57,478 bases of DNA from Gammaproteobacteria bacterium (GTDB lineage: Bacteria; Pseudomonadota; Gammaproteobacteria; Xanthomonadales; Wenzhouxiangellaceae). The stretch's first letter is position 1. Each line of letters starts with the position of its first letter. The position numbers and the translations under genes were made by a program. The notes beneath the pieces are model-generated. The model made no database searches. It was given only the letters and a program-made list of their open reading frames with translations, and was not told the DNA's origin. The stretch covers positions 1 to 57,478 of the forward strand of contig JAHJQV010000014.1 in assembly GCA_018819105.1 (NCBI GenBank). Direction: 5' to 3'. Below, piece after piece: positions 1 through 57,478 of the stretch.

Positions 1-2
1 CT

Positions 3-184
3 AGCCCGCATTATTCATGAGTCGACGTCGCGAGATGCTGCCAGTGCCTGTAGCTGTGGTGTTTCACGACCGAACGAACCGCAGGCGTACTTGACAGTAC
101 GTTGAGGATTCGTGACCGAGCGAAACGCCGCAGATGCGGGTACTGGAGGCATCGCAGTAGTCGGTTTCATGAATAATTCGGGCT
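3..184. mobile_element. MITE-like inverted-repeat element, copy 1
   Basis: The ends are inverted repeats: AGCCCGCATTATTCATGA at 3-20 and its complement at 167-184, with one mismatch. The interior carries two diverged copies of a CGACCGARCGAA motif, each followed by a stretch ending GTACT. A second element with the same ends and the same internal motifs lies at 29252-29454 in the same orientation. No transposase is encoded, so this is a short non-autonomous repeat. The parent family is not identified. No clear target duplication was seen. Confidence 0.75.
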
Positions 185-231
185 TGTGTCTGAGTTCATA
201 ACTTTTGTCTTTGCACAAAGAGGAGGTAATG

Positions 232-741
232 ATGAATTTCAATAACTCTAAATATCACGCAAGATTAAGTAAAGCTTTGATTCTTATCATTTATTTAGGG
301 GCTCTCTTTTGCGTGTATCCTGCTTTTTCACAAAATGATTTTGAGGCAGATACCGTGACCATTATACAAAGCGTAGATCAGGGGTATGGGCAGAGGCATG
401 TTGTCCAAACAATGACTACCAAAGAATTTGTGCATGAGTGGAACCTGGGCAATCCGCTGACTTTTGCGGATGCTTCCAGAGATCCCTGGGAATCCATTGT
501 GCCAACTCCTGAACCTCCAGTGCATACCAGTCCTTTTGAGAATGGTGATCAGGTTGTTTTTCATAGATCAGGGACGTTTGATAACTTTCGATACAATAGA
601 ACAACAACTTATGAATATGCGGGTGGTCCGGGAGGCGCAGGCAGTGCAGGTGATCCATGGGCCATGCCTTCAAATGATGTGACAGTGGAGGGTTGCGGCG
701 TCAGCTGCGATGAGGATGATGAAGAGCAGATGACGCAGTAG
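232..741 (+). CDS. Small secreted protein of unknown family
   Basis: The product is 169 aa. I chose the ATG at 232 because a perfect AGGAGG at 221-226 sits 5 nt upstream; an ATG at 229 and a TTG at 205 are in frame but badly spaced. The N-terminus has a basic stretch, then a hydrophobic segment (about residues 14-30) and a plausible signal-peptidase site after AFS, so export is likely. The mature part is Gly/Pro-rich in the middle and ends with two cysteines (CGVSC) and an acidic tail, DEDDEE. No catalytic motif is visible. The gene is more AT-rich than its neighbours and abuts a repeat element, which hints at a foreign origin (inference). Confidence 0.7.
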   Translation: MNFNNSKYHARLSKALILIIYLGALFCVYPAFSQNDFEADTVTIIQSVDQGYGQRHVVQTMTTKEFVHEWNLGNPLTFADASRDPWESIVPTPEPPVHTSPFENGDQVVFHRSGTFDNFRYNRTTTYEYAGGPGGAGSAGDPWAMPSNDVTVEGCGVSCDEDDEEQMTQ

Positions 742-772
742 CAATTTTATCGCAACAGGTTATTCATCTTTC

Positions 773-808
773 GGGGCTGAAGCTTTGCTGATCAGCCCCT
801 TCTTTATT
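773..808 (+). terminator. Rho-independent terminator
   Basis: A perfect 8-bp stem, GGGGCTGA at 773-780 pairing with TCAGCCCC at 792-799, is followed by a T-rich tract. It ends the secreted-protein gene. The stretch from here to 1001 shows no supported gene. Confidence 0.85.
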
Positions 809-1001
809 GTATCAACGAGCATCGATATTCAGCAGACTTCGTCATTGCATCGTAATCATGTTCAATAGGTGGGGCGATTTGCATGCTTTTGAACCCATGT
901 CCATTGACTGAGCGATCAGCATGTCTGGGACAAGTATGCTCAATGTTGTCAACGCACATGGTCGAAGCATCGCCATGGCGACCGGAATATTTGCCATCGC
1001 T

Positions 1002-2195
1002 TCATCCAAGCAACTCGCTGGCAGCATGCAGCAGTACACCGATGCTGCCGCCAACCAGCGTGCCGTTGATGCGGATGTACTGCAGATCAGGCCCGATCTG
1101 CAGTTCGATGCGGCGTGAGGTTTCCTCGCCGTCCCAGGCCGCGACGGTGTCACTGATCAGCTGTGCAAACTCCTGCCGATGGGTGCTGATCACCTCGACC
1201 AGGGCGTCGCCCAGCCATTGATTCAGACGACTGCGCATGGCGTCATCCTGCGCCAGATTGTCTGCCAGTTGTGCCAGCCAGGCACGAATCTCTCGATGCC
1301 ACAGGCTATCATCATCGTCGCTTTGCCGGTTGATCTCGGCCACCAGCCGCTGCCAAAGGTACACGGCATAGTCCTGAATTTCCGGTCGTTGCGACAGCTG
1401 TTGCCAGTATTCATGCAGGGTGTCGCCGTGGCGGCCCTGTTCCAGTTCCCGTGCCAGCCGGTGCAATTGCATGTTCAGACGCCGCCGCAGGGTGTGGCGC
1501 GGATCTGCCGCCATCAGCAGCAATAGCGTTTCCACCCGTGCCAGCATCTGCCGGGCGATGCGATCGTCGACAAAGCCCGGTAGCCACCACGGGCTGCCAG
1601 CGCTGATGCGCTGACGGATGGCATGGTTCTGCCGCTGCAGGTTGGTCGCCAGTTGCTCCAGCAGCAGACTGATGACCGGCTGATGGCGATCGTTTTCGAT
1701 CAGATAGCGCAGTCCGGCGCCGCTCCAGCGGCTGAGTTTTTCGCTGGACAGATTCTGCCGCAACAGGCGCTGGCTGAATTCACGCACCGGTTGCTCGCCC
1801 AGTGCGTTGACGGCCCAGTGCAGCGCCGTGAGCAGATGTCCGGACAGGGCCTGTTGTGCCTGTGGCCGGGCCAGCCAGCGCAACAGTCGATCACCCGGCG
1901 CCAGTTGCTGCAGGTGCCTGGCCAGCACATCGGGGGCGAGAAAATGATCGGCCACGAAGCGGGCCAGATTGGTGCCGATCTGGTCTTTGCGTCGTTTGAC
2001 GATGGCGGTATGCGGAATCGGCAGCCCCAGTGGATGCCGGAACAGCGCGGTGACCGCAAACCAGTCGGCCAGCGCGCCAACCACGGCGGCCTCGGCAAAT
2101 GCCTGCAGCCAGCCGGAACCGGCAAATGGCTGCAGCAGCGTGATGAGGAACAGCGCCAGCATCAACAGCAGCAACAGCAGCGGAATCAGTCGCAT
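1002..2195 (-). CDS. DUF445 family inner-membrane protein (YjiN-like)
   Basis: The product is 397 aa from the ATG at 2195. The N-terminal hydrophobic helix is followed by the conserved DUF445 core, which includes AFAEAAVVGALADWFAVTAL, then RHPLGLPIPHTAIV and a GTNLARFV segment. The C-terminus is also family-like, with LRTIG-type sequence ending in GGSIGVLLH. Function is unknown in this family; a membrane role is assumed. The frame stays open upstream of 2195 into the preceding gene (residues resembling the usual N-terminal extension before the first membrane helix), but I found no ATG, GTG or TTG there, so a rarer start is possible. It lies 56 bp downstream of the Mpo1-like gene and could share its transcript. 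Confidence 0.88.
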   Translation of the reverse strand: MRLIPLLLLLLMLALFLITLLQPFAGSGWLQAFAEAAVVGALADWFAVTALFRHPLGLPIPHTAIVKRRKDQIGTNLARFVADHFLAPDVLARHLQQLAPGDRLLRWLARPQAQQALSGHLLTALHWAVNALGEQPVREFSQRLLRQNLSSEKLSRWSGAGLRYLIENDRHQPVISLLLEQLATNLQRQNHAIRQRISAGSPWWLPGFVDDRIARQMLARVETLLLLMAADPRHTLRRRLNMQLHRLARELEQGRHGDTLHEYWQQLSQRPEIQDYAVYLWQRLVAEINRQSDDDDSLWHREIRAWLAQLADNLAQDDAMRSRLNQWLGDALVEVISTHRQEFAQLISDTVAAWDGEETSRRIELQIGPDLQYIRINGTLVGGSIGVLLHAASELLG

Positions 2196-2251
2196 GCGGC
2201 GCAGCCGCTGCTGCGCCGCAGTGGTGGCGTCGTCGCTGGAGCGCGGCAGGT

Positions 2252-2560
2252 TCAGAAGCGCAGCTTGCCGCGCAGGGTGTCGGCCAGCATGACCCAGTCA
2301 CCCAGCAGGCTGTACAGTGGATATTTGAAGGTGGCCGGACGGTTGTGTTCGAAGAAAAAATGTCCGACCCAGGCAAAACCGTAGCCGGCCACCGGCATCA
2401 GCAGCAGCCACCACGCGTTTGCGGTAACCATGCTGACAGCGAGAATGACCAGCACCAGCAGGCTGCCGATGACGTGCAGTCGCCGACAGGTCAGGTTGCG
2501 GTGTTCGTCCAGATAATACGGATAGAACTCGCGAAATGTCTGAAATCGTTGCTCGCTCAT
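2252..2560 (-). CDS. Mpo1-like / DUF962 membrane protein
   Basis: The product is 102 aa from the ATG at 2560, which begins MSEQRFQTFREFYPYYLDEH. A longer in-frame start at 2617 would add 19 residues that do not fit the family. The family pattern is clear: an N-terminal FYPYYLDEHRN block, a LHVIGS segment, two central hydrophobic segments, and AWVGHFFFEHNRPATF. The yeast relative Mpo1 is an iron-dependent dioxygenase acting on 2-hydroxy fatty acids, and the conserved histidines here are compatible with that. The bacterial role is not established. Confidence 0.88.
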   Translation of the reverse strand: MSEQRFQTFREFYPYYLDEHRNLTCRRLHVIGSLLVLVILAVSMVTANAWWLLLMPVAGYGFAWVGHFFFEHNRPATFKYPLYSLLGDWVMLADTLRGKLRF

Positions 2561-2641
2561 GCTCTCAGCATAGGCGGAAATCAGGCTGAAATTCAATCTG
2601 CTTGCGCAGTGCTGCACGAGTCTGCTGTGATCTTGAGGGCA

Positions 2642-5494
2642 TCAGCGTGCGGCAGATGACTGTATCAGCGCCTGCAATTGCGGCTGAAAGTGCGCCTTTC
2701 TCGCTGCACACAGGCGGATCGTTTCTAGTGTGTTGGCCAGCGCGCGCGGACCGCCCTGCAGATTTTCGCTGCGCTCGGCGAAGAATGTCTCGACTTCTGC
2801 TGCCCGCTCAGTGCTGCAGAAGCTGTCGGCCAATTGTGAGACACGTCCCTTGCGCCACACCGGAATGCGTTCCAGCACCGCGGCCAGATTCTGCTGCAGC
2901 CATTGCCAGGCCCCGGCACGGGTTTCCACTTGGGCAAACTGCGGCCCCAGCAGGTAATAGATTTCATTGTCGCGGATGTCTTCGGACAAGGCCATCTCCA
3001 GCAGCAGTGCTTGTTGTGCCGGGTCATTGTGCTGTCCCATCGCCGCCAGCAGACGCTGACGATAAATGGCATCAGAGCTGGCCACCACCTGTTGTTGCAG
3101 GTGTCGCAGATAGCTGTCAGCGCGATCTCTGGCGGCAGCGGCGATCGCGGTGCTGATCAGATCCAGGTTGCTGTCTGCCAGCGGCGCGGGATCAAGTTTG
3201 GCGGTGCCGGTGTAGGCCAGCCCCATGCGCGCGAGTTCGTTGCCGAGCTTTTTGTCATCCAGCACCAGCACCAGTTGATCGACCAGCTTGTTCTGCAGGT
3301 TGGCGGCGTTGCGATCGGCCAGCGGTGCCAGCCCAAGTTGCTGCAAACGCTGTTGATACAGTGGCAACAGCCGCGCGCGCATGGTTGCCTGCTGACTGCT
3401 GTCGGCAAACTCGGTATAGAACTCAGCGACGCTGCCGAGCAGGCTGCCGGCCACTTCCGGCTGCGCATCGTTGACGAACTGCGGCAACTGTTCCAGCAAG
3501 GTCTCGAGCGCAATGCCACCTGCCTGCAGGGCAGCCTTGAAACTGTCCGCCAGCACCAGCTTTTCATTGCTGGAGAGCTGGTCTTTGGCCTGCAGCAGCT
3601 GCTGCCACTGCGGGTCGGGAAGGTTGAACCGGTAATAACCGGCACCGTCGGCATTGGGCATGATCCAGCTCGGGCACTGCATGGCGGTCAGCGCCACCGA
3701 ATCCAGAGTGCTTTCCAGCATCTGGCACTGGCTATGGGTGCTGCCGTCGGCAAGGCCATAACGAATACACGTGGGCAGCGTCCAGAGCTGGTTGCTGTCG
3801 CCGGCCGATCCCAGCGGCAGATAACGGTTTTGCCGCAGCTGCAGCGTGGCAGGCTGGCTGTCACAGTTTGTTTCGACTGCCAGCAGGGGCACGCCGGGCT
3901 GGGTCAGGAAAGAGCGAAACGCCTGTGCGGTGATGCTGGCCTGCCCGGCATCGGCACGGGCGGCGATGGTGTTGATGAAATCATCGGCGCTGGCATTGCC
4001 CCAGGCATACTGCTGCAGATAATCCTGAATGCCGGCGCGAAATGCTTCGGCACCAAGATAGCGCTCGAACATGGCCAGCACGCCGCCGCCTTTGCTGTAG
4101 GTGATGGCATCAAAGGCCGAGGCGATGTCGTGGTCGCTGGCGATCGGCTGGCGGATCTGGCGCACACTGCTGAGGCTGTCCACCTGCATTGCGCCCAGAG
4201 CGCGCTGCAGCAGACTGCGACGATAACCGCCATCGGCATCCATCCGATCCAGCGTGACAGCCGCCATCCAAGTGGCAAAGGCTTCATTCAGCCAGATGTC
4301 ATCCCACCATACCGGCGTGACCAGATTGCCGAACCAGTGGTGGGCCAGCTCATGCGCATGCACCGAGGCATAGGCAAACTTGCGCCGTGCCGTTGCCTCA
4401 TCGTCCAGCAGCAGCAACTGTTCGCGGTAGGTAATGGCACCGGCGTTTTCCATCGCGCCGGCAGAAAAATCCGGTACTGCAATGATGTCCAGCTTGGCAT
4501 AGGGATAGGGAATCTGGAAATAATCCTCCAGCGCCGTGACGATCTCATTGGTATGGCGCAGCGCATAATCGAGCTGCTCGCCCTTGCCGCGCACGGCGAT
4601 GCCACGCAACGGCAGGCTGCGATCGCGCACCGCATTGCTGGGCAGATCTTCCCATGCGACCACATCGAAAGGCCCGACCGCGAAGGCCAGCAGATAGGTT
4701 GGTAGCGGTTTGCTGCGTGCAAAATGGTGCCGCTGCATGCCGTCGTCCAGTTGCTCCACATCCAGCAGCGGTGTGTTGGTGATGGCGCTGTGCCCATCCG
4801 GCACGGTCAGGCTGATGTCGAACGGCACCTTGAAGGCAGGCTCATCGAAGCCGGGGAACGCGAGCCGGGCCGAGGTGGCTTCGAACTGGGTGAAGGCATA
4901 GTCATCGCCTCCGCTGGTGACCTTGTACAAGCCCTCCAGCGACTGGTTGAATGAGGCCTGGTAATCGATCACCAGCAGCGCCTTGCCGGCAGCAAGCTGG
5001 ACATCCTGTGCGGATGGTCGCAAGCGCGCCAGACCCAGTGGAGTAAGCTGTTCATACTGCAGGGGCTGCGCCGTGCCGTCATCGCGTTGCAGCAGCGCCT
5101 GGCTGACCTCCAGCTGTTGACCATGCAGCCAGATGCCGTCGGTCGCGCGCGCGATGTCGATCTCGATCCGTGCTGTGCCGGAGAACCCCGGCTGCCGAGG
5201 ATCAATCAGCAGATCAAGGTCATAATGCTGTGGCACCACGTCTGCCGGCAAGCGCCCCTTGGGCATGTCGACGTCAGGCCCAGCGGCAGCAGTTTGGGCG
5301 GTGGGGCTTTCTCCCGGAGGCGGTGCGCTGCTGTCGTCAGGCGGCTTTGAGCAGGCGCTCAGCAGCAGTAAAGCAGACAGCAGGACGGTTATCAGAATAC
5401 CTGGGACAGTGCTTCTGGTGGGCAGCGTTTTGGCGGCCGCAGCGGATGGTGACGATGTTTTGCCGGAAAGCAATCGGATCATGGTAAAGCTCAT
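2642..5494 (-). CDS. Lipoprotein M1 family zinc aminopeptidase
   Basis: The product is 950 aa. A hydrophobic segment ends in a lipobox (LSAC, Cys48), so it is probably a lipoprotein facing the periplasm. The M1 signature is complete: GAMEN at 346-350, the zinc motif HELAH at 381-385, and the third zinc ligand Glu404 in WLNEAFATW. The long C-terminal helical region resembles ERAP1_C/PepN-type tails. It should remove N-terminal residues from peptides using zinc. The start at 5494 leaves an unusually long n-region before the signal helix; the ATG at 5482 is an alternative. The next gene upstream on this strand is a MerC-family protein with a possible Zur operator, but the two are 133 bp apart. 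Confidence 0.93.
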   Translation of the reverse strand: MSFTMIRLLSGKTSSPSAAAAKTLPTRSTVPGILITVLLSALLLLSACSKPPDDSSAPPPGESPTAQTAAAGPDVDMPKGRLPADVVPQHYDLDLLIDPRQPGFSGTARIEIDIARATDGIWLHGQQLEVSQALLQRDDGTAQPLQYEQLTPLGLARLRPSAQDVQLAAGKALLVIDYQASFNQSLEGLYKVTSGGDDYAFTQFEATSARLAFPGFDEPAFKVPFDISLTVPDGHSAITNTPLLDVEQLDDGMQRHHFARSKPLPTYLLAFAVGPFDVVAWEDLPSNAVRDRSLPLRGIAVRGKGEQLDYALRHTNEIVTALEDYFQIPYPYAKLDIIAVPDFSAGAMENAGAITYREQLLLLDDEATARRKFAYASVHAHELAHHWFGNLVTPVWWDDIWLNEAFATWMAAVTLDRMDADGGYRRSLLQRALGAMQVDSLSSVRQIRQPIASDHDIASAFDAITYSKGGGVLAMFERYLGAEAFRAGIQDYLQQYAWGNASADDFINTIAARADAGQASITAQAFRSFLTQPGVPLLAVETNCDSQPATLQLRQNRYLPLGSAGDSNQLWTLPTCIRYGLADGSTHSQCQMLESTLDSVALTAMQCPSWIMPNADGAGYYRFNLPDPQWQQLLQAKDQLSSNEKLVLADSFKAALQAGGIALETLLEQLPQFVNDAQPEVAGSLLGSVAEFYTEFADSSQQATMRARLLPLYQQRLQQLGLAPLADRNAANLQNKLVDQLVLVLDDKKLGNELARMGLAYTGTAKLDPAPLADSNLDLISTAIAAAARDRADSYLRHLQQQVVASSDAIYRQRLLAAMGQHNDPAQQALLLEMALSEDIRDNEIYYLLGPQFAQVETRAGAWQWLQQNLAAVLERIPVWRKGRVSQLADSFCSTERAAEVETFFAERSENLQGGPRALANTLETIRLCAARKAHFQPQLQALIQSSAAR

Positions 5495-5627
5495 GGTGGC
5501 AGAAGAGAGAATAGTTTATTCAATGACCGCCAGAGGCGTTTGTCAACCACAGCCTGTAGCAATGCCTGAGCTGCCAGCCAGGATGGCGGACAGCCGGGTC
5601 AGCAAAAAGTTTATGATGCAGAGCTTT

Positions 5628-6044
5628 TCAGCGCCAGCGCAGATTCAGCAGATGGCCGATGATCAGCATGAATCCGCCAATGGAGGTCAGGATTTTTTCC
5701 ATGCTGGCACTGAACAGGCTGTGATCCAGCCAGGCAGCCTGCAGCGCGGCGATGCTGATCAGGCTCAAGCCCACGCTGCCGCAGACCAGCACCACCAGGC
5801 TGCGATGGCGCAGCCAGCCGATGGCAAAGGCGCTCAGGGCGACTGGCAGGATGAAAGCGAGCAGATAAGTGTGGAAGAATTCGTCTTCCAGCAGCCAACT
5901 GGCCACGAACGGCGTGAACATGATCAGCAGTGGCAAGGCCAGGCAATGAATCAGGCAGGCCAGCGAAAGGCCGATGCCCAGATAATCGAACCAGCGTCGG
6001 TCAGGGCGCGGTTTCAGTGTGCTGTCAAGTTTGCCTGTATGCAT
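5628..6044 (-). CDS. MerC domain membrane protein
   Basis: The product is 138 aa with about four hydrophobic segments. The first carries the MerC-type cysteine pair in SLACLIHCLALPLL, and the protein ends in GHLLNLRWR. The family includes mercury transporters, but chromosomal homologues without a mer operon, as here, are often suspected to handle another metal. No merR, merA or merT is nearby. The start codon at 6044-6042 lies at the edge of a candidate Zur box, and a TTGCTT-N16-TATTAT promoter on the same strand would put the transcription start close to the ATG. Repression by zinc is therefore inferred, with a possibly leaderless message. Confidence 0.87.
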   Translation of the reverse strand: MHTGKLDSTLKPRPDRRWFDYLGIGLSLACLIHCLALPLLIMFTPFVASWLLEDEFFHTYLLAFILPVALSAFAIGWLRHRSLVVLVCGSVGLSLISIAALQAAWLDHSLFSASMEKILTSIGGFMLIIGHLLNLRWR

Positions 6045-6065
6045 AACGTTATAATATTACATTTC
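6043..6065. promoter_or_regulatory. Candidate Zur box
   Basis: The 23-bp site has GTTATAATATTAC at its centre and ATTTC at its right end. From memory of the enterobacterial Zur consensus (GAAATGTTATAATATAACATTTC-type palindrome), it matches 19 of 23 positions. It overlaps the start codon and predicted -10 of the MerC gene and lies 67 bp before the glutaredoxin gene on the other strand, so it could control either or both. Confidence 0.55.
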
Positions 6066-6131
6066 GCATCAGAAGCAAAGCATGCGGTAAAATTCCGGTC
6101 AGTCCATTCCGTTTTCAGGCCTGCGCATGCC

Positions 6132-6395
6132 ATGAACATCAATGAACCAGATCTGATCCTGTATGGCCGCCAGGACTGTCACCTTTGCGATGAGGCGGAA
6201 CAGCTGTTGCAGCAGCTGGCGTCACCGCCGCACTACGCCAAAGTCGACATCGATGGCCAGCTGGCATTGCTGCGGACTTATGGCCCGCGAATACCGGTAC
6301 TGCGGGCACGCGCCAGCAGCGCTGAACTGCAATGGCCATTTGATGCCGCTGGCCTGCAACGCTGGCTGGCGCAATGGCAGCCACATTCCGCATGA
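6132..6395 (+). CDS. Glutaredoxin-like protein (DUF836 family)
   Basis: The product is 87 aa. It begins with the thioredoxin-fold strand LILYGRQDCHLC and has a CxxC redox pair (CHLC), then the cis-proline region RIPVLRA. Length and motif order match the short glutaredoxin-like DUF836 family. A dithiol redox role in the cytoplasm is likely; the partner is unknown. The ATG at 6132 is the first start that gives a normal N-terminus; the frame is open far upstream but that part is antisense to the MerC gene. Its stop overlaps the start of the Kelch gene (ATGA), so the two are probably cotranscribed. Confidence 0.9.
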   Translation: MNINEPDLILYGRQDCHLCDEAEQLLQQLASPPHYAKVDIDGQLALLRTYGPRIPVLRARASSAELQWPFDAAGLQRWLAQWQPHSA

Positions 6396-7510
6396 TGGCA
6401 GCGCCGCTTTCGTGCTGCCTGCGCGGGCTGTGCTTGTGCCTGCTGCTGCTTTCTGTCAAGGCACTGGCGGTGGATCTCCCGGTGGCGCTGAGCAACAATG
6501 CGGTGACGGCACTGGTGGCCGATACCGATGGCGACAGCGAGCAGGTCGATGTCTACAGCTTCATGGGACTGGGCAGCGGCAAAACCTGGCGCGATGTCAG
6601 CGCCAGCGGCTGGTGGCTGCCGGCCGGCAGCAGTCACTGGCAGCGCTTGCCGCCGGTCCCGGACAGTGCGACCGGTGCTGACACGACACAGCGCGGACGT
6701 CTGGCCGCGGTGGCGGTGGCGGCAGCTGATGCGGTATGGCTGTTCGGTGGTTACCACGTTGCCGCCGATGGCAGTGAAGTCTCCAGCCCCGATGTGTATC
6801 AGATCAATGCGCGCCGACAGCCGGTTTACCGGCGCAGCACGCCGATGCCGATTCCGGTGGATGACACGCTGGCACTGGTCTATCGTGACCGCTACATTTA
6901 CCTCATCAGTGGCTGGCACGATCTGGGCAACGTCAATCTGGTGCAGCTGTTCGACACCCGCACGCAAAGCTGGACCCAGGCCACGCCGTATCCGGGCACG
7001 CCGGTGTTCGGCCATGCCGGCGGCATGCTGGACGGAGATATGCTGGTGTGTGGCGGTGTGGCCCTGTCGTACCCGGCCAGTGGCAAGCGCTCATTTCGCA
7101 TGTCTGCCGAGTGCTGGGGCGGCCGTATCGATGCCGAAGATCATCGTCGCATAGACTGGCATCCAGTTGCAGCCATGCCGGGACTGCCTCGCTATCGTGC
7201 TGCTGCCGCCGCCGATAAGCAGCGCGGTCTGATTGTTTTTGCGGCCGGTTCAGCGCAGGCCTACAACTACAACGGCATCGGTTACGATGGGGTGCCGGCA
7301 ACGCCGCTGGACAGTGTGGTTAGTTTCAATCTGGCCCGGCAGCAATGGCAGTGTCATGCTCGTTTGCAAACCGCCAGCATGGATCATCGCGGTATGCTGC
7401 TGGCTGCGGGCACTGGCGAACTCATTCGCATCGGCGGCATGCATGCTGGGCAAAAGGTCAGCGCGGCCTGGTTACAGCAGCCGCTGCCGCCAGCACTACC
7501 TTGCCAGTGA
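6392..7510 (+). CDS. Exported Kelch-type beta-propeller protein
   Basis: The product is 372 aa from the ATG at 6392, which overlaps the preceding stop; an ATG at 6374 is the alternative. A signal peptide is visible (hydrophobic stretch, cleavage likely after ALA). The rest has repeated Kelch-like blades, for example YIYLISGWHDLGNVNLVQLF followed by DTRTQSW, and GHAGGMLDGDMLVCGG. The overall pattern resembles galactose-oxidase/NanM-type propellers, so sugar binding or mutarotation is possible, but no catalytic residues can be assigned. It lies between a glutaredoxin-like gene and a lipid gene, which gives no strong functional hint. Confidence 0.82.
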   Translation: MMAAPLSCCLRGLCLCLLLLSVKALAVDLPVALSNNAVTALVADTDGDSEQVDVYSFMGLGSGKTWRDVSASGWWLPAGSSHWQRLPPVPDSATGADTTQRGRLAAVAVAAADAVWLFGGYHVAADGSEVSSPDVYQINARRQPVYRRSTPMPIPVDDTLALVYRDRYIYLISGWHDLGNVNLVQLFDTRTQSWTQATPYPGTPVFGHAGGMLDGDMLVCGGVALSYPASGKRSFRMSAECWGGRIDAEDHRRIDWHPVAAMPGLPRYRAAAAADKQRGLIVFAAGSAQAYNYNGIGYDGVPATPLDSVVSFNLARQQWQCHARLQTASMDHRGMLLAAGTGELIRIGGMHAGQKVSAAWLQQPLPPALPCQ

Positions 7511-7547
7511 GCGCTGCCATCGTGATCAGTTCAATAGAGATCGGGCC

Positions 7548-9419
7548 ATGCTGAAAATCGCCTACATCAATGGCAGCCGCCTGAAACGCGCCATGCTGGC
7601 CGCAGCGCGGCAATTGCGCCGACAGCGTCAGGCCATCAACCGCATCAACGTGTTTCCGGTCGCCGATGGCGATACCGGCACCAATCTGCTGTTCACGCTG
7701 CGCAGCATCAGCCAGGCGCTGCAGCAGCAGGCTGACAGGGATCTGGGGGCGGTGCTGGAAGCCATCGCGGCGGCTGCCGTGGATGGTGCCCGCGGCAACT
7801 CAGGTGCCATCATGGCGCAGTTCTTTCAGGGGTTTTATGAATCGGCCAGAGCATTGCCGCGCATGCATGCGGCGCAGTTTGCCGCCGCCGTCGGGCATGC
7901 CAGCAGCCTTGCCGGACAGGCCATGGCCGAGCCGGTCGATGGCACCATGCCTACCGTGCAGAAAGCCTTTGCCGAGGCGGTCAGCAGACAGCACGACAAC
8001 GGCGATCAGGACATACACAGCCTGCTGCGACGCGGCTTGCAGGCCGCCCGCGAAGCACTGCGCAAAACCCCTGAGCAACTGCCGGTATTGCGCAGTGCCG
8101 GGGTGGTGGACGCCGGTGCCCAGGGCTTTGTCGATGTGCTTGAGGGCATTCAGACGCTGATTGACACCGGTGCTGCAACCTTGGTCGACAATGACGATGT
8201 GCTGGACATCCGGGAAGACCACGTGCTGATTGACCACAGCAATCCCGAGCACCGCTACTGCACCGAGTGCATCGTTGAGGGCGATGGTTTGCAGCGCCAG
8301 CAGCTGATGCAGGAACTGAAGACGCTGGATGCCTCCTGCCTGGTGCTGGCCGGTGGTGCACAGCGCCTGCGCATGCACATCCATGTTGATCATCCCGGCG
8401 CTGCGTTTGCTGTTTGCCGGCGGCACGGTGAGGTGACCCAGCAGAAGGCGGACGACATGTTCATGCAGACCACCAGCGCTGGCGACCGGCAGCAGATTGC
8501 CATAGTCACCGATACCGGAGCGGATCTGCCCGAGCAACTGGCCAGCGAACTGCGTATCAGCCGGGTGCCCCTGCGCTTCAATTTTGCCGATGTCGAATAC
8601 CTGGATCGGCTGGACATGTCGGTGGCAGAGTTTTACCGGCGTCTGGCCAACAGCCGTGAACCGGCGCAGACCTCACAACCGCCGTCAGGTGATTACCGGC
8701 GCCTGTACGGCACGCTGGCCGATCATGCCGGCGGCATTCTTAACATCACCGTTTCGGGGGCGCTGAGTGGCACCATCCACGCGGCACGACAGGCGCAGCG
8801 ACCGGGTGAGAACATCCATGTGTTTGACAGCCGCAATGCTTCCGGAGGCCAGGGCTTGCTGGCGATTGCCGCCGCACGCATGGCGGCAGCGGGTATCGGT
8901 GTCGGCGAGATGCTGCCAGTGCTGGAGCGGCTGCGCGCGCAGACCTTCACCATCGCCGTGGCCAGAACCCTGTCCCATGCTGCACGTGGTGGCCGCATTC
9001 CCGGCTGGCTGGCAACACTTTCCGGCTGGCTGGGCGTGCAGCCGGTGCTGAAAACCTCGGCCAGCGGCAAGCTCAAGCCGGCTGGCGTGGTCGCGACCGG
9101 CAGCGATCCGGCGCAGGCCATGGTCAACTGGATCAGACGCCGGCTGCCAGCGGATTATGCCTGTCGCATGCTCATCAGCCATGGCGATGACCGGGTCGCA
9201 GCAGAGCGCCTGCAAGCCATGTTGCAGCGGCACTTCCGGGCATTGCAGGAGTGCTGGATCGCCGAAACCGGACCGGCCATAGGTGCCCACGCCGGCCCCG
9301 GTGTGCTGGTGCTGGCCGTGCAGCCCGTGTTCGATGTTGAGCCCGAGAAGAGGCCAGAGCAGAGGCCAGAGCAGAGGCCAGAGCAGAGGCCAGAGCAGAG
9401 ACCAGAGCTGGAACCATGA
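7548..9419 (+). CDS. DhaL-DegV fusion, fatty-acid-kinase-like (FakA + FakB in one chain)
   Basis: The product is 623 aa from the ATG at 7548. Residues 1-200 are a DhaL/DAK2 kinase domain with the metal-binding DGDTGTN at 40-46 and GARGNSG at 80-86. Residues about 230-310 match the middle domain of FakA, with RYCTEC, MHIHVDHPG and HGEVTQQKADDM. Residues about 316-595 are a DegV/FakB domain: VTDTGADLP, TSQP at 375-378, SGALSGT, and a C-terminal GPAIGAHAGPG. In Gram-positive bacteria FakA phosphorylates fatty acids held by the separate protein FakB. Here both functions appear joined, with FakB in place of the usual FakA C-terminal domain (inference). The gene overlaps plsY, whose enzyme uses acyl-phosphate. 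The tail is a run of RPEQ repeats. Confidence 0.88.
   Translation: MLKIAYINGSRLKRAMLAAARQLRRQRQAINRINVFPVADGDTGTNLLFTLRSISQALQQQADRDLGAVLEAIAAAAVDGARGNSGAIMAQFFQGFYESARALPRMHAAQFAAAVGHASSLAGQAMAEPVDGTMPTVQKAFAEAVSRQHDNGDQDIHSLLRRGLQAAREALRKTPEQLPVLRSAGVVDAGAQGFVDVLEGIQTLIDTGAATLVDNDDVLDIREDHVLIDHSNPEHRYCTECIVEGDGLQRQQLMQELKTLDASCLVLAGGAQRLRMHIHVDHPGAAFAVCRRHGEVTQQKADDMFMQTTSAGDRQQIAIVTDTGADLPEQLASELRISRVPLRFNFADVEYLDRLDMSVAEFYRRLANSREPAQTSQPPSGDYRRLYGTLADHAGGILNITVSGALSGTIHAARQAQRPGENIHVFDSRNASGGQGLLAIAAARMAAAGIGVGEMLPVLERLRAQTFTIAVARTLSHAARGGRIPGWLATLSGWLGVQPVLKTSASGKLKPAGVVATGSDPAQAMVNWIRRRLPADYACRMLISHGDDRVAAERLQAMLQRHFRALQECWIAETGPAIGAHAGPGVLVLAVQPVFDVEPEKRPEQRPEQRPEQRPEQRPELEP
9351..9410 (+). 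repeat. 12-bp in-frame tandem repeat (RPEQ tail)
   Basis: The unit AGGCCAGAGCAG occurs four times without change at 9351-9398, followed by a degenerate fifth copy to 9410. Because the unit is a multiple of three, gain or loss of copies changes only the length of the Arg-Pro-Glu-Gln tail of the fusion protein. Confidence 0.95.
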
Positions 9420-10105
9420 TCCAAACCACCGGCATCCTGCTGGCGGTGCTGCTGGCCGCATACCTGCTGGGGTCGCTCTCCGGCAGTCTGCTGCTGGGCC
9501 GCTGGCGCGGTATTGACATCCGCGCCAGCGGCAGCGGCAACGCTGGCGGCACCAATGCCCTGCGCACGCAGGGCTGGTGGTTTGCCCTGCTGGTGGTGCT
9601 GATTGACATCGGCAAGGGCGTGCTGGCAGTCCTGCTGTTGCCGCACTGGCCAGGTGCTGCAGGTTCGACGCTGCAGGTCTGGCTGCCGGCTGCGGCCGGG
9701 ATGGCGGCTATGGCCGGTCATGTCTGGCCGTTGTATTTCGGTTTTCGCGGCGGCAAGGGCATGGCCACGCTGGCCGGGATCGCGGCCGTAATGATGCCCG
9801 GCCCCGGCGTGCTGGTGCTGCTGTTGTGGCTGCTGCTGGTGCTGACCACGGGATATGTGGGTCTGGCCAGCATCGCCGCCGGGCTGGCACTGCCGCTGCT
9901 GTGGCTGGGTTGGCATGGACGGGAGCTGTTCGCACAGCCCGCCGAGCATTTGCCGGAGTTGCTGTTTGCCGCGCTGGCGGCTGTGTTTGTGCTGTGGACC
10001 CATCGCAGCAATATCAGCCGTTTGCGCCAGGGCAGCGAACACCGTTTTCAGCGCTTGCGGCTATTGCGGCGCGGTCAAGCTGCCTCATCTCGGGATCAGC
10101 AATGA
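9416..10105 (+). CDS. plsY: Glycerol-3-phosphate acyltransferase PlsY
   Basis: The product is 229 aa, a multi-pass membrane protein. The family motifs are present: GSGNAGGTNALRT after the first helix (usual form GSGNxGxTN), GHVWPLYFGFRGGKG in the middle (GKG phosphate-binding motif), and a C-terminal HRSNISRL segment. PlsY moves the acyl group from acyl-phosphate to the 1-position of glycerol-3-phosphate, the first step of phospholipid synthesis. Its ATG overlaps the stop of the kinase-like fusion and its own stop overlaps birA, so translation of the three is probably coupled. The C-terminus is somewhat longer than in typical PlsY. Confidence 0.95.
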   Translation: MIQTTGILLAVLLAAYLLGSLSGSLLLGRWRGIDIRASGSGNAGGTNALRTQGWWFALLVVLIDIGKGVLAVLLLPHWPGAAGSTLQVWLPAAAGMAAMAGHVWPLYFGFRGGKGMATLAGIAAVMMPGPGVLVLLLWLLLVLTTGYVGLASIAAGLALPLLWLGWHGRELFAQPAEHLPELLFAALAAVFVLWTHRSNISRLRQGSEHRFQRLRLLRRGQAASSRDQQ

Positions 10106-11184
10106 GCCCGCTGGCGCACGAGATCATGCTGACGCTGCGCCAGCAGGGGGCGGTTTCGGGCCGCAGGCTGGCACAGCATTTGGGTGTGAGCCGCGCAGCC
10201 ATCTGGAAACAGGTGCAGGCCTTGCGTGCCGCCGGGGTGGCCATCAGCGCCAGCAGCGGCAGCGGCTACCGCTGGCAGCAGCCGGTGGCACTGCTTGATG
10301 CCGGGGAGATTTTTGCCTGCCTGCAGCCGTCGGTTGCAGCACGTGTGTTGCATCTGCAGTGTCTGCCGGAGTGCGACTCCACCAGTGCCGTGCTGGCCAG
10401 GGCAGAGCAGGCCGGTGTGGCCTGCTGTATGAGTGAGCAGCAAACGGCGGGTCGTGGCCGCCGCGGTCGTCACTGGCAGGCACCCGCCTACGGCAGTCTG
10501 CTGCTGTCACTGCGCTGGGAGTTTGCCATTGGTGCCAGTGCGCTGGCGCTGCTGGGCATTCGTGTCGGCCTGCTGTTGCGCGCCGTGCTGCAGGATCAGC
10601 TGGAGCCGGTGCAGCCTTTGCCAGAGTCTGGTTTGCCAGCGCTGAAACTGAAATGGCCGAATGATGTCGTGGTGCAGCAGGCAAATGACAGCGCCAAGCT
10701 GGCCGGCATTCTGATCGAAATGCAGGGTGGCATGGATGGTCCCTGCACGGTCATCATCGGTGTCGGCATCAATGTCAGCTGGCCGGCTGAGTGGCTGCAG
10801 CAGCTGCGTGAGCAACTGTTGCATAGTGCGGTATCCGGAGAACATCAGGCCCTGCCGCCGGTGGATCTGCGCACGCTGGGCGGCGAGGTTTCGCGCAACC
10901 GGCTGGCGGCGTTGCTCATCAATCAGCTGGCTGAGCTGTGCATGCAGCTGGAACAGGGCCAGAGCCTGACTGCCGAGGCGTTGCTGGACAGCTGGCGACA
11001 GCATGATCTGCTGTTCGGCCAGCGCATCTGCGTGCGCAGTGACAGCGATGATGTGTTGCTGGCTGATGGCGTGGCCGGTGGCATCGATGTCAGTGGTGCC
11101 TATCTGGTACACAGTGGCGCGAAGTCACACAGCTTCAATGCCTCGGCCATATCGCTGCGACAATGGTCACAGACCGCGACATGA
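10102..11184 (+). CDS. birA: Bifunctional biotin ligase / biotin operon repressor BirA
   Basis: The product is 360 aa. The N-terminal winged helix-turn-helix is visible (GRRLAQHLGVSRAAIWKQVQ), so it is the long DNA-binding form. The catalytic domain has the biotinyl-AMP loop GRGRRGRHW, the LKWPNDV motif, GILIEMQG and GVGINV. It attaches biotin to acetyl-CoA carboxylase carrier protein and should repress biotin genes when biotin-loaded. The ATG at 10102 overlaps the plsY stop, and its stop overlaps coaX. No biotin synthesis gene is in the window. Confidence 0.96.
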   Translation: MSPLAHEIMLTLRQQGAVSGRRLAQHLGVSRAAIWKQVQALRAAGVAISASSGSGYRWQQPVALLDAGEIFACLQPSVAARVLHLQCLPECDSTSAVLARAEQAGVACCMSEQQTAGRGRRGRHWQAPAYGSLLLSLRWEFAIGASALALLGIRVGLLLRAVLQDQLEPVQPLPESGLPALKLKWPNDVVVQQANDSAKLAGILIEMQGGMDGPCTVIIGVGINVSWPAEWLQQLREQLLHSAVSGEHQALPPVDLRTLGGEVSRNRLAALLINQLAELCMQLEQGQSLTAEALLDSWRQHDLLFGQRICVRSDSDDVLLADGVAGGIDVSGAYLVHSGAKSHSFNASAISLRQWSQTAT

Positions 11185-12017
11185 GTAGCGGCAACAACCA
11201 CGCCCGGCAGCCGCAAGCCTTGCAGTTGCTGCTGGATGTTGGCAGCAGCCGCTGCAAATGGCAGCTGCTGGGGGCCTCGCAGCGACCTGCAGGGGTCGAG
11301 ATCCAGACTGGATCGCTGGAGGATTTGCGCGCTGCGCTGAACACCAGCCAGGCCGCTGGCGCATGTGTGCGCAGCGCCGCCGGTATTTGTGTTGCCGCAG
11401 CCGGCCAGCGTGAGGCCGTTGATGACCTGCTGCAGTCGGCATGCGGGCTGTCGCTGCAATGGCTGCACACCGAATCCAGGGTTGCCGATCTGCGCTGTGG
11501 CTATCCGCAGCCGCAACAACTGGGGGTGGATCGCTGGGCCGGGCTGGCTGGCGCACACTCGCTGTATCCGCATGATAACGTCATCCTCGCCGATTTCGGC
11601 ACTGCCACCACGGTGGATTTTCTCGCCGCAGGCGGACAGCATCTGGGCGGCTGGATCAGTGCCGGATTGCAGGATGGGCTCAGTGCGCTGCGGCAGCGTC
11701 TGGCGCATCTGCCGGCACTGTCTGGCAGCAGCAATGCAGCGCTGCTGGCGGCGGTTGCGGTGGCACCAGGAGAGAATGATGCCAACCTGGCTGCCAGTGA
11801 CACCAGATCAGCGCTGGTGCACGGCAGCCTGCACGCCCAGGCCGGTCTGGTCATGCAGGCGCGGGCCGTGGCACAGCGTGCCGGCTGGCCGTCGTGTAGG
11901 GTGCTGCTGACTGGCGGTAATGCGCAGCGTTTGTTGCCGCTGCTGGATACTGACGTTGTCCATCAGCCGCAACTGCTGTTTGTCGGCATGCAATGGCTGC
12001 TGCGGCACAGCAGCTGA
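11181..12017 (+). CDS. coaX: Type III pantothenate kinase CoaX
   Basis: The product is 278 aa from the ATG at 11181, which overlaps the birA stop (ATGA); an ATG at 11163 is the alternative. The ASKHA-fold motifs of CoaX are visible: LLDVGSSRCKW near the N-terminus, GVDRWAGLAGA, and ILADFGTATTVDF followed by GGWISAGL. It catalyses the first step of coenzyme A synthesis, ATP-dependent phosphorylation of pantothenate. The birA-coaX order is common in gammaproteobacteria. A strong terminator follows 28 bp after the stop. Confidence 0.95.
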   Translation: MSSGNNHARQPQALQLLLDVGSSRCKWQLLGASQRPAGVEIQTGSLEDLRAALNTSQAAGACVRSAAGICVAAAGQREAVDDLLQSACGLSLQWLHTESRVADLRCGYPQPQQLGVDRWAGLAGAHSLYPHDNVILADFGTATTVDFLAAGGQHLGGWISAGLQDGLSALRQRLAHLPALSGSSNAALLAAVAVAPGENDANLAASDTRSALVHGSLHAQAGLVMQARAVAQRAGWPSCRVLLTGGNAQRLLPLLDTDVVHQPQLLFVGMQWLLRHSS

Positions 12018-12044
12018 TGGGAGCGAACTGTAGACATAAAAAAA

Positions 12045-12078
12045 CCCTGGAAGACATCCTGTCTTCCAGGGTTGTTTT
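12045..12078 (+). terminator. Rho-independent terminator after coaX
   Basis: A perfect 12-bp stem (CCCTGGAAGACA at 12045-12056 with its complement at 12060-12071) and a 3-nt loop are followed by TTGTTTT. A run of A residues just before the stem means it could also work on the minus strand. Confidence 0.93.
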
Positions 12079-12214
12079 CGGCCTGCCACCCTCGTAAACG
12101 TCATTCGCTTCACTGCTGATTTGGCCGAGACGCTTCCCTGCGTCGTACATCAAGACCCGGACTTCGCTACAATGCTTACATCGTGTCAGAATTTTTTTGT
12201 TGGGAGATCAAATC

Positions 12215-12592
12215 ATGACCATAGCCTACTGGTGCGTGCTGGCCACCGTCATCATGCCGCTGCTATTGGCCGGAATCGCCAAGGCCGGTGCCGGCAGACC
12301 CTACGATAACCACAAGCCAAGAGAGTTTCTCGCCTCGCTGCAGGGCTATCAGCAGCGCGCCAACTGGGCCCAGCAGAATGCCTACGAGGCGTTTGCGCCC
12401 TTTGCCGCTGCCGTCATCATTGCCCACCAGCTTAATCTTGCACAGGCCACGCTGGACACCTACGCGCTGACTTTTGTTGCCGCTCGGGTGCTGTATTCGC
12501 TCTGCTATGTCAAGGATTGGGCGCTGCTGCGCTCGCTGGCGTGGACAGTGGGGTTTGCCTGCGTGATCGGACTGTTCGTGGCCGCAGCCTGA
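12215..12592 (+). CDS. MAPEG family membrane protein
   Basis: The product is 125 aa with about four membrane helices. The first helix (MTIAYWCVLATVIMPLLLAG) is followed by the family-like loop NHKPREFLASLQGYQQRANW and AQQNAYEAFAPFAAAV, matching the bacterial MAPEG pattern; Gln/Asn-Ala-x-Glu-x-Phe is the most conserved part. MAPEG proteins include glutathione-dependent membrane enzymes, but the bacterial members are mostly uncharacterised. The ATG at 12215 has GGGAG 8 nt upstream; a TTG at 12197 is in frame but less likely. It follows a terminator, so it has its own promoter; a TACAAT at about 12168-12173 is a possible -10. Confidence 0.9.
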   Translation: MTIAYWCVLATVIMPLLLAGIAKAGAGRPYDNHKPREFLASLQGYQQRANWAQQNAYEAFAPFAAAVIIAHQLNLAQATLDTYALTFVAARVLYSLCYVKDWALLRSLAWTVGFACVIGLFVAAA

Positions 12593-12720
12593 TATCCGGT
12601 TGCGAATTAGGCCCGGCTGAACGGCCATGCACATTTGACAGCGGCGCTGCGGCACAGTAATTTGAACCATTGATCAGCTGCGTTGGAGCAGACGCAGCAG
12701 CCACCTAGGATGCTTTCACT

Positions 12721-13305
12721 ATGAGCCTGAAAATTTCTCTGGAATTAAGCCCACAGGATCTGGATCATTTCCGCCAGATCATGAACAAGGCCACCAAGGC
12801 CCGCAGCAAGAGCAGTGAGGAGGATATTCTGCGCCAGGTGCGGGATGTTCTGAAGCAGGGGCAGACCGCCAAGGCGCCGGATTTCATCAAGCAGCGCATC
12901 CAGACACTGGACAAGATGGTGGCGATGGTGGAGGACGTGGCCTGGGGGCTGGAAGACGCCGATCGCGAACGTGTGCTGGCGGCGCTGGCCTATTTCGCTG
13001 ACCCCGAAGACATCATCCCTGATCACATCCCGGTGGTTGGTTTCCTTGATGATGCCATCATGATCGAGCTGATTGCGCGCGAGCTCAAACCGGAGCTGGA
13101 GGCCTATCACGATTTCTGCGTGTATCGTGAGGCGGAGTCGGCGCGGCGTGGTGAACAGGTCATCACCATGGATCGGGTCGAATGGCTGGACAAGCGGCGC
13201 AAGGAGTTGCAGTCACGCATGCGCCGGCGTCGACGCGGTCGACGTCGCAGCGGCGGCGGCGGTGGCAGCAGCAGCACTCCTGGATCCTGGTTCTCATCAT
13301 TCTGA
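12721..13305 (+). CDS. DUF1232 (YkvA-like) protein
   Basis: The product is 194 aa. The DUF1232 core is clear at about residues 95-130: ALAYFADPEDIIPDHIPVVG followed by FLDDAIMIELI. The N-terminal half is helical and charged. The C-terminus is unusual: an Arg-rich stretch (RMRRRRRGRRR) and then a Gly/Ser-rich tail, which suggests nucleic acid or membrane-surface contact (inference). The function of the family is unknown. Its end overlaps by 9 bp, tail to tail, with the ElaA-like gene. Confidence 0.88.
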   Translation: MSLKISLELSPQDLDHFRQIMNKATKARSKSSEEDILRQVRDVLKQGQTAKAPDFIKQRIQTLDKMVAMVEDVAWGLEDADRERVLAALAYFADPEDIIPDHIPVVGFLDDAIMIELIARELKPELEAYHDFCVYREAESARRGEQVITMDRVEWLDKRRKELQSRMRRRRRGRRRSGGGGGSSSTPGSWFSSF

Positions 13306-13821
13306 ATGCCAGCACATGTCGATGTGGCTGATGCCATCCTCATCGTAAGGTGCGCTGATCGGCTGGAAGCCGCAGCGGCGATACAGCTCCTGCAAATGCG
13401 TTTGTGCTGAGAGCTCGATGTCCCGACCCGGCCACTGGCGCCGGGCACAGGCACGCAGCAGATCAATCAGCCAGCGGCCATGCCCGCTGCCGCGCTGTCC
13501 GGCGGCGATAACAATGCGACCAATGCGCGCAGCACTGTGGGCATTGTCCGGAGGCAGCAGCCGACCATAGCCAATCAGTTGCTGCTGGCGTTTTACCAGC
13601 AGGTGCATGGCCTGCAGATCGGCACCATCGATGTCCTGATACAGACACTGTTGCTCCAGCACAAACACGGCGCTGCGCAACTGCAGGCACTGATACAGGC
13701 TCAGCGCATCCAGGTCATGGAAGCGGCACAGGCTCAGCTCGACACGGGCCGGTGCCGATGCGCGGTGGCCAGCACAAGCACGATCCGAACCGGCGCCAAT
13801 GCAGTCGTCGTCTGCAAGCAT
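13297..13821 (-). CDS. ElaA-like GNAT N-acetyltransferase
   Basis: The product is 174 aa. The ElaA pattern starts at about residue 38 with LYQCLQLRSAVFVLEQQC and DIDGADLQAMHL, followed by GYGRLLPP, the acetyl-CoA loop IVIAAGQRGSGHGRWLI (Q/RxxGxG/A), and LQELYRRCGFQPISAPYDED near the end. About 28 N-terminal residues are extra compared with E. coli ElaA, so the true start may lie inside. The substrate is unknown. It is convergent with the DUF1232 gene. Confidence 0.88.
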   Translation of the reverse strand: MLADDDCIGAGSDRACAGHRASAPARVELSLCRFHDLDALSLYQCLQLRSAVFVLEQQCLYQDIDGADLQAMHLLVKRQQQLIGYGRLLPPDNAHSAARIGRIVIAAGQRGSGHGRWLIDLLRACARRQWPGRDIELSAQTHLQELYRRCGFQPISAPYDEDGISHIDMCWHSE

Positions 13822-13851
13822 GATTGATCAACCATCAAAAGAGTAAAGCCA

Positions 13852-14259
13852 ATGCCATCACAACAGTCCGTGTCGGCGCACGCTGCCATGACCGACGCCC
13901 CTGGCGCGCTGGCAGGTGCGCCAGATGTCAATCCAGTCTATCAGAACAATCCGCGCGCGTACGTGGCCCGCTCCGGCATCCATGGTTATGGTCTGTTTGC
14001 CCGCCACGACATCGCCGAAGGTGAATTCATCGGCCATTATGCCGGTCGCGAAACCGAGGTCGACGGCATGCATGTGCTGTGGCTGTACGATGAGGAAGCC
14101 GATCACTGGGAAGGCATAGACGGTGACAATGAAATGCGCTTCCTGAACCACAGTGACGAGCCCAACGCAGATTTCTGGAACGCCGATCTGTATGCACAGC
14201 AAGACATCGCCGCTGATGAGGAGATCACCTTCGATTACCACTGGGAGCCTGAGGCATGA
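13852..14259 (+). CDS. SET domain protein, possible lysine methyltransferase
   Basis: The product is 135 aa. The SET core is complete: ARSGIHGYGLFARHDIAEGE (SAM-binding GxGxF/L type), RFLNHSDEPNADF (the NHS pseudoknot motif), and DEEITFDYHW (catalytic Tyr region). The post-SET cysteine cluster is absent. SET enzymes methylate protein lysines with SAM; the bacterial substrate is unknown. The first 40 residues are not conserved, and the ATG at 13888 is another possible start. Its stop overlaps the start of the exonuclease III gene (ATGA), so the two are translated together. Confidence 0.9.
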   Translation: MPSQQSVSAHAAMTDAPGALAGAPDVNPVYQNNPRAYVARSGIHGYGLFARHDIAEGEFIGHYAGRETEVDGMHVLWLYDEEADHWEGIDGDNEMRFLNHSDEPNADFWNADLYAQQDIAADEEITFDYHWEPEA

Positions 14260-15038
14260 GCGCAGCATTCAGTGTCGCCAGCTGGAATGTCAACTCGCTG
14301 AAAGTGCGCTTGCCGCATGTGCTGGACTGGCTGGCCGAGCACCCGGTGGATGTGCTGGGACTGCAGGAAACCAAACTCACCGACGACAAATTTCCGCATG
14401 CGCAACTGCGGCAGGCCGGCTATCACGCCATATGCAGCGGTCAGCCGACCTACAATGGCGTCGCTCTGCTCAGCCGGCAGCCGCCCACCGAGGTACTGCT
14501 GGAGCCGCCGGAGCTGGGCGATGAGCAGCGCCGCATCATCGCCGCCAGTTATGGCGGTGTTCGTGTGATCAATCTCTACGTCGTCAACGGCAAGGCGGTG
14601 GACGATGAAAAATACCACTACAAGCTGGACTGGCTGCAGCGCATCGAGCGCTGGATTGCCGCAGAACTGCAGCAGCATCAGCGACTCATCGTCATGGGTG
14701 ACTTCAACATCGCACCGGCTGATGACGATGTCCACGATCCACAGGCCTGGCACGAGCAGATACTTTGTTCCAGTGCAGAACGCGAACGTCTGCAGGCATT
14801 GTTTGATCTGGGGCTGCGCGATACCTTCCGCCTGTTTCCCCGCGACGGCAAGCTGTTCAGCTGGTGGGATTATCGGCAGGCGGCATTCCGCCGCGATCTG
14901 GGGCTGCGCATTGATCTGATCCTGGCGTCCACAGCACTGGCGGAACAGTGCGTCAGCAGCGAGATCGACAAGCACCCGAGAAAGCTGGAGCGACCATCGG
15001 ATCACGCCCCGGTGGTGGCCAGCTTTCAGCTGGACTGA
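14256..15038 (+). CDS. xthA: Exodeoxyribonuclease III
   Basis: The product is 260 aa, normal for the ExoIII/AP-endonuclease family. Motifs in order: ASWNVNSLKVRLPHVLDW, LGLQETKL (catalytic Glu), GVALLSR, VMGDFNIAP (Asp/Asn), SWWDYR, RIDLILAS, and the terminal SDHAPVV (catalytic His). It cleaves at abasic sites and degrades duplex DNA from 3' ends in base-excision repair. It is overlapped by the SET-domain gene upstream and its stop directly touches the stop of convergent mrcA with no gap. Confidence 0.96.
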   Translation: MSAAFSVASWNVNSLKVRLPHVLDWLAEHPVDVLGLQETKLTDDKFPHAQLRQAGYHAICSGQPTYNGVALLSRQPPTEVLLEPPELGDEQRRIIAASYGGVRVINLYVVNGKAVDDEKYHYKLDWLQRIERWIAAELQQHQRLIVMGDFNIAPADDDVHDPQAWHEQILCSSAERERLQALFDLGLRDTFRLFPRDGKLFSWWDYRQAAFRRDLGLRIDLILASTALAEQCVSSEIDKHPRKLERPSDHAPVVASFQLD

Positions 15039-17588
15039 TTACAGTCCGAAAGGGTCGACTGCCGGCTGCTCGCCCGTTTCGGCGGGCTGCTTGGCGCGCA
15101 TGGCACTGAGCTGTTCCAGCGTCACCAGTTCTCGCATGGCACCGGGTGCATTGGCATCGGTCAGCTGACCGCTTTCGGCATCAATCCAGATCTGGGCCAC
15201 ACCATCCGGCATGGGCGGCAGACGGTCGGGGGAATCACGCAGCGCAGTGCCCATGTAATCGATCCAGATCGGCAGCGCGGCGACGCCGCCCAGTTCGCGT
15301 TTGCCGAGCGGACTGAAATCATCGAAGCCGACCCATACCGTGGTCACCACATCGCTGTTGAAGCCGGAGAACCAGGCGTCGCGCTGCTCATTGGTGGTGC
15401 CGGTCTTGCCGGCCAGGTCGGAGCGTCCCAGGGTGAGCGCACGACGGCCGGTGCCGGCACTGATCACCGAGCCCATCATGGAGCGAATCAGATACACCGT
15501 GCGCGCATTGATGGCACGCTGGCGATAGGCCGGCAGCGGCGGCCCCTCCAGACTGTCGCGCTTGAACAGCCGCTGCAGCGGCGGTGCGGTATCACGGATG
15601 CGTTGCCTGCCGCTGTCGGCGACACCAATCTGCGGATTGATCTCACTGCTGGTGGTGGAAACGTCCAGCACGACCGTGTTGTCGTCGCTGGCCAGTTCCT
15701 GGCTGACGATTTCAGGGCAGCGCTCGCACAGCTGTACCGGTGTCGTGCTGAGCAGGATGTTGTCGCCCTGATCACGGATTTCCTTGAGCCAGTAAGCCTG
15801 CACCGCATAGCCGCCATTCGCCAGCATGGCATAAGCCTGGGCCAGTTCCATCGGGCTCAGATTAACCGAGCCCAGCGCCATGGACAGGTTGTGCGGCAGG
15901 TCATCGGCGGCAAAACCGAAGCGCTGCAGCGACTCAATCGCCGGGGCGATGCCGATGTCCTCCAGCAGGCGCACCGAAATCAGGTTGCGCGAGTGAGTCA
16001 TGGCTTCGCGCAGACGGGTCGGGCCGTAAAAGCTGCGACTGAAGTTCTGCGGTTTCCAGGCCTCGGCGTCGGCACCATCGCGAAACACCACGGGCGCGTC
16101 GTTGACCACCGAGGCCGGTCCGTAGCCGGCATCCACGGCGGTGGCATAGATGAACGGCTTGAAGCTGCTGCCCGGTTGTCGCCTGGCCTGGGTGGCGCGG
16201 TTGAATTTGCTGCTGTAGTAATCAAAGCCGCCGCTGAGTGCCAGCACGGCACCATCAATCGGGTGCAGCGAAACAATGGCCGCCTGGGTTTCCGGCATTT
16301 GGGTCAATTGCCAGTTGCCTTCGGCATTCATCTGCACGCGCACAATGTCGCCGGCCTGCAGCACGTCCGTGACCGCTGTCGGTGCCTCGCCCATGGCGTT
16401 GCGTGACAGCATGGGACGGGCCCACGCCATGGCGGCCAGATCCAGCGTGATGGTCTGACCGGTGCGCAGCGTCACCAGAGCCAGCTCGCTGTCGGCTTCG
16501 ATCACCAGTCCGGGCAGCATGCCATTCACGATCACATGCTGATCCAGCAATTGTTGTCGGGACTCGCTGCTGCGGTAGTCAGCAACGTCCACGGTGGCTT
16601 CGGCACCGCGATAGCCATGCCGACGATCGTACTCCAGCAGGCCCTCGCGCAGGGCCTGGTTTGCCGCAGCCTGGTTGCGTGCGTCCACGGTGGTGATGAT
16701 GCGCAGACCGGACTCGTACACTTCGGTACCAAAATTTTCCACAGCCCAGGCGCGCGCCATTTCTGCCAGATAGGGGGCCTCGACGGCATGATTTTCCTGA
16801 TGCCGGAAAGCGCTGATGGCGGCGGTATAGGCCTGCTGATAGGCCGCGTCATCGATGATGCCCAGCGCATGCATGCGCGTGAGCACGTAATTGCGGCGCT
16901 TGCCGGCGGCCTCTGGGTTGGTGATCGGATTGACCTTGGACGGACGCTGCGTGATGCCTGCAATCATGGCCGATTCAGCCAGCGTCAGTTCGTCCAGCGA
17001 CTTGCCGTAATAAACCTGTGCGGCGGCGGCGACGCCATAGGCGCGGTGACCGAGGTAGATCTTGTTCAGATACAGTTGCAGGATCTGGTTCTTGCTGAGC
17101 TCGCGCTCCATCTTCAGCGACAACAGGATTTCCTTGAGTTTGCGCACGTAGGTCTTGTCGCTGCTGAGAAAGAAGCCGCGCGCCAGCTGCATGGTGATGG
17201 TGCTGCCGCCCTGACCCTTCTCGCCGGTGCGGATCAGCTCGAACATGGCCCGCGCGATGCCCTGCCAATCGATGCCGGGATGGCTGTAGAAACGGTCATC
17301 CTCGCTGGCGATGAAGGCGTTGCGCAGGGTTTCGGGGATGTCATCCAGCGGCAGGGGGATGCGCCGTTTCTCTCCAAAACTGCTGATGCTGCTGCGGTCA
17401 GCCGCGGTAATGATCAGCGGACTCTGCAGCTGCACCTCCGCCAGGGCATCGACCGCCGGCAGTTCCGGTGCCAGCAGCAGCCAGATGGCGGCCACAGCGA
17501 CGATGCCGAGGACGATGGCGGTGAAGCCCAGTCGCAGCGTCCAACTGGCGAGTCTGCGTAAGGTGCTGCGTTTGGCGGTTTTGCTCAT
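15039..17588 (-). CDS. mrcA: Penicillin-binding protein 1A
   Basis: The product is 849 aa. A cytoplasmic basic N-terminus and one membrane helix (about residues 18-40) are followed by the GT51 glycosyltransferase domain with catalytic Glu96 in ASEDDRFYSHPGID and GGSTITMQLARG. An OB-like insert (about 325-430) precedes the transpeptidase domain with Ser474 in GSSFKPF, SRN, and KTGTTN near the C-terminus. It polymerises and cross-links peptidoglycan. It is divergent from pilM across a 348-bp spacer, the arrangement usual in pseudomonads and relatives. Confidence 0.96.
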   Translation of the reverse strand: MSKTAKRSTLRRLASWTLRLGFTAIVLGIVAVAAIWLLLAPELPAVDALAEVQLQSPLIITAADRSSISSFGEKRRIPLPLDDIPETLRNAFIASEDDRFYSHPGIDWQGIARAMFELIRTGEKGQGGSTITMQLARGFFLSSDKTYVRKLKEILLSLKMERELSKNQILQLYLNKIYLGHRAYGVAAAAQVYYGKSLDELTLAESAMIAGITQRPSKVNPITNPEAAGKRRNYVLTRMHALGIIDDAAYQQAYTAAISAFRHQENHAVEAPYLAEMARAWAVENFGTEVYESGLRIITTVDARNQAAANQALREGLLEYDRRHGYRGAEATVDVADYRSSESRQQLLDQHVIVNGMLPGLVIEADSELALVTLRTGQTITLDLAAMAWARPMLSRNAMGEAPTAVTDVLQAGDIVRVQMNAEGNWQLTQMPETQAAIVSLHPIDGAVLALSGGFDYYSSKFNRATQARRQPGSSFKPFIYATAVDAGYGPASVVNDAPVVFRDGADAEAWKPQNFSRSFYGPTRLREAMTHSRNLISVRLLEDIGIAPAIESLQRFGFAADDLPHNLSMALGSVNLSPMELAQAYAMLANGGYAVQAYWLKEIRDQGDNILLSTTPVQLCERCPEIVSQELASDDNTVVLDVSTTSSEINPQIGVADSGRQRIRDTAPPLQRLFKRDSLEGPPLPAYRQRAINARTVYLIRSMMGSVISAGTGRRALTLGRSDLAGKTGTTNEQRDAWFSGFNSDVVTTVWVGFDDFSPLGKRELGGVAALPIWIDYMGTALRDSPDRLPPMPDGVAQIWIDAESGQLTDANAPGAMRELVTLEQLSAMRAKQPAETGEQPAVDPFGL

Positions 17589-17936
17589 AGTCTATGCTGC
17601 GGGATTCAGGGTATCGCGCCGTTTGCTGCCCGTTTGCCATGTCTGTGGCTTGGACAGCGGCGTCGCCTGGTGTTCATGAAATTATCACGTGATATGAATA
17701 AAATGCGCGAAATGTTTTGATTCCGGGTTAACAAAGTGTTATAAATGCCATTCAGCGGAAATTGATTAAAGAGTTCATGATTTCCAATAAGTTATTCAAT
17801 TTAGCTTGAAAACATATAATGTGTATGACAAGGATGTCACAAGATTGCTGCAACAACACTGAATGCAAGCCGTTTTGGCCTGGCCGGATGCTGTCATCCA
17901 GTTTGATCAGCAAGTGTTCCAAATGAGGATGATACA
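17589..17936. promoter_or_regulatory. Divergent mrcA/pilM intergenic region
   Basis: This AT-rich 348-bp spacer holds no gene I can support. It must carry promoters for both directions. A consensus TATAAT on the plus strand at 17815-17820 is a candidate -10 for pilM, but no good -35 lies 17 bp upstream. The pilM leader from there would be about 110 nt. Confidence 0.45.
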
Positions 17937-18998
17937 GTGCAACTAGGGTCTTTGCTGAACAGAAACAGGCATCCTTATCTCGGGATCGACATCGGCTCCA
18001 GCACCGTCAAGCTTGCCGCCCTGGTGAAAGAGGGCGACAGGTTCCGGCTTGAGCATCTCGCCGTAGAGCAGCTTGATGCGGAAGCGATGGATCACAATTC
18101 GATCAAGAATCCCAGCAAGGTCAGTGAAGCACTGAGCCGGGTCTGGTTCCAGAGCGCGGCCAAACACAAGGAATGCGTGCTTGCAGTCCCGCTGACCTCC
18201 ACCTTCTCCCGCATGCTCTATCTGCCAGCAGGCCAGTCTGAGTCCGAACTGGAAAGTCAGGTGCAGATCGAGGCCGGACAGATCGTGCCGTTTGACGTCA
18301 ACGAAGTCAGCCTGGATTTCCAGGTGGTGGGCACGGCGCAAGGCAACGAGGATCAGATCGAGGTGTTGCTCGCCGCCACCCGCACCGAGAACATCAACCA
18401 GCTGGAATCGCTGGTGGATGAGTCCGGGCTGGAGCTAGCCGTGGTGGACATCGATAAATACGCACTACTTAACAGTTACATCGGATTGCTGGAAACACCA
18501 AGCCTGCGCGAAAAGACCGTCGCGCTGATGCACATCGGTGCCCATTCCATCATCTTCATGGCGGTACGCGATCGCAAGGAACTCTACGTCAAGGACATCA
18601 ATTTCGGTACCGCGCAGCTGGAGCATCAGGTGGCCGAGACGGTCAGCGCGGACGAGCAGTCCGATCTCCTGCAGGTATTGAGCGAACCGGATACGCGCGT
18701 CAATGAAGAGGTCATCCAGCCGTTCCGGCATCAGCTGGTGCTGCAGATCAACCGCGCACTGCAGGCATACGCTTCCTCTTCCCAGTACCATCGCATCGAG
18801 CATGTGATCCTCACCGGCGGTGGCAGTCGGCTGCTGGATCTGGCCGAGCATCTGCACGATGAGCTCGAACTGCCGGTGGAGGTGGCCGATTTCAGTGCCC
18901 GACTGAGCATCGGCAACAAGGTTTCCCGGCGCTTGCTGAAGGCGCACGGGCCATCGCTGGCACTGGCGCTGGGTCTGGCTTTGCGAGGCTGCGAATAA
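17937..18998 (+). CDS. pilM: Type IV pilus assembly protein PilM
   Basis: The product is 353 aa. It starts at a GTG preceded by GAGGA at 17925-17929; no ATG is in frame. It has the actin-like ATPase fold: YLGIDIGSSTVKLAAL at the N-terminus (phosphate 1), MHIGAHS in the middle (phosphate 2), and ILTGGGSRLLDLAEHL (adenosine motif). PilM is the cytoplasmic member of the PilMNOP alignment complex and binds the short N-terminus of PilN. It opens the pilMNOPQ operon; pilN starts 1 nt inside its stop. Confidence 0.96.
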   Translation: MQLGSLLNRNRHPYLGIDIGSSTVKLAALVKEGDRFRLEHLAVEQLDAEAMDHNSIKNPSKVSEALSRVWFQSAAKHKECVLAVPLTSTFSRMLYLPAGQSESELESQVQIEAGQIVPFDVNEVSLDFQVVGTAQGNEDQIEVLLAATRTENINQLESLVDESGLELAVVDIDKYALLNSYIGLLETPSLREKTVALMHIGAHSIIFMAVRDRKELYVKDINFGTAQLEHQVAETVSADEQSDLLQVLSEPDTRVNEEVIQPFRHQLVLQINRALQAYASSSQYHRIEHVILTGGGSRLLDLAEHLHDELELPVEVADFSARLSIGNKVSRRLLKAHGPSLALALGLALRGCE

Positions 18999-19594
18999 TG
19001 TATCATCTGAATCTGTTGCCCTGGCGCGAAGCCAGAAGAGTCAAGCGCCAACGGCAGTTTGTCGTGCTCAGTGTCGCCACCGGGCTGGGCGCATTTGCTC
19101 TGGTTTTGCTGACCAGTTGGTATTTCAGCGGTCAGATCGACAACCAGCAGCAGCGCAACCGCATCCTCACCGCAGAAATCACCAAACTGGATCAGCAGAT
19201 CGCCGCGATTGAGGAATTGAAGCAGGAGCGGCAGCGGCTGCTGTCACGCAAAAGCGTGATCGAAGAGCTGCAGATCAATCGCACGCTGATGGTGCATCTG
19301 TTCGACGAACTGGCGACCACCGTGCCGGAGGGGTTGCGCCTGACGCGCGTGCAGCAGCAGGGCAGTAATCTCGTCATCGAGGGCATGACCCAGTCCAATG
19401 CGCGTGTTTCCAGTTACCTGCGCGCCATTGAAGCCTCCGACTGGCTGCATGATCCTGAGCTGATCATCATCGAGGAAGAGGACGATGCCACACCGGATCA
19501 GCCCTACAATTTCCGCGTGCGTGCACGTCTGGGCTCACCCAATGAGGTCGATCCGGATGCGGTGATGGTCGGTGGAGAGGTGGCTGCATCATGA
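18998..19594 (+). CDS. pilN: Type IV pilus assembly protein PilN
   Basis: The product is 198 aa. The conserved PilM-binding motif is at the N-terminus (NLLPWREARR, usual form INLLPWR), followed by one membrane helix at about 24-44, a coiled-coil region, and a periplasmic ferredoxin-like domain. The C-terminus has an acidic stretch (EEEDDATPD). It forms heterodimers with PilO in the inner membrane. Its stop and the pilO start overlap (ATGA). Confidence 0.95.
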   Translation: MYHLNLLPWREARRVKRQRQFVVLSVATGLGAFALVLLTSWYFSGQIDNQQQRNRILTAEITKLDQQIAAIEELKQERQRLLSRKSVIEELQINRTLMVHLFDELATTVPEGLRLTRVQQQGSNLVIEGMTQSNARVSSYLRAIEASDWLHDPELIIIEEEDDATPDQPYNFRVRARLGSPNEVDPDAVMVGGEVAAS

Positions 19595-20223
19595 ACTTCA
19601 ATGACATCCGTGACCTGGACTTCAACGATCTGGGCAACGCTTCGTACACAGCCAAGGGCTTTATTCTCGGCCTGCTGGTGATCGTCATTCTGGTGCTTGG
19701 CTACATGCTGATGATCAAGGATCAGCGCGTGGAACTGGAAGCGCTGGTGAAAAAGGAAACCGAACTCAAGCAACAGTTCGAGCGCAAGCAGGGGCTTGCC
19801 GCCAACCTGGATGAATACCGCGTGCAGCTGCAGGAAATGAAAGACCTGCTGGATGTGATGCTGCGCCAACTGCCGAGCAAGACGGAAATGCCGGATCTGC
19901 TGATCGACATCTCCCAGACCGCGCTGGCAACCGGTATTCGCAATGAACTGTTTGAGCCGGGGGCCGAGGCCAACCGTGGTTTCTATGCCGAAAAGCCGAT
20001 CAGCATCCGCATGCTGGGCACTTACCATCAATTCGGCCAGTTTGTCTCCGGTGTGGCCTCATTGCCGCGGGTGGTGATCATGACCATGAGCGACATCGAG
20101 TTGAAGCCGGTGGACAATCAGGTCCGCGGCGATCTGCGCATGCAGGGTACGCTGAAGACATTCCGCTATCTGGATGAGGACGAACTGCTCGCTCAGGAGC
20201 CGACGGAGGCCGCCAATGGATGA
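19591..20223 (+). CDS. pilO: Type IV pilus assembly protein PilO
   Basis: The product is 210 aa. A short cytoplasmic segment begins NFNDIRDLDFNDLGN, then comes one membrane helix (about 24-42), a coiled coil with LKQQFERKQGLAANLDEY, and the periplasmic domain with the typical LPSKTEMPDLLIDISQTA and TYHQFGQFVSGVASLPRVV. It pairs with PilN and connects to PilP. pilP begins 8 nt before its stop. Confidence 0.96.
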   Translation: MNFNDIRDLDFNDLGNASYTAKGFILGLLVIVILVLGYMLMIKDQRVELEALVKKETELKQQFERKQGLAANLDEYRVQLQEMKDLLDVMLRQLPSKTEMPDLLIDISQTALATGIRNELFEPGAEANRGFYAEKPISIRMLGTYHQFGQFVSGVASLPRVVIMTMSDIELKPVDNQVRGDLRMQGTLKTFRYLDEDELLAQEPTEAANG

Positions 20224-20758
20224 TCACATCAAAGTTGCCGGCAAGCTGCTGATCGTGGCGACGCTATTGCTGCTGCTGGCCGGCTGCAGCTCAAGCAATG
20301 ACGATCTGCGCAATTACATCAGCAACGTGTTGTCGCGGCCGCCTGGCCCGATCGAACCGATTCCAGAAATCCGCGAGGCAGAGAGTTTCAGCTACAACCC
20401 GCAGGGGCTCAGAGACCCTTTCGCCAGGCAGCAGCAGGAAGTTGCCGAGACCGGCACCGTGGGTGACGGGCCGCGGCCGGATCCGGATCGGCGCAAGGAG
20501 TTTCTTGAGCGCTTTCCGCTGGATACCCTGGAGATGGTGGGCACGCTCGGACAGCAGAATGAAGTCTGGGGGCTGGTGCAGGATACCGATGGCGTCGTGC
20601 ATCGGGTCTCCGAAGGCAACTACTTGGGACAGAATCATGGAAGAATCGCTGCGGTACTGCCGGACAGGATTATCCTGGTCGAACTGCTGCCGGATGGCGG
20701 TGGCGGCTGGCTCGAGCGCGAAGCCACGGTACAGCTCAGTGATGCGGACAACAGCTGA
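20216..20758 (+). CDS. pilP: Type IV pilus assembly lipoprotein PilP
   Basis: The product is 180 aa from the ATG at 20216, which overlaps pilO. A short signal peptide ends in the lipobox LLAGC, so it is a lipoprotein. The extended region has the family feature YNPQGLRDPF, and the C-terminal domain has LDTLEMVGTL and GNYLGQNHGRI (HR-type beta domain). PilP links the inner-membrane PilNO complex to the secretin PilQ. A GGAGG-like ribosome site lies about 8 nt upstream. Confidence 0.95.
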   Translation: MDDHIKVAGKLLIVATLLLLLAGCSSSNDDLRNYISNVLSRPPGPIEPIPEIREAESFSYNPQGLRDPFARQQQEVAETGTVGDGPRPDPDRRKEFLERFPLDTLEMVGTLGQQNEVWGLVQDTDGVVHRVSEGNYLGQNHGRIAAVLPDRIILVELLPDGGGGWLEREATVQLSDADNS

Positions 20759-20785
20759 AGTGACTCAGCCGGGCAGAGGTAGAAA

Positions 20786-23140
20786 ATGAACACGCAACTT
20801 GCATTCAACATGCCAACCATAGGAACAGCCATGCGCACACTGTCGCAACATCGCCAGCGCAGCATCCAACTGCTGATCTGCTGCTGCCTGACCGCATGCC
20901 TGGGCGCCAACGTGGCCACCGCGGCTGAACTGACCGCAGCCAATTACGAGAAGTCCGAGCAGGGGGCAGACATGACCTTCACGGTCGAGGGTCTGAATAC
21001 CGAACCATACGTGTTTGTCACTGAAACCCCGCCGCGTCTGGTGCTGGAATTCAGCGAGACCTTCACAGATCTGCCAGCCAGTCCGAACGTGGTCAATGAA
21101 ACGCTGGTGCGTTCGTTCACCACCATCAGTGATGGTGCCCGCACGCGTGTCATCGTAGAGCTGCAGGAGCCGGCGGAATACAATCTGGCGGTCAACAACG
21201 ATCAGGTACAGATGCGCCTGCTCGCGGTACAACAGAGTGCCGGTGCGGGCCGAAGCACAGCCGCTGTGCCAACCACGACCGCAGCCGACCGCACCAACTC
21301 CGAACCGGTGCCGGCCGTGACCAACACCGATTTTTCCGCTGCCCCGGCGCAGGCCAGGGGTCGTGCAGCGGTGGAAGTGGTGGAAGACATCGATTTTCGC
21401 CGTACCTCAAGCGGTGGCGGCCGCATCGTGTTCATGCTTTCCTCCGGCAGCGTCAGCACGGCGGTCAACCAGCGTGGCGATGAACTGCTGGTGGACATGA
21501 TGCAGACCACGGTGCCGGAGAACCTGCAGCGAACGCTGGATGTGCAGGACTTTGCCACGCCGGTGGCACGCATCAGCACAGCAGCCAGTGGTGACAACAC
21601 CCGGGCCACGGTGCGCGTCAATGGCGACTACACCCACAGTGCTTTTTTCGAGGGCAGTGACTTTATCGTCGAGATCGAGCCGGTGGCACAACCCCAGGCT
21701 GCGGTGGCCCAGGTCGATGGCAGCGAGCAGTTTTTCCAGAATCGCGAATACAGCGGCGACCGCGTCACCTTCAATTTCCAGGACATTCCGGTGCGTTCGG
21801 TGTTGCAGCTGATCGCCGACGTGTCGGACCTCAACATCGTGGTGTCGGATTCGGTCACTGGCAATCTGACCCTGCGCTTGCAGAACGTGCCCTGGGATCA
21901 GGCGCTGGATCTGGTGCTGGATACCAAGAATCTGGACAAGCGCCAGAACGGCAATGTTTTGTGGATCGCGCCCACCGGCGAGATTGCGGCACGCGAGCAA
22001 CAACTGTTGCAGGCGCAGCAGGACAAAATGCAGCTGGAGCCATTGCGCACGCTGATGATCAGTGTCAGTTATGCCGAGGCCACGGCACTGGCCGATCTGA
22101 TCACCTCGGCTTCCGGCACCCAGGGTGGCGGTGGTGGCGGTGCTGGCCAGAATCAGCAGGGGCTGCTGTCCAATCGCGGTTCGGTGACCGTGGATGAACG
22201 CACCAACACCCTGCTCATCACCGACACGGCGGACAGCCTGGAGGAGATTGAAGCATTGATCACAACGCTGGACCGGCCGGTGCGTCAGGTGCTGATCGAG
22301 TCCAGAATTGTCATTGCCAACGACGATTTTGCGCACGAACTGGGCGTGCGATTCGGGGTGACATCCACCGGTGAAAGTAACAATGGCAGTGTGTTCACCA
22401 CCTCAGGCTCGATCGATGCCACCGACCAGACCAACAATCTGGCGCTGGCGAATCGACTTGCCGGACGCGGTTCCAGCCTGCCGAATTTCATCAACGACGA
22501 CATCGACGATGGCGAAGGCATTCTGTCGCCATCACTGAACAACCGACTGAACGTGAATCTGCCGGCCAGCAACCCGGCCGGACGCATCGGCTTCAGCGTT
22601 CTGGCTGCCGACTTCCTGCTGGATCTGGAGCTGTCCGCGCTGGAATCGGAGGGACGCGGTGAAGTCATTTCCACGCCGCGCGTGGTGACCGCCAATCAGG
22701 CCGAGGCCTTCATCCAGCAGGGTGTGGAAATCCCGTTTGAACAGGCCACCTCGTCGGGTGCCAGCAACGTGCAGTTCCGCGAGGCGGTGCTGGAGTTGCG
22801 CGCCACGCCGCTGATCACGCCGGACGACCGCGTGCAGCTGCAGCTGTCGGTGAAACAGGACACGGTGGGCGAAATCTTCCCCACCGCCCAGGGTGGCCAG
22901 GTGCCTTCCATCGATACCCGCGAGTTAAGCACACGGGTGCTGATTGAAAATGGCGAGACCATCGTGCTGGGTGGCATCTTCACCGAGGAAACCTCCTATT
23001 CCAACGAGAAGGTGCCGCTGCTGGGTGACATCCCGGTACTGGGCACGCTGTTCCGCCGCCGCGCCAACTCCAGCAACAAAAGCGAGCTGCTGATGTTTGT
23101 CACGCCGACCATCCTGGAAGAGCGCATCCGCCTGCCCTGA
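20786..23140 (+). CDS. pilQ: Type IV pilus secretin PilQ
   Basis: The product is 784 aa. After the signal peptide come two AMIN domains (about 45-150 and 190-300), which bind peptidoglycan. The STN/N0 domain follows at about 325-390 (VTFNFQDIPVRSVLQLIADV), then an N1 domain with a Gly-rich insert, and the secretin domain at about 490-780, with VLIESRIVIAN and the C-terminal VPLLGDIPVLGTLFRR and ELLMFVTPTI. It forms the outer-membrane pore for the pilus. The ATG at 20786 has an AGAGGT site; the ATG at 20831 would give a shorter signal peptide. The usual aroKB pair does not follow. Confidence 0.96.
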   Translation: MNTQLAFNMPTIGTAMRTLSQHRQRSIQLLICCCLTACLGANVATAAELTAANYEKSEQGADMTFTVEGLNTEPYVFVTETPPRLVLEFSETFTDLPASPNVVNETLVRSFTTISDGARTRVIVELQEPAEYNLAVNNDQVQMRLLAVQQSAGAGRSTAAVPTTTAADRTNSEPVPAVTNTDFSAAPAQARGRAAVEVVEDIDFRRTSSGGGRIVFMLSSGSVSTAVNQRGDELLVDMMQTTVPENLQRTLDVQDFATPVARISTAASGDNTRATVRVNGDYTHSAFFEGSDFIVEIEPVAQPQAAVAQVDGSEQFFQNREYSGDRVTFNFQDIPVRSVLQLIADVSDLNIVVSDSVTGNLTLRLQNVPWDQALDLVLDTKNLDKRQNGNVLWIAPTGEIAAREQQLLQAQQDKMQLEPLRTLMISVSYAEATALADLITSASGTQGGGGGGAGQNQQGLLSNRGSVTVDERTNTLLITDTADSLEEIEALITTLDRPVRQVLIESRIVIANDDFAHELGVRFGVTSTGESNNGSVFTTSGSIDATDQTNNLALANRLAGRGSSLPNFINDDIDDGEGILSPSLNNRLNVNLPASNPAGRIGFSVLAADFLLDLELSALESEGRGEVISTPRVVTANQAEAFIQQGVEIPFEQATSSGASNVQFREAVLELRATPLITPDDRVQLQLSVKQDTVGEIFPTAQGGQVPSIDTRELSTRVLIENGETIVLGGIFTEETSYSNEKVPLLGDIPVLGTLFRRRANSSNKSELLMFVTPTILEERIRLP

Positions 23141-23209
23141 TCGGTCACATTCAGCGGTTACAATCACCACAGCAATCATCGCCAAATCACATTTATGGAA
23201 GCTTGAGAC

Positions 23210-25915
23210 ATGCATCAACATCACGGACTGAATCTGACCACGGCAAGGCTGATCGTCACCGCCTTGTTTCTCCTTATCCTGGCAGCCTGCGGTGGCACCG
23301 GCAATCCAGGCAGTGGTGGCGGGACGGTACCACCCAATCCGCCCACCATACAGATTCAGGCGGACAGCACCACGGTGCCGGCCAACCCGTTGTTGCGGCC
23401 GCCAGCGCTGTCAGCGCCCACCACGATACAGCTCACTGCCAGAGTGCGCGGCACCGGGGGCGCTGTGGTGCCCGACGGCACCACCGTGAACATCACCACC
23501 AACAATGTCTCGGTGGGCACCATTTCGATCCCGGATGATCCGGAAACCGATGATGTCAACGAGTTCACCAGTTTCTTTGCCAGCGCCGGTACGGATACAT
23601 CCGGTGGCAACGCCACTTTCTTCTTTACTTCCGGCCAGACGCCGGGCACCGCGCGGCTGACCGTATCCACCACCGATCCGGGTACTGGCAATGCCGTGAC
23701 TGCATTCATCGACATCGTCGTCAACGCCGTCGATCCGGCCGAGCAGGTCACCATTACCGCCGGGCAGACCTCGTTGCCGGTGAACACCGCCAATGTTGGT
23801 CCGTTCATCGGTTCACCGTTTCTGACCGAGGTCACGATTGAGTTCGTCGGCACCGACGGCATTGGTGTAAATCCGGCCGGTGATACCTTCGGCGTCAGCA
23901 TTGCACCGGTCAGCAGCGCCAGTTTCTCCACCCTGGATGATCCGGAAACCGAGGATGTGAACGAATTTTTCGTCGGCCTGGGTTCTGGCCCGGTCAATGC
24001 CGTGGGCGGGCGCGGCACGGTGTTTGTCAATGCCAACAGTCAGCCCGGTACCGCCACGTTGACGGTATCGGGTGCCGATCCGTTCACCGGACAAAACTTC
24101 TCGGTGTCGCAGGATTTCACCATAGTCAGTGGTGCCGCCGATGGCATTCCCGTGTCGGCCAGCCTGCAGGTGCCGGCCCAGCCGGTGTTTGTGCAGGGAG
24201 TAGGCAGCAACAACAGCCTGCTCATCACCGCCCAGCTCACCGATGCCGGTGGCCAGCTGGTCAGTGCGCCGGAAGCCATCAACAATGTGGTGATCGAACT
24301 GGTGCCGCCTGGTCCCAACAATTCCCGGCTGCAGGCGGTGGACGCCAGCGGTGCGACCGTCAGCGGCAATGAAATTGCCGTGCCATCGGTGAATGGTCTG
24401 GCCTCGTTCTCGTTCATCAGCGGCAACACCGGCGGTGTGCATCAGCTCAACGTTACCGCAGACGGTGCCGACAACAATGTCGACAACGGCATCCAGCAGC
24501 CGGTCACCGGCATCTCTTCGGTGACCGTTGGCAACGGCCAGCTGGCTGCAATCGAGCTGGTGTCGCCAACCGAAAACGCCATCACCATCAATCGCGTCAC
24601 CGATGTGGTGGATCCGGACGAGGACATCGATGTTGATCCGGACACTGGTCTGATCATTCCTCCCGACCCCGATGGCACTTACTCGCTGCCGTATACGGTC
24701 ATCGCCACCGACCCGTTTGGCGCACCGGTACCGACCGGCACCGTTATCAGCTTCGGCAAGATCGATGCGCCCACGACAAATTTCATCTTTGGCGATGAGT
24801 ATGTGTTCTCCAATGGCTTTGGCAATCCGCAGGAAGGTGGCACACTGTTCACTGTCCCGCTAACCATACCAGCTCCGCTAATGCCGCCAGATGATGGCTT
24901 TCTGGACGATCCGGATGTGGCTGACGAGGCGGTTCAGTTCAACGACACGCTGGTGACCTTCGGCAAGCAGGTGGCTGGCAACGATGAACTGGAATCTTCT
25001 CGCTTCGTTGATTCGGTCAACAGCGATCAGTCGCTGAATGTGCAGTCGCCATTCAACGACAACAATGGTGCCGGGACCATCGTCAACGATGGCAACGCCA
25101 TTCCCTATGTGATTGGCCGTTCCACCATCGGCAACATCGTTGCCCAGGCGGCGACGGCAGCCAATGGCACCGCGACGGTGACACTGACCTATCCGATCAA
25201 TGCCATTGGCAGACCGGTGGTGATCTGGGCGCAGGGCACACGCCCTGATGGCACAGTCATCCAGACTGTGGGCGACGCCGTGGCAGCGGTATTCCCGGGC
25301 ATCGCACCAGCCTCGCTGATCGTCGGCCCCAACCCGGTGCGTGGCAACAGCACCGAGGACATTGTGCTGTGTGCACTGGATGCGCTCAGTGCGCCGATCC
25401 GCAACGCGCCGATCAGCTTCGGACCCAGCGACAACTTCAGCGTCAGTGTCAGTCCGACACCATTGATCACCGGAGCTGACGGCTGTGTCGCCGCCGAAGT
25501 CACCACCTCCGGCATCACTTTTGACCAGAACGAACCGGCAGTGATCTTCAGTAGTGTCGGCGCCACCGCGACGTTGAACCTGGTGCCGCCGGGACCGCCG
25601 ATTCTGCAGGCGCCAGGCAGCTGTCAATTGCTGACCGACGACAATTTCAATGTCATCATCACCGTCTTGAGCGGCGAGAATGAGCCGTTACCGGGAATAG
25701 ATGTAACAGCGAACTGCACCGGCGTCACGGTAGATCCGACCACCGATGCCACCAATACAGTTGGTCAGGCCGTGTTCACGTTGACGGCTGGCAACACTGA
25801 GGATACCGGTCAATGCACCTTCACCGCCGATGCACAGGGCGTCATGCTCAGCACCACGGTGGATATCCAGATCGGTGGCGTCATTCCGTCGCCCGGAGCC
25901 AGCAACTGTAACTGA
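23210..25915 (+). CDS. Large lipoprotein with bacterial Ig-like repeats
   Basis: The product is 901 aa. A signal peptide ends in LILAACGG, a clear lipobox. The mature protein is rich in Thr, Val, Gly and Asp, with beta-sandwich repeats of the invasin/Big type: each has a segment like ARVRGTGGAVVPDGTTVNIT followed by GNATFFFTSGQTPGTARLTV. A block DDPETDDVNEF recurs as DDPETEDVNEF about 135 residues later. The C-terminal region has four or five cysteines, one near the very end (SNCN). Cell-surface anchoring or adhesion is the likely role. It lies 69 bp after pilQ, so it may be cotranscribed and act with the pili (inference). Confidence 0.85.
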   Translation: MHQHHGLNLTTARLIVTALFLLILAACGGTGNPGSGGGTVPPNPPTIQIQADSTTVPANPLLRPPALSAPTTIQLTARVRGTGGAVVPDGTTVNITTNNVSVGTISIPDDPETDDVNEFTSFFASAGTDTSGGNATFFFTSGQTPGTARLTVSTTDPGTGNAVTAFIDIVVNAVDPAEQVTITAGQTSLPVNTANVGPFIGSPFLTEVTIEFVGTDGIGVNPAGDTFGVSIAPVSSASFSTLDDPETEDVNEFFVGLGSGPVNAVGGRGTVFVNANSQPGTATLTVSGADPFTGQNFSVSQDFTIVSGAADGIPVSASLQVPAQPVFVQGVGSNNSLLITAQLTDAGGQLVSAPEAINNVVIELVPPGPNNSRLQAVDASGATVSGNEIAVPSVNGLASFSFISGNTGGVHQLNVTADGADNNVDNGIQQPVTGISSVTVGNGQLAAIELVSPTENAITINRVTDVVDPDEDIDVDPDTGLIIPPDPDGTYSLPYTVIATDPFGAPVPTGTVISFGKIDAPTTNFIFGDEYVFSNGFGNPQEGGTLFTVPLTIPAPLMPPDDGFLDDPDVADEAVQFNDTLVTFGKQVAGNDELESSRFVDSVNSDQSLNVQSPFNDNNGAGTIVNDGNAIPYVIGRSTIGNIVAQAATAANGTATVTLTYPINAIGRPVVIWAQGTRPDGTVIQTVGDAVAAVFPGIAPASLIVGPNPVRGNSTEDIVLCALDALSAPIRNAPISFGPSDNFSVSVSPTPLITGADGCVAAEVTTSGITFDQNEPAVIFSSVGATATLNLVPPGPPILQAPGSCQLLTDDNFNVIITVLSGENEPLPGIDVTANCTGVTVDPTTDATNTVGQAVFTLTAGNTEDTGQCTFTADAQGVMLSTTVDIQIGGVIPSPGASNCN

Positions 25916-25938
25916 TTGACCAAAAAGTCAGCAATCAG

Positions 25939-25963
25939 CCCCGGCCACTGGCCGGGGTTTTTT
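25939..25963 (+). terminator. Rho-independent terminator
   Basis: An 8-bp GC stem (CCCCGGCC with GGCCGGGG), a 3-nt loop and six T residues end the pil-lipoprotein transcript. Confidence 0.95.
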
Positions 25964-26039
25964 GTGCCATTGCATTCTCAGACAGACAGCCATCTGCAGC
26001 CACGCCTGTGGCAGCGGCTGCGATGTTAAAATACGCGGC

Positions 26040-27536
26040 ATGAATACAGCATCTGATCAGACCGGGCCCGCCGGCGACAAAACCGCTCCAGCACATGACC
26101 TGCAACAGCAGCGGCAGACCGGCGCTGCACAGCCAGGTCAAGGCGATGCATTGCAGCAACAACTGCAGGCCTGCCGCAGCGCGTGGCTGCAGCACAAGCC
26201 CAGCGTGGATGAGCGCCGTCGCCTGCTGGCCGAGTTCAGCGATCGCCTCAGCGAGTATGCGCCGCGGCTGGTCGAAGCCATGTCGGCCGACTTTGGTCAT
26301 CGCCCGTTTGCCGAGTCCATGCTGGGTGATGTGTTGCAGGTGCAGGAGGAGATTCGCTTCACGCGCGCGCGGTTGCGTGCCTGGTGCAAGCGCCAGCCGG
26401 TTGTGGTGGACTGGAAGTACTGGCCCGGCCAGGCCTGGTTGCAGTATCGACCGCTGGGTGTGGTCGGAGTGGTCAGTGCCTGGAACTATCCACTCACGGT
26501 GGGGCTGACGCCGCTGGTATCCGTGCTGGCGGCCGGCAATCATGCCATGTACAAGCCCTCCGAATTCAACCCGGCCACCAACGCCGTGCTGGCCGAGCTG
26601 TTTGCCGAGTTGTTTGCGCCTGAGCAGGTCGCGCTGGTCAGCGGCGGTCCGGAGGTGGCGGCGGCATTCACCGCGCTGCCATTCGATCATCTGATCTTCA
26701 CCGGTTCCACCCAGATCGGCCGCAAGGTCATGGCGGCCGCAGCGCACAACCTGACCCCGGTGACGCTGGAGCTGGGTGGCAAATCACCGGCAGTTATCAC
26801 CAGCCAGGAGCAGTTTGCTGCCGCCATCGGAGCCATTGTCAGCGGCAAGTTTTTCAATGCCGGACAGACCTGTATTGCGCCGGATTATGTCATCGTGCCC
26901 AGCGGCAGCGGCAAGGAATTCATCCGCCAGTTGCAGCAGGCAGCGCAGGCGGCTTATCCACAGGCCAATCGCGGTGATGCCTGGACCAGCATCATCACCG
27001 ACCGTCATTACCAGCGGTTGCAGCAGTTGCTGGCAGAGGTCGAAGATGCCGGTGCCGCCATCACAGCACTGTTCAGCCAGGCCGAGAGCTATGCCGAAAG
27101 TCGACGCATGGCGCCGATGGCGATCCTGAATCCTCCGGCCGATGCACGGTTGTTGCAGGAGGAAATTTTCGGCCCGCTGCTGCCGGTGCTGGAAATGGAT
27201 GATCTGGACAGTGCCATGCAATACATCAATGAGCGGCCCCGACCACTGTCGCTGTATCTGTTCAGTCAGGATCAGGCCGAGCAGGAGCGGGTGCTGGCCG
27301 GTGTCAGTGCCGGTGGTTTCTGTATCAACGACACGCTGCTGCACATGGCGCAGCTGAACCTGCCGTTCGGCGGCATCGGCGCCAGTGGCATGGGCAGCTA
27401 TCATGGCTGGTACGGGTTTCGTACCTTCTCCCAGGCCCAGCCGGTCTATCGGCAGTCCAGGCTGTCGGCATCGCGCCTGTTCAAGCCGCCTTTTCAGGGC
27501 TGGAAGCAGCGTCTGATCAAACTGCTGGCACGATGA
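26040..27536 (+). CDS. Coniferyl-aldehyde-type aldehyde dehydrogenase
   Basis: The product is 498 aa from the ATG at 26040. The ALDH core has VVSAWNYPLTV, the NAD-binding FTGSTQIGRKVM, the catalytic Glu in TLELGGKSP, and the catalytic Cys in NAGQTCIAPDYV. The C-terminus NLPFGGIGASGMGSYHGWYG and absence of a membrane anchor resemble CalB-like coniferyl aldehyde dehydrogenases, which oxidise aromatic or long-chain aldehydes. The first 35 residues are Gln-rich and not conserved. The next gene starts 4 nt after its stop. Substrate assignment is by family only. Confidence 0.9.
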   Translation: MNTASDQTGPAGDKTAPAHDLQQQRQTGAAQPGQGDALQQQLQACRSAWLQHKPSVDERRRLLAEFSDRLSEYAPRLVEAMSADFGHRPFAESMLGDVLQVQEEIRFTRARLRAWCKRQPVVVDWKYWPGQAWLQYRPLGVVGVVSAWNYPLTVGLTPLVSVLAAGNHAMYKPSEFNPATNAVLAELFAELFAPEQVALVSGGPEVAAAFTALPFDHLIFTGSTQIGRKVMAAAAHNLTPVTLELGGKSPAVITSQEQFAAAIGAIVSGKFFNAGQTCIAPDYVIVPSGSGKEFIRQLQQAAQAAYPQANRGDAWTSIITDRHYQRLQQLLAEVEDAGAAITALFSQAESYAESRRMAPMAILNPPADARLLQEEIFGPLLPVLEMDDLDSAMQYINERPRPLSLYLFSQDQAEQERVLAGVSAGGFCINDTLLHMAQLNLPFGGIGASGMGSYHGWYGFRTFSQAQPVYRQSRLSASRLFKPPFQGWKQRLIKLLAR

Positions 27537-27540
27537 ATCC

Positions 27541-28194
27541 ATGTCCAGCATGATGGCTGAATTGCCGTTTGCGCCGTCTGCCGAGCGCAACAAGCAGCCC
27601 ATTTTGCAGGTGCTGCAGCAGCAGTTGCCCAGTGCCGGCAGACTGCTGGAAATCGGTTCCGGTACGGGCCAGCATGTGGTCTATTTTGCCGCCGCCATGC
27701 CGGACTGGCTGTGGCAGCCCAGCGAGCAGCTGCAGCATATGCCGGGTCTGCAGCAGCGATTGCAGCAACAGGCCGGCGGCAATGTGCTGCCGCCCATCGA
27801 GCTGGATGTGGCCCAGGCGGCCCATTGGCCGCTGCGTGAGCGCTACCATGCCGTGTACGCTGCCAACGTGGCGCACATCATGTCCTGGCCGCAGGTGCAG
27901 GCCATGTTTGCCGGTATCCAGCGCTGTCTGCAGGCGGCAGGCGTGTTTCTGCTGTATGGTCCGTTTCATCGTGACGGTCAGCCCACATCAGCCGGCAATG
28001 CCGCGTTTGATGCACAGTTGCGCAGCCCGGACAATCCGCATGGCAGCCATCAGGGCATTCGCGATGACCGCCAGCTGATCAGGCTGGGCCGTGCCCACGG
28101 CCTGCAGTTGGTGGATGATGTTGCGATGCCGGCAAACAACCGCATATTGGTCTTTCATGCCAACAACGAGGCCAGTCATGCACAATATCAATGA
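27541..28194 (+). CDS. DUF938 family SAM-dependent methyltransferase
   Basis: The product is 217 aa. It has the family opening FAPSAERNKQPIL, motif I LLEIGSGTGQHVVYFA, and a post-I region ending in QPSEQ, followed by YAANVAHIMSW and LLYGPFHRDG. These match the DUF938/METTL26 group. The substrate is unknown. It overlaps the msrC start by 17 nt and follows the aldehyde dehydrogenase by 4 nt, so all three form one unit. Confidence 0.92.
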   Translation: MSSMMAELPFAPSAERNKQPILQVLQQQLPSAGRLLEIGSGTGQHVVYFAAAMPDWLWQPSEQLQHMPGLQQRLQQQAGGNVLPPIELDVAQAAHWPLRERYHAVYAANVAHIMSWPQVQAMFAGIQRCLQAAGVFLLYGPFHRDGQPTSAGNAAFDAQLRSPDNPHGSHQGIRDDRQLIRLGRAHGLQLVDDVAMPANNRILVFHANNEASHAQYQ

Positions 28195-28663
28195 TGAGCA
28201 GAGTCTTCTGCAGCAGGCACAGGCGCTGATGTCCAGTGAGCGCAATGCGCTGGCCAATGCCGCCAATCTTGCGGCCTTGATCTATGCCGGGCTGGATCAG
28301 GTCAACTGGGCCGGGTTTTATTTCCGCCACGGCGACGACCTGGTGCTGGGTCCCTTTCAGGGCAAGCTGGCCTGTACCCGAATCGGTTTCGGACACGGTG
28401 TCTGCGGCACCGCAGCGGCAAGTGGTGAGAGTCAGCGCATTGCCGACGTCGACAGTTTTCCCGGACACATCGCCTGCGACAGCGACTCCCGTTCGGAACT
28501 GGTGGTGCCGTTGCGGCATGCGGGGCAGGTGATCGGCGTGCTGGACATTGATGCACCGGTGCCGGATCGGTTCTCTGCTGCCGATCAGGCGCTGATAGAG
28601 CAATTGGCGGCTTTATGGCTGGAGGCCAGCGATCTGAGTGCGCTGCAGTTGTTTAGTGGCTAA
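28178..28663 (+). CDS. msrC: Free methionine-(R)-sulfoxide reductase (GAF domain)
   Basis: The product is 161 aa from the ATG at 28178. It is a single GAF domain with the three cysteines of the fRMsr family: LACTRI, GVCGTAA and HIACDSDS, the last being the catalytic one in E. coli. NWAGFYF and SELVVPL are also conserved. It reduces free methionine-R-sulfoxide using thioredoxin, an antioxidant role. The start lies within the end of the upstream methyltransferase gene. Confidence 0.94.
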   Translation: MHNINDEQSLLQQAQALMSSERNALANAANLAALIYAGLDQVNWAGFYFRHGDDLVLGPFQGKLACTRIGFGHGVCGTAAASGESQRIADVDSFPGHIACDSDSRSELVVPLRHAGQVIGVLDIDAPVPDRFSAADQALIEQLAALWLEASDLSALQLFSG

Positions 28664-28760
28664 CCTCCAATACTGATGAGCTTGTCAGCCTGACCCTCTC
28701 GTTCACGCTGCGCATCGACACACGTTACAGACATTGGCAAAACTGGTCAGCGCCAGCTGT

Positions 28761-29243
28761 TCAGGGCCGATACAGCCAATCCAGTTGCCAGTCCTGATAA
28801 ACATCACCGTGGCTGCTGTGCAGCAAGGCCATGTCGCCGGTGCCAAAGCCCTGACGCGCTTCCGCGCTGTCCGCCGCCAGCATGAACAGCAATTCACTGA
28901 TAACCGGGTTGTGGCCGACCACAACGAGCCGGTCCTGGGTGGCGAACTGTTCTGTCAGCAGGGCGCACAAGTCACCACGGCTGCCGCCATATATCAGTTC
29001 GACATGGCGGACGGTGCCGTGCATCGGTTGTGGCTGGCACTGCTCCCAGGTCTGGCGGGTACGCTGCGCCGGCGAGCACAGCACCTGCCAGTGGCCGGCC
29101 GGCAGCTGCCCGTTAAGCCAGTCGCGCATAATGCCGCACTGGCGTTCCCCCTTGGCCGCCAACTCGCGGTCGAAATCGCGTTCTCCGGGCAATGCCTGCA
29201 GCGTTTTGGCATGACGAATCAGCAAAAGATGCTTGCGTGACAT
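28761..29243 (-). CDS. sixA: Phosphohistidine phosphatase SixA
   Basis: The product is 160 aa. It has the histidine-phosphatase RHAKT motif at the N-terminus (catalytic His), a conserved Arg in SPAQRTRQTW, and the second His in VVVGHNPVISEL. Length and motifs match SixA rather than the larger phosphoglycerate mutases. In E. coli SixA acts on phosphohistidine of PtsN/Npr-type phosphotransfer proteins. A MITE copy ends its upstream region 9 bp before the start codon, so the promoter is either inside that element or further upstream. Confidence 0.92.
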   Translation of the reverse strand: MSRKHLLLIRHAKTLQALPGERDFDRELAAKGERQCGIMRDWLNGQLPAGHWQVLCSPAQRTRQTWEQCQPQPMHGTVRHVELIYGGSRGDLCALLTEQFATQDRLVVVGHNPVISELLFMLAADSAEARQGFGTGDMALLHSSHGDVYQDWQLDWLYRP

Positions 29244-29251
29244 GGTGTTAT

Positions 29252-29454
29252 CCCGGATTATTCATGACCCGACCGTCGCGAGACGGTTCCAGAGCCCGCC
29301 CCGGATTGGATCTGGGGCATAGTAGCCGTGGCGATTCGCGACCGAGCGCACCGGAAGCGTACTCGCTAGTGCGGTGAGGATGCGCGACCGAACGAAACTG
29401 CGCGGATACTGGGCTTGGGGCCGTCGCAACAGATTGGGTCATGAATAATCCGGG
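29252..29454. mobile_element. MITE-like inverted-repeat element, copy 2
   Basis: Perfect 16-bp inverted ends, CCCGGATTATTCATGA at 29252-29267 and its complement at 29439-29454. The interior shares the GTCGCGAGA segment, two CGACCGARCG motifs and GCGTACT with copy 1 at 3-184, and is about 20 bp longer. An open frame on the minus strand is shared with copy 1 (FRSVAHPHRT versus FRSVTNPQRT), probably a by-product of the conserved repeat. It sits directly between sixA and a small lipoprotein gene. Confidence 0.8.
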
Positions 29455-29461
29455 GTTTGGG

Positions 29462-29689
29462 TCAGTCGGCATCGTCTTCGATCTGCTCGCGCTGTAGTCG
29501 CGCGGCATCCAGCAACTCCTGTTCGACAGCGCCGGCCTTGTCCAGTGCATCGGCCTGGGTGCTCAGCACGTGGTCGTTGTCGAGCTGCTGGCTTTGTCCG
29601 GCGGGGTCATCGCCAGAGCCGCCTGAGCTGCCTGAGCCGCCACAGCCTGCCAGCAGCAGGAGACAGAGAGCGGACGCTGATGTTTTCAT
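29462..29689 (-). CDS. Small lipoprotein of unknown function
   Basis: The product is 75 aa from the ATG at 29689. A short signal peptide ends in LLAGCGG, a good lipobox. The mature part is a Gly/Ser linker followed by an acidic helical segment, LDKAGAVEQELLDAARLQRE. The stop lies 7 bp from the end of the MITE copy. No family is recognised. An in-frame ATG at 29731 exists but would put non-signal residues in front. Confidence 0.65.
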   Translation of the reverse strand: MKTSASALCLLLLAGCGGSGSSGGSGDDPAGQSQQLDNDHVLSTQADALDKAGAVEQELLDAARLQREQIEDDAD

Positions 29690-29835
29690 GGCAGGGTCTC
29701 CAATCAGATGCTGCGATTCTAGCAAATTCACAGCCGCGGATCAGTGTGCTCGACAGCAGCAGCAATGGAACCTGCAGCGACAGGCCACACCGGGTGTGGC
29801 CATGGAGCGATGGCAGGTGCCTGAGCCGAACCGGT

Positions 29836-32310
29836 TCAGGCTGCCTTGGGGCGGCGCTGCTCGGGCTTGTCCAGCAGCTTGCTGGTGGCGGCGCGCAGTT
29901 CGTCACTGCTGAAGTCATCGACGGCGATGATTTCCATCGTGCGCACATGCACCTCGCGCAGCAGGCGGGCATCGTCGGCATTGATGATGCCGGCCTCAAG
30001 CGCTGCGGTGATGTTGTCCTGCTGGCTGGCGGCCTTGATTTCACCCGAGCGCATGGCCTTGTCGATCTTGCGCTGCAGTGGCTCTGCGGCGATCACCAGT
30101 GGCAGCAGCGCTTCCATGTCGCCGATGACATAACCCGGCGAGGCGGTCTTGTAGACGCCGTCGGTGAGTCGGTCGCGGGTTTCCGACGGTGCCAGCAGCA
30201 GGCTGGCCACCTTGTGACCGAGACGGTCGTTGGGTTGCACCTCGCGCATGCCCAGCGGGAACACGATAAAGCGCAATGCCATGCCGATGTAGCGGTTCGG
30301 ATAGTTGGCCAGCACCCCGCGCAGCGCTTCCTGCAGCTGGTACATGCTGTCCTGGAAGGCCCACGACAGAATCGGCTGGTCGGCCGCCGGACGGCCCTGA
30401 TCCTCAAACCGCTTGAGCATGGCCGAACTGATGTAGAGCTGACTGAGCACGTCGCCCAGGCGTCCGGAAATGCGCTCCTTCTGCTTCAGCTTGCCGCCGA
30501 AGGTGAGCATGATGATGTCTGCAAGCAGTGCGAAGGCAGCGCTGTAGCGGCTCAGCTTGCGGTAGTAGGGGCGGGTGTCGCGATCGCTGGGCACAGCAGA
30601 AAAGCGGCCGGTGCCCAGGCTCATCCAGAATGCCCGGCAGGCATTGCCCAGACTGTGACCGATGTGGGCAAACAGCAGCTTGTCAAACTGGCGCAGGCGC
30701 TCCCCGGGGTCGGCAATCTGCGCGGCTTCCAGCTCCCGCAGCACAAACGGATGGCAGCGGATGGCACCCTGACCGAAGATCATCAGGCTGCGGGTGAGAA
30801 TGTTGGCACCCTCCACCGTGACCGACATCGGCGCCACCTGCCAGGCACGGCCGAGATAGTTGCGCGGGCCAAGGATGATGCCCTTGCCGCCGTGCACGTC
30901 CATGGCATCGGAAATCACTGCACGCGCCTTCTCGGTGGCATGGTATTTGGCGATGGCCGATGGCACCGAGGGTTTTTCCCCCTGATCCACAGCGATCGCG
31001 GTCATTTTGCTCAGTGCACTGGCGGCATAGGTGTTGCCGGCCATACGTGCCAGCGCTTCCTGTACTCCTTCAAAGCGTCCGATCGGCAGGTTGAACTGCT
31101 GACGGATGCGGGCGTAGGCACCGGTGGCCAGCGTCGCCAGCTTGGCCCCGCCGGTGTTGTTCGATGGCAATGATATGGCGCGGCCGACAGACAGGCATTC
31201 CACCAGCATGCGCCAGCCCTGACCGGCGTATGCGGCACCGCCAATCAGCATGTCCAGCGGCACGAAGATGTCCTTGCCGCGGATCGGGCCGTTCATGAAG
31301 GGACTGTTCAGCGGCAGATGGCGCCGGCCGATTTCCATGCCCGGCACATCGTGCGGCAACAGCGCCAGACTGATGCCGATGTCTTCTTGTTCACCCAGCA
31401 GGTGCTCGGGGTCGTACAGCCGGAACGCCAGCCCCACCACCGTGGCCACCGGCGCCAGCGTGATGTAGCGCTTGTCGAAATTCAGCCGCATGCCAAGCAC
31501 TTCCTTGCCCTGCCACTGACCCTTGCACACCACGCCGGTGTCCGGGATCGAGGTGGCGTCGGAGCCGGCAGTGGGGCCGGTCAGACCAAAGCAGGGTATT
31601 TCCTCACCGACAGCCAGCCGCGGCAGGTAGTAATCCTTCTGTTCCTCGGTACCGTAATGCAGCAGCAGTTCTGCCGGACCCAGCGAGTTGGGTACGGCCA
31701 CGGTGGAGCCAACCACGGCGCTGATGCCGCCGACTTTCTGCAACACTGCACGATGCGCCAGGGCGGAGAAGCCCAGCCCGCCGTAGCGCTTGGGAATGAT
31801 CATGCCGAAGAATTTTTCGCGCTTGAGCACATCCCACAGTTCCTGCGACATGTCGGCATCAACATGGCAGATCTGCCATTCGTCGATCATGCTGCAAACT
31901 TTCTCGCATGGACCGTCGATGAAGGCGCGTTCTTCAGCGGTCAACTCCGGGGTGCGGCGACGCAGCAGCTTGCGCCAGTCCGGGCGGCCACCGAACAGCT
32001 CGCCTTCCCAGCCGACGGTGCCCGCATCCAGCGCCACCTTTTCGGTCGGGCTGAGTTTCGGGGTCATCTGCAGATAGGCTTTCAGCATCGGTGCGGTGAG
32101 CCACTGTTGGCGCAGGCTGCGTACATTCAGCAGTGTCGCCACCGGCACAAACAGCAGCCACAGCAGGGTCAGTCCCGGCCAACTGATGTCCAGCAGCAGC
32201 GTACCGGCCAGCAGCACCGCAGCGCTGCTGATGGTCCAGGTGCGCAGTGAGGCAGAGGTGTAGGCAGAAACAACCAGTACCGTGAGCAGAGCGAGCGTTA
32301 ACCACAACAT
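29836..32310 (-). CDS. fadE: Acyl-CoA dehydrogenase FadE
   Basis: The product is 824 aa from the ATG at 32310, beginning MLWLTLALL; the open frame continues upstream but lacks family similarity. It follows E. coli FadE (814 aa) nearly end to end: two N-terminal membrane helices, DGPCEKVCSMIDEWQI, PNSLGPAELLLHYGTEEQKD, ALTSP-type FGLTGPTAGSDA, TVEGANILTRSLMIFGQGA, and the C-terminal DUF1974 region. It carries out the first oxidation of fatty acid beta-oxidation using FAD. The divergent TetR gene next door is the obvious candidate regulator. Confidence 0.96.
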   Translation of the reverse strand: MLWLTLALLTVLVVSAYTSASLRTWTISSAAVLLAGTLLLDISWPGLTLLWLLFVPVATLLNVRSLRQQWLTAPMLKAYLQMTPKLSPTEKVALDAGTVGWEGELFGGRPDWRKLLRRRTPELTAEERAFIDGPCEKVCSMIDEWQICHVDADMSQELWDVLKREKFFGMIIPKRYGGLGFSALAHRAVLQKVGGISAVVGSTVAVPNSLGPAELLLHYGTEEQKDYYLPRLAVGEEIPCFGLTGPTAGSDATSIPDTGVVCKGQWQGKEVLGMRLNFDKRYITLAPVATVVGLAFRLYDPEHLLGEQEDIGISLALLPHDVPGMEIGRRHLPLNSPFMNGPIRGKDIFVPLDMLIGGAAYAGQGWRMLVECLSVGRAISLPSNNTGGAKLATLATGAYARIRQQFNLPIGRFEGVQEALARMAGNTYAASALSKMTAIAVDQGEKPSVPSAIAKYHATEKARAVISDAMDVHGGKGIILGPRNYLGRAWQVAPMSVTVEGANILTRSLMIFGQGAIRCHPFVLRELEAAQIADPGERLRQFDKLLFAHIGHSLGNACRAFWMSLGTGRFSAVPSDRDTRPYYRKLSRYSAAFALLADIIMLTFGGKLKQKERISGRLGDVLSQLYISSAMLKRFEDQGRPAADQPILSWAFQDSMYQLQEALRGVLANYPNRYIGMALRFIVFPLGMREVQPNDRLGHKVASLLLAPSETRDRLTDGVYKTASPGYVIGDMEALLPLVIAAEPLQRKIDKAMRSGEIKAASQQDNITAALEAGIINADDARLLREVHVRTMEIIAVDDFSSDELRAATSKLLDKPEQRRPKAA

Positions 32311-32410
32311 AGTCAGTCTCCAGTGTGAAGGCCATGCTGACCGTGGCTTGGCCTCGCCTGCATCTGTATGGGCAGGCAAAACCAGGTGTTGGCAACCGGG
32401 CCGATTTATT

Positions 32411-32428
32411 CCATACGCAACAGTATGG
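32411..32428. promoter_or_regulatory. Candidate operator in the fadE/tetR spacer
   Basis: A perfect inverted repeat CCATAC-N6-GTATGG lies in the 244-bp divergent spacer. A second one, GCCTGC-N10-GCAGGC, is at 32356-32377. Either could bind the TetR-type regulator encoded at 32555. This is inferred from symmetry and position alone. Confidence 0.4.
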
Positions 32429-32554
32429 CGCAGCCTTCGGCGCAGGTCAAATCCTTTGCGCTTGCCTGCAGCCACTGCCTGGGCTATCTTGTCGGGATGA
32501 CAGCAGATGACAATGACATGACCGCAATCCATCAACACGGGCTGGGCTGACATC

Positions 32555-33178
32555 ATGGCAACGGTGGCTCTGAATGTGTCCGGCAAATCCAATCTGTCTC
32601 CGCAGGACTGGGAGCAGGCGGCGCTGGAGTGGATCGCTGAACACGGTGTGGCGGCGCTCAAGGTGGAGCCGCTGGCGCGTCGGCTGGGCATCACCAAAGG
32701 CAGCTTTTACTGGCATTTCAGTGACCGCGAGCAGCTGCTCATGCAGTCACTGCTGCGCTGGGAGCATCTGGATCGCGAAAGTGTGGCGAGGTTTGTCGAG
32801 CGTGAGCAGCCACCGTACGACAAGCTGGCGGACTTTTTTCGTGGCACCAGCCGTCAGCACCTGACTCATAATATATATGGTGCGCTGCTGTCGGCACCGC
32901 GCAATGCCGACATCGCCGCCATTCTGCAGCGTGTTACCCAGTACCGCATGGACTTCCTCAACAACGAATATCTGGCCATGGGGCTGGATGCCGAGCAGGC
33001 CAGACTGCATACCCAGCTGACCTACAGCGCCTACGTCGGTTTCGTGCAGCTGCAGCGGCAGCAGCTGTCAGCCATGATCGATGACGCCGAGCCACTGGAT
33101 TACACCGAACATGTCATTGCCGTGCTGCTGGATGGTGCCCGCGAACTGGCCGCGGGGCGTACACCGCAGCGGTCATGA
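32555..33178 (+). CDS. TetR/AcrR family transcriptional regulator
   Basis: The product is 207 aa. The N-terminal DNA-binding domain is clear: AALEWIAEHGVAALKVEPLA, then RRLGITKGSFYWHFSDREQL, the typical helix-turn-helix with the FYWHF recognition helix end. The C-terminal ligand domain is not assignable. It is divergent from fadE, which suggests autoregulation and control of fadE in response to an acyl-CoA or fatty acid (inference from context). It ends in a 6-bp convergent overlap with the oxygenase gene. Confidence 0.93.
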   Translation: MATVALNVSGKSNLSPQDWEQAALEWIAEHGVAALKVEPLARRLGITKGSFYWHFSDREQLLMQSLLRWEHLDRESVARFVEREQPPYDKLADFFRGTSRQHLTHNIYGALLSAPRNADIAAILQRVTQYRMDFLNNEYLAMGLDAEQARLHTQLTYSAYVGFVQLQRQQLSAMIDDAEPLDYTEHVIAVLLDGARELAAGRTPQRS

Positions 33179-33814
33179 CCGGCGCGGTGGCAAAAGGTCA
33201 ATGTCGAACGTGATCAGCATGCGCTCATCTTTGCCCTGGTGCGGATGGGAAAAATGCTGCAGCCAGCCGGGGAAAACGACGCTGGTGCCATTGCGTGGCT
33301 GAATGCGGTGATCATACGGCCAGCCGTTGCTGGTGGGGTACTGTGATTCCGGGTGCGGATTGATAAAGCTGATGGCACCTTCAGGCTCCGGACGAATCGG
33401 TACCCGCGGGTAATAGGCCAGCACACAGAATCGGTTGCGATGCAGATGCGGTGCCTGATAGGCCCCGGCCGGATACAGCACAGTCCAGGCTGTGGCAAAC
33501 TGGTAACCGACACCTGCAGCCGGCCAGCCGGTCAGCCGATGATGCTCGTGCAGATGGCGGCGAATGTCCGGGTGCACGATCTGCTGCAGAAAAGCCTGCC
33601 AGGCCTCGTCTTCCTCCCAGATCTTGTGCAGATTAAGATCCGGCTGATAGCCATGCTTGGTGGCGATGTCGTGAACGGTTGTCGCATTCCTGATGCTGCG
33701 GTCGCGCTGCATCGTTTTGACGCGTTCATAGACCAGCTCATTCCAGTCGCCGTCACCGTGTTGATTCACAGTCAAAAGCGTAGGAAAAACATTGATGGTG
33801 GTCGCGCGGCTCAT
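33173..33814 (-). CDS. Putative 2OG-Fe(II) oxygenase
   Basis: The product is 213 aa. It resembles the small 2OG-Fe(II) oxygenase family with a PHLHRNRF segment (candidate iron ligands), VLAYYPRVP, and a C-terminal FPGWLQHFSHPHQG followed by RMLITFDIDL, where the second iron-binding His and the 2OG-binding Arg would be expected. Such enzymes hydroxylate proteins or small molecules. It is divergent from the TonB receptor and close to the sulfotransferase/methyltransferase genes, so it may be part of that set. The identification rests on the C-terminal half. Confidence 0.7.
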   Translation of the reverse strand: MSRATTINVFPTLLTVNQHGDGDWNELVYERVKTMQRDRSIRNATTVHDIATKHGYQPDLNLHKIWEEDEAWQAFLQQIVHPDIRRHLHEHHRLTGWPAAGVGYQFATAWTVLYPAGAYQAPHLHRNRFCVLAYYPRVPIRPEPEGAISFINPHPESQYPTSNGWPYDHRIQPRNGTSVVFPGWLQHFSHPHQGKDERMLITFDIDLLPPRRS

Positions 33815-34065
33815 GCTTGCGTTGATTTATTGACCGATGGATTGATTGGAATACAATTGCTTACACCAAGATTATCAGAATATCCCTGTGCTCGGCGGTG
33901 AATGTGAAGAAATTTTTAACAAACTCTTTTCATTGTCGGCCAAAACGTGTAACATCCATTCTGTTCATTCGGGCAATGTCTACCTGCGCTGAGTTCACAG
34001 GGCATCGCCATGAAATGAGCCACGTGGCTAAGTTATTGTTCTAAGAAACAATTTGGAGAAATCTA

Positions 34066-36969
34066 ATGCAATATAACCGTAATCCCCTCTACACGTCCAT
34101 GCGCACAGCATTGGCGACGGGCGCAGTGGCCACCATGGCCCTGTCCGGTCAGGCCTTTGCCCAGGACGATACTGTTGAGCTGGAGCGCGTCGAAACCACC
34201 GGTTCTCGTCTGAGCCAGGTGGACATCGAAGGTGCCCAGCCGGTAACCGTCATTGATCGTGATGACATCGAACGCATTGGTCTGAACGACCTCGGTGACG
34301 TCATCCGTCAGCTGCCATCCATCACCGGTTCGCCGCTGTCTACCCGCACCAACAACGGTGGTAACGGTGGCACACTGGTAGACATCCGTGGTATGGGCAC
34401 TGCACGTACACTGGTTGTCATCAACGGCAAACGCGACATCACCGATGGTGACTTCTCGCTCATTCCGATCGCAGCCGTAGAGCGCATCGAAGTGCTGAAA
34501 GAAGGTGCCGCTGCCATTTATGGTGCCGATGCCGTGGCTGGTGTTGTCAACATCATCACGCGTCAGGATTTCTCCGGTGCCCAGCTGCAGGCGCAGTTTG
34601 GTGCGTCGCTGGAAACCACCGACAACCCTGGTGCTTCCACCATCAACGACCCGCGTGCCAATGGTTCTGATGGCGACAACAAGCGCGTTTCATTCGTGTT
34701 CGGCGACACCAGCGACAAGGGCAGCTTCCTGGTCGGTGTTGAATACAACGAGCAGGATGGCGTGTTCCAGGGCAACATCAATAATCCGCAGTTCCGCAAC
34801 ACCCTGACAGTAACTGCAGCTGGTCAGGAGTTCCTGCTCAACGGTGGCAACCGCGCCATCTTTGACTGTCTGGATGCCGGTGTCTGTACCGATACCGCAG
34901 GCAGTTCTGCTGCGCTCGGTGGCCGTTTCCTGTTCATCGACAACGATGGCGTGACCCAGGATCTGACCCGTGACCTGAATTCTGGCGAGTTGCGTCCATT
35001 CACCGCCACCGACCAGTACAACTACGCACCGATCAACTTCATCCAGACCCCGTTCGAGCGCACCAATCTGTTCGTCCAGGGCAGCTATGACCTGTTCGAC
35101 AACGTGGAAGCCTATGTTGAGGCGCGTTATTCCAACCGTCGTTCCTCACAGTTCCTGGCACCGGTGCCGTACTTCCTCGGTTTCGGCGATCCGGGCTTCC
35201 AGTTCCCTGACGGCGGTGTCGGTGTCTCTGCCGACAACATTTTCAACCCGTTTGGTCAGGATCTGAACACCACCACCAACCTGATCTTCATTGGTCGTCG
35301 TGTGGCGGAAGGTTCGCGTACGTTTGAGCAGACCAACAACAATATCCAGATCAACAGCGGTCTGCGCGGTGACTTCGGTGACTTCGCCCCGACCTGGACC
35401 TGGGACATCAGCTGGAACTGGGGTCGTCAGGATCGTACCGATCAGGACTTCGGCCAGTTCTCTGGCGCGCGCGTCAATCAGGCGCTTGGCCCGTCGTTCA
35501 TCAATGATCAGGGCGTGGCCACCTGTGGTACTCCCGATCAGCCGCTGCCTGGCTGTGTACCGCTGAATCTGTTCGGCGGCTTCGGCACCATCACCCAGGA
35601 AATGCTTGACTTCATCGAGTTTGACCTCAACGATGTCATCGTCAGCAAGCTGCAGATGGCCAATGCCACCTTTGCCGGCGATCTGTTTGATCTGCCTGGT
35701 GGTCCGGTCTCTGCCGCGTTTGGTTACGAGTTCCGTAAAGAGTCTCTGACCGTCACACCGGATTCGGGCAAGTCGTCTGATGCGGTGACCGGCAACACCT
35801 TCGGCCCGACCGCCGGTGAGTTCGACGTAGATTCTCTGTTCGCGGAAATCAACGTGCCGCTGCTGTCCGGCGTACCGGGTGCAGAATTGCTGGAACTTGG
35901 TGCCGGTATCCGTTATGACGACTTCAGCACCATCGGTGACACCACCAACGTGATGTTCACCATGCGCTGGCAGCCGTTCCAGGGTGTACTGGTTCGCGGT
36001 AGCTACGCGGAAGTGTTCCGTGAGCCGTCCATCGGCAACCTGTTCTCCAGCCAGGGCGACAGCTTCCCGTCGTTCCAGGACATCTGCTCCAATGGCTCGC
36101 TGAACAGCCCGGATACCAACCGCTATGAGACCCTGGATGCGGAACAGCAGGCCCGTTGTACTGCACAGGGTGTGCCTGCAGGCGGTTTCTTCCAGAACAA
36201 TGCCCAGCCGCGTACCCGAGTCGGTGGTAACCCGAATCTGGATCCTGAGTCTGGCGAAACCTGGACTGTGGGTATCGCGCTGGCTCCAGAGTTCATGCCC
36301 GGCTTCAGCTTCACGGCTGACTGGTGGGACATCAATCTGGATGACGCCATCACCGCAATCGGTGCACAGAGCATTGTCGACACCTGTATTCTTGACGGTG
36401 TTCAGAGCCTGTGTGAAAACATCAGCCGTAACCCGCTGTCATCCGAGCCCACGGTTCTGGCGTTGACGCAGAACATCGGTAACGAGTCTGCCAGCGGTCT
36501 GGACCTTGCGTTCAACTACAACACCAATACATCCATTGGTTTGTTTGACACCCGCTTCCTGGTAACCTGGCTGGAATCACGCACCTCAACCGTGCTGACC
36601 ACCATTCAGGGCGCAGGCTTCTTCAGCCAGAACGACAATGGTCTGGCCGAAGGCGTGTTCCCAGAATGGAAAGCGCAGTGGACCATCGACTGGAGCTACG
36701 GCAACTTTGGTGCATCCACCAACGTTGAGTGGATTGATTCCACCACCGAGCGTACCAACTTCGGCAACACCACGATCGAGTCAGAAACCTATCTCGACTT
36801 GACCGTGCGTTACAACCTGCCGTGGGGTACCCAGATCAGTGGTGGTATCACCAACATCCTGGACAATGACCCACCATTCATTGTCAACGGATTCAATGCC
36901 AACACCGACAGCGATACCTTCCGTATGCTGGGTCGTTCCTGGTTCGCCAGAGTTACCCACAACTTCTGA
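34066..36969 (+). CDS. TonB-dependent outer-membrane receptor
   Basis: The product is 967 aa. A signal peptide ends AFAQ. The plug domain begins with RVETTGSRL, followed by PVTVIDRDDIERIG, DIRGMGTARTLVVINGKR, VERIEVLKEGAAAIYGADAV and GVVNIITRQ. The C-terminal barrel has FREPSIGNLF, GGNPNLDPESGETWTVG and ends in Phe. This large type, common in marine gammaproteobacteria and xanthomonads, imports unknown substrates, often peptides or glycans. GGAG precedes the ATG by about 10 nt, and an inverted repeat ATTGTT-N6-AACAAT at 34035-34052 lies next to it. Codon choice looks biased to preferred codons, suggesting high expression. Confidence 0.95.
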   Translation: MQYNRNPLYTSMRTALATGAVATMALSGQAFAQDDTVELERVETTGSRLSQVDIEGAQPVTVIDRDDIERIGLNDLGDVIRQLPSITGSPLSTRTNNGGNGGTLVDIRGMGTARTLVVINGKRDITDGDFSLIPIAAVERIEVLKEGAAAIYGADAVAGVVNIITRQDFSGAQLQAQFGASLETTDNPGASTINDPRANGSDGDNKRVSFVFGDTSDKGSFLVGVEYNEQDGVFQGNINNPQFRNTLTVTAAGQEFLLNGGNRAIFDCLDAGVCTDTAGSSAALGGRFLFIDNDGVTQDLTRDLNSGELRPFTATDQYNYAPINFIQTPFERTNLFVQGSYDLFDNVEAYVEARYSNRRSSQFLAPVPYFLGFGDPGFQFPDGGVGVSADNIFNPFGQDLNTTTNLIFIGRRVAEGSRTFEQTNNNIQINSGLRGDFGDFAPTWTWDISWNWGRQDRTDQDFGQFSGARVNQALGPSFINDQGVATCGTPDQPLPGCVPLNLFGGFGTITQEMLDFIEFDLNDVIVSKLQMANATFAGDLFDLPGGPVSAAFGYEFRKESLTVTPDSGKSSDAVTGNTFGPTAGEFDVDSLFAEINVPLLSGVPGAELLELGAGIRYDDFSTIGDTTNVMFTMRWQPFQGVLVRGSYAEVFREPSIGNLFSSQGDSFPSFQDICSNGSLNSPDTNRYETLDAEQQARCTAQGVPAGGFFQNNAQPRTRVGGNPNLDPESGETWTVGIALAPEFMPGFSFTADWWDINLDDAITAIGAQSIVDTCILDGVQSLCENISRNPLSSEPTVLALTQNIGNESASGLDLAFNYNTNTSIGLFDTRFLVTWLESRTSTVLTTIQGAGFFSQNDNGLAEGVFPEWKAQWTIDWSYGNFGASTNVEWIDSTTERTNFGNTTIESETYLDLTVRYNLPWGTQISGGITNILDNDPPFIVNGFNANTDSDTFRMLGRSWFARVTHNF

Positions 36970-37026
36970 TCCGCAGGGATTGAGTCGACAGATCAGTTGA
37001 TCTGAGCGATACAGAAGCAAGGCTAG

Positions 37027-37055
37027 AGGCCGCAGCACTGCTGCGGCCTTTTTTA
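37027..37055 (+). terminator. Rho-independent terminator after the TonB receptor
   Basis: A 9-bp stem AGGCCGCAG pairs with CTGCGGCCT around a 5-nt loop and runs into six T residues. Confidence 0.95.
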
Positions 37056-37118
37056 TGGCTTGCGTCCTGAGACTGAGACAGCCATCATCAGCATGGCATC
37101 ACACATTCAGTTATCACC

Positions 37119-38126
37119 ATGCATGAACACCATCAAATTCTGCTTCACCCCGATTATCTGCTATCCACTCTTGATGCAGAACACTGTCGCTTTGCCGAGA
37201 TCAGTGAACGAACCTATCGTCAGTCTGCATTTCTGGATCATCGCATGCAGCCCATGCCAGATCAGGCCGTGCGGCTGCCAACACAGGCCCTGCTGAAAGC
37301 GCCAGACCACCCGCGAATCAGGCCGGCTGAGCTGATCATTGCGCACAGCAGTTTCTGTGCCTCAACGCTGCTGTCGCGAATGCTCGATGCAGAGGATGTG
37401 CTGGTATTGCGGGAACCGCAGGTGCTGGGTCAACTGGCGAATCTGCGGCGTACAGATAACGGCAGTCAGCGACTGGTGGAGGCGGCGATATGGCAGCTGT
37501 ACAAGCGTTATCACGCGCAGCAAAAACTGGTCATCAAGCTGAGCAATTACGCCAACAATCTGCTTCCTGACATGCTGCGACTAGGCACGCAATCACGCCT
37601 GCTGATCATGCTCGGAAGTCTTGAAGAATTCCTGGTATCCATGCACCTGCACGCAGAGGAAGCCGCCCGCAGCGTGCCGCGATTCCTGCAGGCCATGCAG
37701 CTCGACCTGCCGGACACGACAACATTCAGCAATGGTTGTGGCGAGCCTGATCTGTTCCAGCAGACGTCCATGCTGTGGCATTTGCAGCTGCGACAGTTCA
37801 ATGCACTGCTGGGCCAGTACGATGCCAACATCAGGGTGCTCTTGACCGAGCAGTTCATGGCCGCGCCAGATCAGACCATTACGGCGATCGATCAGTGGAT
37901 CGAAGCTGACCGGGACAATGCACAGCGCGAACGGGTCATTGCCGCCATGATGGGCATCGATGCCAAGTCGCGTGGTGGCGAAGCGTCAGCAGCCAGAAGC
38001 AACACCAGACGCGCATTGCGTGAGTCGCTGCGGAGCCAGATTGATGCCACCAGACAATGGGCAATCGAGCACGGCCTGCATACCACGCACACAGATTTGC
38101 TGCATCCCAGTTACCTGATCGAGTGA
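37119..38126 (+). CDS. Sulfotransferase-like protein
   Basis: The product is 335 aa. The segment ELIIAHSSFCASTLLSRML at about residues 71-89 resembles the PAPS-binding loop of sulfotransferases in a divergent form, followed by VLREPQVLGQL and KLSNYANNLL. A later RLLIMLGSLEEFLVSM occupies the place of the 3'-phosphate-binding motif but lacks the usual Arg-x-Pro. A sulfotransferase fold is likely; activity is less certain. It has no TPR part. It begins 64 bp after the TonB receptor terminator and ends 1 bp from the convergent TPR-sulfotransferase gene. Confidence 0.65.
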   Translation: MHEHHQILLHPDYLLSTLDAEHCRFAEISERTYRQSAFLDHRMQPMPDQAVRLPTQALLKAPDHPRIRPAELIIAHSSFCASTLLSRMLDAEDVLVLREPQVLGQLANLRRTDNGSQRLVEAAIWQLYKRYHAQQKLVIKLSNYANNLLPDMLRLGTQSRLLIMLGSLEEFLVSMHLHAEEAARSVPRFLQAMQLDLPDTTTFSNGCGEPDLFQQTSMLWHLQLRQFNALLGQYDANIRVLLTEQFMAAPDQTITAIDQWIEADRDNAQRERVIAAMMGIDAKSRGGEASAARSNTRRALRESLRSQIDATRQWAIEHGLHTTHTDLLHPSYLIE

Positions 38127-38127
38127 C

Positions 38128-39624
38128 TTATTGAGGCCCGAACTCGTCATCAATCTCGCTGATGGCATCAATCACCGGCTGGATCTTACTGGCATACTGT
38201 TGCCAGGCGGCGTTGGCATCGCGGTAAATCGGTTTGCGCACCTGCATGCGGCTCGGGGTGGCTACACTGTCGGTTTGCTGATGAAACTGCCGGCATTGCT
38301 CATGCCAGTCCAATCCCAGATGTTGCAGCGCTGTGGTCACCACCGGCTTAAAGTCATCAATCAGTGCTTCATAGCGTACGTTGTGAATCTGCGCCGGCAA
38401 CAGCTTCTGCCAAAGCTGCATGTACTGCCGGTAGAGACGGTACACGGCGATGAGATCAGAAAAATCGTTACTGAAACGGGCATGCACATCGCGCGTGAAG
38501 CATGACCACAGGGTTGCCACCGGCTGGCGCACTGTATGAATGATGCGTGCCTGCGGAAACAGCAGGTGAATCAGCCCGAGCAATTGAAAATCAAACGGCA
38601 TTTTATTGATGATGCGCGGGCTAGCGGCGCCGTTGCCGAGCAGTTTCTGCAAATACCAGTCGGCGGCCGATTGCAGCATCGCTGCATCGATTTGCAGCAG
38701 ACATTGCGGATAGTCACCACCGGTCAGTCCGGGCAGTTTGCTACGGGCAATCTGGCGCATGTCGGTCAACTCGCCGCGACCCTCTATCTCGGGATGGCAG
38801 CACAGTATGCGCTCCAGCAGTGTGCTGCCGGTGCGCAACAGACCAACGATGAATACCGGTTGTTCGGATGGATGGCCCCAGGTGCGGCGCGCTGCGAGAA
38901 ATTCGTCACTGAACAGGGCTGCGTGGCTGGCAAACAGGGACTGTTCACGCTCGGCATCGAAGCGTTCGAAGTCTTTGTGGGTCTGCCGTTTGTATTGGTT
39001 GGCCGAGACATAGTGCGCGAAAGCCCGGTCATGGTCTCCACTGGCCTCACTCAGACTGGCCATGGCGAAGTGCAGCGGGTAGCGCTGTGCTGCGCTGAGA
39101 GTGTCGTCGTCCAGCAGTCGCGCCAGTTGCTGTTGTTCAGCACGACTGAATGCATAGTCACCAGTGCTGGCAAGAAAGGCAAGACTGGCATACGCCTCAG
39201 TGATGTGCGGATCCAGCTGCAGGGCCTGATGCAATGCTGCAATGCCCTCCTCGTTGCGGCGCATGTCCAGCAGCAGCTCAGCGCGCAGGTAATGGTGAAA
39301 TGGATTGACCGGATGGATGCTGACAGCGCGCTGAAAAGATTTCAGGGCGGCGTTTGCATCACCTGCCAGACGCTGTGCCTGCGCAAGGTTGCCGTACCAC
39401 TGGCCATGTTCCGGTTGCAGCTGCAGGGCCTGGCCGATCAGCGTCACTGCAGCAGCATAATGTCCGGTGCTCAGTGCAATCAGACCCAGATTGCGACGGC
39501 TCAGGGCATGTTGCGGTTGTCTGCGCAGCACCTCATGATAATGGCGTTGCGCTGTGGCAATGTCACCCTGTTCATGCGCACTGATCGCGCGCCGCAAGTC
39601 ATCTTCCACATCGCTGTTGTTCAA
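38128..39624 (-). CDS. TPR-repeat sulfotransferase, copy 1
   Basis: The product is 498 aa. Residues 1-210 are TPR helices (for example RNLGLIALSTGHYAAAVTLI and GDANAALKSFQRAVSIHP). The sulfotransferase domain starts at 256 with the PAPS loop PVFIVGLLRTGSTLLERIL, then KMPFDFQLLG at 341 and the 3'-phosphate motif IHTVRQPVATLWSCF at 362-376. The C-terminus has the family mark VRKPIYRDANAAWQQY. Members are considered protein or peptide sulfotransferases; the target is unknown. It is divergent from the TPR-PRMT gene across an 85-bp spacer that must hold both promoters. Confidence 0.92.
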   Translation of the reverse strand: MNNSDVEDDLRRAISAHEQGDIATAQRHYHEVLRRQPQHALSRRNLGLIALSTGHYAAAVTLIGQALQLQPEHGQWYGNLAQAQRLAGDANAALKSFQRAVSIHPVNPFHHYLRAELLLDMRRNEEGIAALHQALQLDPHITEAYASLAFLASTGDYAFSRAEQQQLARLLDDDTLSAAQRYPLHFAMASLSEASGDHDRAFAHYVSANQYKRQTHKDFERFDAEREQSLFASHAALFSDEFLAARRTWGHPSEQPVFIVGLLRTGSTLLERILCCHPEIEGRGELTDMRQIARSKLPGLTGGDYPQCLLQIDAAMLQSAADWYLQKLLGNGAASPRIINKMPFDFQLLGLIHLLFPQARIIHTVRQPVATLWSCFTRDVHARFSNDFSDLIAVYRLYRQYMQLWQKLLPAQIHNVRYEALIDDFKPVVTTALQHLGLDWHEQCRQFHQQTDSVATPSRMQVRKPIYRDANAAWQQYASKIQPVIDAISEIDDEFGPQ

Positions 39625-39709
39625 TTCGATAACCGTGCCTGTCAGTGCTCAAGTATCATAACCGAATGTTTAAGATTCGTCGCCAGCCCGCAGCGGCTTT
39701 GTCGCAACC

Positions 39710-41086
39710 ATGAGCAGTGATGCAGCCAGGCTGATGCTGCAAAGCGGTGATCTGCAGTCTGCCAGGCAGTTGGCGGCGAGCGCACTGGCAGCGGCTGCGG
39801 ATGATCGTCAGGCACTGGAGACCCAGATCCGCTGTGATCTGCTGAGCGGAGACCTGCAGCCTGCATTTGAAGCTTTGCAGCAATGGTTGCAGCAACAGCC
39901 GCAAGCGGCGCAGGCCCTGACCCTGCTGGGTGATCTGTACAGCCGCACAGGTAGACTGCAGGAGGCAGCACAGGCCTATCGACAGGCACTGCAGCTACAA
40001 GCCGATGCCATTGAAGCATTAAATGGGCTGACGCTGGTTCTGGTCAGCAGTCAGCAGTTGCCGCAGGCGGAGCAGGTCTGGCAACAGGCCCACGCACAAG
40101 CGCCGGAACATGTGGAAGTGCAGCGCAACCGCAGCCTGTTGAATCGTTGTCAGGCCCCGCGCTGGCACTTCCCCATGGTCAACGACAGTCGCCGCAATGA
40201 TGCCTTTGCCGCAGCCATCGACAAGGCGGTCAAACGCATCAGCGCAAACAGCCCGGACGGCAGTTGCCGGGTGCTCGATATCGGGGCCGGCAGTGGCCTG
40301 TTGTCGATGCTGGCGGCGCGCGCAGGGGCCACACACATTACTGCCTGTGAGGCCAATCCGGCAATGGCGTCCATGGCCAGAAAGGTCATTGCCGACAACG
40401 GCCTGCAGCAGCAGATCAGCATTGTGGCGAAACCGTCCCAGGCCTTGCGTGTGGGAGAGGATCTGCCTGCACCTGTCGACCTGATTCTGGCCGAGGTGTT
40501 TGACAGTGTGGTGATCGGTGAAGGTGCGGTGCCGACCTATGAGCACGCTTTGCGCGAACTGGCTCAGCCAGCCTGTGTGACCATTCCCTGTCGCGCGGAC
40601 ATCATGGCTGCCATGGTCAGCAGTGCGGCCCTGTGGCATGAAGCGGCTGTGGATTTGGTGTCGGGGTTTGATCTGTCGGCACTGAACCGGCTGACACCCG
40701 GCGTGGTGGGTCTGGAGTCCAACCGCTTGCCGCTGCAGGCGGTGTCGGCTCCGCAAACACTGATGAGTTTCGATTTCAGCATGTCCGCCAGGCCGACACC
40801 ATGGCTGCATCAGACCAGCTTGACCTGCACTCAGGAAGCCACCGTGCATGCCATTGTCTACTGGATGCGCTTGTGGCTGGATGACGACATCGTGCTGGAC
40901 AATCGGCCGGATCTGGGCGATGGCCAGCATGCGGGTTTCATCGAGCACTGGGGTCCCATGGCGAGAATTCTCGTCCCCGCTGTGACGCTGGACAGCGGTG
41001 CGTGCCTGCAGGTCGAGACCCACCACAACCGTCGTCAGGTTACCCTGCAGGTGCGTGATCCGGTCACCGGTAAGCTGTTGAGCTGA
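39710..41086 (+). CDS. TPR-repeat protein arginine methyltransferase (PRMT9-like layout)
   Basis: The product is 458 aa. Residues 1-145 are TPR helices (GDLYSRTGRLQEAAQAYRQA). The rest is a PRMT: RWHFPMVNDSRRNDAF at 151-166, SAM motif I VLDIGAGSGLLSMLAARAGA from 188, acidic post-I Glu214, the double-E loop AEVFDSVVIGEG with Glu262 and Glu271, and an HW pair (His414-Trp415) in the place of the THW loop. These features are specific to arginine methyltransferases and the TPR-PRMT order is that of eukaryotic PRMT7/PRMT9-type enzymes. Bacterial members are uncommon. Targets are unknown. The next methyltransferase starts inside its stop (TGATG). Confidence 0.88.
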   Translation: MSSDAARLMLQSGDLQSARQLAASALAAAADDRQALETQIRCDLLSGDLQPAFEALQQWLQQQPQAAQALTLLGDLYSRTGRLQEAAQAYRQALQLQADAIEALNGLTLVLVSSQQLPQAEQVWQQAHAQAPEHVEVQRNRSLLNRCQAPRWHFPMVNDSRRNDAFAAAIDKAVKRISANSPDGSCRVLDIGAGSGLLSMLAARAGATHITACEANPAMASMARKVIADNGLQQQISIVAKPSQALRVGEDLPAPVDLILAEVFDSVVIGEGAVPTYEHALRELAQPACVTIPCRADIMAAMVSSAALWHEAAVDLVSGFDLSALNRLTPGVVGLESNRLPLQAVSAPQTLMSFDFSMSARPTPWLHQTSLTCTQEATVHAIVYWMRLWLDDDIVLDNRPDLGDGQHAGFIEHWGPMARILVPAVTLDSGACLQVETHHNRRQVTLQVRDPVTGKLLS

Positions 41087-42048
41087 TGGCCGACATGCGC
41101 ACTACCGACAGCGTGACAGCCTGGTCACAGTACTGGTCGGCTGGCCGCCTGAGTTCCTGTCCTGGTGCTGCCGACAACAACTATTCCGGTGTCATTGCAG
41201 CAGCGTGGGAAGCGTTTTTTGCCACGATTGCTGCACCCGCAGAATTGCTGGATATTGCCTGCGGCAACGGTGCCCTGCTGGCGTTGGCGCAGGAACATGC
41301 CAGGGCAGTGGGCAAGCGCTGGCAGCTGACCGGAGTGGATCGGGCAGCGGTGGCGCCCGCTGCAGGCTTGAGCGATGCAGACATCAGTCTGCAGCATGGC
41401 ATCGACATGCATGCATTGCCGTTCGCCGACCACAGCTTTGTCATGGTGTGCAGCCAGTTCGGCATCGAGTATGGTCATTTCCCGGACAACCTCACCGAAG
41501 CCCTGCGGGTGCTCAAGCCACAGGGGCGGTTTCAGTTCCTGTTGCACTGTGCGGATTCAGCCATTGCCAGCCGTGCCGAGTTGCAGCTGCAACAGATCGA
41601 TCTGCTGCTGGAGCAATGGGCATTGTTCGGTTTGTTGCAGCAAATGCTGCATGATGAGCCTGAGCCACAGCGGTTTCAGCTTGCCAAACAGCGTTTTGAT
41701 CACGCCGCCGCCAGCGCCTTCGCCTATCTCAAAGCCAACCGGTCGCAACACGATGTCAGCCTGATTGAGCAGAGTCTGCAGCAGTTGGGTGGGATCTGGC
41801 AATCGCGCGGGCAGCAGTCATCGGCAGACGCACTGCAGGCCTGTGCCGATGCGGCGGTGGCTGTGGCAAGCCTGCGCCAGCGTCTGCTGGATCAGCAGGC
41901 TGCTGTGCTTGACCAGGCGCAGGCAGAAAACTGGCAGCAGCTGGCCAGACAACTGGTGGGCCATGCCGAATTGAGCCTTCTGCAACAGCGAGGGCGCGCA
42001 TTGGGATGGTGTTTGACGGGGGGCAATCAGACACTGTCAGCAAGCTAA
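41086..42048 (+). CDS. Class I SAM-dependent methyltransferase
   Basis: The product is 320 aa. The Rossmann core has motif I LLDIACGNGALLALA, an Asp in LTGVDRAAV, then MHALPFADHSFVMVCSQFGI and ALRVLKPQGRFQFLLHC, the Methyltransf_11 pattern. The C-terminal 130 residues are helical and Gln/Ala-rich and are not recognised. It shares one base with the upstream TPR-PRMT stop, so the two are surely cotranscribed and likely act on the same pathway. Substrate unknown. Confidence 0.87.
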   Translation: MADMRTTDSVTAWSQYWSAGRLSSCPGAADNNYSGVIAAAWEAFFATIAAPAELLDIACGNGALLALAQEHARAVGKRWQLTGVDRAAVAPAAGLSDADISLQHGIDMHALPFADHSFVMVCSQFGIEYGHFPDNLTEALRVLKPQGRFQFLLHCADSAIASRAELQLQQIDLLLEQWALFGLLQQMLHDEPEPQRFQLAKQRFDHAAASAFAYLKANRSQHDVSLIEQSLQQLGGIWQSRGQQSSADALQACADAAVAVASLRQRLLDQQAAVLDQAQAENWQQLARQLVGHAELSLLQQRGRALGWCLTGGNQTLSAS

Positions 42049-42064
42049 TAACGTTTATTGCCCA

Positions 42065-43531
42065 CTACTTGCTCTGTGCTGCAATCAGCCGCTGCAGTGG
42101 TTGCAGATGGCTGCGGTATTTATGCCAGGAACGCACCGCGTCCTGGTAGATCGGTTTGCGTGCCTGGGCACGGCTGGCGGTATCGATGACCTGCCGGTTG
42201 CGGTCTGCAGTCAGACAGCGCTCATCCCAGGGCAACTGCAGAAAGGCGATGATCCTCTTCAACTGTTGCTCAGGATCTGCGATCAGCGCTTCATAGGACA
42301 CGTCCAGGATTGGCAACGGCAGGCGCTCGTGCCAGAGCCTCATGTAGTCCTGATACAGCTTGTGGGTGTGCGCGAGATCGTTGAAATCGTTGCAGAAATG
42401 AAGATTCAGATCATGCCGGTAGCACGACCACAGCGTGTCCATGGGATCGCGCTGCAAATGCAGCACACGAGCACGCGGAAACAGCAGCCAGAACAGACCG
42501 AGCAGTTCGTAATTGGAGGGCATCTTGTCGATGCCACGCCGACAGTCTGACGTCGCCGGGGTCATGGCCTGCAAATACCAGTCGCCGGCAGCTTGCAGGC
42601 TGCTGCGATCCAGCTCATTGATGTTTTGCGGAAACCCGAGTCCCGAGGCAACCCTGAAGCCAGCCTTGGCCAGGTTGCGCAGTTGCGGCAGTTCGCCAAA
42701 GGTCTCGATGGCCGGATGATTGTCCAGCATTGCAGTGAGCAGACTGGTGCCTGATCTTGGCAGGCCGACCAGCAACACGGGAAATTCGGATGCATGATCG
42801 GCATGCTGTTGGCTGGCAAACAGTTCCGCACTGAAACACGATTGCATCAGATCAAATTTGCGCTGTTCCAGCGCAGCATCGTAGCGTTGGGGGCCTGGCC
42901 GCTGACTGCTACGAATGGCATTGGCCTGGGTGTAGCTGGCGAAAGCGTCGTTGTACTCAGCCTGCTGATGCTGCAGTATCGCGGCCGCAAAATGCAATCT
43001 TGCAGTGAACCGACCGGCAGCCGGTGCCGAGCGCAGCGCGGTGGTCAGATGCTGTCGCATGTCATCGTCAAACACGACATCACCTGCTTCTGCCAGAGTG
43101 GCCAGTCCATACAGGGCTTCAGCGGTGTAGGTCTGGTCGCCCAGCACATTCCGGTAGGCAGCAACGGCAGCCTTGTAGTCACCACTGATGCTGTACATGT
43201 CGGCCAGCCGACAGTGAAACAGGGCGTAGTCAGGATCCATCTCGATGGCGCGGCGCATCAGCGTGATGGCGTCAGGCAGCTTGCCCCGGCGTTGCAGCGT
43301 CAGCGCCAGGGCTGCCTGCCAGTCGGCAAAGGGCTGCATGCTCAGCGCCTGTCGCAGCAGCGGTTCTGCGGCGTCAATGTTGCCGGTTTCCAGTGCAATG
43401 ATGCCAAGATTGCCCAGCGCTGCTGGATGGTTCGGTTGCTGCTGCAGTGCCTGCTGATACAGCTGCCAGGCCTGCTGTAGCTTGCCGGCAGAGTGTGCCT
43501 GCTCCGCCTGACTGATCAGATCGCCGACCAT
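42065..43531 (-). CDS. TPR-repeat sulfotransferase, copy 2
   Basis: The product is 488 aa. Residues 1-200 are TPR helices (GNLGIIALETGNIDAAEPLL, then GKLPDAITLMRRAIEMDP). The PAPS loop PVLLVGLPRSGTSLLTAML is at 251-269, a better match to consensus than in copy 1. KMPSNYELLGLFWLLFPRAR and LQRDPMDTLWSCY (3'-phosphate motif) follow, and the end has ARKPIYQDAVRSWHKY. It starts 4 nt after the lpdA stop, so it may be the last gene of the central-carbon operon, while its function belongs with the sulfotransferase/PRMT group. Confidence 0.92.
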   Translation of the reverse strand: MVGDLISQAEQAHSAGKLQQAWQLYQQALQQQPNHPAALGNLGIIALETGNIDAAEPLLRQALSMQPFADWQAALALTLQRRGKLPDAITLMRRAIEMDPDYALFHCRLADMYSISGDYKAAVAAYRNVLGDQTYTAEALYGLATLAEAGDVVFDDDMRQHLTTALRSAPAAGRFTARLHFAAAILQHQQAEYNDAFASYTQANAIRSSQRPGPQRYDAALEQRKFDLMQSCFSAELFASQQHADHASEFPVLLVGLPRSGTSLLTAMLDNHPAIETFGELPQLRNLAKAGFRVASGLGFPQNINELDRSSLQAAGDWYLQAMTPATSDCRRGIDKMPSNYELLGLFWLLFPRARVLHLQRDPMDTLWSCYRHDLNLHFCNDFNDLAHTHKLYQDYMRLWHERLPLPILDVSYEALIADPEQQLKRIIAFLQLPWDERCLTADRNRQVIDTASRAQARKPIYQDAVRSWHKYRSHLQPLQRLIAAQSK

Positions 43532-43535
43532 GCTG

Positions 43536-45350
43536 TTATTTTTTTGGCAGGTACAGGTCGGTCAGAGTGCCGGCCATGGCCTCGGCGGCCATGCCCACGG
43601 TTTCTGACAGGGTGGGATGCGGGTGGATGCTGAGGCCGATGTCCTCGGCGTCGCAGCCCATCTCAATGGCCAGGGTGCATTCGGCGATCAGATCACCGGC
43701 CTGCGGCCCGACGATGCCGGCACCGATCAGGCGCTTGCTGTCTGCGTCAAAGATCAGTTTGGTGACACCTTCGCTGCGTGCCATGCCCAGTGAGCGGCCA
43801 CTGGCGGCCCAGGGAAAGCGCGTGACTTCCACCTTCAGCTGCTCTGCTTTGGCCTGGTTCTCGGTCATCCCGACCCAGGCAACTTCCGGATCGGTGTAGG
43901 CCACCGAAGGAATCACGCGGGCATCAAACCAGGCGTTTTCACCGGCTGCGGCCTCGGCGGCCACCTTGCCTTCATGGCTGGCCTTGTGCGCGAGCATGGG
44001 CTGACCGACGATGTCGCCAATGGCGAAGATATGCCGCACATTGCTGCGCTGTTGGCCGTCTACCGGAATGGAGCCACGCTGATCGACCTTGATACCGGCC
44101 TTGCCGGCTTCGATGTTGTGTCCATTGGGTACCCGGCCCACCGCCGCCAGCACGCGCTCGAACTGCTTGCGTTCGGGCGCGTTGTTGCCTTCGTAGTTTA
44201 CCTCGATGTAATCGCTGTGGGCTTTCGCGGTGCTGACTTTGGTGCCGGTATGAAAACTGATGCCGCGCTGCTGCAATCGCTGCTGCAGCGGCTTGACCAG
44301 ATCGCGGTCGGTGCCCGGCATCAGTTCATCGGCCAGCTCGACCACGCAGACCTCACTGCCCAGGGCGCAATAAATGCAGGCCATCTCCAGGCCGATGATG
44401 CCGCCGCCGATGATCAGCAGTGTGGCCGGAATGTCCTGTAGCTTGAGTGCGCCGGTGGAATCCATGACGCGGTCGTCGTCCCAGGGCAGGTTGGGCAGGT
44501 GCACGGCTTCCGAGCCGGCGGCCACGACACACTGGGCAAAGCGGATGCGCTGGCTGCCGCTGGCTGATTTCACGCTGACGGTGTGCGCATCGGCAAACTG
44601 CGCGGCACCGGTGACCACACGCACCTTGCGCTTTTTGGCCAGCCCGTCCAGACCCTGAGTGAGCTTGCCTACGACGCTGTCCTTCCAACCACGCAGGCGA
44701 TCCAGATCAATGCTGGGTTCACCGAAACTGACGCCGTGCTCGGCCATGTCGGCGGCCTCATCAATCACCTTGCCAGTGTGCAGCAGCGCCTTCGATGGAA
44801 TGCAGCCGACGTTCAGGCACACCCCACCCAGACGCGGGTAGCGCTCAATGAGAATCACATCCAGACCCAGGTCGGCAGCGCGGAAAGCGGCGGTGTAGCC
44901 ACCGGGGCCTGCGCCCAGCACCAGCAGATCACAATCGTACTGCGCGGCACCTTCGCTGTTGGCGGCGGTTTCCGGCGCGCCTGAGTTGCCCGCTGACTGC
45001 GTCGAGGCCGAGCCATTGCTGGCGTTGTCGGCCACATCAGCCTGCTCGGTTGCGGCGCTGGTGTAGGTATCGTCGGCAGCCGCAGCGGCACCATCTGATT
45101 CATCTTCGGCTGCGGCCACTTCCAGCGTGGCAATCACATCGCCCTCGCTAACCTCGTCTCCGACCTGCACGTGCACATACACCACCTGACCAGCGCTGGT
45201 TGATGGCACTTCCATGGTCGCCTTGTCCGACTCCAGCGTCACCAGTGGCTGCTCTGCCTCCACGCTGTCACCGGATTTGACCAGCACTTCAATCACCGGA
45301 ACCTGCTCGAAATCACCAATGTCCGGGACCTTGATCTCTATCTTGTTCAT
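43536..45350 (-). CDS. lpdA: Dihydrolipoyl dehydrogenase with N-terminal lipoyl domain
   Basis: The product is 604 aa. Residues 1-80 are a lipoyl domain with the modified Lys43 in ESDKATMEVP. An Ala/Ser/Asp-rich linker follows to about 138. The flavoprotein part has the FAD motif LLVLGAGPGGYTAAFRA, the redox pair CLNVGC, the NAD site LLIIGGGIIGLEMA, and the C-terminal His-Glu pair HPHPTLSETVG. It is the E3 enzyme of pyruvate dehydrogenase and reoxidises lipoyl groups. Its start overlaps the stop of the protease gene upstream (ATGA). Extra lipoyl domains on E3 occur in several beta- and gammaproteobacteria. Confidence 0.96.
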   Translation of the reverse strand: MNKIEIKVPDIGDFEQVPVIEVLVKSGDSVEAEQPLVTLESDKATMEVPSTSAGQVVYVHVQVGDEVSEGDVIATLEVAAAEDESDGAAAAADDTYTSAATEQADVADNASNGSASTQSAGNSGAPETAANSEGAAQYDCDLLVLGAGPGGYTAAFRAADLGLDVILIERYPRLGGVCLNVGCIPSKALLHTGKVIDEAADMAEHGVSFGEPSIDLDRLRGWKDSVVGKLTQGLDGLAKKRKVRVVTGAAQFADAHTVSVKSASGSQRIRFAQCVVAAGSEAVHLPNLPWDDDRVMDSTGALKLQDIPATLLIIGGGIIGLEMACIYCALGSEVCVVELADELMPGTDRDLVKPLQQRLQQRGISFHTGTKVSTAKAHSDYIEVNYEGNNAPERKQFERVLAAVGRVPNGHNIEAGKAGIKVDQRGSIPVDGQQRSNVRHIFAIGDIVGQPMLAHKASHEGKVAAEAAAGENAWFDARVIPSVAYTDPEVAWVGMTENQAKAEQLKVEVTRFPWAASGRSLGMARSEGVTKLIFDADSKRLIGAGIVGPQAGDLIAECTLAIEMGCDAEDIGLSIHPHPTLSETVGMAAEAMAGTLTDLYLPKK

Positions 45351-45865
45351 AACGTGTCTCGATGTTGTCTCAGTATCAGCTGTTCACTGGACTGACTGAA
45401 TTCAAGCTGTTTCAGCGCGCTCATGCCCAGCAGCACTTCACCATCCATGTTTGGCGCCACCGCCGCGCGCACGTCGGTGAGAGCGATGTCGCCGATCTGC
45501 AGACTGTCCAGCCGGGTCAGGTAACCGCTGCTGACGCCATTGGCGGTGTTGAACCGGGTGGCGGCCAGGCGCGGCAGCCCAAGACGCTTGGCCACCGTTG
45601 CCGGCAGCGCCACCTGGGTAGCACCGGTGTCAACGAGAAAATCCACCGTCTGACCGTTGATGCGGCCGGTAAACACGTAATGGCCCTGCCGGTTCGGCTG
45701 CAGAATGACCTCAATGCTGTCTGCCTGTTGCTGGCTGTGCAGGCTCTGATTGGGGTTTTGCTGCTGCTGCACCTGGCCGCGAAAAAACCAGGTCAGCATG
45801 CCCAGCACCAGCACAGCTGCCAACAGCAGCATGCCGTGTCCGGTTTTGTTTGTGCTGGTGTTCAT
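45347..45865 (-). CDS. Retropepsin-like membrane aspartic protease
   Basis: The product is 172 aa. One N-terminal membrane helix (about 12-29) is followed by a Gln/Asn-rich spacer and the clan AA protease domain: FLVDTGATQVALP holds the catalytic Asp-Thr-Gly, LTDVRAAVAP and EVLLGMSALKQLEF complete the fold. This is the TIGR02281-type family, thought to work as a dimer on the periplasmic side. Substrates are unknown. It lies between aceF and lpdA and is translationally coupled to lpdA (ATGA), so it is made with the pyruvate dehydrogenase complex although it has no known link to it. Confidence 0.9.
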   Translation of the reverse strand: MNTSTNKTGHGMLLLAAVLVLGMLTWFFRGQVQQQQNPNQSLHSQQQADSIEVILQPNRQGHYVFTGRINGQTVDFLVDTGATQVALPATVAKRLGLPRLAATRFNTANGVSSGYLTRLDSLQIGDIALTDVRAAVAPNMDGEVLLGMSALKQLEFSQSSEQLILRQHRDTL

Positions 45866-45924
45866 ACAATCATGACCGTGTCCGGGTTTTGTTGTTACCG
45901 GTTTGCAGGGTGTCTGCTCAGCTT

Positions 45925-46055
45925 GACGGATGCGCTGTGCTTGTCCGGCCTAGCAATCTCAGCAGCCAGGCTGTTGTAGGCCGGATAAGCGCAGCGCATC
46001 CGGCAAGGTCTGCAGCGATCGGGACAAAGGCCGGAAATGCACAGTGCATGCGGTG
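45925..46055. repeat. REP-like palindrome cluster, three copies
   Basis: Copy 1 at 45925-45952 (GACGGATGCGCTGTGC then TTGTCCGGCC) is inverted relative to copy 2 at 45977-46005 (TAGGCCGGATAAGCGCAGCG then CATCCGGCA). A third, degenerate copy in the orientation of copy 2 is at about 46028-46055. The sequence closely resembles enterobacterial REP/BIME units. The cluster fills the aceF-to-protease spacer and could stabilise the upstream aceEF message or lower read-through. Confidence 0.85.
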
Positions 46056-46059
46056 ATGC

Positions 46060-47469
46060 TTACAGCAGCAAGCGGCGCAGATCGCTCAGGCCATCGGCCA
46101 GATAACGGGTAAAGCGGGCCGCATCCGCGCCATCGATCACGCGGTGATCGTAGGACAGCGACAGCGGCAACATCAGCCTGGGCACAAAGCGTTCTGAGCT
46201 CTCATCCCACTGCGGTTGCTGACTGGCTCTGGACACGCCGAGTATGGCAACTTCAGGGCCGTTCACGATCGGCGTGAAGCTGGTGCCGCCAATGCCGCCG
46301 AGGCTGGAAATGGAGAAGCAGCCGCCCTGCATCTGATCCGGTTTCAGTTTGCCGTCCCGGGCCAGGCTGCTCAGTTCGCCGAGCTCTTCGGCCAGTTCCA
46401 GCAGGCCCTTGCGATCGGCATCGCGGATCACCGGCACCACCAGGCCGTGCTCGGTGTCCACGGCAACGCCAATGTGATGGTAGCGCTTGAGAATCAGTTC
46501 GCTGCCATCATGGCTCAGCGAGGCATTGAATTGCGGAAACTGCTGCAGCGCCTTGACGCTGGCCTGGATCAGAAAGGCCACCATGCTCAGCTTGCTGCCG
46601 CGATCCCTGGCCTGGGCATTGTGCTGCTGGCGGAAGGCCTCCAGTTCGGTGATGTCGGCGACATCATGCTGGGTAACGTGTGGAATGGTGATCCAGTTGC
46701 GATACAGATGCAGGCCGGACTTGCGCTGAATGCGCGACAAAGGCTGCGTCTCGATGTCGCCGAATTTGCTGAAATCGATCTGCTTGCGGGTCGGCATGTC
46801 GACGCCGCCGGCGCTGCCGCCATGCATGCGTGCACGGATGTGCTGGTGCAGATCGTCTGCGGTGATGCGTCCCTTGCGGCCTGTGCCGCGCACCTGCCCG
46901 ATGTCGATCTCCAGCTTGCGCGCCAGCTTGCGCACGCCAGGACTGGCATGGCTGGACTGCGCAGCGGCTGTGGCATCGTCCGTGCTGTCTGCGGCGGCGG
47001 ACTCGGTTTTATGCGCTGTCGGGGCGGGGGTATGGTCGTCCTGCTCAGCGTCGTCGCCAGATGCGGCATGTTCAGAATTTTCCTGGTCGGATTCTTCTTG
47101 GTCGGATTCTTCCGGGCCAGATTCGTCTCGATCGGTGTCTTCCTGGCCGGATTGGTCATGATCAGAGTCGTCCTGGTCGCTGCTGTCCTGGTCGCTGCTG
47201 TCATCGTCAGCCTGATCGGCATCGTCTGCGTCCACTTCCAGCGTGGCGATCACATCGCCTTCGGAGACCTCGTCACCGACCTTGACCTTGAGCTGCGTGA
47301 TGGTGCCGGCATCGCTGGCCGGCACTTCCATGGTCGCCTTGTCCGATTCCAGCGTCAGCAGGGAATCGTCCTTGGCCACCTTGTCGCCTGCACTGACCAG
47401 CACTTCAATGACCGGAACCTGGTCAAAATCGCCGATGTCGGGAACCTTGATGTCTATTGTCTTTGCCAT
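46060..47469 (-). CDS. aceF: Pyruvate dehydrogenase E2, dihydrolipoamide acetyltransferase
   Basis: The product is 469 aa from the ATG at 47469; the frame is open upstream but that part is antisense-like to aceE. It has one lipoyl domain with Lys44 in ESDKATMEVP, then a very acidic linker at about 81-145 built from Asp, Ser, Glu and Gln, an E3/E1-binding domain (SPGVRKLARKLEIDIGQVRG) at about 176-207, and the catalytic domain ending with the active-site SYDHRVIDGADAARF. It carries acetyl groups to CoA. One lipoyl domain instead of E. coli's three fits the extra one on LpdA. Confidence 0.96.
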   Translation of the reverse strand: MAKTIDIKVPDIGDFDQVPVIEVLVSAGDKVAKDDSLLTLESDKATMEVPASDAGTITQLKVKVGDEVSEGDVIATLEVDADDADQADDDSSDQDSSDQDDSDHDQSGQEDTDRDESGPEESDQEESDQENSEHAASGDDAEQDDHTPAPTAHKTESAAADSTDDATAAAQSSHASPGVRKLARKLEIDIGQVRGTGRKGRITADDLHQHIRARMHGGSAGGVDMPTRKQIDFSKFGDIETQPLSRIQRKSGLHLYRNWITIPHVTQHDVADITELEAFRQQHNAQARDRGSKLSMVAFLIQASVKALQQFPQFNASLSHDGSELILKRYHHIGVAVDTEHGLVVPVIRDADRKGLLELAEELGELSSLARDGKLKPDQMQGGCFSISSLGGIGGTSFTPIVNGPEVAILGVSRASQQPQWDESSERFVPRLMLPLSLSYDHRVIDGADAARFTRYLADGLSDLRRLLL

Positions 47470-47483
47470 GGGGGACTCCGTGC

Positions 47484-50149
<2,666 letters not shown>

Positions 50150-50153
<4 letters not shown>

Positions 50154-52483
50154 GTCCAGTCCTCATCGTCTTGATTCCATTGACCGTGAAACAGCGTTGC
50201 CTGCAGCTGTTCACGATCGTATTGCTGGGCGTCGACGCAGGCGATCGCGGTCATGTTGATGACCCGGCGCACGGTGGCCGATGGCACCAGCAGGTGGGCC
50301 GGCATGCCTGCGCCCATAAGGATGGGGCCCACCGATATGCCCTTGGTGACAATGCGGGCAAAATTGAACGCAATGTGGGCAGAATCGACATCCGGCATCA
50401 CCAGCAGATTGGCGCAGCCGCTGAGATGTGAATTGGGAAACACGCGTTCGCGGATGCTGTCCGACAGCGCCATGTCGGCAGTCATCTCGCCTTCGACTTC
50501 CAGCTCCGGTGAGCGTTCACGCAGTATGCGCAGGGCGGCACGCATCTTTTCCGCGCTGTCGTCGGGGTGGCTGCCAAATGCTGAATGTGACAGCAGCGCC
50601 ACCTTGGGCTGCATGCCGAACAGTTTGACCTTTTCCGCCGCCATCTCCGCCAGCTGCGCGATCTGCTCGGCATTGGGGTTCATGTTGACGTGCGTGTCGC
50701 AGACAAAATAGATGCCGGCGTCACAGGTCATACCGCTGAGTGCACCGACGATGCCCAACCGGTTGCCGATGCCAAGCACGTTGAGCACGTCGCGCAGCTT
50801 GTTCTGGTAACCGCCTTCGATGCCGGAGATCATGGCGTCGGCATCGCCACGTTTGACCGCCAGTGCGGCGATCACTGTCTCGCGCGTGCGCACGATGTTC
50901 TTGGCCGCATCCGGCGACACGCCGCGGCGCTGCATCAATTCGTGGTAGGTCTGCCAGTAGTCCTTGAAGCGCGGATCCGACTGCGGGTTGATCAGCTCGA
51001 AGTGTTCCCCCGCCTTGAGCCGCAGACCCAGCCGCTGACAGCGCATCTCCACCACTTCCGGGCGCCCTATCAGCACCGGAATGGCGAGCTGGTCGTCGAC
51101 GATGGTCTGCACCGCACGCAGGATGGTTTCGTTCTCGCCTTCGGCAAAAATAACCCGGCGCGGGTCCTTGCGTGCCTGGTCGAACACCGGCTTCATCATC
51201 ATGCCGGTGCGGAACACGAACTGGTTCAGCTTCTCGCGATAGGCATCCATGTCCTCGATGGGACGGTCGGCGATGCCCGAATCCATCGCCGCCTGCGCCA
51301 CCGCCGGAGCCAGATGCGACAGCAGGCGTGGATCAAACGGTTGCGGAATCAGATAATCGCGCCCGAACTGCTTGGCCTCGTCGCCGTAACCGGCGGCGCT
51401 GGCATCGCTGGCCTCCAGCCGGGTCAGCGCCGCCAGGGCGTGTGCACAGGCCAGCTTCATTGCCTCGTTGATCTCGCGCGCGCCGACATCAATGGCACCG
51501 CGAAAGATGTACGGGAAGCACAGCACGTTGTTGACCTGATTGGGGAAATCCGAACGGCCGGTGGCGATGATGGCATCCGGACGTGCCTCGCGCGCCACAT
51601 CCGGCATGATTTCGGGCACCGGATTGGCCAGCGCCAGAATGATCGGCTGCTCGGCCATGGTCTTGAGCATTTCCGGTTTCAGCACGTTCGGTGCCGAGAC
51701 ACCGAGAAAGATGTCGGCACCGTTGACCGCATCGGCCAGCGTGCGCGCCTCGGTGTCGCGTGCGTACTTCTGCTTGCGTTCGTCCATTTCCTCAGCGCGG
51801 CCAGCGTAAACCACGCCCTCGCGGTCACAGACGATGATGTTCTCCAGCGGCAGGCCCAGCTCCACCAGCAGATCCAGACAGGCCATGCCGGCGGCACCGG
51901 CACCGGATGCGGCCAGGCGCACGTCCTCGATGTTCTTGCCGACGATGTGTAGCGCATTGATCACGGCGGCAGCAGTGATCACGGCAGTGCCGTGCTGGTC
52001 GTCATGGAATACCGGAATGTCCATGCGTTCGCGCAGCTGCTGCTCGATGTAAAAGCACTCCGGTGCCTTGATGTCTTCCAGGTTGATGCCGCCAAAAGTC
52101 GGCTCCAGGCTGGCGACGATGTCGATGAACCGGTCCGGGTCGGTTTCGTCGATCTCGATGTCGAACACATCGATGCCGGCAAATTTGCGGAACAGCACAC
52201 CTTTGCCTTCCATCACCGGCTTGGCTGCCAGCGGCCCGATCGCACCCAGGCCCAGCACGGCGGTGCCGTTGGTGATGACCGCGACCAGGTTGCTGCGTGC
52301 GGTCAGATTGGCGGCTTCGGCGGGATCTTTGGCGATCAGCTCGGACGCTGCCGCCACCCCCGGCGAGTAGGCCATGGCGAGATCCTTCTGCGTGGTCAGC
52401 GCCTTGGTCGGCGTGATGCGGATCTTGCCCGGCGTTGGATAACGGTGATAATCCAGCGCGTCTTGACTCAGTTTGTCATCCAT
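50150..52483 (-). CDS. maeB: NADP-dependent malic enzyme, MaeB type
   Basis: The product is 777 aa. The malic enzyme part (1-430) has [31 protein letters not shown] and the NAD(P) site [12 protein letters not shown]. The C-terminal 330 residues are a phosphotransacetylase-like domain, which in MaeB is regulatory and binds acetyl-CoA. It converts malate to pyruvate, feeding the pyruvate dehydrogenase encoded directly downstream. The overlap with aceE ties production of the two enzymes together. Confidence 0.96.
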
Positions 52484-52646
52484 CGATTAGTGATCCATCT
52501 GTTGCGTGGGCCGGGCCTGTATGTCGCGGCGTTGTGCTGCTTTGCTGCCCGCAAAGACCAGGTGATCAACGCCTGGCGATGATGTCAATGCAGCAGCCGA
52601 ACCCCGGCCTGCATGAATCGGCGGGTGTAGCGGCTGGCACGCCGCA

Positions 52647-53666
52647 TCAATGGGCCTGTTCGTGACTGGCTGCGTATTGGCCAAGCGCGGCCATGCCGTT
52701 CATGCGCGCGCGATGGGACAGCTTTTTCTGCGCCTTCTGCGGATTGGCCGGATCGGCTGCCCAGGCTTGCAGCGCAGCATGCTGCAGCGCACGGCCATAG
52801 GAAAAGCTCAGTGGCCAGGGAAAAGCGCCCAGTGCGTTCATGGCCTGCAGATGCTCGGTGGCTTCCACATCGCCCTGGCCACCGGACAGAAACACCACCC
52901 CGGCAACCGCCGCCGGCACCGCATTGAGCAGGCAGGTGACCGTGGCCTGAGCCACTTCATCGCGGTCGGCGCGCTCTTCGCACTCGGAACCGGAAATCAC
53001 CATCGAGGCTTTCAGAATGCTGCCTTCCAGCACCACACCCTGCTCATACATCTGTGCATACAAACTGCGCAGCGTGGCTTCGGTGACATCAAAGCAGTCG
53101 TCCAGATCGTGGCTGCCGTCCATCAGCACTTCCGGCTCGACGATCGGCACGATGTCGTTTTCCTGACACAGGGCGGCGTAGCGCGCCAGTGCGTGTGCAT
53201 TGGCCTCGATGCAGGCCGAGCTGGGCATGCCATCAGCAATGGTGATCACCGCGCGCCACTTGGCAAACTTAGCGCCCAGCTCGCGGTATTCCTGCAGCCG
53301 CTCGCGCAAGCCGTCCAGACCCTCGGTAACTTTTTCATCGCTGTGGCCGGCCAGCGCTTTGGCACCCTTATCCACCTTGATGCCGGGCAGGATGCCCTCG
53401 GACTGCATGATCTCGACCATGCTGCGGCCGTCGGCGGCTCGCTGGCGCAGTGTTTCATCAAACAGAATGGCACCGGAAATGTGCTCACCGAGGCCCGGGG
53501 TGGACAGCAGCGTGGCGCGGTAATCACGGCGATTGTCTTCGCTGTTTTCCATGTTGACACTGGCCAGACGTTTGGCGATGGTGCCAGTGCTTTCATCGAT
53601 GGCGAGAATGCCTTTGCCCGGCGCGACCAGCGCCTGTGCATTGCTTACCAGAGTTGCGATATCCAT
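52647..53666 (-). CDS. Class I fructose-bisphosphate aldolase
   Basis: The product is 339 aa of the eukaryote-like class I type. It has GKGILAIDESTGTIAKRL near the N-terminus, GIKVDKGA, VPIVEPEVLMDGSHD, and the Schiff-base lysine in EGSILKASMV. Class I enzymes need no metal, unlike the class II aldolase more usual in gammaproteobacteria. It cleaves fructose-1,6-bisphosphate reversibly. It follows pgk by 129 bp and precedes maeB by 163 bp; neither spacer shows a gene. Confidence 0.95.
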   Translation of the reverse strand: MDIATLVSNAQALVAPGKGILAIDESTGTIAKRLASVNMENSEDNRRDYRATLLSTPGLGEHISGAILFDETLRQRAADGRSMVEIMQSEGILPGIKVDKGAKALAGHSDEKVTEGLDGLRERLQEYRELGAKFAKWRAVITIADGMPSSACIEANAHALARYAALCQENDIVPIVEPEVLMDGSHDLDDCFDVTEATLRSLYAQMYEQGVVLEGSILKASMVISGSECEERADRDEVAQATVTCLLNAVPAAVAGVVFLSGGQGDVEATEHLQAMNALGAFPWPLSFSYGRALQHAALQAWAADPANPQKAQKKLSHRARMNGMAALGQYAASHEQAH

Positions 53667-53733
53667 GATGCCGGGTGCTCCATAAAGCGTGTTGATATGA
53701 AAGGCTTATTGTAGCGAGTTTGCGCCGCACTTG

Positions 53734-53769
53734 CCCATTTACAGGCCCATTGACAGGCCCGTTGACAGG
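53734..53769. repeat. 12-bp tandem repeat, three copies
   Basis: CCCATTTACAGG, CCCATTGACAGG and CCCGTTGACAGG stand head to tail in the pgk-fba spacer. They are non-coding and each differs from the next by one base. No known binding site is recognised. Confidence 0.85.
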
Positions 53770-53795
53770 CGCGGCGGGGTGGCAGCCGATGCGGT

Positions 53796-54959
53796 TTATG
53801 CGGCGATGGCTGAGCGTGCCTGCAGGGCAGCAATGGCAGGCAGCGTCTTGCCCTCCACAAACTCCAGAAAGGCACCGCCGCCGGTGGATTGGTAATCGAT
53901 GCCATCGGCGACGTCAAACTGGTCGATGGCAGCCAGTGTGTCGCCGCCGCCGGCCACCGAATAGGCAGCGCTGGCGGCAATCGCCTGGGCCAGTTTCTGG
54001 CTGCCGTTGGCAAAGGCGGGAAACTCGAATACCCCGACCGGGCCATTCCACAGAATGGTGCCGGCTGCACCGATCAGGCGGGCGTAGGCGGCACTGGTGC
54101 GTGGGCCGATATCGAGGATCATGTCCTTTGCACCCACCTCATCGATCGACTTGATGCAGGCCTCGGCATCGGCCTTGAACTCGCTGGCCACCACCACATC
54201 ATCGGGCAGCGGGATCTTGCCGGAATCGAGCAGCTCACGGGCCTCATCCAGCATTTCGGCCTCGTACAGTGACTGACCCACCGGCTTGCCGGCCGCCGCC
54301 AGCAGGGTGTTGGCGATGCCACCACCGGCGATCAGCTGATCGACCTGATCCACCAGCTGCCGCAACACCCCCAGTTTGCTGGACACCTTGGCCCCGCCGA
54401 TGATGGCGATCAGCGGCCGCCGCGGTTGCTGCAGCGCCGCCGACAAAGCATTCAGCTCGGCCAGCAGCAGTGGCCCGGCACAGGCCACCGGGGCATGGTG
54501 GATCACCCCTTCGGTGCTGGCCTGGGCGCGATGGGCAGTACCGAATGCATCCATGACGAACACATCGCACAGCGCCGCCATGCGCTGCGCCAGTTCATCG
54601 TCGTTGACCTTTTCGCCGGTGCAGAAGCGCACGTTTTCCAGCAGCACGATTTCCCCGGCGGCGACGTCCACGCCGTCCAGCCAGTCGCTGACAAAGCGCA
54701 CCGGCCTGGCCAGCAGCTGGCTGAGCCGCTCGGCCACCGGCTGCAGGCTGAAGCGCGGTTCCGGTGCGCCTTCGGCAGGACGCCCCAGATGTGACATCAC
54801 CATCACCGCCGCACCGGCATCCAGTGCCATGCGCAGGGTCGGCAGCGCGGCCTGCAGACGTGCGTCCGAGGTCACCTTGCCAGCGGCGATCGGCACGTTG
54901 AGATCCTCGCGGATCAGCACCCGTTTGCCGCGCAGCTCCAGTTCATGCATGGTCAGCAT
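53796..54959 (-). CDS. pgk: Phosphoglycerate kinase
   Basis: The product is 387 aa, the usual length, from the ATG at 54959 that shares a base with the gap stop (TGATG); the ATG at 54950 is also possible. The family motifs are present: [15 protein letters not shown], the [12 protein letters not shown] hinge segment, [10 protein letters not shown], and the C-terminal [11 protein letters not shown] and TGGGAFLEF. It makes ATP and 3-phosphoglycerate from 1,3-bisphosphoglycerate. Translational coupling to gap fits consecutive steps. Confidence 0.97.
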
Positions 54960-55972
54960 CAGGGTGCCTGCATCAGTGCGGTGGCGGTGTCGAGCATGCG
55001 GTTGGAAAAACCCCATTCGTTGTCGTACCAGCTCAGCACCTTGACCATGCGGCCCTGCATGACCTTGGTCAGAGTGGCGTCAAAAATGCTGGAGGCCGGG
55101 TTGTGATTGAAGTCCACCGACACCAGCGGCTCTTCGTTGTAGGCCAGCACGCCACGCATGGTGCCGGTGCTGGCGGCACGCACGAGGTCATTGACTTCAC
55201 CGGCACTGGTGTCGCGGCTGGCGGTGAACACCAGATCCACCACCGAGACATTGATGGTCGGCACGCGCATGGCAAAACCGTCCAGCTTGCCGTTGAGTTC
55301 CGGCAGCACCAGACCGACCGCGGCGGCCGCCCCGGTCTTGGTCGGAATCTGGCTGGAGGTGGCCGAGCGCGCGCGGCGCAGATCGCTGTGATAGACGTCG
55401 GTCAGCACCTGATCGTTGGTGTAGGCATGGATGGTGGTCATCAGCCCATGCTCGATGCCGATGCCGTCGTGCAGCGCCTTGGCCAGCGGGGCCAGACAGT
55501 TGGTGGTACAGGAGGCATTGGAGATGACCTGATCGCTGGCATTCAGCGTGTTGTGGTTGACGCCGTAAACGATGGTGGCGTCTATGTCCTTGCCGCCCGG
55601 TGCCGAGATGATCACCTTGCGCGCACCGGCCTGGATGTGAGCGCCGGCTTTTTCCTTGCTGGTGAACAGACCGGTGCACTCCAGCACCACGTCCACGTCC
55701 AGCTCGCCCCAGGGCAGCGCCGCCGGGTTGCGTTCTGCCAGCACGCGAATGGCATGGCCATTGACGACCATGGCATCATCGGTGACTTCCACCGTGCCGG
55801 CGAACGGGCCGTGGGTGGTGTCATAGCGGGTCAGGTGGGCGTTGGTGCCGGCGTCGCCCAGATCATTGATGGCGACGATTTCGATGTCCTTGTCACGTCC
55901 GCTCTCATAGACGGCACGCAGAATGTTGCGACCAATGCGACCATAACCGTTGATGGCGATTTTGATGCTCAT
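54959..55972 (-). CDS. gap: Glyceraldehyde-3-phosphate dehydrogenase
   Basis: The product is 337 aa from the ATG at 55972, which has AAGGAG about 8 nt upstream. It has the NAD-binding [15 protein letters not shown], the catalytic Cys in [19 protein letters not shown], and the C-terminal [13 protein letters not shown]. It is the first gene of the long central-carbon cluster on this strand. The upstream sequence has a consensus TATAAT at 56041-56036. Confidence 0.97.
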
Positions 55973-56035
55973 GGGATTTGCTCCTTGGATGGTATGACCG
56001 GAAGAAGGCAGCACTGCTGTCAGGTTCAGCCGGGT

Positions 56036-56041
56036 ATTATA
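56036..56041 (-). promoter_or_regulatory. Candidate -10 box for the gap operon
   Basis: A perfect TATAAT on the minus strand would start transcription near 56029 and give a leader of about 57 nt before gap. The -35 region is weak. It lies only a few bases from the apbE start on the other strand, so the two directions may compete. Confidence 0.45.
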
Positions 56042-56047
56042 CAAAGG

Positions 56048-57169
56048 ATGGGATTAGCAAATGGTTACCCGCCGCATTCGCTGTGTACAGGCTACCCCAG
56101 CGGCAGGCGCAGATGGCCTTCACGGCAGCACAGCCATGCTGCTGTGCTGGTCTGCGCGCTGCTGTGTCTGCTCAGCGCCTGCCAGCCAGCGCCAACGCTG
56201 CAGGGCTTTGCCGGGCTGGCGCAGGGCACCAGCTATCGGGTCAGTTTTCATGCCACCGAAGATGACGTGGAAGTCGGCCTGCTGCAACAGGCCATCGAGG
56301 CCGAGTTGCGCCAGATCGATCGGCTGATGTCGAACTACCGCGACGATTCGGTGATCCAGCAGTTCAACCATGATCAAGGCGGGACAGCGGTCGAGGTGGG
56401 GGTGGAGATCGTGACGCTGCTGCGTCAGGCCGAGGCGGTGGCGGTCGCCAGCGCCGGTTGTTATGACCCCGGTATATTGCCATTGCGGGCTTTGTGGGGT
56501 TTTGCGGATGGCCGATTGAGACTGCCCGGAGCAGCGGCGATTGAAGAGGCCCGAGCGGCCAGCTCCATTGCCATGGTCGAGCTGGTCGATGCAAGCCATC
56601 TGCGCAAGCAGGCGGCATCGGTGGCACTGGATCTGTCATCCATTGCCCAGGGTTACACCGCGCAGCGCATGGGGGATTTGCTGGAGCAGCATGGCGTGGT
56701 CAATTACATTGTCGAGATCGGCGGCGAAATGGTGCTGCGCGGCAGCCGCCCCGATGGCAGCGCCTGGCAAGTGGCGATACAGCACCCGTCCAGCAGTGTG
56801 GATCAGCAGCCGTGGTCACGCAGTGTCAGCAGCCGCCGTGATGCCCGGCTGGCCATCGCCACCTCCGGCAGCTACCGGCACCATCTGAGCGTTGATGGGC
56901 AGCGTTACAGTCACATCATCGATGCCCGCAGCGGCTGGCCGGTGCAGCACACCACCGTCTCGGTGACGGTGCAGCATGAGGATGCCGCGCTGGCCGATGC
57001 CTGGTCCACTGCGCTGCTGTGTCTGGGCCGCGAGCGGGGCATGGCGGTGGCTGAGAGCAATGCCATCGCAGCCCTGTTCATCGAGCAGCTCGACGCAGAT
57101 GGCACGCAACCATCGCCACGTTATGTCGAAGCGGTCAGCAGCAGCTGGCGCGATGCCTGGAGCGATTGA
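56048..57169 (+). CDS. apbE: FAD:protein FMN transferase ApbE
   Basis: The product is 373 aa. The N-terminus contains a hydrophobic segment with a lipobox LLSAC at about residues 42-46, preceded by a long basic region; the true start may be further in. The ApbE fold has [30 protein letters not shown] (the usual DLGAIAKGYA site), [20 protein letters not shown] and [10 protein letters not shown]. It attaches FMN to threonine residues of exported flavoproteins such as NqrB/RnfG types, none of which is in view. The last 99 bases are duplicated downstream. Confidence 0.92.
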
Positions 57170-57175
57170 CTGCCC

Positions 57176-57208
57176 CCACCCCAACCCTCCCCCGCGCACG
57201 GGGGAGGG
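57176..57208. repeat. GC-rich palindrome, copy 1 (shortened)
   Basis: The left arm matches copy 2 (57427-57468), but the right arm breaks off after CGGGGGAGGG, leaving a 10-bp stem. It begins 7 bp after the apbE stop and may act as a terminator-like or REP-type hairpin. Confidence 0.8.
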
Positions 57209-57321
57209 GGTGTCCGAGGCGCTGTTTTGCAGTTTTGCTGGCTGTCTCTGCAGACTCGTATCAATCGGTCGCAACAGGCTCTTCCAGGCATCGTGAACTG
57301 CAAGACTATCCACATATCGTT

Positions 57322-57420
57322 GCCCTGTTTATCGAGCAGAGCGGCGTGGATGATGACCGCACCCCGCCGCGATATGCTGAAGCGGTCAGCAGCAGCTGGC
57401 GCGATGCCTGGAGCGATTGA
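57322..57420 (+). pseudogene. Duplicated 3' end of apbE (remnant)
   Basis: This stretch repeats the last 99 bases of apbE at a constant offset of 251 bp. The first half has diverged (ALFIEQSGVDDDRTPPRYAE versus [20 protein letters not shown]) and the last 42 bases, from GAAGCGGTC to the stop, are identical. An open frame from 57166 reads through it, but the part before 57322 has no similarity to ApbE. It is best read as a gene fragment. The 113 bp between the first palindrome and this copy hold nothing I recognise. Confidence 0.8.
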
Positions 57421-57426
57421 GCGCCC

Positions 57427-57468
57427 CCACCCCAACCCTCCCCCGCGCACGGGGGAGGGTTGGGGTGG
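57427..57468. repeat. GC-rich palindrome, copy 2 (complete)
   Basis: Two perfect 19-bp arms, CCACCCCAACCCTCCCCCG and its complement, enclose a 4-nt loop. Similar palindromes are widespread in proteobacterial intergenic regions. It follows the apbE fragment exactly as copy 1 follows apbE. Confidence 0.9.
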
Positions 57469-57478
57469 CATGAACTAG

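Follow-up and report, generated by a model that had tools for sequence, protein, structure and literature searches.

A recurrent TonB-dependent receptor neighbourhood with TPR-linked enzymes and its predicted arginine methyltransferase in one gammaproteobacterial genus

Closest described systems

In eukaryotes, the TPR enzymes OGT, AspH and PRMT9 act on proteins, PRMT7/9-type enzymes act on protein arginine, with PRMT7 and PRMT9 carrying two catalytic domains, and the tyrosylprotein sulfotransferases (TPSTs) are Golgi enzymes devoid of TPRs. In bacteria, TonB-linked dioxygenase neighbourhoods were reportedly described by Iyer et al. in 2010, who are said to have predicted TonB-associated peptide modification by 2OG enzymes. 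The RaxST/RaxX pair of Xanthomonas goes with a type I secretion system and a single known precursor, and to our knowledge its cluster has no TPR modules, methyltransferase or TonB-dependent receptor (TBDR). The pair is an example of a peptide that is sulfated on tyrosine in bacteria (PMC4216712, PMC6637879), an activity of the kind predicted for the island described below.

This island lies in a window of 57,478 nucleotides, the whole stretch of DNA analysed, and no published description of its gene set was found in the literature searched. Its TPR-PRMT, a predicted arginine methyltransferase, resembles eukaryotic PRMT7/PRMT9 in catalytic sequence, motif I, double E and HW loop, and the presumed PRMT9 structure 8rbk aligns with it through the TPR part as well; it differs from them in being bacterial, in lying beside a TonB receptor and in having one catalytic domain. 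The catalytic domains of TPRST1 and TPRST2 have TPST1/2 as best solved relatives, at E values of only about 1e-10, and share the R, E and K columns with them.

Gene content and enzyme assignments

Seven genes, taken as the open frames within 33173-43531, make up the island: the PF13759 2OG oxygenase, the TBDR, ST335, TPRST1, TPR-PRMT, MT2 and TPRST2 (Table 1). The earlier note had counted six enzyme genes around one receptor, and the count was right, with all frames open at the place given there. The TetR gene is a conserved flank and probably lies outside the island proper; the TetR-FadE flank is retained in genomes G020, G109 and G149. On the other side, TPRST2 is placed 4 bases downstream of a gene that, by eye, is presumably lpdA, the end of the pyruvate dehydrogenase operon. 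The order TPRST1-PRMT-MT2-TPRST2-lpdA is conserved in the sister genome G149.

Table 1. Features of the island and its flanks
Feature	Position	Strand	Basis
TetR regulator, left island edge	32555..33178	+	PF00440
2OG-Fe(II) oxygenase, 213 aa	33173..33814	-	PF13759, 45.7 bits (cut-off 27)
TonB-dependent receptor, 967 aa, 'TGSR' plug type	34066..36969	+	PF07715 + PF00593 (plug 81.2 bits, barrel 105.4 bits)
ST335, divergent sulfotransferase without TPR, 335 aa	37119..38126	+	Profile-profile match to TPR-ST domain
TPRST1, TPR repeats + TPST-like sulfotransferase, 498 aa	38128..39624	-	PF13469, 126.6 bits (cut-off 27) + TPRs
TPR-PRMT, TPR part + predicted PRMT7/PRMT9-type arginine methyltransferase, 458 aa	39710..41086	+	Pfam, structure-database matches, alignment
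TPR-PRMT double-E loop, E262 to E271	40493..40522	+	Alignment of 13 proteins + residue check
MT2, class I SAM methyltransferase	41086..42048	+	PF13649/PF08241; family neighbourhoods; 1-base coupling
TPRST2, TPR repeats + TPST-like sulfotransferase, 488 aa	42065..43531	-	PF13469, 127.6 bits (cut-off 27) + TPRs
lpdA (presumed), right island flank	43536..45350	-	Same flank in G149, G020, G114

The receptor has a likely signal peptide, judged by eye, and relatives at 55-64% identity in G109, G020 and G173. Relatives of the 2OG oxygenase (55-56%) were found in G114 and in G020, where the gene occupies the corresponding site of the chromosome. An HxH ... H ... R pattern, whose residues we take to be the iron/2OG ligands, runs through 20 aligned relatives and was seen by eye in the island protein as well.

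The two TPR-sulfotransferases with PAPS loops claimed in the earlier note were borne out by their PF13469 scores and by 5'-phosphosulfate loops of the form PRSGT/LRTGS. Both matched the protein-tyrosine sulfotransferase 8w5z (E 8.7e-11 for TPRST1 and 6.5e-10 for the TPRST2 domain). Residues R264, E285 and K341 of TPRST1, presumably the catalytic Arg, Glu and Lys positions of TPST2, are invariant or nearly so in an alignment of 15 rows, one of which (L207) turned out to be a TPR-oxygenase, and the same columns align with TPST. TPRST1 and TPRST2 are TPST-like sulfotransferases by these matches, with a predicted activity on tyrosine.

The divergent third sulfotransferase of the same note also stood, since ST335 had no Pfam match at E 0.01, yet its family profile matched that of the TPR-ST domain in hhalign with 96.1% probability (E 3.3e-9), the loops being aligned. 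Its invariant columns comprise an H, S82-T83, E99-P100 and K140. Against the PDB, the profile retrieved 2zq5 at E 1.6e-7 (its label reads putative uncharacterized protein) and, at E 0.0024, 4gox, which carries the label polyketide synthase and which we take to be a sulfotransferase domain; the weaker matches, with E values from 0.075 to 1.7, were all labelled sulfotransferase or retinol dehydratase. The single-sequence structure model of ST335 was poor, at a pLDDT of 36.5.

Pfam recognised TPR repeats and a class I methyltransferase domain in the TPR-PRMT, and no PRMT family was matched at E 0.01, including PF22528, the C-terminal PRMT barrel, which was found in the relative L195 (39.4 bits, cut-off 27). 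The closest solved relative by sequence was the PRMT7 structure 4c4a (E 2.6e-41, two matched stretches). The next methyltransferase match, 8rbk, is labelled 'MGC151858 protein' and is presumably PRMT9 (E 3.5e-30, the alignment beginning within the TPR part), and it was followed by PRMT9-labelled chains (6pdm, E 7.5e-26). Across 13 aligned proteins, G192, G194 and G196 of the GAGSG motif I, the post-I acid E214, E262 of the double E and W414 of the H413-W414 (THW-type) loop are invariant, and E271 is nearly so; the double E aligns with PRMT7 ITELFDTELIGEG. The three motifs that had been read in this protein were all present, and a check of key residues found those of the TPR-PRMT and of the sulfotransferase domains in place. 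The TPR-PRMT is a PRMT7/PRMT9-type sequence and a predicted arginine methyltransferase. Its TPR part covers approximately residues 1-148; in the predicted model, residues 1-140 are helical, with pLDDT values of 63-93 in blocks of ten, and the catalytic part is poorly modelled. The start of MT2 overlaps the TPR-PRMT stop by one base, and Pfam places MT2 in class I, in agreement with the coupled SAM methyltransferase proposed earlier.

Recurrence of the neighbourhood

The survey of recurrence took the 40 MT2 places of the order that scored best apart from the window and its G149 ortholog, and covered the 5 kb around each. A TBDR was found at 29 of these 40, in 7/7 families and 15/19 genera, against a background of about 7% estimated from the 17 TBDRs of the island's own genome. 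TPR-sulfotransferases accompanied MT2 at 21/40 places, the PF13759 oxygenase and a TPR-Asp/Asn hydroxylase at 10/40 each, and a TPR-GT41 enzyme at 2/40; unlike in the HMW1C-type system, no island protein had a GT41 match in Pfam. A TBDR and a modifying enzyme occurred together at 26/40 places, and some TPR enzyme was present at 25/40, as well as at 3/7 MT2 loci outside the order, where a TBDR was found at 6/7 and the PF13759 oxygenase at 3/7. The genes are often close to each other, with an MT2-to-TBDR gap of at most 300 bases in 20/29 cases and an MT2-to-TPR-ST gap of at most 60 bases in 14/21; in L122, TPR-ST and MT2 are fused in one frame of 757 aa. In the island, 4.1 kb separate MT2 from the TBDR, and TPRST2 and TPR-PRMT are its direct neighbours. 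Counted in the same way, 11 divergent PRMT-like loci and 12 loci of PRMT relatives gave 0 for TBDR, sulfotransferases, PF13759 and MT2.

Since the receptor, sulfotransferases, methyltransferase and 2OG oxygenase recur across families, their gathering is not a chance pile, and the island represents one instance of a recurrent TBDR-MT2-TPR-enzyme neighbourhood. Within such neighbourhoods, TPRs are found together with five unrelated catalytic domains, namely sulfotransferase, PF13759 oxygenase, Asp/Asn beta-hydroxylase, GT41 and PRMT, the last in this genus.

The TPR-PRMT has a narrower distribution. When the 249 further genomes sampled from the order were searched, with up to six candidates scored per genome, one of them (G149) yielded an ortholog. 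More distant relatives numbered 12, of which 7 have recognised TPRs, and neither a TBDR nor a sulfotransferase was found within 5 kb of any of them. No PRMT-type gene is among those listed for the 47 other MT2 loci, so that the TPR-PRMT is not a regular part of the recurrent neighbourhood and is so far known at this site from its own genus only. The earlier note had made co-occurrence of TPR-PRMT, TPR-sulfotransferases and receptor across genomes its test, and the outcome went partly against it: the rest of the set recurs across families, but the TPR-PRMT was not found with sulfotransferases and this receptor type beyond the genus. Its reading of a protein-modification system is partly supported, as the enzymes belong to families with known protein or peptide modifiers and keep their key residues; the shared target that it suggested for the TPR modules is hypothetical.

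Candidate substrate and alternative readings

The explanation proposed here, to which we assign an even chance, is a TBDR-linked cytosolic set that modifies a polypeptide under the guidance of TPRs and to which this genus has recruited a PRMT. The TPR modules would hold an extended chain on which the attached catalytic domains write: TPRST1, TPRST2 and probably ST335 would catalyse tyrosine-type O-sulfation, MT2 would add a methyl group at an unspecified position, the 2OG oxygenase would hydroxylate and, in this genus, the TPR-PRMT would methylate arginine. The most likely substrate would be a chain acting at the outer membrane with the receptor, either the unfolded receptor precursor or a peptide that the receptor handles. 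We infer the polypeptide substrate, the receptor link, the late recruitment of the PRMT and every reaction product.

Counted for this explanation were the five TPR-linked domain types, three of which are known from protein-acting eukaryotic TPR enzymes, the recurrence of MT2 with TBDRs and TPR enzymes inside and outside the order, set against the TBDR background and the control loci, the fusion in L122, and the match of the TPR-ST domains to protein-tyrosine sulfotransferases. Several observations were counted against it. No precursor-like family emerged from the short frames, as detailed below. The tyrosine content of the island TBDR (1.86%) is not above that of 16 unlinked TBDRs (mean 2.24%; 47 linked TBDRs, mean 3.87%), and thus gives no sign of shaping for tyrosine sulfation. 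In G149, a break in the assembly falls at the expected position of the receptor, so that receptor and TPR-PRMT have been seen together once, in one assembly. A TBDR is missing from 11/40 MT2 loci (at four of them MT2 is a paralogue next to an mreB-like gene, another four are truncated at the end of a contig, and three have no explanation) and, within 5 kb, from 13/20 ST335 loci. Moreover, three scanned TPR proteins adjoining MT2 (L113, L131, L143) had no catalytic domain, and a GT41-type match lies near the PRMT-like gene of control locus L047.

A doubtful alternative is the tailoring of a small molecule, which could be a metabolite whose synthesis takes place elsewhere or a ligand imported by the receptor, with TPRs assembling an enzyme complex rather than binding the substrate. 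In its favour, small ligands are the usual cargo of TBDRs, 4gox with its polyketide synthase label is also matched by the sulfotransferase sequences, and MT2 matches UbiE/MenG-type small-molecule methyltransferases, with no protein methyltransferase among the matches listed. This alternative is countered by the protein-arginine activity of PRMT7/9-type enzymes, by the recurrence of five TPR-linked catalytic domains, three being eukaryotic protein modifiers, and by the result that no scaffold-making gene (NRPS, PKS, ligase) appeared among 8 scanned window proteins.

We hold it improbable that the locus encodes a RiPP-like pathway, in which a ribosomal peptide is tailored and then imported or sensed by the receptor, its precursor being unlinked or too short or variable to detect. 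Such a pathway would have a known bacterial counterpart in the tyrosine-sulfated RaxX/RaxST peptide system (PMC6637879), and in the ortholog table of a Pontixanthobacter/Allopontixanthobacter study, clusters 1738 to 1748 include a lasso peptide B2 protein, sulfotransferases and aspartyl beta-hydroxylase (PMC10040529). Against it, no RiPP maturase was found among 8 scanned window proteins, and 586 short frames from 50 loci plus the window, leaving out frames overprinted by larger called frames, held no precursor peptide family; the largest cross-locus cluster spanned 4 loci and was compositional by eye, and the others were two-locus pairs.

Positional conservation of separate pathways at a stable chromosomal site, on the PEPCK or the pdh side, is very improbable: a PEPCK-type gene was matched in 16 locus frames (three checked in Pfam) and the pdh/FadE flanks are conserved, but the set recurs in 7 families and outside the order, with differing gene order and one fusion, and enzyme types turn over while receptor and MT2 stay, unlike in a frozen neighbourhood.

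Returning to TPR-guided modification of a polypeptide, its fuller form appears unlikely as a whole: the writers would mark an outer-membrane receptor or peptide partner before export, with exchangeable modules for sulfate, methyl, hydroxyl and GlcNAc-type groups and a PRMT7/PRMT9-type enzyme added by the genus, as a bacterial counterpart of eukaryotic TPR-guided modification. Cytosolic glycosylation of unfolded exported adhesins by GT41/HMW1C-type enzymes provides a precedent for a cytosolic enzyme that marks an exported chain. If TPR-guided modification is the right reading, tyrosine sulfation, arginine methylation, Asp/Asn hydroxylation and GT41-type glycosylation, all usually regarded as eukaryotic, would be gathered in bacteria around one receptor type with TPRs as common guide. 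Nutrient receptors would then be subject to a new level of control, and substrate choice by TPR enzymes could be studied in a small, testable system.

Mechanism aside, bacterial PRMTs nearest PRMT7/PRMT9, several of them with TPRs, bear on the origin of those eukaryotic enzymes. Among the 12 bacterial relatives in other classes (L194-L205), 11 share 25-34% identity with the TPR-PRMT and have the same WHxPMxND-RN type domain start, and two, unlike the TPR-PRMT, lie beside TPR-GT41 genes.

Receptor-linked loci around the second methyltransferase

The island, filed here as a receptor-linked modification locus, is composed of seven genes, and each of them falls into a known family or is similar to one. 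The component followed through the order is MT2, a class I SAM methyltransferase. In a search in which the top candidates were scored, up to 9 per genome, the MT2 places of the order were ranked, and the 40 that came next after those of the window and of its ortholog in G149, the same-genus sister genome, were taken irrespective of context. Within 5 kb of MT2, a TonB-dependent receptor (TBDR) was present in 29/40 loci, against a chance expectation of about 7% derived from the TBDR density of the own genome, and these linked receptors spanned 7/7 sampled families and 15/19 genera. The distance between MT2 and TBDR was at most 300 bases in 20 of the 29, with longest frames taken and some gaps thereby underestimated.

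Modifying enzymes recurred in the same neighbourhoods. Genes combining TPR repeats with a PF13469 sulfotransferase (TPR-ST) were found in 21/40 loci and any PF13469-type sulfotransferase in 23/40, followed by the PF13759 oxygenase (10/40), a TPR-Asp/Asn beta-hydroxylase of PF05118 (10/40: L112, L114, L116, L117, L118, L121, L133, L134, L138 and L141), TPR-GT41 (2/40) and ST335, the divergent sulfotransferase without TPR (2/40), and at least one TPR enzyme stood in 25/40. The TPR-ST counts were obtained with a profile from the catalytic domains alone (a whole-protein profile also caught TPR-oxygenases), and representatives of the enzyme calls were Pfam-checked; in the TPR proteins near MT2 at L113, L131 and L143 the scan recognised no catalytic domain. 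Outside the order, the seven MT2 loci presented a TBDR in 6/7, PF13759 in 3/7, TPR-ST in 2/7 and the Asp/Asn hydroxylase in 2/7. As a control, the same method applied to 11 loci in the order with divergent PRMT-like genes yielded zero TBDRs, sulfotransferases, PF13759, ST335 and MT2, several of them (e.g. L042, L046, L051) being short or near contig ends, with a lower chance of showing a neighbour; one, L047, carried a GT41-type match without TPR.

A receptor was lacking at 11 of the MT2 loci: four are truncated by contig ends (L113, L119, L138, L143), three fall in neither of the other groups (L129, L148, L149) and four correspond to a paralogue found in four genomes of the family (L110, L111, L124, L135), which occupies a conserved housekeeping site near a 349-aa gene, MreB-like by eye, 86-98.6% identical to that of L135. 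At L122 a single 757-aa frame fuses TPR repeats and a PF13469 sulfotransferase with a methyltransferase of the MT2 type, and another MT2 and a TonB receptor adjoin it; this fusion is the strongest single pointer, still a hint, to sulfation and methylation on one substrate. No plasmid records were found for the named MT2 relatives, and no description of the recurrent combination of receptor and modifying enzymes was found in the literature searched, which covered few subscription journals.

ST335 was more loosely linked than MT2: at one place each in 20 of the 28 other genomes with a match, TBDR and TPR-ST were each found within 5 kb in 7/20 loci and MT2 in 6/20. Its single-sequence AlphaFold2 model reached a pLDDT of 36.5. 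The TPR-ST domains align with protein-tyrosine sulfotransferases at the P-loop arginine, a glutamate that follows the conserved HP pair, and the lysine of the DK/NK motif; such residues are catalytic in TPST2.

Genomic setting of the island

The island is placed between a TetR-FadE pair and the pyruvate dehydrogenase (pdh) operon. The frames of TPR-PRMT and MT2 overlap by 1 base, and TPRST2 lies 4 bases 3′ of lpdA (13 bases in G149), so that it may be co-transcribed with the pdh operon, as if part of that transcription unit. The GC content of the island genes (0.57-0.62) is close to the window mean of 0.608, and therefore gives no plain sign of recent foreign origin.

Positions of the island genes and of related features
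Feature	Sequence	Positions	Strand	Remark
2OG	window	33173-33814	-	PF13759 oxygenase
Short frame	window	33898-34044		directly 5′ of the receptor
TBDR	window	34066-36969	+	TonB-dependent receptor
Receptor N-terminus	window	34066-34150		MQYNRNPLYTSMRTAL
ST335	window	37119-38126	+	sulfotransferase without TPR
TPRST1	window	38128-39624	-	TPR-ST
TPR-PRMT	window	39710-41086	+	
MT2	window	41086-42048	+	class I SAM methyltransferase
TPRST2	window	42065-43531	-	TPR-ST
TPRST2 with lpdA	window	42065-45350		
Fusion frame	L122	5183-7456		757 aa
MT2 paralogue	L135	8357-9490		own genome, contig C34
Tandem receptors	L069	213-10141		G109

Related arrangements were observed at other loci. In G020, from another genus of the same family, the same lpdA / TetR-FadE site harbors two ST335-like genes, a receptor (61%), a TPR-ST, PEPCK and the 2OG gene (55%), with PRMT and MT2 both absent there; 'P580' was identified as PEPCK and is read as a neighbour, outside the set of cassette enzymes. 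In G109, three window-type receptors in tandem with a TPR-ST lie beside TetR, two more such receptors are carried on contig C42 (L068), and MT2 fragments at contig ends adjoin a receptor in L068 and are directly followed by ST335 in L150. The own genome contains further TPR-STs, one with receptors on both sides (C66), another with a receptor about 1.4 kb away (C22) and a third with no receptor near (C56).

The TPR-PRMT and its distribution

The earlier note had seen motif I, the double E and HW in TPR-PRMT, and alignment with a residue check confirmed that all are retained. Among solved structures, its top phmmer match was PRMT7 (4c4a, E 2.6e-41), followed among methyltransferases by 8rbk (E 3.5e-30), labelled 'MGC151858 protein', which we take to be PRMT9 and whose alignment begins within the TPR region, and then by PRMT9-labelled chains (E 7.5e-26). 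A profile of 13 proteins, consisting of the window protein, the ortholog in G149 and 11 relatives that belong to other classes (L205, a gene cut by a contig end, was excluded), matched 4c4a at 7.7e-94 and 8rbk at 1.7e-93, the next named class being PRMT6 (4.5e-44). The AlphaFold2 model from two input sequences (pLDDT 58.3) supports a helical N-terminal TPR part; the catalytic part, mostly below 50, is without model support.

In the order sample, which comprised 250 genomes with the own one and in which the top candidates were scored (up to 6 per genome), a full-length ortholog was found only in G149 (56%, residues 5-457), and the next match reached 38% over residues 152-307. A pattern scan of genome contigs, sensitive to close relatives only, returned a single locus, L039 (MAG OFTM86, on a 19,474-base contig, equal in length to C104 of G149). 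G149 retains the order TPRST1-PRMT-MT2-TPRST2-lpdA; one of its contigs ends with FadE-TetR and another starts with TPRST1, so that the stretch expected to carry 2OG, receptor and ST335 is unassembled there.

The nearest bacterial relatives outside the genus belong to other classes, with at most 174 bits over the PRMT part. In a phylum sample, with the top 5 candidates per genome scored, the PRMT profile matched at E 1e-15 in 14/398 genomes, own included. Twelve of the 13 others were examined, leaving out the weakest, G611; TPRs were recognised in 7/12 of these loci, and within 5 kb of the 12 there was no TBDR, no sulfotransferase, no MT2 and no PF13759 oxygenase. The co-occurrence of TPR-PRMT with TPR-sulfotransferases and the receptor across genomes, which the earlier note proposed as a check, was thus not borne out in the genomes searched, and a conserved system of these three was rejected. 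The PRMT seems to have been added to the receptor island locally, within its own genus. In two genomes outside the order, TPR-PRMT genes (L196, L198) were found among TPR-GT41 genes, one neighbour each being Pfam-checked, which suggests that PRMT relatives elsewhere can also stand among TPR enzymes.

A separate PRMT-like set exists in the same order (L041-L051), several members having at the N-terminus a domain of some 100 aa that was not recognised, for which a 'PqqD-like' guess was unsupported by Pfam in the three scanned. The same-order PRMT-like proteins fetched scored at most 67 bits, compared with up to 174 bits for the relatives in other classes.

Candidate substrates

In these neighbourhoods, catalytic domains of five unrelated kinds occur together with TPR repeats, and the substrates of eukaryotic OGT, AspH and PRMT9 are proteins; taken together, these observations favour a polypeptide substrate. 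By this analogy, TPR-guided modification in the cytosol is the favoured reading: the polypeptide would be held by the TPR modules in the compartment that contains PAPS and SAM, with export to follow. A precedent is found in exported adhesins, which GT41 enzymes modify in the cytosol. Of the non-enzyme partners observed, the receptor recurs most constantly, and therefore the receptor itself, or a peptide that it handles, would be the first candidate.

Two results weigh against this reading. No conserved short peptide genes or precursor peptide family were found among the short frames of 50 loci and the window. A comparison of residue enrichment in linked receptors yielded tyrosine at columns 617 and 620 and a shift in composition that is confounded by receptor subfamily and absent from the window receptor, the tyrosine content averaging 3.87% in linked (n=47) vs 2.24% in unlinked receptors (n=16) and being 1.86% in the window receptor.

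In the receptor signal peptides, an N-terminal stretch of the 'N.NPL..AI..AL' type, a pattern defined post hoc and likewise subject to the subfamily confounder, was present in 27/47 linked vs 2/16 unlinked receptors; the N-terminus of the window receptor fails the strict pattern. Short frames directly 5′ of receptors match pairwise (window/L070, L123/L125, L122/L140 and L131/L145); instead of a peptide gene, they may represent regulatory DNA or a leader conserved among receptors.
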